Assembly: GCA_022767485.1 (NCBI GenBank) | Contig: JALEMY010000075.1 | Location: 1-41,456, forward strand | Reading direction: 5' to 3' | From: Erysipelotrichaceae bacterium | GTDB taxonomy: Bacteria > Bacillota_I > Bacilli_A > RFN20 > CAG-631 | Length of the DNA: 41,456 nucleotides | Part shown: positions 1 to 41,456 of the stretch, one piece after another | Numbering within the stretch: position 1 is the first letter of the stretch | Layout of the letters: every line of letters begins with the position of its first letter | Program-made: the position numbers and the translations under genes | Notes under the pieces: model-generated | The model's database searches: none | Seen by the model: only the letters and a program-made list of their open reading frames with translations | What the model was told of the DNA's origin: nothing

Positions 1-660
1 TAGTTTTGATAATTCATCATCCTTATTGTTAACTATCCAACTTGTTACATCCATCTCGTTAAACAATTCTTTTACGTGTGTTTCATAACTTTCTTCAATT
101 ATTATTAAACGATCATTTTTATTCATTAAGGAAATTAAATACTTTTGAAACTCAGTTTTGCCACTTCCGGTTTGTCCAGAAATCAAGACACTTTGATAAC
201 TTAGCATTAAAGCTTTTAAAAAATCGTGAACAAAATAAGGACATAAAAGAGGATCGTTTTCTTTTATTTTTAATATTGTTGTAATTCTTCTAAGTGAAAA
301 GGTAACTACCTTTTGATTATTGCTTCTTGCAATAAAGGGATGTATTGCATTTAATCGATAATCTCCAAAGGAAACATCTAATGATGGTGTTTTATTGGTG
401 AATGGTTTTAGCATATAGTTTGCTATTTTCTTAATAAAAGAAAAGACCTCATCTGATGATATTTTTATTGGAAGCATATAGCGACCAATTTCGTTATCTT
501 GAGCATAAAAAGAAACACCATTATAAGAAACGTCCGTAACATTATCATTAAATATTCCTTTTAAAAAAGAGTTTTCTACCAGCTTAACACATTCATCAGG
601 ATTTTCTTGAATAATATTATTATTATTTTTCTTAACTTTTTTCTTTTTAAATAGGCTCAT
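1..660 (-). CDS. CpaF/VirB11-type secretion ATPase, partial (3' end outside window)
   Basis: The frame is open from an ATG at 660 to the left edge with no stop (220 residues seen), so the gene is cut by the window. Residues 41-48 read VTDVSYNG, the motif that opens the N-terminal domain of CpaF/TadA ATPases. Residues 162-169 are a Walker A loop, GQTGSGKT, and residues 183-190 (DRLIIIEE) match the Asp-box/Walker B-like strand that follows it in T2SSE-family ATPases. The protein should be a cytoplasmic hexameric ATPase driving assembly of a pilus or pseudopilus-like secretion machine at the membrane. Its start overlaps the end of the upstream exported-protein gene by 14 bases, which implies one transcript and translational coupling. 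The N terminus is Lys/Asn-rich. The family is clear; which machine it powers (Tad-like, competence-like or something new) cannot be decided without the genes to the left. Confidence 0.85.
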   Translation of the reverse strand, partial: MSLFKKKKVKKNNNNIIQENPDECVKLVENSFLKGIFNDNVTDVSYNGVSFYAQDNEIGRYMLPIKISSDEVFSFIKKIANYMLKPFTNKTPSLDVSFGDYRLNAIHPFIARSNNQKVVTFSLRRITTILKIKENDPLLCPYFVHDFLKALMLSYQSVLISGQTGSGKTEFQKYLISLMNKNDRLIIIEESYETHVKELFNEMDVTSWIVNNKDDELSKL

Positions 661-1039
661 ACCTTACTACTTCCTCATATGTTTTGTTTAAATATTCCAG
701 CACTATTTTTATTTGAACACTATTACATTTATTATTTCCAATACTACATGACGTTAATGATTTTGCATCATAAAAATAATAATATTCTTTATGATTTAAA
801 AAAGACAAATTTGACATTATAATATCAACCATTTCTTTTAATGTTTCTTGACTTATTGCTAAATAGGAAATATCATTATATTTTAAATATTCCAGTTTGC
901 TTCTTTCACTAATCGATTGACTAACGAGTTCTGGATTTATTAGATTAAGCACATTATCTATGCGATTGGCCACTACAATATTAGTACATATTTGAACTGT
1001 CATTATAGTAGAAAGAACTATTATATAAAAATTATTCAT
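647..1039 (-). CDS. small exported or membrane-anchored protein, function unknown
   Basis: A 130-residue protein that I do not recognise. Residues 1-24 form one hydrophobic helix without a basic N-terminal region before it, which could be a signal anchor or a pilin-like stalk helix. The rest is polar, Tyr/Asn-rich and has two Cys close together (SLTSCSIGNNKC), which could form a disulfide outside the cell. It overlaps the exported protein gene upstream (8 bases) and the secretion ATPase gene downstream (14 bases). That packing suggests it is a subunit of the same system, perhaps a minor pseudopilin or TadE-like component, but no pilin peptidase site is evident. Confidence 0.6.
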   Translation of the reverse strand: MNNFYIIVLSTIMTVQICTNIVVANRIDNVLNLINPELVSQSISERSKLEYLKYNDISYLAISQETLKEMVDIIMSNLSFLNHKEYYYFYDAKSLTSCSIGNNKCNSVQIKIVLEYLNKTYEEVVRYEPI

Positions 1040-2039
1040 ATGTTACTCCTTGAAGTGGTGGTGAAACCTCTATATATTTGCAATCGAACACTTCACCAAA
1101 TTTTTCATCATATAAGTCGTCGATGTTATTTAAGCTTACAATAGTTTTAAATACATAGGTATTATGGTGTAAACCAATATCATTAAAACATATTTCAACT
1201 TCAATATTATTATCATTTACCATTGATAAAGGAAAGAAAAATGGTAATGATAGATCATCACAGGTACTAGTTTGCTCTTCAAAAATCATTCCTGTATTGT
1301 TATCAACATAGTATTTTTTTTCATTGCTAACAATGAAAGAATCAGATGATATTCTACTTAAAGTGATATCAGTTGTTGTGTAACCATTTTTATATAATAA
1401 ATCTGAACTATCAAATTTTTTATAGATTTTCATTTCGCATTGTTTTGAATACAAGCTAGTATTATTTAAAGTTATCGTATAATTATTTAAATCAAAGAAT
1501 CTTGATTTATCTAATGTGATATTTTTTTTACCATTTATGGTAACGCCTTCATAATACGATTTTGTTGTAAAATCTGCTCCTTTCATGGAAAAATCAATCT
1601 TTACAGGGTGTTCATCTTTAAATGTAATAGTGTCATTTAAAGGAGCAGTTAATGTTGCATATCTTGGGGCATATATTTTAAAAGTGCAAACGGAAGCAGG
1701 CACATTTTCTTCAATGTAATTTACAGAAATTTTAATATCTTTTTCTTCTTCGTTTCCACTAAATGATGAAATATAAAATGGAGATTGTGAAATGTATGCG
1801 GTAATCTCTTTTTTATAAACTTCTACAATATTATTGACATATATATAGATGTTAACGTAAGCAAATGGATGACCTTCAACCATGTTAAGAGTAATAGGTA
1901 TTTGCTCATTTATATCTTGAATATTATATGTTCCTTCAATGCTTATTGACTCGTTCGAAGCTACTTTTTTGATTGATAAATTGTTAAAGTTAACAATAAG
2001 TGGGAGAATTAGTATTGACTTAATAAATTTATATAACAT
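1032..2039 (-). CDS. secreted beta-rich protein, function unknown
   Basis: A 335-residue protein with a Sec-type signal peptide (MLYKFIKSILILPLIV, cleavage perhaps near residue 28). The mature part alternates short polar and hydrophobic stretches typical of beta-sandwich surface proteins, with several NYTI/NNTS-like Asn-rich loops and no repeat that I could find. No catalytic motif is visible. It begins inside the last codons of the small upstream gene (11-base overlap) and its end overlaps the next exported protein gene, so it belongs to the four-gene cluster with the CpaF-type ATPase. It may be a structural or adhesive part of that machine. This is inference from position only. Confidence 0.6.
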   Translation of the reverse strand: MLYKFIKSILILPLIVNFNNLSIKKVASNESISIEGTYNIQDINEQIPITLNMVEGHPFAYVNIYIYVNNIVEVYKKEITAYISQSPFYISSFSGNEEEKDIKISVNYIEENVPASVCTFKIYAPRYATLTAPLNDTITFKDEHPVKIDFSMKGADFTTKSYYEGVTINGKKNITLDKSRFFDLNNYTITLNNTSLYSKQCEMKIYKKFDSSDLLYKNGYTTTDITLSRISSDSFIVSNEKKYYVDNNTGMIFEEQTSTCDDLSLPFFFPLSMVNDNNIEVEICFNDIGLHHNTYVFKTIVSLNNIDDLYDEKFGEVFDCKYIEVSPPLQGVTYE

Positions 2040-2385
2040 AAAGTAGAAATTCGTTTAGAGCACTTTCTCTGACTTTATAATATGTTGAACGACGATAAAC
2101 ATTCATCCACCATTTTGAATCATTATTTGATTCAATATATTCTTTAATAATAAACTCTTTTGATTCTTTTGAAAGAGAATTTATTATCTCATCTATGTAA
2201 TTTATATAATGCTCTTGTTGTTCCTTTCTATATTTTTTATTTTCCGAGAATAAGCTTGAATATTGTCTTTCAATTTTGGCTTTTTTGTATTCGATCATAA
2301 TAAGCCTTACTTTTTTACTTTTTTCATTTGCTGATATTTTTGTGTTACTAACATGGTTATTATAAAGATATTTGTTTTTACACAT
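2029..2385 (-). CDS. small basic cytoplasmic protein, possible transcription regulator
   Basis: First gene of the left-edge cluster. The frame can open at a GTG at 2394, but the Shine-Dalgarno sequence GAGGAA lies directly against that codon. The ATG at 2385 sits 9 bases behind it and is the likelier start (118 residues). The protein is Lys/Glu/Tyr-rich and helical. Its C-terminal block (WWMNVYRRSTYYKVRESALNEF) resembles the C-terminal helix-turn-helix-like end of small sigma-70-region-4-like regulators such as ArpU and the mycoplasma MG284/MPN403 group. That resemblance is from memory and weak. If right, it could regulate the exported-protein/ATPase genes it is co-transcribed with. No signal peptide or membrane segment is present. 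Confidence 0.55.
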   Translation of the reverse strand: MCKNKYLYNNHVSNTKISANEKSKKVRLIMIEYKKAKIERQYSSLFSENKKYRKEQQEHYINYIDEIINSLSKESKEFIIKEYIESNNDSKWWMNVYRRSTYYKVRESALNEFLLYVI

Positions 2386-2435
2386 ACATTTCACTTCCTC
2401 TCACTTTTATTATAAAAAAAAGTGTTAATTTTTCC

Positions 2436-2467
2436 TTAAAAAAAAATAAGACTCTTAAGAGTCTTAT
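2436..2467 (-). terminator. Rho-independent terminator of the DUF2188 gene
   Basis: A perfect 22-bp palindrome at 2446-2467 (arms ATAAGACTC/GAGTCTTAT around TTAA) is followed, in minus-strand reading, by a run of about ten T. It begins nine bases after the DUF2188 stop codon. Confidence 0.8.
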
Positions 2468-2475
2468 AATAAATA

Positions 2476-2745
2476 CTATTTACTACGTCTTTTTGTTGTC
2501 TTACTATTTTTCTTATATTTCATTGAATTTTCTGGATCATTACCATAAGAAGTTGAAAGTCTAATCTTACCATCTTTTCCATGTACACAAAATTCAGCAG
2601 AAGCTTCCATCGCTAATTTTCTTCCTTTGCCAATCGCTTCTTTTTGGGTTTGATATTTTCCAGTAGATGTTCCGTTTGCACCATTACAAACGTGCCATTG
2701 TCCGTCACTTTTTCTATAAGTAACATGAATTGATTTTCGACTCAT
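2476..2745 (-). CDS. DUF2188 domain protein
   Basis: An 89-residue protein matching the DUF2188 pattern over residues 5-70: an HVTYRKSDGQWHV opening strand, a QTQKEAIGKGRKLA helix and a HGKDGKI strand followed by a conserved SYGNDP turn. The family is small, cytoplasmic and of unknown biochemical role. The last 15 residues are a Lys/Arg/Ser tail that could bind nucleic acid or simply be disordered. The ribosome-binding site is AAAGGGA before the ATG. It has its own terminator and diverges from the plus-strand gene at 2973, so it is probably a single-gene unit. Confidence 0.85.
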   Translation of the reverse strand: MSRKSIHVTYRKSDGQWHVCNGANGTSTGKYQTQKEAIGKGRKLAMEASAEFCVHGKDGKIRLSTSYGNDPENSMKYKKNSKTTKRRSK

Positions 2746-2872
2746 TTTTTTCCCTTTCTATTATCCCATTATTATTTTGGAAATCTGCTTTTGTTTTATT
2801 CTTTTTTTTATTTTATAAACATTTTTTTCACATTTTAATTACCAGTTTTTTATTTTATGGGTATTATTTTAA

Positions 2873-2909
2873 ATGTAAGTGCTTTCAAAAAATAATGAAA
2901 ACGATTACA
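2873..2909 (+). promoter_or_regulatory. two tandem cre-like (CcpA) boxes
   Basis: The box at 2895-2909 fits the cre consensus WTGNAANCGNWNNCW at every fixed position. A second box at 2873-2887 has one mismatch (TG for the central CG). Their starts are 22 bp apart, close to two helical turns, and they lie just upstream of the putative promoter of the small gene at 2973. CcpA itself is not in the window, so function is inference. Confidence 0.45.
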
Positions 2910-2940
2910 TTGTTTAATTTTATTTTTACATCAATATAAT
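2910..2940 (+). promoter_or_regulatory. putative promoter of the small gene at 2973
   Basis: A perfect -10 (TATAAT, 2935-2940) with a weak -35 (TTGTTT, 2910-2915) at 19 bp spacing. The spacing is long, so help from an upstream-bound activator is possible. Confidence 0.45.
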
Positions 2941-2972
2941 ATTGGTGATTTAAAAAAAAGGAGGTTATGCGT

Positions 2973-3185
2973 ATGAAGATTTATGAATTAGAAGCTATTA
3001 TCAACAAAGACACTATACTTCACAAAAATTTTGTAACTCGTGAAAAAGCAAATAAGTATCTTGAAAAAATTTTAAGTGAATATAATTTGAATGTTGAAGA
3101 TATCATTTATAAAAATGATGTTCATCATCAAGAATTTGTTTGCAATGATTACAATCGAATTACAATTAACCGTGTTTCGTTGTAA
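2973..3185 (+). CDS. small hypothetical protein
   Basis: A 70-residue, Lys/Asn/Glu-rich soluble protein that I do not recognise. An ATG at 2967 lies only two bases behind a perfect AAGGAGG (2958-2964), while the in-frame ATG at 2973 is 8 bases behind it and is the better start. The pattern is strand-helix-helix-strand (MKIYELEAI, REKANKYLEKILSEY, RITINRV), like a small beta-alpha-beta fold. It stands alone on the plus strand behind tandem cre-like boxes and in front of a long hairpin-rich non-coding stretch. Confidence 0.65.
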   Translation: MKIYELEAIINKDTILHKNFVTREKANKYLEKILSEYNLNVEDIIYKNDVHHQEFVCNDYNRITINRVSL

Positions 3186-3245
3186 TAATTACTTCAAAAA
3201 TTATTTACACTTATAATGTAAATTGAAGTCAAAGTTTAATTTTGA

Positions 3246-3356
3246 CGTTAGATAATTAAATGAATCGGTAGTTATTTAAAATTAATTTTGATAAAGTGAA
3301 GATAGTTTCACTATCTCATTTTATAAAACAACCAGTTCATTTAATTAACGTTTTTA
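3246..3356 (+). ncRNA. candidate structured RNA or long inverted repeat
   Basis: The arms 3246-3273 and 3327-3350 pair over about 20 bp (CGTTA, ATTAAATGAA, GGT and GTT blocks, with one 4-base bulge and two mismatches). They enclose a 7-bp hairpin (AGATAGT/ACTATCT) and are followed by TTTTT. A possible -10 (TATAAT) lies at 3212-3217. It may be a small RNA, a 3' untranslated structure of the gene at 2973 or a degenerate inverted-repeat element. The whole stretch 3186-3536 has no gene; other short hairpins lie at 3191-3229 and 3366-3389. Confidence 0.35.
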
Positions 3357-3405
3357 TTAATATATCTTATCTATGAATTATTATTAGATAAATTTAATAT
3401 TTTTT

Positions 3406-3429
3406 AGAGGAAATTATTTCCTCTTTTTT
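3406..3429 (+). terminator. Rho-independent terminator, plus strand
   Basis: A perfect 8-bp stem (AGAGGAAA/TTTCCTCT) with a 3-base loop, followed by a T run. It closes the plus-strand unit that starts at 2973 and includes the hairpin-rich stretch. Confidence 0.85.
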
Positions 3430-3481
3430 ATCTATTGTATCTACAATTTTTTTTCATATGAGTTTTATCTTTTTATATAGT

Positions 3482-3513
3482 AAAAAATGGCACTTAATAA
3501 AGTACCATTTTTA
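3482..3513 (-). terminator. terminator of leuS
   Basis: The stem AAATGG-C-ACTT / AAGT-A-CCATTT, with one mismatch and a 4-base loop, is followed by T on the minus strand. It begins 24 bases after the leuS stop. Confidence 0.8.
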
Positions 3514-3536
3514 AAAATTATAAGCAAAATTTATAA

Positions 3537-5936
3537 TTAATTTGCTACTATATTTACAATTCTATTAACAACAGCGACAACTTTTCTAATTTGTTTTCCT
3601 TCAAGATGCCTAATAATATCAGCATTATTTAAAGCTAATTTTTCAAGTTCGTTAGCTGGAGTATCTTTTACTACCGTTATCGTAGCTCTTAGTTTTCCAT
3701 TTATTTGCACTCCTATTGTAACATTATCATCCACACAATATTTTTCATCATATGTTGGCCATGGTTCATATGCAATTGTTTTATCATGTCCTAATATATT
3801 CCACATTTCTTCACATACATGAGGAGCAATTGGCGATAATAATTTCACAAATCCTTCAATGTATTCTATATTAATTTCTTTTTCTTTATAACAGTCATTT
3901 ATGAAAATCATCATTTGAGCAATGGCAGTATTAAATGACAAAGATTCATAATCATTTGATACTTTTTTTACAGTTTTATTATATGATTTTCTAACATTAT
4001 CGCTTTGATTACTAGTTATAACAACATTACTTTCGCCACAAACTAAACGGTATACTCTATCTAAAAATTTTCTTGCAGCTTGAAGACCAGATGTAGACCA
4101 TGGTTTTTCATCTTTCAATGGTCCCATAAACATTTCAAATAATCTTAAAGCATCTGCTCCATATTCTTTAACAACATCATCAGGATTAACAACGTTCCCA
4201 CGAGATTTACTCATTTTTTCACCATTTTCACCAAGAATCATGCCTTGATGATATAGTTTTTTAAATGGTTCTTCAACTGGTGAAATACCTTTATCATATA
4301 AAAATTTATTCCAAAATCTTGAATAAAGTAAGTGACCAACTGCATGTTCTGCTCCACCAATATATAAATCAACTGGCATCCAATGCTTCAATAACTCATA
4401 GTCAGCTAAAGATGAGTCATTATTTGGATCAATATAACGTAAATAATACCAACTAGAGCCTGCTGAACCTGGCATTGTCGATGTTTCACGTTTTGCAATT
4501 TTACCATTATATTCTACATTGACCCAAGAAGTAGCTTTTTCAAGTGGTGAACTACCATCTTTGCTTCTTCCATAATCGTCAAGTTGTGGTAAAACTAATG
4601 GTAATTGTTCATCATCTAATGGAATAATCTTACCATCAACATAAATTACAGGAATAGGTTCTCCCCAGTATCTTTGACGAGCAAATACCCATTCTCTCAT
4701 CTTGTAATTAATTTGTTTTTTGCCAATATTATTTTTTTCTAAATAATCAATCATCGTATTGATAGCATCTTCCTTATTTAAGCCATTTAAAAAACCAGAA
4801 TTAATATGAATGCCATCTTCTGTATATGCTTGCTTGGAAATGTCGCCACCTTGTAATACTTGAATGATTTCCAAATTGAATTTTTTAGCAAAGGCATAAT
4901 CTCTATCATCATGAGCAGGAACTGCCATAATTGCCCCTGTTCCATATGTTGATAATACATAGTCGGAAATATAAATTGGAATATGCTTGCCATTGATTGG
5001 ATTTATTGCATATGCGCCTGTGAAAACACCAGTTTTTTCTTTATTAAGTTCTGTTCTTTCAAGTTCTGATTTACTTGCAGCAAAAGCAATATAATTTTCA
5101 ACTTCATTTTTTTGTTCTTTGCTTGTTATTTTTTTAACAAGAGGATGTTCAGGAGATAATACACAATATGTGGCTCCAAATAAAGTATCACAGCGAGTAG
5201 TAAAAACAATAAAAGAATCATCACTATTTAAGACTTTAAATGTAACTTGTGCTCCAACTGACTTTCCAATCCAGTTTCTTTGAATTTCTTTTGTGGATTC
5301 TGGCCAATCAATACTATCAAGGCCTGAAAGTAATCTTTCAGCGTAGGCTGGAATATCAAGTACCCATTGCTTCATATTTTTACGAATAACAGGATATCCT
5401 CCTCTTTCTGATTTACCATCGATTACTTCATCGTTTGCAAGAACAGTGCCTAATTCTTCACACCAGTTAACCGGCATATCGATTAATTTTGCATAACCAT
5501 CTTCTAAAAGACGTTTAAAAATCCACTGTGTCCATTTGTAATATGAAGGATCACATGTAGATATTTGTTTGCTCCAGTCAAAAGAAAAACCTAACATTTT
5601 TAATTGTTTTTTAAAGGTTTTTATATTTTCAAGAGTAAAACCCTCTGGGTGATTACCAGTTTTTATAGCATATTGTTCTGCGGGTAAACCAAATGAATCA
5701 AATCCCATCGGATGTAAAACATTATACCCTTGCATTCTTTTCATTCTTGACATAATGTCACTAGCTGTATATCCTTCAGGATGACCAACATGAAGTCCAT
5801 GACCAGATGGATATGGGAACATATCAAGCGCATAATATTTAGGTTTTGAAAAATCCCAAACATCAGTTTTAAAAACTTCGTTCTCTTCCCAGTATTTTTG
5901 CCATTTAGCTTCTACTATTAAATGATTATATGGCAT
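3537..5936 (-). CDS. leuS: leucyl-tRNA synthetase
   Basis: This class Ia synthetase charges tRNA-Leu in the cytoplasm. At 799 residues it has the usual bacterial length. The HIGH motif appears as HVGH at residues 49-52 inside [14 protein letters not shown], and KMSKS is intact at 574-578. The CP1 editing domain includes [11 protein letters not shown] near residue 246 and [10 protein letters not shown] near 343, with the editing Asp, so proofreading should work. The C-terminal anticodon and tRNA-contact domains are complete. The start ATG has an AAGGAGG ribosome-binding site. A T-box leader precedes it, so expression should rise when uncharged tRNA-Leu accumulates. It has its own promoter and terminator. 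Confidence 0.98.
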
Positions 5937-5951
5937 AATTAATCCTCCTTA

Positions 5952-6138
5952 AAATAAAAAAGCATCCTTGAAGCTAAGGACGCAATCAGCGCGGTACCAC
6001 CTTATTTCATAGTTTCCTATGCACTTAATTATTAAAAAAAATGCTCCACGCCTAATTTCTTATATCTGATGATCCTTTTTCACCAACCAAGGACTCTCTA
6101 AAACATCAAAAATATAATACTCCTTCGCTTCATCGCAA
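5952..6138 (-). promoter_or_regulatory. T-box riboswitch (leucine)
   Basis: The minus-strand RNA carries the T-box core AAGGTGGTACCGCG (5990-6003). A terminator with 8-bp arms follows (5962-5969 with 5976-5983) and then a T run. Upstream there is a long stem I region with AGAGAG and GGTGAAAA elements. A TTA triplet at 6053-6055 on the 3' side of stem I is the best candidate for the leucine specifier codon. When uncharged tRNA-Leu binds, the antiterminator should form and leuS be read. Confidence 0.92.
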
Positions 6139-6142
6139 CAAT

Positions 6143-6171
6143 ATTTTACAAAAAACATGTAAAATAATCAA
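6143..6171 (-). promoter_or_regulatory. promoter of the T-box/leuS unit
   Basis: Minus-strand TTGATT-17-TAAAAT, with the -10 at 6143-6148, places the start a few bases before the T-box stem I. Confidence 0.7.
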
Positions 6172-6194
6172 CATTTTTTTTGATTTTAAGTGTT

Positions 6195-7388
6195 TTATTG
6201 AATTCTTTTTAATCTTTTATCTAAAGTATTATAAAATTCCTCTTCAGTAGTTTTGCATTTAAATGTCATAGAAAGACGAATCGATGGTTCAATTTCATCC
6301 CAAGGAATAGTAAATATACCACAATTATCTAACAAAAACCTTGAAAATTCATCTGCAGATGAAAAAGATGGTGGAATTGGCACATAAAGATAATAAGTTC
6401 CAGGTGATATATTTGTTGGTAAATGATTTTTGTTTAATATTTTACTTACTTTTTTCATTCTTTTATAATATCTATCTTTTTGCCTTGATAAAAACTTCAT
6501 TTCATTTAATATCGCTTCACTGGCTGCTAATTGAATAGGTATATACTGTCCAGAATCAACGTTATCCTTTACTTTTTTTATAATATCAATCAAATGTTCA
6601 TCAGCCACAATAAAACCAATACGCATACCTGTCATATTAAACATTTTTGAAAAAGAATGAACTTCAATACAACACTTATATGCATCTTTAATAGAAAAAA
6701 TACTAAGTGGCTGGTTTTTATATGTATATACTCCATAAGTTGCATCGTTTACTATCAAAAAATCATATTGTAATGCAAGATTTATCAGTCTTTCATAAAA
6801 TTTTTTATTTGCTACTGCTCCCGTTGGATTATTGGGATAATTAATAGAAAAAATTTTTGCTTTTTTATATACTTCAATTGGAATAGCTTGTAAATCTGGT
6901 AAATAATTGTTAGATTTCAATAATGGTGCCTTATATATTTTACCATTAAGCCAACTTGCCATATTTGCTAATACTTCATATCCTGGAGTGGTGCTTATCA
7001 CTATATCATTATCATTAATAAAAGCTAAAGGAATTAAAGTCAAAGCACTTTTAGCACCCATTACATGATTGATTTGCTTTAAAGGATTTATGACATCTAA
7101 ATTATATATTTCTCGTAAATGAATTGCTGCGGTTTGCTTTAAAATATCAATACCATTATCGGCATATACTCTATTTTCGTATTTATATATTTCCTTATTT
7201 AAACGATCCAAGACAAAAAATGGTGGCATTTCATCACTTTCACCAATTCCAAAATCTAATAGTGTTTCATTAAAATGATTTTCCAACCACATTTTTTTAA
7301 GCAAGCTATATTTTTCAAATTTATAATATGAATTTTTATAGAAATTTTCCCCACCAAGTCTTTTTGATATTAGTTGATTAAAATCCAT
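6195..7388 (-). CDS. dapL: LL-diaminopimelate aminotransferase-like PLP enzyme
   Basis: A fold-type I aminotransferase of 397 residues. The PLP lysine lies in SFSKMFNMTGMR (about residue 248), the phosphate/ring contacts in NYPNNPTG and NDATYG, and the N-terminal FGIGESDEMPP loop is typical of DapL relatives. DapL converts tetrahydrodipicolinate directly to LL-diaminopimelate using glutamate, bypassing the succinyl or acetyl routes. The neighbours dapF and an aspartokinase support this role over a general aspartate aminotransferase. The frame also opens at a TTG one codon earlier (7391); the ATG at 7388 is 9 bases behind AAAGGAG and preferred. It overlaps the end of dapF by 11 bases. Alternative: another class I/II aminotransferase recruited to the same pathway. 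Confidence 0.8.
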   Translation of the reverse strand: MDFNQLISKRLGGENFYKNSYYKFEKYSLLKKMWLENHFNETLLDFGIGESDEMPPFFVLDRLNKEIYKYENRVYADNGIDILKQTAAIHLREIYNLDVINPLKQINHVMGAKSALTLIPLAFINDNDIVISTTPGYEVLANMASWLNGKIYKAPLLKSNNYLPDLQAIPIEVYKKAKIFSINYPNNPTGAVANKKFYERLINLALQYDFLIVNDATYGVYTYKNQPLSIFSIKDAYKCCIEVHSFSKMFNMTGMRIGFIVADEHLIDIIKKVKDNVDSGQYIPIQLAASEAILNEMKFLSRQKDRYYKRMKKVSKILNKNHLPTNISPGTYYLYVPIPPSFSSADEFSRFLLDNCGIFTIPWDEIEPSIRLSMTFKCKTTEEEFYNTLDKRLKRIQ

Positions 7389-8091
7389 CAATAATCACTC
7401 CTTTATATATTAGATTTGCTTTCCCTTTTAAATAGTATTGATTGTTTTTAAAAAAACAAATAACACTTCCACCTAAACTTATTACATTAATTTGCTCATC
7501 TACTTTATCTAACATCAATAATGTGTAAAAAGCAGCTATAGCACCAGAGCCACAACTTAATGTTTCTTTTACTCCATATTCATATGTTTTTATTTTTATA
7601 TTATTTCTATTTAATACTTGCACAAAATGGACATTTAAATGTTCTTTTTCAACCTTTTCTTTAACATACTCGTCAAAAACACAACAATCTATATCTTTAC
7701 TTAAAATAACGAGATGATTGTTTAAAACTTGCACATAATATTCATTTTCTTTCATCAATAAAATAGGTTGTGGCATTAATACTGTGACATTGCTTTGATA
7801 GTCTATTGACAATTGAATTTTTTCATTAGCTAAAAAAACATCAAAATCAAGTTTATTATATATTTTAGATAATAAATAACCAAGGCAACGAAGGCCATTG
7901 CCGCACATTTTAGCTATGCTACCATCCGCATTATATATTGTTACTTTTTTGTTTTGATCTATTGTTATTAATCCATCTCCGCCGATACCAAAATGTCTAT
8001 CACATATTTTTTTTACATTGATATTTTCATTGTTATCACTTTGAATAATAACAAAGTCATTTCCTGTTGCTTCAAGTTTATAAAAATCCAT
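7378..8091 (-). CDS. dapF: diaminopimelate epimerase
   Basis: Converts LL- to meso-diaminopimelate, the cell-wall cross-linking residue and lysine precursor. It is a cofactor-free two-base racemase. Both catalytic cysteines are visible: MCGNG (about residue 63) and SCGSGA (about residue 180). Other family blocks are EATGNDFVII at the N terminus, CDRHFGIGGDG and YNADGSIAKMCGNGLRC. At 237 residues it is shorter than the usual 270-280, the loss being in loops of the second half. The start ATG at 8091 overlaps the TGA of the aspartokinase gene, and its ribosome-binding site (AAAGGAG) lies within that gene's last codons, so the two are translationally coupled. An in-frame TTG one codon earlier is less likely. 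Confidence 0.95.
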   Translation of the reverse strand: MDFYKLEATGNDFVIIQSDNNENINVKKICDRHFGIGGDGLITIDQNKKVTIYNADGSIAKMCGNGLRCLGYLLSKIYNKLDFDVFLANEKIQLSIDYQSNVTVLMPQPILLMKENEYYVQVLNNHLVILSKDIDCCVFDEYVKEKVEKEHLNVHFVQVLNRNNIKIKTYEYGVKETLSCGSGAIAAFYTLLMLDKVDEQINVISLGGSVICFFKNNQYYLKGKANLIYKGVIIDGF

Positions 8092-9023
8092 CAAAATACT
8101 CCTTTCAAATATAATTGATGTAAATATATAATTATGTCTTTTTCATTTTTATAACTAGTTACTATCTTTAAATAATTATTGCATGGTAAAATGTAATCAT
8201 ATTTAATGTTTTTTTCTAATAATATATTTTCGATAGTGGAAGAATTGTTGTAACCATCGATAAAAATATCTTGATTATATATTTGAAAAACGACTACTTT
8301 TTCATTACTTTTACTTGTAATTATACTACTATAATTATGATTTAAATAATGTTGTATATGAATATTTATTTGATGTTTTAATGCAAAATTAATCGCTTCG
8401 TATTGTAAAATATCACTTCCATGAGAAACGATTTGTTTCATTAAATCAAAATTAATTGTCTTATATAGTTGATAATTTCTACTAATACTTGGATTTATTG
8501 ATGCAAGACCTAACACATCTTTATATAAATAGACATCATTTTCATTAAGCATCTTTGCTACTAATACAGCAGTCAAATCACTTCCATTTTCATTTAATGA
8601 AACAATGCGGTCATTTTGATTGATTCCTATAAATCCTGGAATTATTACTACTTTATGTGCTAAAATGGCTTCTTTTATATATTTTCCATCATAACCAGTT
8701 ATTTGATCCATCTTATTTGAAGTTTCAACAAAAATACCTATTTGTTCTTTATATATCAATGTTGCATCAATATATTCATTTAGCATTTCATTGCACACTC
8801 TTATCGATGAAATAATTTCACCAATAGTGATCAATTCTTGAAGCATTTCGTATGTGTAATTTTGTTTTAATAAAGATTTTAAAGATGATGTAGAATAAGG
8901 AGAATCATTAAATGCAGAAACAATTACAACAACGCTTTCATTCATTTTTTTTATCTCATCATATATTTTTTTCCTATCATCAAATTTTTTTAGTGAACTA
9001 CCTCCACATTTTATGATTTTCAT
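8091..9023 (-). CDS. aspartate kinase-like protein, short and divergent
   Basis: First gene of the lysC-like/dapF/dapL operon. The amino acid kinase fold is shown by KCGGSS at residues 5-10 (family KFGGSS/T) and ENGSDLTA near 146-152 (family GRGGSDTTA). It would phosphorylate aspartate to start the aspartate/DAP pathway. It has only 310 residues against about 400-450 for normal enzymes. The kinase domain ends near residue 230, leaving about 80 residues, enough for one degenerate ACT unit instead of two. The GRGGSD loop is altered and the region after it (LYKDVLGLASINPS) is weakly conserved, so activity or feedback control may differ. The RBS is AGGAGG before the ATG, and the gene ends in TGA. 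Confidence 0.82.
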   Translation of the reverse strand: MKIIKCGGSSLKKFDDRKKIYDEIKKMNESVVVIVSAFNDSPYSTSSLKSLLKQNYTYEMLQELITIGEIISSIRVCNEMLNEYIDATLIYKEQIGIFVETSNKMDQITGYDGKYIKEAILAHKVVIIPGFIGINQNDRIVSLNENGSDLTAVLVAKMLNENDVYLYKDVLGLASINPSISRNYQLYKTINFDLMKQIVSHGSDILQYEAINFALKHQINIHIQHYLNHNYSSIITSKSNEKVVVFQIYNQDIFIDGYNNSSTIENILLEKNIKYDYILPCNNYLKIVTSYKNEKDIIIYLHQLYLKGVF

Positions 9024-9070
9024 TTTTTATCCTCCTAAATAATATATATGAAAAATAAAAGAAATAATTA

Positions 9071-9099
9071 ACCATATTTATTTTAAATAACAAATGCAA
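9071..9099 (-). promoter_or_regulatory. putative promoter of the DAP operon
   Basis: Minus-strand TTGCAT-17-TATGGT. The -35 is good and the -10 matches consensus at four of six positions. No lysine riboswitch fits in the short leader. Confidence 0.45.
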
Positions 9100-9165
9100 C
9101 ATGTAAATCAAATTTCCTTTTTTATTAATGTTGTTTATAATTTTCAATAAAAAAGGTAAAAATAC

Positions 9166-9194
9166 TTGTAATATTGTTCGTTTTTTAGTAAAAT
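9166..9194 (+). promoter_or_regulatory. promoter of the small membrane protein gene
   Basis: Plus-strand TTGTAA-17-TAAAAT, about 30 bases ahead of the start codon. Confidence 0.65.
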
Positions 9195-9224
9195 AATATA
9201 GACATTAGGAGTGTGAGATGTATA

Positions 9225-9485
9225 ATGAATAGAAAAGCTAAAAACATTATTTTTTGGACTGTATGCGCAATATTAATTTTTGTTTTTGTAATTTGCTTTG
9301 GTGCTGGATGTATTAAAACTATATTTGGTGCTGGAACTAAAGTATACAATGTAGCATCAAATATCATTGTTGGAATTGGTTTAAACAAATCTGATTTCTT
9401 TAAATGGTCTCCATATATTTGTATTTTATGTGGATTAGTATTAACATTTATGTTCTTTAAAAAATACAACACAAGAATCAATTAA
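9225..9485 (+). CDS. small two-helix membrane protein, function unknown
   Basis: An 86-residue protein with two hydrophobic segments (about residues 8-30 and 60-78) joined by a Gly-rich loop, IFGAGTKVYNVASNIIVGIG. The ends are basic (RKAK, KKYNTR). I do not recognise a family. The frame also opens at a GTG at 9213, but that codon is one base after AGGAG; the ATG at 9225 reads MNRKAKNIIF, a natural membrane-protein start. It has its own promoter and terminator, and is the only plus-strand gene between 3.2 and 33.4 kb. An antisense frame covers the same bases but has no ribosome-binding site. Confidence 0.7.
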   Translation: MNRKAKNIIFWTVCAILIFVFVICFGAGCIKTIFGAGTKVYNVASNIIVGIGLNKSDFFKWSPYICILCGLVLTFMFFKKYNTRIN

Positions 9486-9496
9486 AATTATTAGTA

Positions 9497-9534
9497 AACT
9501 GAATTTGTTTCTTTAGCAAATTTGGTTTTTTTTT
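9497..9534 (+). terminator. terminator of the small membrane protein gene
   Basis: An 11-bp stem (AACTGAATTTG / CAAATTTGGTT, two G-U pairs) with a 9-base loop, then eight or more T. Confidence 0.8.
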
Positions 9535-9573
9535 AAAAAAAAAGATTTTGTCTAAATGTTTTAGACAAAAATC
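9535..9573 (-). terminator. terminator of the alpha-glucosidase gene
   Basis: Minus-strand stem GATTTTTGTCTAAA / TTTAGACAAAATC with one bulged T, followed by a long T run. It faces the plus-strand terminator just to its left. Confidence 0.85.
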
Positions 9574-9610
9574 CAAAAACTAATAATATTTATATTGTTT
9601 TATCTATTCA

Positions 9611-11230
9611 TCAATACTCGTATACAAAAGCTTCAAAAGGTGATAATTTGATATTTCCATCATGATATTCTTTATTATAATTGGCTAAAATTATATTTTT
9701 AACTTTAAAAGGAAGTATTATATGTTGTTCACTTTCAACCATATTAACAACAATACAAATGTTTTTGTCATAATTTCTAGTATAAACAAAAACATTTTTT
9801 TCATCTGGTAATTGTAAGTCAAATTTCCCATAGACAAAAGTTGGTCCATATTCTTCACTTTTTCTTATTGCAAATAATTTTTGATAAAAATGAAATATTG
9901 AATCACTATTTTTCATATTTTCTTTAACATTAATTTCATGATAATTATCATTAACTTTCATCCATGTTTTAAATCCTTTATTAAAGCCAGCATTAATAGA
10001 ATCATCCCATTGCATTGGTGTTCTATTATTATCACGAGCTTCTTGATTACATGCTTTAATAAAATCCTTTTCACTCATCACTTTCTTATCGATAACTAAA
10101 TCTTTATAAAATCCATGAACTTCAACATCTTGATAATCGTTGATATCATTAATTAATATATTTGTCATTCCTATTTCTTGTCCTTGATAAATATATGGTG
10201 TCCCTTTTAAACAATAATTCATTATTGCTATAGCCTTAGCTGACATGTCTTGATAGTTTAAACTACCAAAGCGATTTATACAACGTCCTAAGTCATGATT
10301 TTCAACAAATAAGGCATTCCAAGAATGATCATTTAAGCCATTTTGATATTTTACTAAGGTGTTTTTTACAAATTCCATATCAATAGGTTTTGGAGAAAAC
10401 TTTCCATATTTTGAAAAATCACATGTGCTACTTGTACATTCAAATTGGAAAACCATATCTAATTCTTCGTTAGAAGGATTTGTAAAGTCAATAGCTTTCT
10501 TTAAATCACCCCAAGCTTCACCAACTGTAATAATATCATATTTTCCATAAGATTTTTCATATAATTCATGAACTTTTTTATGAAGAGTTGGTCCATAAGA
10601 TAATATGTTATTATCAATTTCTTTGCCGATTAAATGAATTACATCAAATCTTATCCCTTTTATTCCTTTTTTAAGCCAAAAATTAATACATTTTGACATT
10701 TCATCCATTACTTTAGGATTTTCCCAATTCAAATCCGGTTGTCCTTTTGCAAATTCGTGAAAATAATATTGATTTGTGACATCATCATATTCCCAAGCAG
10801 AACCACCAAAAGTTGATTCCATATTATATAAAGGCTCATCGCGCCAAATATAATAATTCCTATATGCGTTGTCCTTACTTTTTCTTGACTGCTTAAACCA
10901 ATTATGTTCACTTGATGTATGATTTAATACAACATCCATCATTATATACATGTTTCTTTCTTTACATTTTTCAATTAATTCATCCATGTCTTTCATTGAG
11001 CCAAACATTTCATTAACCGATAAATAATCAGATATATCATAACCATTATCTTCCATCGGAGACTTAAAAAATGGTGTTAGCCACAATATATCGACTCCTA
11101 ATTCTTTTAAATAATCTAACTTTCCAATAATACCTTTTATATCACCAATTCCATCATTATTTGCATCCATAAAACTTTTAGGATATATTTCATACACTAT
11201 TTTATCATGCCACCATTTTTTTAATTTCAT
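9611..11230 (-). CDS. GH13 alpha-glucosidase (oligo-1,6-glucosidase or trehalose-6-phosphate hydrolase type)
   Basis: A cytoplasmic glycoside hydrolase of 539 residues with no signal peptide. The (beta/alpha)8 catalytic triad is intact: nucleophile Asp196 in GIRFDVI, acid/base Glu238 in VGEAWG and Asp313 in ENHDLGR. A calcium-site-like loop, DANNDGIGD, lies at 22-30. The Val after the nucleophile is typical of alpha-1,6-glucosidases and of phosphotrehalases rather than alpha-1,4-glucosidases. It would release glucose (or glucose plus glucose-6-phosphate) from imported oligosaccharides. No transporter or regulator gene lies beside it, so the substrate is open. The RBS is AAAGGAAA. It follows the peptidoglycan-hydrolase-like gene by 56 bases, possibly on the same transcript. 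Confidence 0.88.
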   Translation of the reverse strand: MKLKKWWHDKIVYEIYPKSFMDANNDGIGDIKGIIGKLDYLKELGVDILWLTPFFKSPMEDNGYDISDYLSVNEMFGSMKDMDELIEKCKERNMYIMMDVVLNHTSSEHNWFKQSRKSKDNAYRNYYIWRDEPLYNMESTFGGSAWEYDDVTNQYYFHEFAKGQPDLNWENPKVMDEMSKCINFWLKKGIKGIRFDVIHLIGKEIDNNILSYGPTLHKKVHELYEKSYGKYDIITVGEAWGDLKKAIDFTNPSNEELDMVFQFECTSSTCDFSKYGKFSPKPIDMEFVKNTLVKYQNGLNDHSWNALFVENHDLGRCINRFGSLNYQDMSAKAIAIMNYCLKGTPYIYQGQEIGMTNILINDINDYQDVEVHGFYKDLVIDKKVMSEKDFIKACNQEARDNNRTPMQWDDSINAGFNKGFKTWMKVNDNYHEINVKENMKNSDSIFHFYQKLFAIRKSEEYGPTFVYGKFDLQLPDEKNVFVYTRNYDKNICIVVNMVESEQHIILPFKVKNIILANYNKEYHDGNIKLSPFEAFVYEY

Positions 11231-11286
11231 ATATTATAATTTCCTTTCATTCTTATTATAATATAAAACCATATTTTTAAAAATAT

Positions 11287-11961
11287 TTAATAATATTTTG
11301 TGTATTTACTTTTTCCCATTCCATTGACAATACTTGTTATCTTCTTCCACGTATTACATCCAACTATTCCATCAACACTTAATTTATATTTGCTTTGAAA
11401 TTGCTTAACTGCATTTCTTGTATTATTTCCAAATATTCCATCAATCGTTAAAACATATCCTAAATTATTTAAGGCATCTTGTAAAATTAAAACATATGTG
11501 TTTATAGACTGATATTTTACTATAGGATAACCAGAACTGCATGCTGGTTTTGTATTTCTTTTATCAAAATGAACCCATGATGGTGTTTGACTTATAGGTT
11601 CTACATAGCTCCATACATTGATTTTTCTTGCGAGATTATAAAGTTCCTTCCTTTTTGTATATGTCCATCTTTGTCCACAATCAAAAGAAGTACCTGCGTA
11701 GTGTTGTGATTGCCCTGAATGTCCGCCCTCAAATATTCTTTTAAAGGCATAACCAATATATATTCCACTACCAAAACGTTGCCTTGTCGTTTTAAAAGCT
11801 AACATCGTTTTCTTACTAGACCACAAAATTGTTGACTTTGAACTACCTTTAAATTCTTTGACCGTTAAGTATGAATTATTAACATAAGGCATGGGTTCTG
11901 ATAAATTTCTATTATACTTTTCAATTTTATTCGTATCTTCATTATAAATTAAAATAAGCAT
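11287..11961 (-). CDS. M15-type peptidase with C-terminal peptidoglycan-binding domain
   Basis: A 224-residue protein. Residues about 64-135 carry the metallopeptidase M15 pattern, with likely zinc ligands His87 and Asp94 (SQHYAGTSFD) and His131 (WVHFD). Residues about 150-212 are a PG_binding_1 domain (LQDALNNLGY, DGIFGNNTRNAVKQFQ, DGIVGCNTW). The expected role is cleaving peptide stems of peptidoglycan, as D,D-carboxypeptidase or endolysin. No signal peptide or membrane segment is visible at the N terminus, which is unusual for a wall enzyme and more like phage endolysins or proteins released by lysis. The RBS is GGGGTGA. It points into the alpha-glucosidase gene. No other phage gene is nearby. 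Confidence 0.8.
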   Translation of the reverse strand: MLILIYNEDTNKIEKYNRNLSEPMPYVNNSYLTVKEFKGSSKSTILWSSKKTMLAFKTTRQRFGSGIYIGYAFKRIFEGGHSGQSQHYAGTSFDCGQRWTYTKRKELYNLARKINVWSYVEPISQTPSWVHFDKRNTKPACSSGYPIVKYQSINTYVLILQDALNNLGYVLTIDGIFGNNTRNAVKQFQSKYKLSVDGIVGCNTWKKITSIVNGMGKSKYTKYY

Positions 11962-12008
11962 TCGCTCACCCCAATTAATAATATGGTTAAAATAATGAAA
12001 AAATGAAA

Positions 12009-12033
12009 AGAGAGAACCATTTTGATTCTCTCT
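12009..12033 (-). terminator. terminator of the large lipoprotein gene
   Basis: A perfect 8-bp stem (AGAGAGAA/TTCTCTCT) with a 9-base loop. The minus-strand tail is T-rich but interrupted. It lies 35 bases after the stop. Confidence 0.7.
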
Positions 12034-12067
12034 ATAATATTATATCAATTTAAGAATAATTGGCGGA

Positions 12068-15000
12068 TTATTCAGCGTTGATAAGTGCCCATAATGGAGT
12101 GTAAGTATCTCCAAAATATGAAGTATCCAATGTCATAGCTTCAATAGTGCTAACAACATCAGCATATGTTTTTTCATCATTTAATAAGCTATTGATATTT
12201 TGTAGAATTGGATTAGTTAATGCCCAATTAATTCCACCACCATTATAGTTAGCAACAAATGTTTCTTCTCCTAGAAGAACTTTTGCAAGTTCAGTCTTTA
12301 CTAAACCTCTTTGAATTGCTGACTTAATAGTTCTTTCTCTTGTAACAACAAGTTTACCTTTAAAGATAGGATCTTCAGCAATGTCAACTCTAGATACTGT
12401 TAAGTCATCTAAGAAACCAGTAAAGATATTTGAGAATGTAACATCAGTACCTTTTGCAACTTGAAGTGTTGTATCATGACCATAGTCAACGGCATTAGTT
12501 CCTTCTAAACCTACTCGTTTATCAGTTGGAACAGTACCAATTGTAGTCCAAGCAGAACCAACTTGTGACATAACTAATGCTCTAACAACATCATATCCAG
12601 AATATACAATGTTATGTGTTGCCTCAGCATTATCTGATGCCCATTGTGTATAAGCAAATCCACCTTCTGGAATTACCATTGTTCCAGTTGCTACATCATA
12701 AGCAGGTGATGAAGCAAATGTTGCACTTCTTAAATAGTAATTTGCTTTAGGATTATTTAATTGTCCAATCCATTCAATTTTACCTTCAGCATTACAAATC
12801 ATTGTATAAGCCCATTGATTTTTCGTATTAGCTGTCCAATTTGCTTCTGAAGTTAATAAGATTGATGAAAATCCTGTGTCACCCCACATACGATTATCAA
12901 TATTATCATAATAAATTTCAGATACTGCTTCTGTAGGAACTGCAAATGAAGGATCAGCTTCCTTTAAAGCTGCAACTTTAGCATCAACAGCTTCAGCATA
13001 CGTATCATAGAAATTAAGATTATATGATGAATCTAAAGTAATAGATGTATAATCTCTTGTTGGAACTTCAACTTCATCTGGATGAACAACTTTAATTTGT
13101 TTTACGCCATTAACTTCAACAAGTCTAACTGTAATATCGTTAAATGTTCCAGCAGCAACTGTGTTGATATTAAGTTCATTGCCTACAGCTGCTAATGTTT
13201 CACCAAAGATATCAGCCCATAATGCTGACATATTAGCATCTTCATTGTAACCTGAAACAACAAAACCACCAGTAGGAACTAAAGCTTCATAGTGAGAAAA
13301 AGCTCCTGAAGCACCATTATCTTCACCCCATGCTACAAAGTCATCAGCAAGTTTGAAGAAATCACCAACTAATTGACCTTGATTAGCACTTGTAGATTTT
13401 GTAATAGAGCCATCAGTATAGAAATCATCTGCTGGAGATGCATATCCTGCACCAAAACCATAAGATGCATAGATGATTCTTCCTTCAGCATTTACTGCGA
13501 AACAATATCTCCAACCATTTGCATTATCAAATGTATGTCTTCCATCAACTTTTGTTGAAGCCATAGGGTTTGTTTCATCATCTACGAATACGCCAATACC
13601 TGTTTCAGAGCCATAACCATTAACGTTCATTGAAACTAGATAATTGCCTTCTTCAAGGGATGGAACATAAACTCTAACAGTTTTATTAACATTATCATAG
13701 AATAATCTTGTATCATCAGAGATACCATTATTTCTAGTATTTACAGCAGCATCAGATGTATCAGTTAATCCTAAAGCTTTTAATAAAGCTGTAGCAGCAC
13801 TACCATGAGAATTAATGACAAATCCACCTTCTGGAACTACGATTTCAAATTTTGCAGCTGCTGAACCATCTTCTGGAGTCCATGGTCCATAACCTTCTAA
13901 AAGATTAAATGCAGGGTTAGTTGTGTAATCATCAAGTGCTGGATTCACATAGTAACCAGTTCCCATAGGTCCACCATAACCATTTGCAGGATTAGAAACT
14001 AGATAATTAATTCTTCCTTGTTCATCTACAACAATTACAAGTCTCCATCTTGAATCAGAGTTTCCTTTTCCCCAATCTCCTTCAGTATGTAATTTTGCAT
14101 CTGCATCTACCATAACAGCAGTTGCGTCTGCACCAGCATCAGCATTTAATACAGATACAGGAGCTTGAAGAGAAAGTCCCATATCAGATGATAAATTGTT
14201 CCAAGCTGCATATTCAAATACTGCTCTATAAGAAGCATCAGCTTCACCAACAGTAATTTCAAGTTCTGCTTGACCTTCAGAGCCTTCAACGATAACCCAA
14301 GATACTGTTCCTTCTTCATCAATACTCATTACTTCCCAGTGAGTGAATTGATATTTATTATCAGCATTATTAGCTACTAATTCAACAACATCTCCTGAAG
14401 CATGAGCAGTTGTTACTGCTTCTAAAACTCCATCAACACCATCAACATCAACAGAAACATTGTAGTATCTTGAAATATCAGTTGAAGAGCCAACTTTACC
14501 TTGAACACTACCATTGAAGTTAACCATTGTACATAATACATCAACAGTATCACCAACACTTACTGTTTCAGGGAAAGCTGCTCTGTATAATGTGATTTCA
14601 GTATCTCCAATTTTAACAACTGAACTCTTAGATGTATTAATTGAAACAACAGTTGCCTTAACTAATTTAAATGATTTGTAATTGTTTTCAGCAACCCATA
14701 CATCTGCTACATTGTCAGCAGTAACTACAGTTGGAGTAACAGCAGGAATTGAACCATATCTTTCAAGAACTGTAATATCAGTTAATTCTTTTAATTCAAC
14801 ATCCCCACCATAAGTTATTTTCTTAGCATTAAATGCAATTGTAACACCTACTTGGTAAGCATCATTATTTAAATCATCAGAATATAGTAATACTCCAGCA
14901 CCAGTTTCATCTTGAATAACTGCTTCTTTACCATTTCTATAAGTAATAACACCTTTAACATTGTTTACTAAAGTGTCATCATCTAATGTTGCTAATGTGC

Positions 15001-15964
15001 TAACTGGAGTGTAAGTAACTACAGTATCAGCATCTGTTGATTCAAATCCCTTTGAAGGAGTTGCAAATTCTTGTTCGCCATCAGCGTTTTTAATTTCATC
15101 AGCAAGTCTTTCTCTTACAGATAATTTATGATCTTCATTTAATGATAGATATAAATGATCTAATGCACCATCTTTAGTAGTGTTTTCTAAGAATGTATTA
15201 TCTCTTACTGGAGCATTTGTAGCAAGACCTGTAATTTGTTTCCATAATTTTTGGAAAGTTACTTCTCTAGCATTTCCTTTTACTACAAAACCACCTTTTG
15301 GAACCATAAAGTCAAATAAATTCCAAGCAGGAACTTCAACACCATCAATTATTGCAGTTTCTGGCCAACCAGCAAATTCATCGTGAAGACTCCAAACATC
15401 CATCTTCCATGGATCAGAATCTGCATAATTATGGTAATAACCATCCATTGGTCCACCATATCCAGAGCCAGTTCCATATGATGCATAAACAATATAACCT
15501 TGTGCATCAACTGCAAAATAATAATCACCACAGTTTACATCATCTTTTAGTGGAACAGTGTGTCTTTCTGCGTTTTCCTCAACTTGAGAAATGTTGTTGA
15601 TAAATGGAGCAGCTGTTCCTTCAACATCGTAATCTGTCCATACAGTAATATTTGTTGCAGAATCATCGTAGTTAAATTCTACATCATAAGTAACAGCTTC
15701 AGGTAAAACTCTATCTTCAGATGAAGATTCTTCAACACTTGATTCTTCAGAAGATACTTCGCTTGATTCTTCTGAAGATACTTCACTTGATTCTTCAGAA
15801 GATACTTCTTGTGAACTTTCAGTAGATGGTTCTTCTGAAGATGGTGTGTTTGGTTCTGATGGTTGAGAAGATTCAGAAGTTTGATTATTTCCACAACCTG
15901 TTAAAACCAAAGAAAAAACACCTAAACTTATCAATAAACTTGATAATAATTTCTTTGAATTCAT
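12068..15964 (-). CDS. large repeat-containing surface lipoprotein
   Basis: A 1298-residue protein with a lipoprotein signal peptide, LVLTGC, putting the lipidated Cys at residue 24. Residues 25-85 are a Ser/Glu linker with SSEE-type repeats. Four copies of a roughly 110-145-residue module follow, at about 105-250, 595-735, 785-925 and 1030-1140. Three share an opening strand around a WRY/YYF-type aromatic core, xVDxxGxIxYxxY and a GYGGPM-like turn. All four end in VPxGGFxxxG or a close variant. Between copies 1 and 2 lie an OB-fold-like segment (about 325-400, GVITYRNGKEAVIQDETGAGVLLY) and an InlB B-repeat-like segment (about 498-587). It should be anchored outside the membrane and bind a polymer or partner. 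I see no catalytic signature. Ala/Val/Asp-rich composition contrasts with the Lys/Asn/Ile-rich neighbours. It has its own promoter and terminator. Confidence 0.85.
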   Translation of the reverse strand: MNSKKLLSSLLISLGVFSLVLTGCGNNQTSESSQPSEPNTPSSEEPSTESSQEVSSEESSEVSSEESSEVSSEESSVEESSSEDRVLPEAVTYDVEFNYDDSATNITVWTDYDVEGTAAPFINNISQVEENAERHTVPLKDDVNCGDYYFAVDAQGYIVYASYGTGSGYGGPMDGYYHNYADSDPWKMDVWSLHDEFAGWPETAIIDGVEVPAWNLFDFMVPKGGFVVKGNAREVTFQKLWKQITGLATNAPVRDNTFLENTTKDGALDHLYLSLNEDHKLSVRERLADEIKNADGEQEFATPSKGFESTDADTVVTYTPVSTLATLDDDTLVNNVKGVITYRNGKEAVIQDETGAGVLLYSDDLNNDAYQVGVTIAFNAKKITYGGDVELKELTDITVLERYGSIPAVTPTVVTADNVADVWVAENNYKSFKLVKATVVSINTSKSSVVKIGDTEITLYRAAFPETVSVGDTVDVLCTMVNFNGSVQGKVGSSTDISRYYNVSVDVDGVDGVLEAVTTAHASGDVVELVANNADNKYQFTHWEVMSIDEEGTVSWVIVEGSEGQAELEITVGEADASYRAVFEYAAWNNLSSDMGLSLQAPVSVLNADAGADATAVMVDADAKLHTEGDWGKGNSDSRWRLVIVVDEQGRINYLVSNPANGYGGPMGTGYYVNPALDDYTTNPAFNLLEGYGPWTPEDGSAAAKFEIVVPEGGFVINSHGSAATALLKALGLTDTSDAAVNTRNNGISDDTRLFYDNVNKTVRVYVPSLEEGNYLVSMNVNGYGSETGIGVFVDDETNPMASTKVDGRHTFDNANGWRYCFAVNAEGRIIYASYGFGAGYASPADDFYTDGSITKSTSANQGQLVGDFFKLADDFVAWGEDNGASGAFSHYEALVPTGGFVVSGYNEDANMSALWADIFGETLAAVGNELNINTVAAGTFNDITVRLVEVNGVKQIKVVHPDEVEVPTRDYTSITLDSSYNLNFYDTYAEAVDAKVAALKEADPSFAVPTEAVSEIYYDNIDNRMWGDTGFSSILLTSEANWTANTKNQWAYTMICNAEGKIEWIGQLNNPKANYYLRSATFASSPAYDVATGTMVIPEGGFAYTQWASDNAEATHNIVYSGYDVVRALVMSQVGSAWTTIGTVPTDKRVGLEGTNAVDYGHDTTLQVAKGTDVTFSNIFTGFLDDLTVSRVDIAEDPIFKGKLVVTRERTIKSAIQRGLVKTELAKVLLGEETFVANYNGGGINWALTNPILQNINSLLNDEKTYADVVSTIEAMTLDTSYFGDTYTPLWALINAE
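15738..15809 (-). repeat. 24-bp tandem repeat coding the Ser/Glu linker
   Basis: Three near-identical 24-bp copies (starts 15738, 15762, 15786) differ only at third-codon-like positions and encode VSSEESSE units. Length variation by slippage is plausible. Confidence 0.9.
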
Positions 15965-16010
15965 ATTTTTTTTCCTTTCTTAATATTTTGGAATATGTAT
16001 TTCCACAAAT

Positions 16011-16040
16011 ATTATAATATTTATTCAACTAGTAAGTCAA
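16011..16040 (-). promoter_or_regulatory. promoter of the lipoprotein gene
   Basis: Minus-strand TTGACT-18-TATAAT, one of the strongest promoter matches in the window, about 45 bases before the start codon. Confidence 0.75.
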
Positions 16041-16143
16041 CATTTACCATTTTTAATTTATTAAAAATAAAAGATATAAAGCAACATTAGAAACTTTTTT
16101 ATTAAATGTTGTCAAAATATTATAAAGCCTTCAAAACAAAAAA

Positions 16144-16175
16144 AAGATTACATCGCAAAAAAGCAATGCAATCTT
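16144..16175 (-). terminator. terminator of the rpoB-rpoC operon
   Basis: A 13-bp stem (16144-16156 with 16163-16175, two G-U pairs) with a 6-base loop, followed by eight T on the minus strand, directly after rpoC. Confidence 0.88.
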
Positions 16176-16184
16176 AAAAATTAA

Positions 16185-19100
16185 TTAATTAACTTCGCCA
16201 TTTTCAAATGCAAAATCATCAGTTGTTTCTAAAGTGTCAAAATTATCAGAAGTTTCTTCTTCAACTTTTTCTTCATTTGTATAACTGATGTTTTGAATCG
16301 TTTCAACACAAGGAATAAGTTTACCAACAATAACGTTTTCTTTTAAACCTTGTAATCTGTCAATCTTACCTTTAATTGCAGCATCTGTTAAAACTCTAGT
16401 AGTTTCTTGGAATGATGCAGCAGATAAGAATGATGGAGTTTCTAGTGAAGCTTTTGTTATACCTAAAACTATTGGTCGAGCAACAGCAGGTCTTCCATGA
16501 GCTAATAAGATTTCTTTATTAGCAGCTGTAAAATCAGAAGTTTCTACACGAGAACCTTGAATGAAATCACTATCTCCTGGATCTAAGATAACAACTTTAC
16601 GAAGCATCTTTCTAATCATTACTTCAACGTGCTTATCGCAAATTGGGTTACCAGCTAAAGCGTAAACCTTTTGAACTTCTTTGATTATATAGCGTTCAAC
16701 ATCAACTTGAGCAGCAACTTCAAGTAATTTTTTAGGATTGATTGGACCATCAGTAATCTTTTGACCATTACTAATAACATCACCTTTGACAACTCTAAGT
16801 CTTGAACCAATTGGAATAGGGTATTCTTTTTCTTCTAAATTATTTCTAACAACAACCACTGACTTTTCACCAAATTTAGAATTATCTTTAATTTCAACAA
16901 CCGTACCAGAAATATCAGAAATAATAGCTTCTCCCTTTGGTGGACGAGTCTCAAATAATTCTTCAACTCTAGGTAAACCAGTTGTAATATCTGATTCTCC
17001 GGCAGCACCACCAGTGTGGAAAGTACGCATTGTTAATTGTGTACCAGGTTCTCCAATTGATTGAGCAGCCATTACACCAATAGTTTCTCCAACTTCAACA
17101 GGACGACCAGTAGCAAGATTTAAACCATAGCATTTCTTACATACACCATTTATTGTTCGACAGCCAAATAATGAACGAATCTTTAAATGATCTATTCCAG
17201 AAGCGATAATTTTATCAGCCATTTGTGAAGTAATAATCGTATTGTTATCAACGATTAATTCGTGAGTTTTTGGATCATATACATTATTTAAAGAATAGCG
17301 TCCAACAATTCTATCTTTAAATTTCGTAACGATTGAATTATTCTTTGTATCTCTAATTTCTTTTACATCATAACCTTCATCTGTATGACAATCATCTTCC
17401 TTAACGAATACATCATGAGCAACATCGACAAGTCTACGAGTTAAATAACCAGATTCAGCAGTTTTTAAAGCTGTATCTGACATACCTTTACGCGCACCAT
17501 GTGTAGCAATGAAGAATTCTGAAACAGTTAATCCTTCACGGAATGAAGATTTGATTGGAAGTTCTATAGTCTTTTCAGATGGAGCAGACATTTGTGATAA
17601 TTTTGCAAGTTCAGCTGCAGTAAGCTTACCACCAGTTTGAGATAATTTAGCAATCAAGTCTTTTCCAATATCTTTTTGTGATGGTTTTGAAGGTTTAGAC
17701 ATCAAACCACGCATACCAGCAAGTTGAGTAAAGTTAGATAATGAACCACGTGCACCAGAATCAGACATCATAAAGAATGGATTACGATTATCTACAGATA
17801 ATTGTTCATTTAACTTTTTAGCAACTTCATCTTTAACAGAAGACCAAATGTCAACAATCATTTTATGACGTTCTGCATCGCTTAATAAACCTTTTTTGTA
17901 ATATCTATTACACATTTCAACTTCTTTATCACCACGGCTAATGATATCTGTTTTTCCATGAACTAAGTTAATATCATCAATAGAAACAGTTACACCAGAT
18001 AAAGTTGAAAAAGCAAATCCTTGATCTTTTAAGTCATCTAAGAATACAGAAGTTCTCTTAGCACCATAACGTTTAAATACATAATCGATAACAGAACCAA
18101 TAGTGCCTTTTTTAAATGGAACATTCAATGGTTGATTTGCAATAAATTCCTTAATGTTAGTTCCACGAACAACGAAATACTTGTCAGGTGTAGTATCAAA
18201 TGAATCTGTTGCACTATTAATATAAGCCATATCTTCAGGGAAAATAGAGTTGAAGATGACTTTACCAACTGTAGTAATTAAGAATTGTTCATTTTGTTCA
18301 TCACTAAAGCATGTTTTACCTAATGAAGAAGCGACGATTGCAATTCTAGTTTGTAAATGAATTTGGTCAGTTTGATATGCAAGTTTTACTTCATCAGGAC
18401 TTGCAAAAACTTTTCCTTCACAATCTCCATACAATTCAAATTTTTCAGCGGATATTTCATCATTACATTCTCTATAGTAAGCAGCCTTATTATAGAAATC
18501 TTGTTTAGTCCACTCTAAAGTGATAAAGTAGTTCCCTAAAATCATATCTTGAGATGGAACAGTAATTGGTTTTCCATCCTTAGGACCCAAAATGTTACCA
18601 TTTGCAAGCATTAATGTTCTTGCTTCAGCAATAGCTTCTTTTGAAAGTGGCACGTGAACAGCCATTTGGTCACCATCAAAGTCAGCGTTGAATGGAGGAC
18701 ATACTAGTGGGTGTAAACGTATAGCACGGCCATCAACAAGTTTAGTTTCAAATGCTTGAATACCAAGTCTATGTAATGTAGGAGCACGGTTTAATAAAAC
18801 TGGGTGATCCTTAATAATTTCATCTAAAACGTCTAATACTTCTTCAGCTTGACGATCTACTAGTTTATCTGCTTGTTTATGACTAGTACAGATTTTCTTT
18901 TCCATCAAACGAGCTTCGATGAATGGCTTGAATAGTTGAACAGCCATTTCACGTGGAATACCACATTGATACATTCTAAGTTCAGGTCCTACAGCAATAA
19001 CAGAACGACCAGAATAGTCAACACGTTTTCCAAGTAAGTTTTGTCTAAATCTTCCTTGTTTTCCTTTAAGAGCACTAGAAAGAGATTTTAATACACGACC

Positions 19101-20558
19101 ACCAGCTCCAGTTACTGCCTTACTTCTTCTACCATTGTCAATTAAGGCATCAACTGCCTCTTGTAACATACGTTTTTCATTGATTGTAATAATTGGAGGA
19201 GCACCGATTTCTAACAATTTTTTCAAACGAATATTACGAGTTAAAACACGACGATATAATTCATTTAAATCGCTTGCAGCATATCTTCCACCATCAAGTT
19301 GTAACATAGGTCTTAAATCTGGTGGAATAACTGGAAGAACTGATAATACCATCCATTCAGGGTGGTTACCTGATTTTCTAAATGATTCAACAACATCAAG
19401 TCTCTTTAATAGTTTTTGACGTTTTAACTTTTGTGAACTTGATACTTTTAGTTGAGCTTTAATATTTTCAACTAATTCATCAAGATTTACATCTTCAAGT
19501 AAAGTTTTTATAGCTTCTGCTCCAATTCCAAATTTACTCTTAGTAAATTTTGAAATGAAGTTGGTATTAGCATAAAAATCGAATTCTTTATTATCTTCAG
19601 AAAGACGATATGAATAAATAAATGCGGTTAATGCATTTGAAACATCTGTAGATAAACCATTTTTAACTTCTTCAAAAGCTGCTTTGATTGTATCCACATT
19701 TTCTTGCAATGAAGCTTTAAATTCTTCATCGACATCAATGCTTATTGTATCAACATTATCAATAGCTTCTTTATTTGTATTATACCAAACGTCAAAGCGT
19801 TGAGTCATTTGTTCAAATGAAGCTAATTCATCAGCAATTGCTGCAGGTGTTTCACTTAAATTACGAATCAATGTTTGATAATGTTTATATTCGGCACTCA
19901 AACCATTTTTAACTTTTAAATAATCATATTTTTTATGATAATTTGTAATAGAATTATAAATTTCAAGTTGGAATTTTGCTAAATCAGCATAATATTTGTA
20001 ATCAAATAATTTAACTGAATCAAGTTCACAATCCCAGTTTCTATTTTGAATTATTTCATCTTTTATAATTGCACCGAATTTTTCACGAGCATGTTTTTCT
20101 CCAAGTACTTCACCTTTAGTAAGTAATTTACAATCACCAGGATCAGTACATATGTGAGAGACAAAGTATACTACGTCTTCAAGTTCTTTTGGAGAAATTT
20201 CAAGAATTGTAGCCATTCTTGAAGGAGTACCTTTTAAATACCAAATATGTGTTACTGGAGATGCAAGTTCAATATGACCCATTCTTTCTCGACGAACAGA
20301 TTTTGTTGTTACTTCAACTCCACATTTTTCACATACAATACCTTGAAAACGAATTTTTTTATATTTTCCACAATGACATTCATAATCCTTTGATGGACCA
20401 AATATTTTTTCGCAAAATAAACCATCCATTTCAGGTTTTTGTGAACGATAGTTCATAGTTTCAGGTTTTGTAACTTCACCATGTGACCATTTTTTTATCA
20501 TTTCAGGTGATGCTAAGCCAACTTTAATAGCAGCTAATTTATTAATATCTATACCCAT
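16185..20558 (-). CDS. rpoC: RNA polymerase beta' subunit
   Basis: The beta' subunit forms the catalytic cleft with beta. Zinc site 1 is CHC...CEKC at residues 61-79, the active-site magnesium loop NADFDGD lies at 624-630, and the second zinc cluster includes CHTDEG and [11 protein letters not shown]. The bridge helix and trigger loop regions are present. At 1457 residues it is about 260 longer than the B. subtilis protein. The largest extra block, about 165 residues, lies between the first clamp helices and the conserved GAEAI segment (about residues 145-340), and is Lys/Asp/Glu-rich and helical. Its ATG overlaps the rpoB stop (TAATG), with GGAGG ahead of it, so the two subunits are coupled. 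It ends in an Asp/Glu-rich tail. Confidence 0.98.
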
Positions 20559-23500
20559 TAATAGTCACCTCCATCATTATGAATAAAGCTAATATCATCA
20601 TTGATTGATGTTTCAATGTTATTATTATCTTCGAATTCTTCACGTATATATTTTGGCGTATTACGTGTTTCTTTCATAATATCACTTGTATCCATCAATT
20701 GATTATTAGTGTCGAACAAACCAACATCTATTGACAATGCTTGTAATTCTTTTTGTAATACTCTAAATGATTCAGGAATTCCAGGATTTGGAATTTCTTT
20801 TCCTTTAATTATTGCTTCATAAGCTTTTCCACGGCCAATTACATCATCTGATTTAATTGTTAAGATTTCTTGTAATGTATGAGCAGCTCCATATGCTTCA
20901 AGAGCCCAAACTTCCATTTCACCAAATCTTTGACCACCGTTTTGTGCTTTTCCACCTAAAGGTTGTTGAGTTACTAAAGAATATGGTCCAATAGAACGTG
21001 CATGTAATTTATCATCAACCATGTGTGAAAGTTTTAAGAAATACATAATTCCAACAGAAATACGTTCACTAAATCTTTCACCTGTTTGGCCATCAACTAA
21101 TACATATTTTCCATCTTTTGCCATTTCAGCTTTAGCCATTAATTCCATAAGTTCATCATTAGTTACGCCATCAAATGGATTTGTAGCAATCTTTAATCCA
21201 CCTAATTTCTTACAAGCCATACCTAAATGAAGTTCAAGAACTTGACCGATGTTCATACGAGAAGGAACGCCTAATGGATTTAAAATAATATCAACTGGTG
21301 TTCCATCTGGTAAAAATGGCATATCTTCAACTGGAACAATCTTGGAAATAACACCTTTATTACCATGACGTCCAGCCATTTTATCACCCTCTGAAATCTT
21401 ACGTTTTTGAGCAATAAATACTCTAACGATTTGATTTACACCAGGAGAAAGTTCTACACCGCCAGTTTTTTGATTGAAAATTTTAACATCAACTACAATA
21501 CCAGCTCCACCGTGTGGAACGCGAAGTGAACTATCTTTTCCTTCTTTAGTCTTATCGCCAAAGATAGCCATTAATAGTTTTTCTTCAGAAGATGGTTCTG
21601 TCATACCACGAGGAGTTATTTTTCCAACAAGGATATCTCCTTCTTTTACTTCACTACCAGGTATTACAATACCTAAATCATCAAGTTGAGACTTAGATTC
21701 TTCACTAACATTTGGAATATCACGAGTTATTTCTTCAGGACCTAATTTAGTATCTCTACATTCAAGGTCATATTCTTCGATATGAATTGAAGTATAAACA
21801 TCATCTTTTACAAGTCTTTCTGATATGATAACAGCATCTTCGTAGTTATAACCATGCCATGTAGTAAAGGCAATAATAACGTTTTGTCCAAGAGCTAATT
21901 CACCATTATCCATAGAAGGGCCATCTGCTAAAATGTCACCAACTTTAACTTCTTGTCCTACAAGAACTATTGGAGTTTGATTGAAACAAGTTCCGGCATT
22001 TGAACGTGCAAACTTAATTAAATTGTAAGTCCTTGTTTCTCCAGCAGCATTTTTAACAAAAATCTTACTAGAGTCAACATATGTAACTACGCCATCTTCT
22101 TTACATAAAACTACAACACCAGAGTCATGAGCACATGGATATTCCATACCAGTACCAACAAATGGTGCCTGTGGTCTTAATAAAGGTACTGCTTGACGTT
22201 GCATGTTAGCACCAAGCATCGCACGTGCACAGTCATCGTTTTCAATAAATGGAATTAATCCTGTAGGAATTGAAATTACTTGACGAGGTGCTACATCGAC
22301 AAAGTCGATATCTTTAGCGAATGCTTCAATATCTTCTCCATGAAAACGAGAAACAACTTTCTCATCTAATATTTCACCTGTTTCACGGTTTAATTTAAAT
22401 GTAGCAGAACCGATAATGTAATCTTTTTCTTCATCAGCTGAAAGATAAACTACATCTGTATCACATACGATATTTTTACCATTTTCATGTTTTACTTTAC
22501 GATATGGAGTTTCGATAAAGCCATATTGATTAATTTTTGCATAACATGCAATGTAGTTAATTAAACCAATGTTTGGACCTTCAGGAGTTTCAATTGGACA
22601 TATTCTACCATAATGAGAATAATGAACGTCACGAACATCAAATGTTGCTCTTTCACGTGTGATACCACCTTGTCCTAATGCAGAAATACGACGTTTGTTT
22701 GTAAGTTCTGCTAAAGGATTAGTTTGATCCATAAATTGTGATAATTGCGATGATGAGAAAAATTCTTTAATTGCTGAAGTTAATGGTCTTGTGTTAATTA
22801 AATTTGTAGGTGTCATATTATCAGTTTGAGTAATAGACATTCTTTCTTTAACACTTCTTTCCATTCTGCTTAAACCAATTCTAAATTGATTTTGTAATAA
22901 TTCACCAATTGAACGAATTCTACGATTACCTAAGTGGTCGATATCATCTGTATCACCAACATTATTCATTAGTGTTAAAAGGTATGAAAAACAAGCATAA
23001 ATATCTGGAATAGTAACATGTTTAACATCGATAGTTAAATCAGTTCCGATAATTTTAACTTTACGTTTATGTTCTTCATCAGCATATACATATACGATAT
23101 TAACAGTGTCATAATCGCCAAAATCCTTATTAACTTTAACAGTATATTTATGTGCTCCATTTTCAAAAAACTTCATATTTTGAAGTGCTGTAACTTTATC
23201 TTTTGACATGAAAGTACCTTTTTTATAGATAACTTCACCATTGCAATCGATCAAGTCTTCAGCAATCCATGTTTCAATTAAACGATTATAAACGCCTAAT
23301 TTTTGTTTTAATTTAAATCTACCAGCTGCGCCTAAATCATATCTTTTTCCATCAAAAAATCTTTGAATCATCAAAGTTGTTGGACCATGTTCTGTGATTG
23401 GTTCACCTGGTCTTAATTTTGAATGAATTTCTATTAAAGCTTTACGTGTAAAATTAATGTTATCATTGTCTTTATCTGTCTTGTCTTTTTCGATAGTATT

Positions 23501-24157
23501 GTCAATTAATGCATTCTTACCAAATAATTGTTCAATATCTTCTTTAGTTTCAAGACCTAAAGCTCTCAATAATACTGAAGCATAAACCTTACGGTTTTTA
23601 TCAATACGTGTAATGATAGTATCTTTAGCATCAGTTTCAAATTGAAGCCATGTTCCACGACTTGGAATCAAATCTCCACCATATAATAATTTACCATTTT
23701 TAGTGTCTACACGTTTTGAAAAATATGATCCAGCAGAACGGACAATTTGTGATACGATAACTCTTTCAGCACCATGAATGATGAAAGTACCAGTATCAGT
23801 CATCATAGGGAAATCACCCATATAGACTTTATTTACTTGCACTTCTCCAGTTTGATTATTATTTAAGCGAAGCTCAGCGCGTAAAGGTCTAGAGAAATCC
23901 ATATCTCTATTTTTACAATCGATTTCGCTATACTTTGGTTCTTCAAAGAAACAATTAATAAATTCTAGTGATAAGCCTTTTCCATTATCAATTGGAAAAA
24001 TGTCATTAAACACTTCATTTAATCCTGTTTTTAAAAACCAATCAAAAGAAGAAGTCTGAATCTCGATTAAATTTGGAAGAGAAAAAGTTCCACCAATTTT
24101 TGCGAAATTACGTCTATTTGGATTATTCTTTTGCTTTTCATAAGTAGTTTTAATCAT
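20558..24157 (-). CDS. rpoB: RNA polymerase beta subunit
   Basis: Full-length beta subunit of 1199 residues. The rifampicin-binding cluster is recognisable at about 469-500 ([11 protein letters not shown] then NKRRISALG), followed by the [13 protein letters not shown] block and the C-terminal clamp/switch segment [19 protein letters not shown]. At the E. coli His526 position this protein has Asn (residue 487, codon AAC at 22697-22699), and the LGPGG that follows is LGQGG. Asn at 526 has been linked to natural rifampicin insensitivity in Mollicutes. The RBS is AAGGGGTG. A small hairpin (24189-24202, CTAGC/GCTAG) sits in the gap after the methyltransferase gene. It is transcribed with rpoC, probably from the ribosomal protein operon upstream, through an attenuator. 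Confidence 0.98.
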
Positions 24158-24220
24158 TGTTTCACCCCTTATAAAATATATATATTAACTAGCATAAGCT
24201 AGAAAATATCAAACTAATTA

Positions 24221-24814
24221 CTAATTAAAGGATTTTATAACGTAGTATCCTTTATCTTTTAATAATACTTCTACATTTTTAAAAATTGATTGAAGTTTTT
24301 TTATGGCACTTAAAGCACCTAAATCTTTTTTTATTACAATATATAAAGCGCCCTTATCATTTAAATATTTGAAACTTTGTTCAAACATTTTATAGATAAC
24401 ATTTTTCCCAGCTCTAATTGGTGGATTAATAACAATTCGATCATATGTTTTTTTCACATTATCTAAGCAATCACTTACAAAGCAATTAGCATTATTTAAA
24501 TGATAATAATCTATATTTTCCTTACAAGATTTTATTGCACGAGGGTTAATATCAACCATATCAACACTTTGACATTGTTTAAATATCGATAAAGTAATTC
24601 CTAACACTCCATAACCGCAACCAACATCCAGCAATGAGTCAACGCTACCTTCAATCAACAATCTTTTTAAAAATATAAATGAGCCATAATCAATCTTGGT
24701 ATTTGAGAAAATCCCACTATTGCTATAAAAAGGCAATTCTTGACCATTAATATATAATATTAACTTTCTCTTATTTTCCTTTAAATCTTCATCTAATTCA
24801 TAATAATGGCTCAT
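24221..24814 (-). CDS. class I SAM-dependent methyltransferase, RsmC/YbxB-like
   Basis: A 197-residue Rossmann methyltransferase. The SAM-binding motif I is LLDVGCGYGVLGI, the acidic end of strand 2 is VDMVDINPRA and motif IV is VINPPIRAGK, which matches RsmC-type rRNA guanine N2-methyltransferases. An ortholog (ybxB) sits at this same place between rplL and rpoB in B. subtilis. It probably methylates rRNA, but the exact target is not established for this short single-domain form. The RBS is AAGGAG. It lies just after a two-hairpin attenuator that follows rplL. Confidence 0.88.
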   Translation of the reverse strand: MSHYYELDEDLKENKRKLILYINGQELPFYSNSGIFSNTKIDYGSFIFLKRLLIEGSVDSLLDVGCGYGVLGITLSIFKQCQSVDMVDINPRAIKSCKENIDYYHLNNANCFVSDCLDNVKKTYDRIVINPPIRAGKNVIYKMFEQSFKYLNDKGALYIVIKKDLGALSAIKKLQSIFKNVEVLLKDKGYYVIKSFN

Positions 24815-24832
24815 TTTTTTACTCCTTAAAAA

Positions 24833-24877
24833 ATAGGCAAAAACCTGCCTATAGAAATCTCTTTCAATAAGCAGGTT
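24833..24877 (-). promoter_or_regulatory. attenuator with two mutually exclusive hairpins
   Basis: In minus-strand RNA, AACCTGC/GCAGGTT arms (24871-24877 and 24842-24848) can form one hairpin. ATAGGCA/TGCCTAT (24846-24852 and 24833-24839), ending in TTTTTT, forms a second that uses part of the same bases. It lies between rplL and the methyltransferase-rpoB-rpoC genes, so it can set the ratio of ribosomal protein to polymerase transcripts. Confidence 0.65.
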
Positions 24878-24906
24878 ATTTAAAAAATTACTTAACTAAT
24901 GCTAAA

Positions 24907-25281
24907 TTATTTAACTTCAACTTCAGCACCAGCATCTGTTAATTGCTTTTTAATTTCTTCAGCTGCTGCAGGAGAAATCTTTTCTTTAATTGGAGCTGGA
25001 AGTGCATCACATAATTTCTTAGCTTCAAGAAGTCCTAAACCAGTGATAGCTTGAACTGCTTTGATAACTGGAATCTTAGAAGCTCCAACAGATTTTAAGA
25101 ATACTGTAACTTCTTTTGGTCCTTCTTGTACTTCTTCAGCTGCTGCTGCAACTGGAGCTGCTGCTACTGCTGCTGCAGTAACACCAAATTCTTCTTCAAC
25201 TGCTTTTACTAAATCATTAACTTCAAGGATAGTCATTTCCTTTAATGTATCAATAATATCTTGAACTGTAACTTTTGCCAT
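24907..25281 (-). CDS. rplL: ribosomal protein bL12 (L7/L12)
   Basis: A 124-residue stalk protein that recruits translation GTPases. It has an N-terminal dimerisation region, an Ala-rich hinge ([15 protein letters not shown], about residues 34-48) and the conserved globular C-terminal domain (KTVFL-like [17 protein letters not shown], then [10 protein letters not shown]). It follows rplJ by 25 bases with GGAGG before the ATG. Several copies per ribosome are bound by uL10, matching the rplJ-rplL pairing. Confidence 0.98.
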
Positions 25282-25306
25282 TTTAATTTCCTCCTATAAT
25301 ATATAA

Positions 25307-25801
25307 TTAGGCATTTTCTTTTGCTTTTGCAATTTCATTACATGCAACAGCAAATTTACTAACTGGTGACATAATAGCACCAATGAACATACTGATAAGT
25401 TGTGGTTTTGTTGGTAAGTTTGCAACTTTAACCATTTCATCAGCATTTAAAACTTTGTTTTCTACGATTCCACCTTTGATAACTAATTGTTTAGCTTTCT
25501 TAGAAAACTTTACTAGTAGATTTGGTACGCTTACTGGATCATCAACACATGAAACGAAAGCGTTTGGACCTACAAGAATATCATCCATTTCATAACCACG
25601 TTCTTTAGCAGCTCTTGAAACAAGGCCGTTTTTATAAACTGTAAGTTTGCCACCTTGTTTTGCAATACTACGACGAAGTTCAGTTAGCTTTGCAACAGAT
25701 AAACCTCTATATTCAACAACTACGAATGATTGAGAGGCATCCATTACAGCGCCAATGTCTGAAACGGTTTGTGCTTTTAAAGCAATCTTTTTTTCGTTCA
25801 T
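25307..25801 (-). CDS. rplJ: ribosomal protein uL10
   Basis: A 164-residue stalk base protein that anchors bL12 dimers to 23S rRNA. The N-terminal RNA-binding part (FVVVEYRGLSVAKLTELR, LTVYKNGLVSRAAKE) and the C-terminal helix that binds bL12 are present. It is preceded by an L10 leader, so the uL10-bL12 complex probably represses its own synthesis. The ATG at 25801 has GGAGG eight bases upstream; another ATG four bases earlier is out of frame. Confidence 0.98.
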   Translation of the reverse strand: MNEKKIALKAQTVSDIGAVMDASQSFVVVEYRGLSVAKLTELRRSIAKQGGKLTVYKNGLVSRAAKERGYEMDDILVGPNAFVSCVDDPVSVPNLLVKFSKKAKQLVIKGGIVENKVLNADEMVKVANLPTKPQLISMFIGAIMSPVSKFAVACNEIAKAKENA

Positions 25802-25828
25802 TCATCGCACCTCCTGTTATTTTTTTAA

Positions 25829-25945
25829 CAATACGCGCCTATATATTATAGAAAACTCATTAAGAATTAAAATTTCTTGTTTGTCTTTTCATATTCCTCG
25901 GCAACGAATTAAGCATAAATTGCAGTTGCTGTCTTGGGCGTATTG
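25829..25945 (-). promoter_or_regulatory. L10 leader (autoregulatory mRNA structure)
   Basis: A non-coding stretch between rplA and rplJ. CGTATTG (25939-25945) pairs with CAATACG (25829-25835) to close a long structure. Inside are the GCAAC/GTTGC arms expected of the L10 leader family. A short TGTTA/TAACA hairpin lies immediately before the rplJ ribosome-binding site. Confidence 0.8.
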
Positions 25946-25973
25946 GAAGAACCAATTTAATTTTTAAATTTTA

Positions 25974-26660
25974 TTAGAAATTAGAATAATCAACTTTTAC
26001 ACCAGGTCCCATTGTTGAAGATACAACAACATTTTTAATGTAAGCACCTTTAACAGTTGAAGGCTTAGCTTTCATAATAGCGTCCTTTAATGCTTTAAAG
26101 TTTTCTTCTAATTTTTCAGCAGAGAATGATACTCTACCAATTGAAACGTTAATATTTCCTTGTTTATCTGCACGATATTCAACTTTACCAGCCTTGATTT
26201 CCTTAACTGCTTTAGCAATATCAGGATTTACAGTACCAGTTTTTGGGTTTGGCATTAATCCTTTAGGACCTAAAATACGTCCTAATTTTCCAAGTTCACC
26301 CATCATATTAGGTGTAGCTACAATTGCATCAAATCCAAACCAGTTTTCGTTTTTGATTTTATCAAGCATTTCTTTTCCACCAACGAAATCTGCGCCAGCT
26401 TCTGTTGCTTCTTTTACTTTATCAGTAATAGCAAGAACAACTTTAGTTTTTCCCGTTCCGTTTGGTAAAACGATAGCTCCACGAATTTGTTGATCTGCAT
26501 AACGTGGGTCAATGTTTAGATTGTATGAAACATCAACTGAAGCATCAAATTTAGTAATTGAAGTTTTTTGTGCTAATGCTAAAGCATCAGAAACTGCATA
26601 TGATTTAGTAGAATCAATCAATTTAGCTGCTTCGATATATTTTTTTCCAAATTTTGCCAT
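25974..26660 (-). CDS. rplA: ribosomal protein uL1
   Basis: A 228-residue protein that forms the L1 stalk near the E site and helps move deacylated tRNA out. The conserved blocks [61 protein letters not shown] and the C-terminal GPGVKVD are all present. It follows rplK by 15 bases with AGGAGG before the ATG. In many bacteria uL1 represses its own operon by binding the rplK leader; a folded leader exists here. Confidence 0.98.
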
Positions 26661-26675
26661 TGTTTAATCCTCCTA

Positions 26676-27089
26676 TTAATCAACAATTTCAAGACCCATT
26701 GATTTAGCTGAACCTTCGATGATTTTAATAGCTGCTTCAATGTCATTAGCATTTAAATCAGGCATTTTATACTCAGCAATTGCCTTGATTTGTGCTTTTG
26801 TAACTTTTCCAACTTTAACTGAATTAGGTGTAGCAGAACCTTTGTTAATTTTAGCTGCTTCTTTTAATTTAAAAGTAGCTGGTGTTGTTTTTAATACATA
26901 ATCGAAACTCTTATCTTCATAAGCAGTAATGATTACTGGAACAACTTCTCCTGCTCTATCAGCTGTTTTAGCATTGAAATCAGAACAGAATTTTGGCATC
27001 ATAATTCCAGCAGATGCTAGTGCTGGTCCTGGTTTGGCTTGGCCTGCAGGAATTTGTAGTTTAACTACCTTTGCGATCTTCTTACTCAC
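26676..27089 (-). CDS. rplK: ribosomal protein uL11
   Basis: Part of the GTPase-associated centre of the 50S subunit, binding 23S rRNA with the uL10 stalk. Family blocks are [29 protein letters not shown] and the C-terminal MGLEI. The frame opens at an ATG at 27095, but that is only two bases after AAGGAGG. The GTG at 27089 is eight bases after it and gives the usual N terminus ([16 protein letters not shown]), so 137 residues are called. First gene of the rplK-rplA transcript. Confidence 0.97.
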
Positions 27090-27095
27090 GAGCAT

Positions 27096-27199
27096 TTCCT
27101 CCTTATATTGTGTTCGTGTCGTGGTGATAATGAATCTATGATTCTTCCACTACGACGCAAAGTACACGTACGCGTACACGTGTATACATACGCTTTACT
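27096..27199 (-). promoter_or_regulatory. rplK leader with hairpin and alternating purine-pyrimidine tract
   Basis: About 100 bases of untranslated RNA. A hairpin at 27118-27156 pairs GTCGTGGTG with CCACTACGAC (nine pairs, one G-U), topped by a GAATC/GATTC stem. A 32-bp strictly alternating purine-pyrimidine tract rich in CG, CA and TA steps lies at 27162-27193. It may be the uL1 repressor site; no sequence-level proof. Confidence 0.55.
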
Positions 27200-27228
27200 A
27201 TTGTACTATAATCACATTTATAATGCAA
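27200..27228 (-). promoter_or_regulatory. promoter of rplK
   Basis: Minus-strand TTGCAT-17-TACAAT, with the -10 at 27200-27205. Confidence 0.75.
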
Positions 27229-27259
27229 GAATTTTTTTATCGAATTTTTCTTGCAATTA

Positions 27260-27283
27260 AAAAAGTGATTTCCATCACTTTTT
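27260..27283 (-). terminator. terminator of the rpmG-secE-nusG operon
   Basis: A perfect 10-bp stem (AAAAAGTGAT/ATCACTTTTT) with a 4-base loop and T-rich tail. The first arm overlaps the nusG stop codon. Confidence 0.85.
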
Positions 27284-27836
27284 ATGAATATTTTTCTACA
27301 TCGCTAGCAGAAACTTGAATAGTTTGTTCTCTTCCAAAAATAATTGTTTTGAAAGATAGTAAGCTTTTTTCACTATCGATAGCATCAATTACGCATACTT
27401 GATCGATAAATGGTCCATTAATAATACGGATTGTATCGCCAACTTTGTATTCACTTGTTGAAGTGTTTTCACTCAAACCTACACGTTTTAATACCGATTC
27501 CATTTCGATTGCAGAAACAGGGAAAGGTTTCGTTCCTTTACCAGAAGATCCAATAAATCCTGTTACGCCTGGGGTATTACGTACAACATACCAAGCTTCA
27601 TCAGTCATGATCATTTCAATGAAAATATATCCAGGATACATATTTTTTGTTTTGTATTTTCCAGGCACAATAACTCCATCTTTTTTTACAGGTTCTTCAT
27701 ATGAAGCCACAATAACTCTAAAGATGAAATCTTGCATATTCATTGATTCAATACGTCTAATAATATTATCCTTAACTTTTTGTTCATGACTGGCATATGT
27801 GTTAACTACATACCAGTTTTTTTCTAAATTAACCAT
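27282..27836 (-). CDS. nusG: transcription factor NusG
   Basis: A 184-residue elongation factor that binds RNA polymerase across the cleft and couples or modulates pausing. The NGN domain (WYVVNTYASHEQKVKDNIIRR, MYPGYIFIEM, WYVVRNTPGVTGFIG) occupies about residues 7-115. The KOW domain (YKVGDTIRIINGPFIDQ) follows at about 130-180. It comes directly after secE, as in most bacteria, and ends in a strong terminator. Confidence 0.97.
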   Translation of the reverse strand: MVNLEKNWYVVNTYASHEQKVKDNIIRRIESMNMQDFIFRVIVASYEEPVKKDGVIVPGKYKTKNMYPGYIFIEMIMTDEAWYVVRNTPGVTGFIGSSGKGTKPFPVSAIEMESVLKRVGLSENTSTSEYKVGDTIRIINGPFIDQVCVIDAIDSEKSLLSFKTIIFGREQTIQVSASDVEKYS

Positions 27837-27857
27837 AAATTATTACTCTCCAAAATA

Positions 27858-28085
27858 TTAAAAATAACCTAAAGCTGTCAAAACTGCATGACCAATTGTA
27901 TAGCATGCGCTAAAGAACAAAGCAAAGAAAGCAGAAAAAACGATAACCGTAACTGTATTATCGAACATATCTTTCTTATTTGGCCAACGAATTCTTTTTA
28001 TTTCTCTTACAACACCTTTTAGAAAGTTTACTATTGCAAGGAAACTTAATTTGCAACCTTTTCCTAACCATTTAAAAAATCCCAT
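27858..28085 (-). CDS. secE: preprotein translocase subunit SecE
   Basis: A 75-residue single-span SecE that clamps SecY in the translocon. The amphipathic helix with the conserved VREIKRIRWPNKKD motif is followed by one transmembrane helix (about residues 43-70). It has the short form typical of Firmicutes. GGAGG precedes the ATG, and it lies 11 bases after rpmG. Confidence 0.96.
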   Translation of the reverse strand: MGFFKWLGKGCKLSFLAIVNFLKGVVREIKRIRWPNKKDMFDNTVTVIVFSAFFALFFSACYTIGHAVLTALGYF

Positions 28086-28096
28086 GGAAATCCCTC

Positions 28097-28246
28097 CTAC
28101 TTACTTTCTTTGTGAATTGTATGCTTATTACATTTAGGGCAAAACTTACTTATTTGCATTCTTTGTGTAGATCCTGCCTTTTTCTTTGAAGTTGTATAAT
28201 TACGAGACAAACACTCTGTACATACCAAAATTATCTTCTCACGCAT
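28097..28246 (-). CDS. rpmG: ribosomal protein bL33
   Basis: A 49-residue open frame with ATG at 28246 and TAG at 28097-28099. It is the zinc-binding form of bL33: CTEC at residues 9-12 and CPKC at 36-39, with the family [10 protein letters not shown] loop between. Having the four-Cys type suggests zinc-sufficient growth; some genomes carry a Cys-free second copy, not seen here. It is first in the rpmG-secE-nusG transcript, in the same position as in B. subtilis. Confidence 0.93.
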
Positions 28247-28268
28247 TTTTTCACACTCCATCTATGTT

Positions 28269-28297
28269 ATTTTACTACTCAAGACCTAATTAGTCAA
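28269..28297 (-). promoter_or_regulatory. promoter of rpmG-secE-nusG
   Basis: Minus-strand TTGACT-17-TAAAAT, with the -10 at 28269-28274, about 22 bases before the rpmG start. Confidence 0.78.
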
Positions 28298-28322
28298 ATA
28301 CTAATTTTAAAACATACAATAA

Positions 28323-28340
28323 AAGCCACAAAAGTGGCTT
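28323..28340 (-). terminator. terminator of the sigma factor gene
   Basis: A perfect 7-bp stem (AAGCCAC/GTGGCTT) with a 4-base loop and a short T-rich tail, seven bases after the stop. Confidence 0.75.
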
Positions 28341-28346
28341 AAACTA

Positions 28347-28964
28347 CTAATAATGCGTTTTAATTCTACTTTTGATGGCTGCAAGAACATTATATATCGT
28401 TTTCTTATTCTTTTTCATGATAATAGCTATTTCATCGATATCTTTTCCTGCCAAATAAAGTTTAAATACATTTCTTTCAAATTCTGAAAGAGAATGTAAA
28501 AGCATGTTTAACTTTTCTGAGAATTCACATTGAATGTAATAATTTTCTGGTTGTAATGGGCTAGTTGTTTCATTTGAAAGCAATTCAATAAAATGCCCAT
28601 CATCATCCTCTTTTATAAGCGAATCTATAGAAACACATTCTATATTTGCTTTATTTTTTATTTGCCAATATTTCTTCACAATGTTGCTAGCAGCATTGAA
28701 TACTATTTTAGTAAAATAAGTGCTAGGAGCAGCATTTTTTGAAGCGTCAAACATTTTAACATTGGACAATAAAACTAAAATAATTTGCTGTTTTACATCA
28801 TCAAATTCTAATTTAGAACATTTAGTTTTAACTTTATATGAAACTTTATTAATTAAGTTATCATATTTTTTGATAAATACTAAAACATATGATTCGTTTT
28901 CTTTATTCTCATTTTCAATTTTTTCTTTTAATAATTCAATTTCGTCTAATTTATTTCGGGACAT
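28347..28964 (-). CDS. sigma-70 family factor, SigH-like
   Basis: A 205-residue protein. Region 2 is suggested by EFDDVKQQIILVLLSNVKMFDASKNAAPSTYFTKIVFNAASNIVKKYW (about residues 52-97). Region 4 is SLSEFERNVFKLYLAGKDIDEIAIIMKKNKKTIYNVLAAIKSRI (about 160-202), a clear helix-turn-helix. The position between rlmB and rpmG is that of sigH in B. subtilis, where SigH controls stationary-phase, competence and sporulation genes. Sequence is divergent, so the regulon cannot be assumed. It is the last gene of the cysS-rlmB-sigma run, five bases after rlmB, with RBS AAAGGAA. Confidence 0.85.
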   Translation of the reverse strand: MSRNKLDEIELLKEKIENENKENESYVLVFIKKYDNLINKVSYKVKTKCSKLEFDDVKQQIILVLLSNVKMFDASKNAAPSTYFTKIVFNAASNIVKKYWQIKNKANIECVSIDSLIKEDDDGHFIELLSNETTSPLQPENYYIQCEFSEKLNMLLHSLSEFERNVFKLYLAGKDIDEIAIIMKKNKKTIYNVLAAIKSRIKTHY

Positions 28965-28968
28965 TTTT

Positions 28969-29694
28969 CTATTCCTTTGATATATTTTGTTTTAATGAAA
29001 TATGCGATAGTAAAATTGCTGTTGCTACAGATACATTTAGCGAATTTACTTTTCCAGTCATGCTGATAGCTATATTGAAATCAGCTTGTTGTTTTACAAG
29101 TCTTGAAATTCCATGACCCTCTGAGCCAACAACAAGAACTGTAGGAGATTTATAATCATATTTAGTGTATGATTGGCTATTTGTTGCTTCTGCCGCATAT
29201 ACCCAATAGCCATTATTTTTTAATTCCTTTAATGCATTCGTTAAATTGGTTACTTGTGCTATTTTAACATTAGCAATTGCTCCTGTTGATACTTTTGCAA
29301 CTGTAGCGTTAATTGGACAGCAATTATGCTTTAAAATAATAATACCTGATACAGAAAATGCTTCGCATGTTCTAATAATTGCACCGACATTGTGAGGGTC
29401 TTCAATGCCATCTAAAGCAACGATTAATGGATAATTAGTCTTTTTTCCATTTTCAATAATTTCTGATAATGACGCATATTTATACTCTTTAATTGAGGCA
29501 ATAATTCCTTGATGTTTTCCATTTTGAGCTATCTTTTCAAAAAAGATTCTATCTCTTACACTAACTTTTATATTTTTTTGTCTAATTTTTTTTAGCAATT
29601 TCTCATCAGTGAAATTTTTTAAAATAAAGATTTCAATAATAGAGTCACCATCAATAAAGGAATCGATTGTATTTTTCCCAAAAATGTATTCCAT
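28969..29694 (-). CDS. rlmB: 23S rRNA (guanosine-2'-O-)-methyltransferase RlmB
   Basis: A SpoU/TrmH-family (SPOUT) knotted methyltransferase of 241 residues. It has an N-terminal substrate-binding domain (GKNTIDSFIDG). The three SPOUT motifs are DGIEDPHNVGAIIRTCEAF (about 93-111), VVGSEGHGIS (about 187-196) and SLNVSVATAILL (about 216-227). It would 2'-O-methylate a guanosine of the 23S peptidyl-transferase region. The start follows the cysS stop by one base. The cysS-rlmB linkage is conserved in Firmicutes; mrnC, usually between them, is missing here. Confidence 0.93.
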   Translation of the reverse strand: MEYIFGKNTIDSFIDGDSIIEIFILKNFTDEKLLKKIRQKNIKVSVRDRIFFEKIAQNGKHQGIIASIKEYKYASLSEIIENGKKTNYPLIVALDGIEDPHNVGAIIRTCEAFSVSGIIILKHNCCPINATVAKVSTGAIANVKIAQVTNLTNALKELKNNGYWVYAAEATNSQSYTKYDYKSPTVLVVGSEGHGISRLVKQQADFNIAISMTGKVNSLNVSVATAILLSHISLKQNISKE

Positions 29695-29695
29695 A

Positions 29696-31036
29696 TTACA
29701 AAATTCCTTTTTCCATTAATTTATTTCTTAATTCGTCCGCTTTAGAATAATCTTTGCTGTCTTTGGCATTTTGCCAAGCATAGTAAATTTCTTTTTCTTC
29801 TTTTGTTAATTTTTTGCTATAAGGATAAATACCAATTAAATCAAGCATATGATTAATCGTATTAAATAATTGTGAAACAGCTTTATAATTCACATCGCGT
29901 GCACGAATTAGTTGATTTAATTCTTTAACAGCATTAAATAAAACTGTCATCGCATCTGAAACATTCAAGTCATTAGCAAGACATGATAAATAATCATCCA
30001 TGAATTTCTCATTTTCCAAATCATCAAAAGCATCGTTAATATCAAGCTTTATGGATGCTTGTTTCAACGAAAAATAAACTTTATTTAACTCGCTTTTAGC
30101 AGAGGTGAAAATCTCATCAGTAAAATTAATAGGCGCACGATAATGAGTGGAATTTATTACCCAACGAACTATTTGTCCACCATATTGAGATATTAAATCT
30201 TTTCCTAAAATAAAGTTCCCTAATGATTTTGACATTTTTTCATTGTTGATGTTAACCATACCATTATGCATCCAAATGCTAGCTAATGAATGATTGCAAT
30301 AGGCATAAGCTTGAGCTTCCTCATTTTCATGATGTGGAAATTTCAAATCCATTCCTCCACCATGAATATCTACATGAGTTGAAGAAGTAATGTCATTGAT
30401 CATTGCGACACATTCAGTATGCCATCCTGGTCTTCCCTTTGACCATGGAGAATCCCATTTGATTCCAATTCCTGTTGTTTTCCATAAGCAAAAATCTAAA
30501 GGATTTCTTTTTTTATCGTTTTCTTCAATACGAGCTCCAACAAGTAAATCATCGATATTTCTATTGGAAATACAACCATATGATGGTATTTTAGAAACAC
30601 TAAAATATACATCCCCATCAACTTGATAAGCATAATCTTTCTCTACCAAAACATTGATGAAATCGATTATTTTTTCCATATATTTAGTTACCATTGGTGT
30701 CTTATCAGGAAGTGGAGCATTCATGTCTTCACGCAATTTTTCATAAGCAGCAATATATTTTTGTGTAATTTGCGCTTCACTACATCCTTCCTTAATAGCT
30801 TCATTGATAATCTTATCATCTACATCCGTATAATTAGATATAAATAATACATCATAGCCGACTTCTTTTAACAAGCGACGTAAATTATCAAAAACAACCA
30901 TTGGCCTTACGTTGCCAATGTGAGCATGATTATATACAGTGGGGCCACAACAATAAATCGACACTTTTCCTTTTTCTATTGGATTTAGTTTTAAAACTTG
31001 TTTACTTTTACTATCATAAAGAAAAATATCACGCAT
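29696..31036 (-). CDS. cysS: cysteinyl-tRNA synthetase
   Basis: A class Ia synthetase of 446 residues. The HIGH motif is HIGN within CCGPTVYNHAHIGN (about residues 30-43), and KMSKS is intact in NEKMSKSLGNF. The zinc ligands that select cysteine are visible as the first CC of the N-terminal motif, TEC (WHTECVAM) and HHENEEAQ. The C-terminal anticodon-binding region is complete. No T-box motif occurs in its roughly 120-base leader, unlike leuS here. It heads a transcript with rlmB and the sigma factor. Confidence 0.98.
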   Translation of the reverse strand: MRDIFLYDSKSKQVLKLNPIEKGKVSIYCCGPTVYNHAHIGNVRPMVVFDNLRRLLKEVGYDVLFISNYTDVDDKIINEAIKEGCSEAQITQKYIAAYEKLREDMNAPLPDKTPMVTKYMEKIIDFINVLVEKDYAYQVDGDVYFSVSKIPSYGCISNRNIDDLLVGARIEENDKKRNPLDFCLWKTTGIGIKWDSPWSKGRPGWHTECVAMINDITSSTHVDIHGGGMDLKFPHHENEEAQAYAYCNHSLASIWMHNGMVNINNEKMSKSLGNFILGKDLISQYGGQIVRWVINSTHYRAPINFTDEIFTSAKSELNKVYFSLKQASIKLDINDAFDDLENEKFMDDYLSCLANDLNVSDAMTVLFNAVKELNQLIRARDVNYKAVSQLFNTINHMLDLIGIYPYSKKLTKEEKEIYYAWQNAKDSKDYSKADELRNKLMEKGIL

Positions 31037-31164
31037 TTTGATCTCTCCCTTTGTATATATTATACAATTTTATTTTAAAAATTCTTAAAATTTGCCTAAC
31101 GATTTTTTAAAACATGATTCAAATGGTAAAATAATAAGAATAAGGCCTTTAAAATTGCTATTAG

Positions 31165-31193
31165 ATTATACTACACATGAGTGATATTGTAAA
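31165..31193 (-). promoter_or_regulatory. promoter of cysS-rlmB-sigma operon
   Basis: Minus-strand TTTACA-17-TATAAT, with the -10 at 31165-31170. It leaves an AU-rich leader of about 120 bases; a second possible TATAAT lies near 31052. Confidence 0.75.
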
Positions 31194-31208
31194 GTTTATA
31201 AAATAAAA

Positions 31209-31254
31209 AAAACCACATAAAATATGTGAGTAAAAGCATATTTTATGTGGTTTT
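31209..31254 (-). terminator. terminator of pgk-tpiA
   Basis: A perfect 18-bp stem (31209-31226 with 31237-31254) with a 10-base loop and eight T on the minus strand, nine bases after the tpiA stop. It is the longest perfect hairpin in the window. Confidence 0.9.
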
Positions 31255-31262
31255 AAATATTT

Positions 31263-32024
31263 TTAATATAAATTTGAAATTAATTCAATAAATGTCGAAG
31301 CTTTTAAAGAAGCACCACCAACTAAAGCACCATCAATATCAGGTTGAGTCAAATAATCTTTAACGTTATTTGGTTTTACCGAACCTCCATATTGAATAAT
31401 CACTTTATTAGCAACTCTTTTTCCATATAATTTAGAGATTTCCTTACGAATAAAGCAACAAATATCTTGAGCGATTTCTTTCGAAGCATTTTTTCCAGTT
31501 CCAATAGACCAAACTGGTTCATATGCAATGATCATTTTGCTTACAAATTCAGCTGACAAATTTGCAAGTCCAGTAACAACTTGTTCTTTGATAACTTTCT
31601 TTGTAAGATTAGCTTCAAATTGTTCCAATGTTTCACCAACACAATAAATAGGAGTTAAATTTGCCTCTTGCATAGCAAGCATTTTAGCATTGCATCTTTC
31701 ATTTGTTTCCCCATAATATTGGCGTCTTTCAGAATGTCCTATAATAATATGAGTTAAGCCTTTCACTTCAGATAGCATAGATATTGAAACTTCTCCAGTA
31801 TATGCGCCAGATGCATGTTCATTAACATTTTGAGCAGATAATATTAAACCAGCAGGTTTTTTCTTAGAAACAACATCTAATGACATATATGTTGGAGCAA
31901 TACCAATTAAAATGTTGTGACTTTTTGCAATCTTTACTTCATCTTTAATACCTGAAACGAATTCGCTTGCTTCATTACGGCAATGATTCATTTTCCAGTT
32001 GCCAACAATAACTTTTTTTCTCAT
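31263..32024 (-). CDS. tpiA: triose-phosphate isomerase
   Basis: Interconverts dihydroxyacetone phosphate and glyceraldehyde-3-phosphate in the cytoplasm. The TIM barrel active site is intact: Lys in GNWKMN, catalytic His in IIGHSERR, catalytic Glu in AYEPVWSIGTG and the phosphate-binding GGSVKPNN and DGALVGGASL. The frame extends to a GTG at 32033, but the ATG at 32024 has AGGTG six bases upstream and gives the family N terminus (MRKKVIVGNWKMN), 253 residues. It follows pgk by 15 bases in the same transcript. Confidence 0.98.
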   Translation of the reverse strand: MRKKVIVGNWKMNHCRNEASEFVSGIKDEVKIAKSHNILIGIAPTYMSLDVVSKKKPAGLILSAQNVNEHASGAYTGEVSISMLSEVKGLTHIIIGHSERRQYYGETNERCNAKMLAMQEANLTPIYCVGETLEQFEANLTKKVIKEQVVTGLANLSAEFVSKMIIAYEPVWSIGTGKNASKEIAQDICCFIRKEISKLYGKRVANKVIIQYGGSVKPNNVKDYLTQPDIDGALVGGASLKASTFIELISNLY

Positions 32025-32039
32025 AGAAAACACCTATTA

Positions 32040-33278
32040 TTACTTATCAGCAATTACATCAATTCCAGGTAAATGACCTTCGTTTTGAATTAATTCAAGA
32101 GAAGCTCCTCCGCCTGTAGATACGTGAGAGAATCCTTCTTTATAGCCCATTTGAGAAGCAGCAGATGCAGAGTCTCCACCACCAATTACAGTAAATACTC
32201 CTTTTTCTCTTGTTAATTTAGTTAATGTTTCACAAATTGCTTTTGTTCCTTCAGCGAATAATGGATTTTCAAATACACCCATAGGTCCATTCCAAAATAC
32301 TGTTTTAGCATTTTGTAAAATATCATTATAATAAAGACGAGTTCTAGGTCCAATATCTAATCTTTCAAAACCATCACTAATTTCAACGCCAGTTGTAACA
32401 CGAACATCAAGTGGCATTGCAAAGTCATCAGCAACAATATGGTCAATTGGTAAAACTAATTTATTCTTTGCTTTAGCAAGTTCAACACATCTTAATGCGA
32501 AATCTAATTGATCTGCTTCATAGCGTGAATTACCAACTGGTTTGCCAAGTGCTTTTAAGAATGTACAAGTAATAGCACCACCAATTAATACTTTATCAGC
32601 TTTTTCGATTAGTTTTTCTACGACTAAGATTTTATCTGATACTTTTGCTCCTCCTAATATAGCTACAAAAGGACGATCAGCATCAGTAATATTAACACAA
32701 CGATTTAAACCTTCAACTTCTTTTTGCATCAAAAAGCCAAGAGCAGTTTCTTTGCCTTGTGAATTTAAAATTTCTGGGACTCCATATGTTGAAGAGTGTG
32801 CTCTATGAGCGCTTCCAAAAGCATCCATTACAAAGACATCAGCAAGCGAAGCCCAATATGATGCAAGATCTAAATCATTTTTGCTTTCGCCTTTTTCATA
32901 ACGAGTATTTTGCATTAATAATACTTGCCCATCTTTTAATGATTTTACAGCTTGTGATAATACTTCTCCACGTGTTTCAGGAACATAAACAACTTCTTCA
33001 CCTAATAATTGTGATAGACGTGGAGCTACGAATTTCATATCATTCTTTGCTTTATTTTCAGCACATTTAACTGGATCTTTGTGGTCAACTTTTCCAAGAT
33101 GTGAAAATAAAACAACACGAGCACCCTTTTCTCTTAAATAATTAATTGTAGGTAATGCTGCTACAATTCTGTTGTCATCGTTTATTACGCCATTTTTCAA
33201 AGGCACATTGAAGTCAACACGAACAAAAACAACTTTCCCCTTAAGTTCTTTTAAATCTGTAATTGTTTTTTTACTCAT
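32040..33278 (-). CDS. pgk: phosphoglycerate kinase
   Basis: Makes ATP from 1,3-bisphosphoglycerate in lower glycolysis. Conserved segments: FVRVDFNVPLKNG near the N terminus, HLGK, the FGSAHRAHSS loop, GGAKVSDKI and the C-terminal GGGDSASAA nucleotide loop. At 412 residues it is slightly longer than the typical 390-400. The RBS is AAAAGGAG. It is the first gene of pgk-tpiA, from a strong promoter, with a short GC-rich hairpin just ahead of the ribosome-binding site. Confidence 0.98.
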   Translation of the reverse strand: MSKKTITDLKELKGKVVFVRVDFNVPLKNGVINDDNRIVAALPTINYLREKGARVVLFSHLGKVDHKDPVKCAENKAKNDMKFVAPRLSQLLGEEVVYVPETRGEVLSQAVKSLKDGQVLLMQNTRYEKGESKNDLDLASYWASLADVFVMDAFGSAHRAHSSTYGVPEILNSQGKETALGFLMQKEVEGLNRCVNITDADRPFVAILGGAKVSDKILVVEKLIEKADKVLIGGAITCTFLKALGKPVGNSRYEADQLDFALRCVELAKAKNKLVLPIDHIVADDFAMPLDVRVTTGVEISDGFERLDIGPRTRLYYNDILQNAKTVFWNGPMGVFENPLFAEGTKAICETLTKLTREKGVFTVIGGGDSASAASQMGYKEGFSHVSTGGGASLELIQNEGHLPGIDVIADK

Positions 33279-33295
33279 TTGTATAATCTCCTTTT

Positions 33296-33312
33296 GTGGG
33301 CAAAATGCCCAC
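33296..33312 (-). promoter_or_regulatory. hairpin in the pgk leader
   Basis: A perfect 7-bp GC-rich stem (GTGGGCA/TGCCCAC, 3-base loop) just before the AAAAGGAG of pgk. It has no T tract for termination, so it may instead stabilise the mRNA 5' end or affect ribosome access. Confidence 0.5.
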
Positions 33313-33324
33313 TTCTACAATCAT

Positions 33325-33353
33325 ATTATAATTTACAGCAAAATAACATGCAA
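33325..33353 (-). promoter_or_regulatory. promoter of pgk-tpiA
   Basis: Minus-strand TTGCAT-17-TATAAT, with the -10 at 33325-33330. Confidence 0.78.
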
Positions 33354-33468
33354 TCTTTTTTATTTTTTATGTGTCTTTTTTTTCACGAACAAATAATAAA
33401 AATATTATTTTTATTAATAAACGTATATTTTACTTGTTTTGGGCATACTTTACTTTAGGAGGGAAAGT

Positions 33469-34083
33469 ATGACACATATTCCAACAGTAATAGAAATCTC
33501 TCACGATGGAGAAAGGCATTATGATGTTTATTCATTATTATTAAAAGAAAGAATAATTATGTTAACCGGGGAAATTGATGATATAACTGCTAGCAACATA
33601 ATTGCTCAACTACTATATTTATCAAGTAAAGATGCAAATAAAGATATTCAATTATATATCAATAGTGTTGGTGGCTCTATCACCAGTGGGATGGCAATAT
33701 ATGATACTATGCAATATATAAATTGCGATATCGTAACTATATGTGTAGGTATGGCAGCATCTATGGGAGCATTTTTGCTTTCTGGAGGAAAAAAAGGAAA
33801 AAGATTCGCCTTAGAAAATTCTGAAATCATGATTCATCAACCAAGCGGTGGGGCTAGTGGTGTCGCAAGTGACATAGAAATAGCATCAAAAAGAATAATA
33901 AAGCTAAAAGAAAAAATTAATAGAATACTAGCATTAAATACATGTCAAAGTATAGAAAAAATCATTCATGATACTGAAAGAGATTATTTTATGGACGCTA
34001 ATGAAGCACTTAAATATGGTATAATTGATAAAATTATAAAAAAAAGCAGCCAAGCTGCTAATGAAATAAAGATGAAAACTTAA
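33469..34083 (+). CDS. clpP: ATP-dependent Clp protease proteolytic subunit
   Basis: Serine protease that assembles into two heptameric rings and degrades proteins fed by Clp ATPases. The triad is visible: Ser98 in [11 protein letters not shown], His123 in IMIHQP and Asp172 in [12 protein letters not shown]. The oxyanion GG (SVGGSITSG) is present. The frame opens 30 bases upstream, but that stretch contains the AGGAGG ribosome-binding site; the ATG at 33469 is right and gives 204 residues, close to the usual 195-200. It is divergent from pgk. Its last 26 bases overlap the 3' end of a minus-strand gene. No CtsR box was seen upstream. Confidence 0.97.
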
Positions 34084-34279
34084 TACATTCAGACGTATTG
34101 TTTCCTGAAGCAAACATACCACTAAAAAATGCAAAAACCATCAATAAGCAAACAACAATACAAAAAGTTGCAATCAATACTTTTTTAATATATGGTTTTA
34201 TTTTAAGCCAAGTTTCATGATTTTTAATTTTTCTTTCTTCTTCTGTTAATTCGTAAAATTTCTTTTTCTTTTCTTCCAT
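34058..34279 (-). CDS. small single-span membrane protein, function unknown
   Basis: A 73-residue protein. The N-terminal half is highly charged ([18 protein letters not shown]) and is followed by one transmembrane helix (about residues 34-53) and a short outer tail. An ATG at 34285 is too near the AAGGTG site; the ATG at 34279 is seven bases behind it. Its end runs 26 bases into the 3' end of clpP on the other strand. I do not recognise the family. Confidence 0.6.
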
Positions 34280-34336
34280 TGTCATACACCTTTTTATTTA
34301 TTTTAGCATTATTTATTTGGTAAAGGAAGATAAATC

Positions 34337-34582
34337 TTGAATGATTCTATGCATCAATTTATTAATAATGACTATAAAAGTCTTTCAGACTATCTTTTTT
34401 CCTTTACTGGAAATGAGTTTGCAATTATATCTTCAATTATCGGTTTTATCATCAGTCAAGATTTAAGTATTGATCAAGTTAACTCGCTTGGTAATTTTTT
34501 AGAAAGCGTTGGACAATTTATGCTTGCTAAAGCTGCACAAGATCAAGTAATAAGCAACCGCAATAAAAGAAATTACAAATAA
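34337..34582 (+). CDS. small hypothetical protein
   Basis: An 81-residue helical protein. The middle (EFAIISSIIGFIISQDLSIDQVNSLGNFLESVGQFMLAKAAQ) resembles small Firmicute proteins of unknown role that carry an LSxxxxNxLGNFLxxVGQ motif. The likely start is a TTG at 34337, about nine bases after AAAGGA; the next in-frame ATG would remove four residues. It converges with prmC, leaving only ten bases between the stop codons, and shares a 50-bp divergent gap with the small membrane protein gene. Confidence 0.6.
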   Translation: MNDSMHQFINNDYKSLSDYLFSFTGNEFAIISSIIGFIISQDLSIDQVNSLGNFLESVGQFMLAKAAQDQVISNRNKRNYK

Positions 34583-34591
34583 TTAACACCA

Positions 34592-35437
34592 TCAATCTTT
34601 ATAAATAAATAACATTCGATATAAATGATTATAATCTTTTAAAAACTCATATTTATATGGTAATTTATCTTTAACTAATTGTTCTAATAATTCCTTTTGA
34701 TCATAACCAAATTCAAAAGCCATAAAACCTTTTGGTAAAATTATTTCATCGAAATGATCAATGATTTTTCGATAAAAATCCAAGCCATCTTTGCCACCAA
34801 ACAAGGCGATATTTGGCTCATTATCAACAACAATAGAACTTAATTTTTCATCATTTTTAATATATGGTGGATTACATACTAAAACATCGAATTTTAATTT
34901 TCTGTCAAGTATAGGTTGAATAAAATCTCCAACAACAGCTTCAACATTAGCATCTAATGCTAATGCATTTTTTTTACTTATCGCTATTGCATCTTTTGAA
35001 ACATCACACATAAATACAGTGCTGTTTTCTATTTCTTTTTTTAATGTGATACCAATTGCGCCGCAACCACAGCAAACATCAGCAATTTTAATTTCTTTTT
35101 TACTTTCCATAATATCATCAATGCGATAAATTGTTTCTTCAACAAGTTGTTCAGTTTCACATCGAGGAATAAAACATCCTTGATCTACATAAAAAGAATA
35201 ATTAAAGAAAAACGCCTTATTTAAAATGTATTGTGGTGGGATATTATCGTTTATATATAAATCTATCATCTTGCTAAAGCCGTTCAGAGTTTTTTCATCC
35301 ACTTCATCATTTAAATGCGAATAACCACAAAAATATTCGCTATTAAAAAATAACCATTTCACACTATGAACTTCTAAAGATGCTTCATCTACTTTTTTTT
35401 CAAGATCTCTAATAAACTTAGAATATGTATATTTCAT
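34592..35437 (-). CDS. prmC: peptide chain release factor N5-glutamine methyltransferase
   Basis: Methylates the Gln of the GGQ motif in RF1/RF2, speeding peptide release. A 281-residue protein with an N-terminal helical RF-binding domain, SAM motif IADVCCGCGAIGITL (family DVGTGSG) and the glutamine-binding NPPY in VLVCNPPYIKN. The Cys-rich SAM loop is a mild deviation. It lies immediately after prfA (one base apart), the near-universal prfA-prmC pairing, so substrate and enzyme are made together. Last gene of the seven-gene run. Confidence 0.95.
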   Translation of the reverse strand: MKYTYSKFIRDLEKKVDEASLEVHSVKWLFFNSEYFCGYSHLNDEVDEKTLNGFSKMIDLYINDNIPPQYILNKAFFFNYSFYVDQGCFIPRCETEQLVEETIYRIDDIMESKKEIKIADVCCGCGAIGITLKKEIENSTVFMCDVSKDAIAISKKNALALDANVEAVVGDFIQPILDRKLKFDVLVCNPPYIKNDEKLSSIVVDNEPNIALFGGKDGLDFYRKIIDHFDEIILPKGFMAFEFGYDQKELLEQLVKDKLPYKYEFLKDYNHLYRMLFIYKD

Positions 35438-35438
35438 A

Positions 35439-36515
35439 TTACATTTCAGCCTCTAATTTTTCTTTTTGTTCTTCATTGGTTAAAGCATCGATAATTTCTT
35501 GAAGTTCACCTTCCATTACACGATCTAATTTTTGAATAGTAAAACCAATTCGATGATCTGTAACACGATTTTGTGGATAATTATACGTTCTAATCTTTTC
35601 TGAACGTTCTCCAGATCCTATTTTAATTTTTCTTTCTTGTCCTAATTTTTCTTCTGCTTGAGAAACATAATAATCTTGTACTTTTGCAGCTAATATTTGC
35701 AAAGCTTTTTCTTTGTTAGCGTGTTGACTTCTGCCATCTTGACAAGCGACTATTATTCCTGTAGGTTCATGAATACAACGAACAGCAGATTCAGTTTTAT
35801 TAATATGTTGTCCACCGGCACCACTTGAACGATAAACTTCGATTGTGACATCTTCCATTTTTAATGATGTATCGCCAAGATCAACTTCTGGCATAACTAA
35901 CACAGTAGCAGTCGATGTATGAATTCTACCTTGTGCTTCCGTACGGGGAACTCTTTGCACACGATGAGCTCCTGATTCATATTTAAACTTACTATAAGCG
36001 CCATCGCCAACAATCATAAAAGAAATCAAAGAATAACCACCAAATTCTGTTTCATTAGAATCGTTTATTTCAATACGATATCCTTGTTGTTCAGCATATC
36101 TTGAATACATTCTAAATAAATCACCAGCGAAAATATTTCCTTCATCGCCACCAGCAGCACCACGAATTTCCATAATTACGTTTTTATCGTCATTTGGATC
36201 TTTTGGTAATAGTAAAACTTTTAGTTTTTCCTCAAGTTCTGCCATTTTATTTAGTGATTCTTCCTCTTCAAGTTGAGCCATCATTACAAGTTCCATATCG
36301 CTTTCATGAGATAATATCCTGGCTTCTTGTAATGTTTTTTGGGCATTTTTATAAGCTATATAAGCTTTGGTAGTTTCTTCAAGTTGCCTTGCTTCCTTAG
36401 ATAATGCCGTGTATTTTTTAATATCAGCAATAACATTATCATCTTCCAAATCATGTTGAATTTGCATATAACGGGCAAGCACTGTTTCCAAACGATCAAT
36501 CATTAATTTATCCAT
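35439..36515 (-). CDS. prfA: peptide chain release factor 1
   Basis: Class I release factor reading UAA and UAG. The catalytic GGQ is at residues 234-236 within SGAGGQHINKTESAVR. The codon-reading tripeptide has the RF1 form P-x-T, here PRT at 190-192 rather than the usual PAT-like version. At 358 residues the length is normal. Its start overlaps the end of the HAD-PHP fusion gene by eight bases, with AAAGGAGG upstream. TGA is also used as a stop in this window, so an RF2 must be encoded elsewhere. Confidence 0.97.
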   Translation of the reverse strand: MDKLMIDRLETVLARYMQIQHDLEDDNVIADIKKYTALSKEARQLEETTKAYIAYKNAQKTLQEARILSHESDMELVMMAQLEEEESLNKMAELEEKLKVLLLPKDPNDDKNVIMEIRGAAGGDEGNIFAGDLFRMYSRYAEQQGYRIEINDSNETEFGGYSLISFMIVGDGAYSKFKYESGAHRVQRVPRTEAQGRIHTSTATVLVMPEVDLGDTSLKMEDVTIEVYRSSGAGGQHINKTESAVRCIHEPTGIIVACQDGRSQHANKEKALQILAAKVQDYYVSQAEEKLGQERKIKIGSGERSEKIRTYNYPQNRVTDHRIGFTIQKLDRVMEGELQEIIDALTNEEQKEKLEAEM

Positions 36516-37920
36516 TATTAACTCCTCCTTTTAAATCATTTATTTCATAAACAACATTTAAATTTAATTCTTTAGCCATATCGCATAGATATTTTACAGC
36601 AATATCGTCTAATTGGTTTGGTGCGTGAGCATCACAACCAATGACAAACTTTATATCATAAGTAGATAAAATCCTAAAGAATTCTTTAAAAGGATATGTA
36701 GGTAACGATAAATTGTTATATACCATCCTTCTTCTTGAACGATAACCAGAGCCTGATAATTCAGCATATAAATGATTATCTTGAATTAATTTTGCAATTT
36801 TATGCGTCAATGCGATTGCTTTATCATCCCATTTTTGATAGCCTTTTAAAAAGCAATCTGGATGAGCAATGTATTTAAACATTTTAGTTTCAACAGCGTT
36901 TTTTAAACATTCATAATATAATTGTAATATATTTTCATCAGTAAATGAATCAGTAAAACAAATTTGTTTATCTCTTGTTTTTTTATCAATTGGTAAATAC
37001 CCATGATTTCCAAAAATTAAGTAATCAACTTGATTGCTGTCAAGCAATTTTTGGTAATATGGCAAATAATAAGGATAATATTCTACTTCTAAAGCAATTT
37101 TAATATCAATTTGATCCTTATATTTTTCCTTTAAAAGTGCTATATCTTCAAAATAAGCTTCATTTTTTCTTAAATCAGGAATCATGATATGATCTGAAAA
37201 ACCTAGTGTTTGATAGCCAGCTTTTATAGCTTCTATAACGTATTCTTCATCAAGTCCAATAGCATGATTACATCTTGCAGTATGTGTGTGATAATTATTT
37301 TTCAACTTATAAGGCAAATCGATAAAATTATATAATTCATTAATTCTTTTTATAACATGTGTTGCATGATGAAAAAATATTCTTGAATCTACATCATATA
37401 AAATACCATCTATTTTAGCATTGTATGCTCCTTCTACATCTAAAAAGCGATCTCCTACTACAACGCACTCATCTTTGTTTAATTTGTGCTTTTCTATCAT
37501 TTTTAATAAGTCGGTTGGGTCTGGTTTATTTGCTTTAATTATTATATCTGTAAAATATGAAGAAATGTTAAATTTTTGTAAATAATCGTATAATGTTTCT
37601 CCTCTATTTGTATAAATAAAGTTTTTTCCACCACTGGCAATAATATTTTTTAAAAGATTTTCAATAGGTAAAAATAGTGTGACTTCAGGTTTGAAATTGA
37701 TATCATGATGATATGAATAAAATATTTCTTTTTCTTCTTCTGTAACATTAAAATGTTCAAATGCAGCAGCAAAAGAAATTTTTAAATAATCAAATACTTC
37801 TTTTTCACTAATTTCACTTTTTCTTGTTGAAAGTAGTGTTTTATATAACGCACGTGAAATATGGGGATATGAATCACATAGCATTCCATCAAAATCAAAG
37901 AAAAAATATTTATATGTCAT
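36508..37920 (-). CDS. HAD hydrolase - PHP phosphatase fusion protein
   Basis: One uninterrupted 470-residue frame with two phosphatase domains. Residues about 1-195 are a HAD hydrolase of the phosphoglycolate phosphatase type: FDFDGMLCDS (Asp9, Asp11), YTN at 103-105, Lys in NKPDP and GDRFLD at 157-161. Residues about 208-470 are a PHP domain like histidinol phosphatase HisK: NYHTHTARCNH, FSDHIMIP, LEVEYYP, GNHGY, AHPDCF and GCDAHAPN supply the metal ligands. Both active sites look intact. The frame opens at 37941, but the ATG at 37920 is six bases behind AAAGGAG. It sits between truA and prfA, coupled to prfA. No histidine genes are nearby, so the substrates are unknown. Confidence 0.88.
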   Translation of the reverse strand: MTYKYFFFDFDGMLCDSYPHISRALYKTLLSTRKSEISEKEVFDYLKISFAAAFEHFNVTEEEKEIFYSYHHDINFKPEVTLFLPIENLLKNIIASGGKNFIYTNRGETLYDYLQKFNISSYFTDIIIKANKPDPTDLLKMIEKHKLNKDECVVVGDRFLDVEGAYNAKIDGILYDVDSRIFFHHATHVIKRINELYNFIDLPYKLKNNYHTHTARCNHAIGLDEEYVIEAIKAGYQTLGFSDHIMIPDLRKNEAYFEDIALLKEKYKDQIDIKIALEVEYYPYYLPYYQKLLDSNQVDYLIFGNHGYLPIDKKTRDKQICFTDSFTDENILQLYYECLKNAVETKMFKYIAHPDCFLKGYQKWDDKAIALTHKIAKLIQDNHLYAELSGSGYRSRRRMVYNNLSLPTYPFKEFFRILSTYDIKFVIGCDAHAPNQLDDIAVKYLCDMAKELNLNVVYEINDLKGGVNNG

Positions 37921-37930
37921 ACAGTCTCCT

Positions 37931-38668
37931 TTAGTATACAACTTTTGTTAAATACAAGCCTTGTGGTTGTGCTTTATAAGAGCACTTTTCATCAACATTT
38001 TCATTCAATAAATGAACAATAAAATCAATATCTTTTTTATTAGTGGCAACAACTAGTAAAGCCCCTACCATCATTCTTACTTGATAGCGCAAAAAGCCAG
38101 AGCCTTGAAAGATAATATTGATACATCCTTTATTTTTTTTTACATCAACATTATAAATTGTTTTTGTAAATGATTGTACTTCTTCAATTTTATTTGTTGT
38201 AAAATTTTTAAAGTTGTGTTCTCCAACAAAAAGCATACTAGCTTTTTTTAATAAATCAATATCAATTTTTTCAAATACATAAGTATAATATCGACTTTTA
38301 AAAACATTTTCTTTTTTAGAATTAATAATTTTATAAGTATATATTTTTTGATGAGATGAATAACGAGCATGAAAATCGTTATGAGCTTTTTCACATTTTA
38401 ATATTCTTATACTATTTGGTAGCATTTCATTTAAAGCTTTTTTTACATTTTTTAAAGGTATTATTTTATCACTTTCAAAGTGAAAGACTTGGCCTAAAGC
38501 ATGAACTTGTTTATCTGTCCTACCACTACCATAAATGACAATCTTTTCTTTAAAAATATATGATAATACATTTTCTATTGTTTCTTGTATTGTGTTTTTA
38601 TCATGTTTTTGTTTTTGATAACCATTAAAAGAAAAACCATCGTAACTAACAACACATTTATATTTCAT
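37931..38668 (-). CDS. truA: tRNA pseudouridine synthase TruA
   Basis: Converts uridines 38-40 in the anticodon arm of many tRNAs to pseudouridine. The catalytic Asp is in GSGRTDKQVHALGQV (Asp52), and other TruA blocks are YDGFSFNGYQ, FHARYSSHQKIYTYKI and GSGFLRYQVRMMVGALL. Length 245 residues is normal. It lies three bases after ecfT, the standard ecfA1-ecfA2-ecfT-truA order of Firmicutes. Confidence 0.97.
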   Translation of the reverse strand: MKYKCVVSYDGFSFNGYQKQKHDKNTIQETIENVLSYIFKEKIVIYGSGRTDKQVHALGQVFHFESDKIIPLKNVKKALNEMLPNSIRILKCEKAHNDFHARYSSHQKIYTYKIINSKKENVFKSRYYTYVFEKIDIDLLKKASMLFVGEHNFKNFTTNKIEEVQSFTKTIYNVDVKKNKGCINIIFQGSGFLRYQVRMMVGALLVVATNKKDIDFIVHLLNENVDEKCSYKAQPQGLYLTKVVY

Positions 38669-38671
38669 ATA

Positions 38672-39577
38672 TTAAAACCATCCTGAAATTATTGAAATTA
38701 TATTTTTAATCATATTAACCCACCATGAATCAGATAGTAATAAACCAAATACTTGCTTGTCAATTAATATAGGTAATACGATAAAAATAGCTAAAATAAT
38801 AAATGAAGCAATGATTGTAATGCTATCATGTTTGTTCCAAGATAGTTTACGATAGCTAGTTCGTTTTGCAAGTGGGTTATAATTTCTAGCTTCCATCGCG
38901 TTTGCAAGTTCATCACTTCGTGATATCGCACTAATAAACAAAGGAATTATTAAAGAAGTAATAGCTACAATTTTTTCTTTAAATTTACCATTTTTAAAAT
39001 CGACTCCTCGTGATGCTTGAGCTTTCATAATTCTATAAGTTTCATCCAATATAGTTGGAATAAATCTTAAAGCAATTGATATTGTCATAGATAAAATGTG
39101 AACATTTATTTTAAATATCTTTAACCATGAAAATAAATCATCGATTGCCACAGTAATATCAAGTGGCTTGGTAGTCGCAGTAAACAATGTTGAAAGCATA
39201 ATCAATAATGCTAATCTAATAACTATTTTCAATGTTTGCGTTATAGAAAGTAAATAAATTTTAAAAATCCACCAATTTATCAATAATATGCCTTCTTTAT
39301 AAATAAACATATTAGCAACAAACAAAAATAACATCATAAACCACATCGGCTTTAATGACTTAAAAATCATTGAAAATTTCAATTTAGCTACTTTGTATAA
39401 CACTAAAAAGAAGATTAAAAGCAAAGCGTAACTCATCCAACCTAAAATCTCGTAATTATCCTTAGATGGATTAATTAAAAAGATAACTACCATAAATACA
39501 AAAAGTAAAACAAATTTATTTCTAGGATCAAGGCGATGAATAAATGTATCCTTATTAACATATTTTCCTAGCGTCAT
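38672..39577 (-). CDS. ecfT: energy-coupling factor transporter transmembrane protein EcfT
   Basis: The membrane scaffold that links two ATPases to interchangeable substrate-binding S components for vitamin and metal uptake. It has several hydrophobic helices at about residues 22-130 and 245-275. The cytoplasmic coupling helices carry the two short motifs that contact the ATPases: AQASRG and MEARNYN. Length 301 residues. The second motif ends Arg-Asn rather than the commoner Arg-Gly. It overlaps ecfA2 by four bases (ATGA). No S component is in the window, so this is a shared (group II) module. Confidence 0.94.
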   Translation of the reverse strand: MTLGKYVNKDTFIHRLDPRNKFVLLFVFMVVIFLINPSKDNYEILGWMSYALLLIFFLVLYKVAKLKFSMIFKSLKPMWFMMLFLFVANMFIYKEGILLINWWIFKIYLLSITQTLKIVIRLALLIMLSTLFTATTKPLDITVAIDDLFSWLKIFKINVHILSMTISIALRFIPTILDETYRIMKAQASRGVDFKNGKFKEKIVAITSLIIPLFISAISRSDELANAMEARNYNPLAKRTSYRKLSWNKHDSITIIASFIILAIFIVLPILIDKQVFGLLLSDSWWVNMIKNIISIISGWF

Positions 39578-40422
39578 AAAGAAATCACATCCTTATACGC
39601 TTTTACAAAGTCGTCAATAGTTTTGATAGTATAATTTTTTATCTTCGGATATTTTTTGCTGATTTTTTCAACAAGATTTATAACATTAGGTAATCCAATA
39701 CCTAATTTATTAACGTTTGATGCATCTTTAAATAAGTTTAAAGGAGTATTATCAAAAACTACTTCACCTTTATTAAAAACAATAACTCGACTTGCATATT
39801 TTATAACATGATCCATTTGATGCGTAACAAGAATTATTGTCTTACCATTATCATTTAACGACTTAAATAATTCCATCATATTATTTGATGATACTGGATC
39901 TAACCCTGCTGTTGGCTCATCAACAATTAAAACATCAGGATTAAAAGCCAAAATTCCAGCAATGGCAACTCTTCTTTTTTCACCACCTGATAATTCAAAT
40001 GGCGATTTAGCTAAAAATGATTCATCTAAATTTACTGTTTTTAAAACTTCGCGAACAATACTATTTGAATTTTGTTCATTAATAAGATTAAAATTTTTTG
40101 GACCAAATAAAATATCTTTTTCTACAGTTTCTTCAAACAATTGATATTCTGGAAACTGAAATACTATTCCGATTTTTTTTCTTAGTTGCTTAATGTCTTT
40201 TATTTTAGCTTTATTTTTAATAACATAATTATCGACTAGTACTTCGCCTGAAGAGGGAATCAATAAACCATTTAAATTTTGAATAAAAGTTGATTTACCA
40301 CTTCCTGTATGTCCTACAATCGCAATAAATTCCCCCTCATCAATATTTAATGAAACATTTTTAATTGCATAAGATTCATTGTTATTATAACTATATGATA
40401 AATTTTTTACTTCAATTTTCAT
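39574..40422 (-). CDS. ecfA2: energy-coupling factor transporter ATPase EcfA2
   Basis: An ABC ATPase of 282 residues. Walker A is GHTGSGKST, the Q-loop is FQFPEYQLFEETVEKDI followed by FGPKNF (the EcfA2 signature), the ABC signature is LSGGEKRRVAIAG, Walker B is VLIVDEPTAGLD and the switch His is VTHQMDH. It pairs with EcfA1 to drive EcfT. Four-base overlaps with both neighbours show tight coupling. Confidence 0.96.
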   Translation of the reverse strand: MKIEVKNLSYSYNNNESYAIKNVSLNIDEGEFIAIVGHTGSGKSTFIQNLNGLLIPSSGEVLVDNYVIKNKAKIKDIKQLRKKIGIVFQFPEYQLFEETVEKDILFGPKNFNLINEQNSNSIVREVLKTVNLDESFLAKSPFELSGGEKRRVAIAGILAFNPDVLIVDEPTAGLDPVSSNNMMELFKSLNDNGKTIILVTHQMDHVIKYASRVIVFNKGEVVFDNTPLNLFKDASNVNKLGIGLPNVINLVEKISKKYPKIKNYTIKTIDDFVKAYKDVISL

Positions 40423-41231
40423 AATTTATCCACCAACTCTTCCAAGGAATAACACTTTTCAATATTAATGCCATTCATCTTTAATTTTTCAATTACCTCA
40501 ATAAAAAATGGTGGAACTAATGAGTTTTCTTCTAATAATTTTTTATTAAACAAAACATCTTTAGGACTTCCAAAAGCAGATATAACTCCATTATTTAAAA
40601 TGAAAACCTCATCAGCATTCAATGCTTCATCTATATGATGAGTAATTGATAAAATAGACATATTAGGATTATTATTTTTGATATTTTTGATAACATTCAT
40701 AATATCTTTTTTTCCTTGTGGATCTAGCATACTTGTAGCCTCATCTAAAACTAGCAAATCAGGATTAAGTGCTAAAGCACCAGCTATAGCAACACGTTGC
40801 TTTTGACCACCAGATAATGAAGTTGGCTCTTCCTTTAAAAAATCAATCATACCAACCTTATAGGCAAATTCATTAATTATATCTTGCATCTTAATAGAGT
40901 CAACACAGCGATTTTCTAAACCAAAGGCAATATCATCTTCAACAGTTGAACCGATGAATTGGTTATCAGGATTTTGAAAGACAATCGCTACGTGATTTCT
41001 TATTTCATCTATTGTTTGTTCTGATAGTTGCTTATTATCGACAATAATATTGCCACTATTTGCTTCTAATAAACCAATAATTAATTTTGCAATTGTCGAT
41101 TTTCCAGAGCCATTATGTCCTAATAAAACATAATATTTACCTTTTTTTATAGCAAAATTTAAGTTTTTTAAAACTAAATTTGAAGAATCATAACCAAATG
41201 ATACATCCTTGAATTCAACAATATTGTCCAT
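40419..41231 (-). CDS. ecfA1: energy-coupling factor transporter ATPase EcfA1
   Basis: An ABC ATPase of 270 residues and first gene of the seven-gene run down to prmC. Walker A is GHNGSGKST, the Q-loop is FQNPDNQFIGSTVEDDIAFGLEN (the EcfA1 signature), the ABC signature is LSGGQKQRVAIAG, Walker B is LLVLDEATSMLD and the switch His is ITHHIDE. The AAGGAGG site precedes the ATG. An extended -10 promoter and an inverted repeat lie directly upstream. Confidence 0.96.
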   Translation of the reverse strand: MDNIVEFKDVSFGYDSSNLVLKNLNFAIKKGKYYVLLGHNGSGKSTIAKLIIGLLEANSGNIIVDNKQLSEQTIDEIRNHVAIVFQNPDNQFIGSTVEDDIAFGLENRCVDSIKMQDIINEFAYKVGMIDFLKEEPTSLSGGQKQRVAIAGALALNPDLLVLDEATSMLDPQGKKDIMNVIKNIKNNNPNMSILSITHHIDEALNADEVFILNNGVISAFGSPKDVLFNKKLLEENSLVPPFFIEVIEKLKMNGINIEKCYSLEELVDKL

Positions 41232-41250
41232 GATTTTTCCTCCTTTTTTT

Positions 41251-41285
41251 ATTATATCATAACTATTTATATATAATAAATAGTT
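41251..41285 (-). promoter_or_regulatory. ecfA1 promoter with 10-bp inverted repeat
   Basis: Minus-strand extended -10, TGATATAAT (41251-41259), with no good -35. Immediately upstream, AACTATTTAT and ATAAATAGTT (41261-41270 and 41276-41285, 5-base gap) form a perfect inverted repeat where the spacer and -35 would lie, a natural operator position. It may also contain a plus-strand -10 (TATAAT, 41272-41277). Confidence 0.5.
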
Positions 41286-41396
41286 TTCAAAATAAAAAGA
41301 CCTAGTTTGAGCAGTGGTTCTTACGCTTTATTGGGTATTAAACTAAAACTTAATAAATCAAAATAAGATAATTTGAAATATAATTATCTTATTTTT
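41284..41396 (+). ncRNA. candidate small RNA
   Basis: No protein gene lies in 41232-41456, yet a strong terminator occurs at 41361-41394 between two diverging promoters. A plus-strand TATAAT at 41272-41277 could start an RNA of about 110 bases. It would contain a TAGTTT/AAACTA stem enclosing a small AGC-GT hairpin, in a stretch less AT-rich than its surroundings. I do not recognise the RNA family. Confidence 0.35.
41361..41394 (+). terminator. strong hairpin terminator without an assigned gene
   Basis: A perfect 13-bp stem (41361-41373 with 41382-41394), 8-base loop and T-rich end. It would work on either strand. Confidence 0.7.
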
Positions 41397-41429
41397 TTGC
41401 TTTTGTTATTCTCTTAATCGGGTATTTGT

Positions 41430-41437
41430 GATATAAT
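41430..41437 (+). promoter_or_regulatory. promoter reading out of the right edge
   Basis: An extended -10, TGTGATATAAT, with the -10 hexamer at 41432-41437, on the plus strand. An ATG at 41452 is the last possible start in the window, but the gene cannot be judged. Confidence 0.5.
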
Positions 41438-41456
41438 ATAACTGAAAAGAGATGAT

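Follow-up and report, generated by a model that had tools for sequence, protein, structure and literature searches.

An eight-gene Tad-like operon in the bacterial order RFN20, found almost always in genomes without a recognisable prepilin peptidase

Introduction

The window analysed here, a stretch of 41,456 nucleotides from an Erysipelotrichaceae bacterium of the order RFN20, opens with four overlapping genes, the last of which encodes a CpaF-type ATPase and runs off the edge of the contig. The locus raises the question of what kind of machine such genes build and how its pilins, if it has any, are matured. A recent review counts pilin, prepilin peptidase, ATPase and platform as the four core parts common to all type IV filament systems (PMC10191384). 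In an earlier survey, Mollicutes were one of only two groups found to have no such biosynthesis genes (PMC3244431). MSH loci have no peptidase of their own, but their genomes carry that of another system (PMC6668835), and Nanoarchaeota were the phylum in which no prepilin peptidase was detected (PMC4471445). The operon described here is inherited within one order, where it occurs in 91 of 147 genomes, 89 of them without a detected peptidase. No description of it was found in the openly accessible literature, although one may still exist.

Architecture of the operon

The four genes of the window lie on the minus strand at the coordinates given by an earlier sequence-only reading, and they overlap by 11, 8 and 14 bases, as that reading had it. 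The cassette starts with the gene for a small cytosolic protein, p121 (2029-2394), called as 121 amino acids. Its GTG start at 2394 is doubtful, and the protein probably has 118 residues, because the Shine-Dalgarno-like AGAGGAAGTGA immediately precedes an ATG at 2385. The genes that follow encode an exported protein of 335 amino acids (1032-2039), in which an N-terminal signal or anchor is followed by beta-sandwich domains, an N-terminally anchored protein of 130 amino acids (p130; 647-1039), and the CpaF/TadA-type ATPase (1-660). The window edge truncates the ATPase after the N-terminal 220 of its 384 residues.

The rest of the ATPase gene is found on a second contig, C167. Positions 1-141 of the window, which is contig C139, are identical to 141 bases of C167 in the opposite orientation, an overlap that is the signature of an assembly-graph join. 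Joined, the contigs encode an uninterrupted 384-residue ATPase that aligns end to end with the intact 384-residue gene of a same-genus relative at 72% identity; the join is therefore sound. On the plus strand of C167 (locus L004), the ATPase continues in frame at 142-636 and is followed by genes for two membrane proteins, TadB-like (605-1309, 234 amino acids) and TadC-like (1312-1974, 220 amino acids), for an N-anchored TadE/F-like protein (1967-2323, 118 amino acids), and for a pilin-like protein of 48 amino acids with one hydrophobic helix (2310-2456).

An intrinsic-terminator-like hairpin stands at 2464-2487 of L004, 8 bases past the pilin-like stop. At the other end, a hairpin of the same type with a T run, on the minus strand of the window at 2446-2467 (one found, 0.3 expected), closes the upstream DUF2188-like gene, so that the operon begins below 2446. 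With hairpins flanking the first gene and the pilin-like gene, the operon comprises eight genes in the order p121, exported protein, p130, ATPase, TadB-like, TadC-like, TadE/F-like and pilin-like, and the four genes of the window are its front half. Three relatives, from the same genus and the same family, carry all eight on single contigs in unchanged order.

Leftward extension had been set beforehand as a test of the sequence-only reading, and it uncovered two platform proteins after the ATPase. The proposal that the genes form one unit is borne out by same-genus and same-family genomes, in which order and overlap are kept, and by the presence of the cassette in 64 loci of the order, a recurrence well beyond chance. 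The remark that pilin, TadE and prepilin peptidase features were not visible held for the peptidase, which is undetected in 89 of the 91 operon genomes, but not for the pilin-like and TadE-like genes, which both lie on C167.

The ATPase and the platform proteins

The ATPase matches PF00437 above the cut-off (4.9e-26, 91.7 bits), and its best relatives in the PDB are CpaF proteins, at about 2e-18 (1.9e-18), in line with the pilus-like system around a CpaF-type ATPase that had been proposed. Its Walker A motif (GQTGSGKT) is intact, as had been read. Across 21 aligned relatives, the G...GK of Walker A, the Glu of Walker B and the His of the His box do not vary. Profile match, structural relatives and conserved catalytic motifs together give the CpaF/TadA-type ATPase expected of a Tad machine.

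The second Tad trait is a pair of homologous TadB/TadC-type platform proteins. The TadB-like and TadC-like proteins are mutually homologous, each final profile retrieving both, and two adjacent homologous membrane proteins occur in 62 of 64 loci, the second being lost to contig ends in the other two. Their matches to PF00482 (T2SSF) are weak, with 5 of 41 members matching (best 2e-5). A bridge to T2SSF is provided by a pair of B. subtilis element proteins, which the TadC profile finds at 1e-22 and 2e-20 and which give weak PF00482 matches of their own. In Pfam and NCBIfam, platform proteins from the family of the window itself matched at chance level.

The pilin-like and TadE/F-like proteins

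The pilin-like proteins form a family of 48-66 residues with one helix. Their N-terminus reads M(S/G/A/T)E.K(G/A)(Q/T), with S or A also seen at position 7 and I, L, F or V at position 4. Among 63 sequences, residue 2 is small (S, G, T or A) in all, E3 and G/A6 are likewise present in 63/63, and K5 in 62/63; every start has a Shine-Dalgarno match ahead. Residue 2 is also small in 56 of 62 TadE-like proteins, and in both families such a residue permits the action of Met-aminopeptidase.

The pilin-like protein resembles an Flp pilin in its size, its single helix and the G/A at position 6. Flp pilins are further defined by a class III leader with G-1, E+5 and Y+6, and here E5-Y6 is lacking. Pfam and profile searches with the 48-residue family returned nothing above chance and no match to Flp pilins. 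Among the TadE-like proteins, 4 of 35 members match PF16964 (TadF), at best at 6e-4. HHalign comparisons of the pilin-like, TadE-like and p130 families with one another and with class relatives yielded nothing significant, and no TadZ, TadG or CpaB/RcpC-like genes were evident in the cassette maps. The pilin-like gene is present in two tandem copies in loci L054 and L072 (genomes G010 and G024).

p121, the exported protein and p130

The three remaining families differ in how fast they diverge. Between the window and the same-genus relative, the pilin-like protein is 71% identical, close to the ATPase, and the platform proteins are 63% and 58% identical; p130 reaches 52%, p121 and the TadE-like protein 36-39%. 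The exported protein is the least conserved of the operon, at 31%. p121 ends in a conserved WW...Y.(R/K)S.(Y/F) motif and matches no Pfam family in 38 members, the C terminus that had been read as regulator-like included. The two exported products had been said to belong to no familiar family, and Pfam searches agree, with no match for the exported protein in 55 members or for p130 in 56.

Iterated HMM searches unite the exported proteins across the order in a single fast-diverging family, which is in place in nearly all 64 loci. An AlphaFold2 model of a homologue from the order (pLDDT 83) has beta-sandwich domains behind an N-terminal helix, and its matches among PDB folds were generic Ig-like sandwiches only (TM at most about 0.34). 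We infer that the protein is a putative adhesin or tip subunit, likely the one that binds. In loci L094 and L096 (G089 and G095), two tandem copies of the exported beta-rich gene stand upstream of the p130 gene, as though by duplication of the putative adhesin.

The AlphaFold2 model of p130 (pLDDT 94.2) comprises a long N-terminal helix at 2-32, three short helices and a three-stranded sheet, a predicted arrangement that in outline is that of a type IV pilin; a PDB fold search with it gave no match. On this modelled layout, p130 is a putative minor pilin. The two close cysteines that had been noticed in it are conserved to differing degrees: C98 is kept in 16/16 and C105 in about 90% of a 16-sequence alignment, and both are less conserved in a looser alignment of 56 sequences.

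Distribution and inheritance

At a threshold of 1e-8, the ATPase profile matches 94 of the 147 genomes sampled from the order. G011, G025 and G053 were left out, since their only match is a weak GspE-type one that belongs to another system, and 91 operon-type genomes remain. They fall into families f1, f2, f5, f7 and f8; the profile found no operon-type ATPase in f3, f4 or f6. Gene order, assessed in 64 loci taken from the 91 genomes, is invariant, and spacing is nearly so. In these loci p130, the ATPase and TadB were recognised in all 64, the TadE-like gene in 62, the pilin-like gene in 61 and p121 in 52, some of the missing genes being due to contig ends. Co-occurrence in relatives had been named as a check on the sequence-only reading, and the invariance of the cassette favours one system. 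As a rule, a genome has a single copy.

In the phylogeny of 86 ATPases, all 64 sequences of the order are separated from 22 class relatives by a branch supported at 100/97, and the operon ATPases of the order form one clade. Among named records, those closest to the operon-bearing genomes come from uncultured Bacilli of rabbit, rumen and horse, from Candidatus Onthovivens and from Candidatus Fiminaster. In a sample of 58 genomes, PF00905 transpeptidases were found in f1, f4, f7 and the majority of f3, and none in f2, f5, f6 and f8. The main operon-bearing family is probably wall-less because it is without penicillin-binding transpeptidases, and the families that carry the operon include some that appear to have a wall and some that appear to have none. 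The mix of walled and wall-less families fits the description of RFN20 in the literature (PMC10868615).

Prepilin peptidase

PF01478 scored above its cut-off in only 5 of the 147 genomes of the order. A peptidase profile trained on these five retrieved the same five and one marginal match (0.001, in f4), and a mixed TadV/PilD profile built from class relatives retrieved the same five and weak matches, the best at 2.8e-4 in G054. By these three profiles, whose controls were positive, 89 of the 91 operon genomes have no prepilin peptidase. Operon and peptidase occur together only in G083 and G105, where the peptidase lies 3-6 kb from a GspE-type ATPase that belongs to another system. From the rest of the class, 61 genomes were selected because their ATPases are the nearest, and 58 of them are positive for PF01478. 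Set against 2 of 91, this is an odds ratio of about 0.001, although the genomes are not independent, some are incomplete (completeness is 81% for the window's own genome and 93-95% for three family relatives), and the peptidases of class relatives are in many cases part of a distinct type IV pilus locus. In one class relative (G147, family f9), a TadV-like gene of 122 amino acids directly follows TadC and shows what the cassette of the order is missing. Measured against the four core parts of type IV filaments, the operon has the ATPase and platform and likely the pilin, and no peptidase was found.

Because the peptidase is absent, the N-terminal hexapeptide of the pilin-like protein would be either retained or cut by another enzyme. 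One tentative reading, to which we give well below even chances, is that initiator-Met removal alone readies the pilin-like and TadE-like proteins, so that the machine would run without a prepilin peptidase. The conserved Glu3 would then take the role of Glu5, and wall-less gut bacteria would bear a fast-evolving adhesin on the filament. A firmer claim that the pilin is leaderless was softened, since MSEIKG followed by Q can also be read as a short class III-like site. That same site, K-G/A and then Q, looks as if still cut. It speaks for another account, slightly less probable still and compatible with the overall explanation preferred below, in which a Tad-like pilus undergoes ordinary leader cleavage by a peptidase too diverged for recognition. 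Against such a peptidase, all three profiles fail in 89 of 91 operon genomes yet succeed in five genomes of the order that have another system, PF01478 also succeeds in 58 of 61 class relatives, and the cassette, unlike that of G147, has no TadV-like gene inside it. If the operon does make filaments, leader cleavage is dispensable or is performed by another enzyme, and the operon supplies the genes of a surface filament in abundant uncultured gut bacteria.

Comparison with known Tad systems

With the Tad or type IVc system (TadA-TadB-TadC-Flp-TadE/F-TadV), the operon has in common a CpaF/TadA-type ATPase, a TadB/TadC-like pair, a probably TadE/F-like protein and a tiny one-helix pilin-like protein, all in one operon. 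It differs from Tad in that, in 89 of 91 operon genomes, no TadV or other prepilin peptidase was found in locus or genome, no TadZ or CpaB/RcpC-like gene was seen in the cassette maps, the pilin-like protein is without the Flp E5-Y6, and three extra families absent from Pfam (p121, the exported protein and p130) are included. The operon is a reduced relative of the Tad machine and not an unrelated secretion system. Though it would work like a Tad machine, it is not to be filed as a Tad pilus because TadV and the Flp E5-Y6 were sought and not found.

The tad locus of Bulleidia extructa, a member of the Erysipelotrichales, likewise places Tad-type genes in a Bacillota genome that is reduced, and encodes very small pilins and minor subunits that resemble pilins (PMC12786226). 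It has 13 genes with tadV first and was judged horizontally acquired (PMC12786226), whereas the operon of RFN20 has 8 genes and no tadV and is one clade within its order. The nearest ATPases and platform proteins are those of loci in Bacilli families f17, f25, f20, f9 and f13, in B. subtilis DE0224 and in Robertmurraya korlensis. Many of these loci encode pilin-like proteins of about 50 amino acids with very short N-termini, but they differ in having large surface proteins and, in f17, an N-anchored protein of 255-285 amino acids. Nearly all such Tad-like genomes of other Bacilli have a prepilin peptidase.

Some of these loci have features of their own. In L243, L244, L245 and L246 (f25 and f20), the pilin-like proteins of about 50 amino acids begin MKAFFEEYGLVLVV or MKAVISEYGL; they carry an E-Y motif like that of Flp and hardly any leader, and their genomes have a prepilin peptidase. 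Loci L189 (B. subtilis DE0224) and L191 (Robertmurraya korlensis) combine a Tad-type ATPase and platform with short pilin-like proteins (MDSHKGAITLILVV in L189). In L189 these genes stand beside one for a VirD4-type coupling protein; this is possibly a Tad-like pilus on a Gram-positive conjugative element.

Proposed machine and alternatives

The operon probably builds a reduced Tad-like type IV filament, thin and adhesive, filament formation being inferred from the genes. A hexamer of the ATPase would drive the TadB/TadC platform, and a thin filament of the 48-66-residue pilin-like protein would be extruded from the membrane. The TadE/F-like protein and p130 would initiate or cap the filament, and the fast-diverging exported protein, located on or at it, would be the adhesion part. 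Maturation would either retain the N-terminal hexapeptide, with Met alone removed, or involve a cut after G/A6 by another enzyme.

Much the same parts could serve secretion, with short pseudopilus filaments, never long on the surface, pushing out the 335-residue exported protein, and perhaps others, as in type II secretion. In almost every locus the exported protein is indeed encoded within the operon and before the ATPase, and minor-pilin-like proteins are as numerous as the major one. This account is nonetheless unlikely: the exported protein carries its own N-terminal signal or anchor and, because of it, does not require a further step where the cell has a single membrane. A single tiny pilin-like protein, moreover, is typical of Tad filaments and not of pseudopili.

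Uptake of DNA by a pilus serving ComEC is less probable again. ComEC is present in many genomes of the order, the window's own included, and Com pili are the minimal type IV filament of one-membrane cells (PMC10191384). The Com pilus (ComGA-GG, ComC) shares with the operon a small machine and a one-membrane cell without secretin, but it has one platform protein, a prepilin peptidase (PMC10191384) and larger pilins, while the operon encodes an ATPase of the CpaF type and a platform in two halves, has no peptidase and shows no link to ComEC. The occurrence of ComEC is in fact independent of the operon (59 of 91 genomes with it and 37 of 56 without; odds ratio 0.95, p = 1.0). Least probable of all, and only barely credible, is that the operon is part of a conjugative transfer system or what is left of one. 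It is suggested by the B. subtilis DE0224 locus, whose related ATPase and platform are accompanied by a VirD4-type coupling protein (PF02534, 2e-52). However, no coupling protein or VirB4-like gene was seen among the neighbours read in the locus maps of the order, the cassette is usually present once per genome in a fixed gene order, and the cassettes of the order are one clade, apart from B. subtilis-type loci.

Neighbouring genes

The minus strand of the window encodes, at 12068-15964, a lipoprotein-like surface protein of 1298 amino acids without a Pfam match, Ser/Glu-rich near its N-terminus and with apparent internal repeats. Each of the four genomes from the family of the window encodes a SpoIVFA-like protein and a SpoIVFB-like M50 protease directly 3' of the operon (L004 2546-3779 on C167; L016 9382-10579; L017 10161-11517; L018 6763-8152). 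The pair was considered as a substitute for the peptidase and dropped: it follows the operon in f1 only and stands behind the terminator. In G001 it still follows the operon though rplU no longer adjoins, and in L018 the SpoIVFA-like partner is M23-type.
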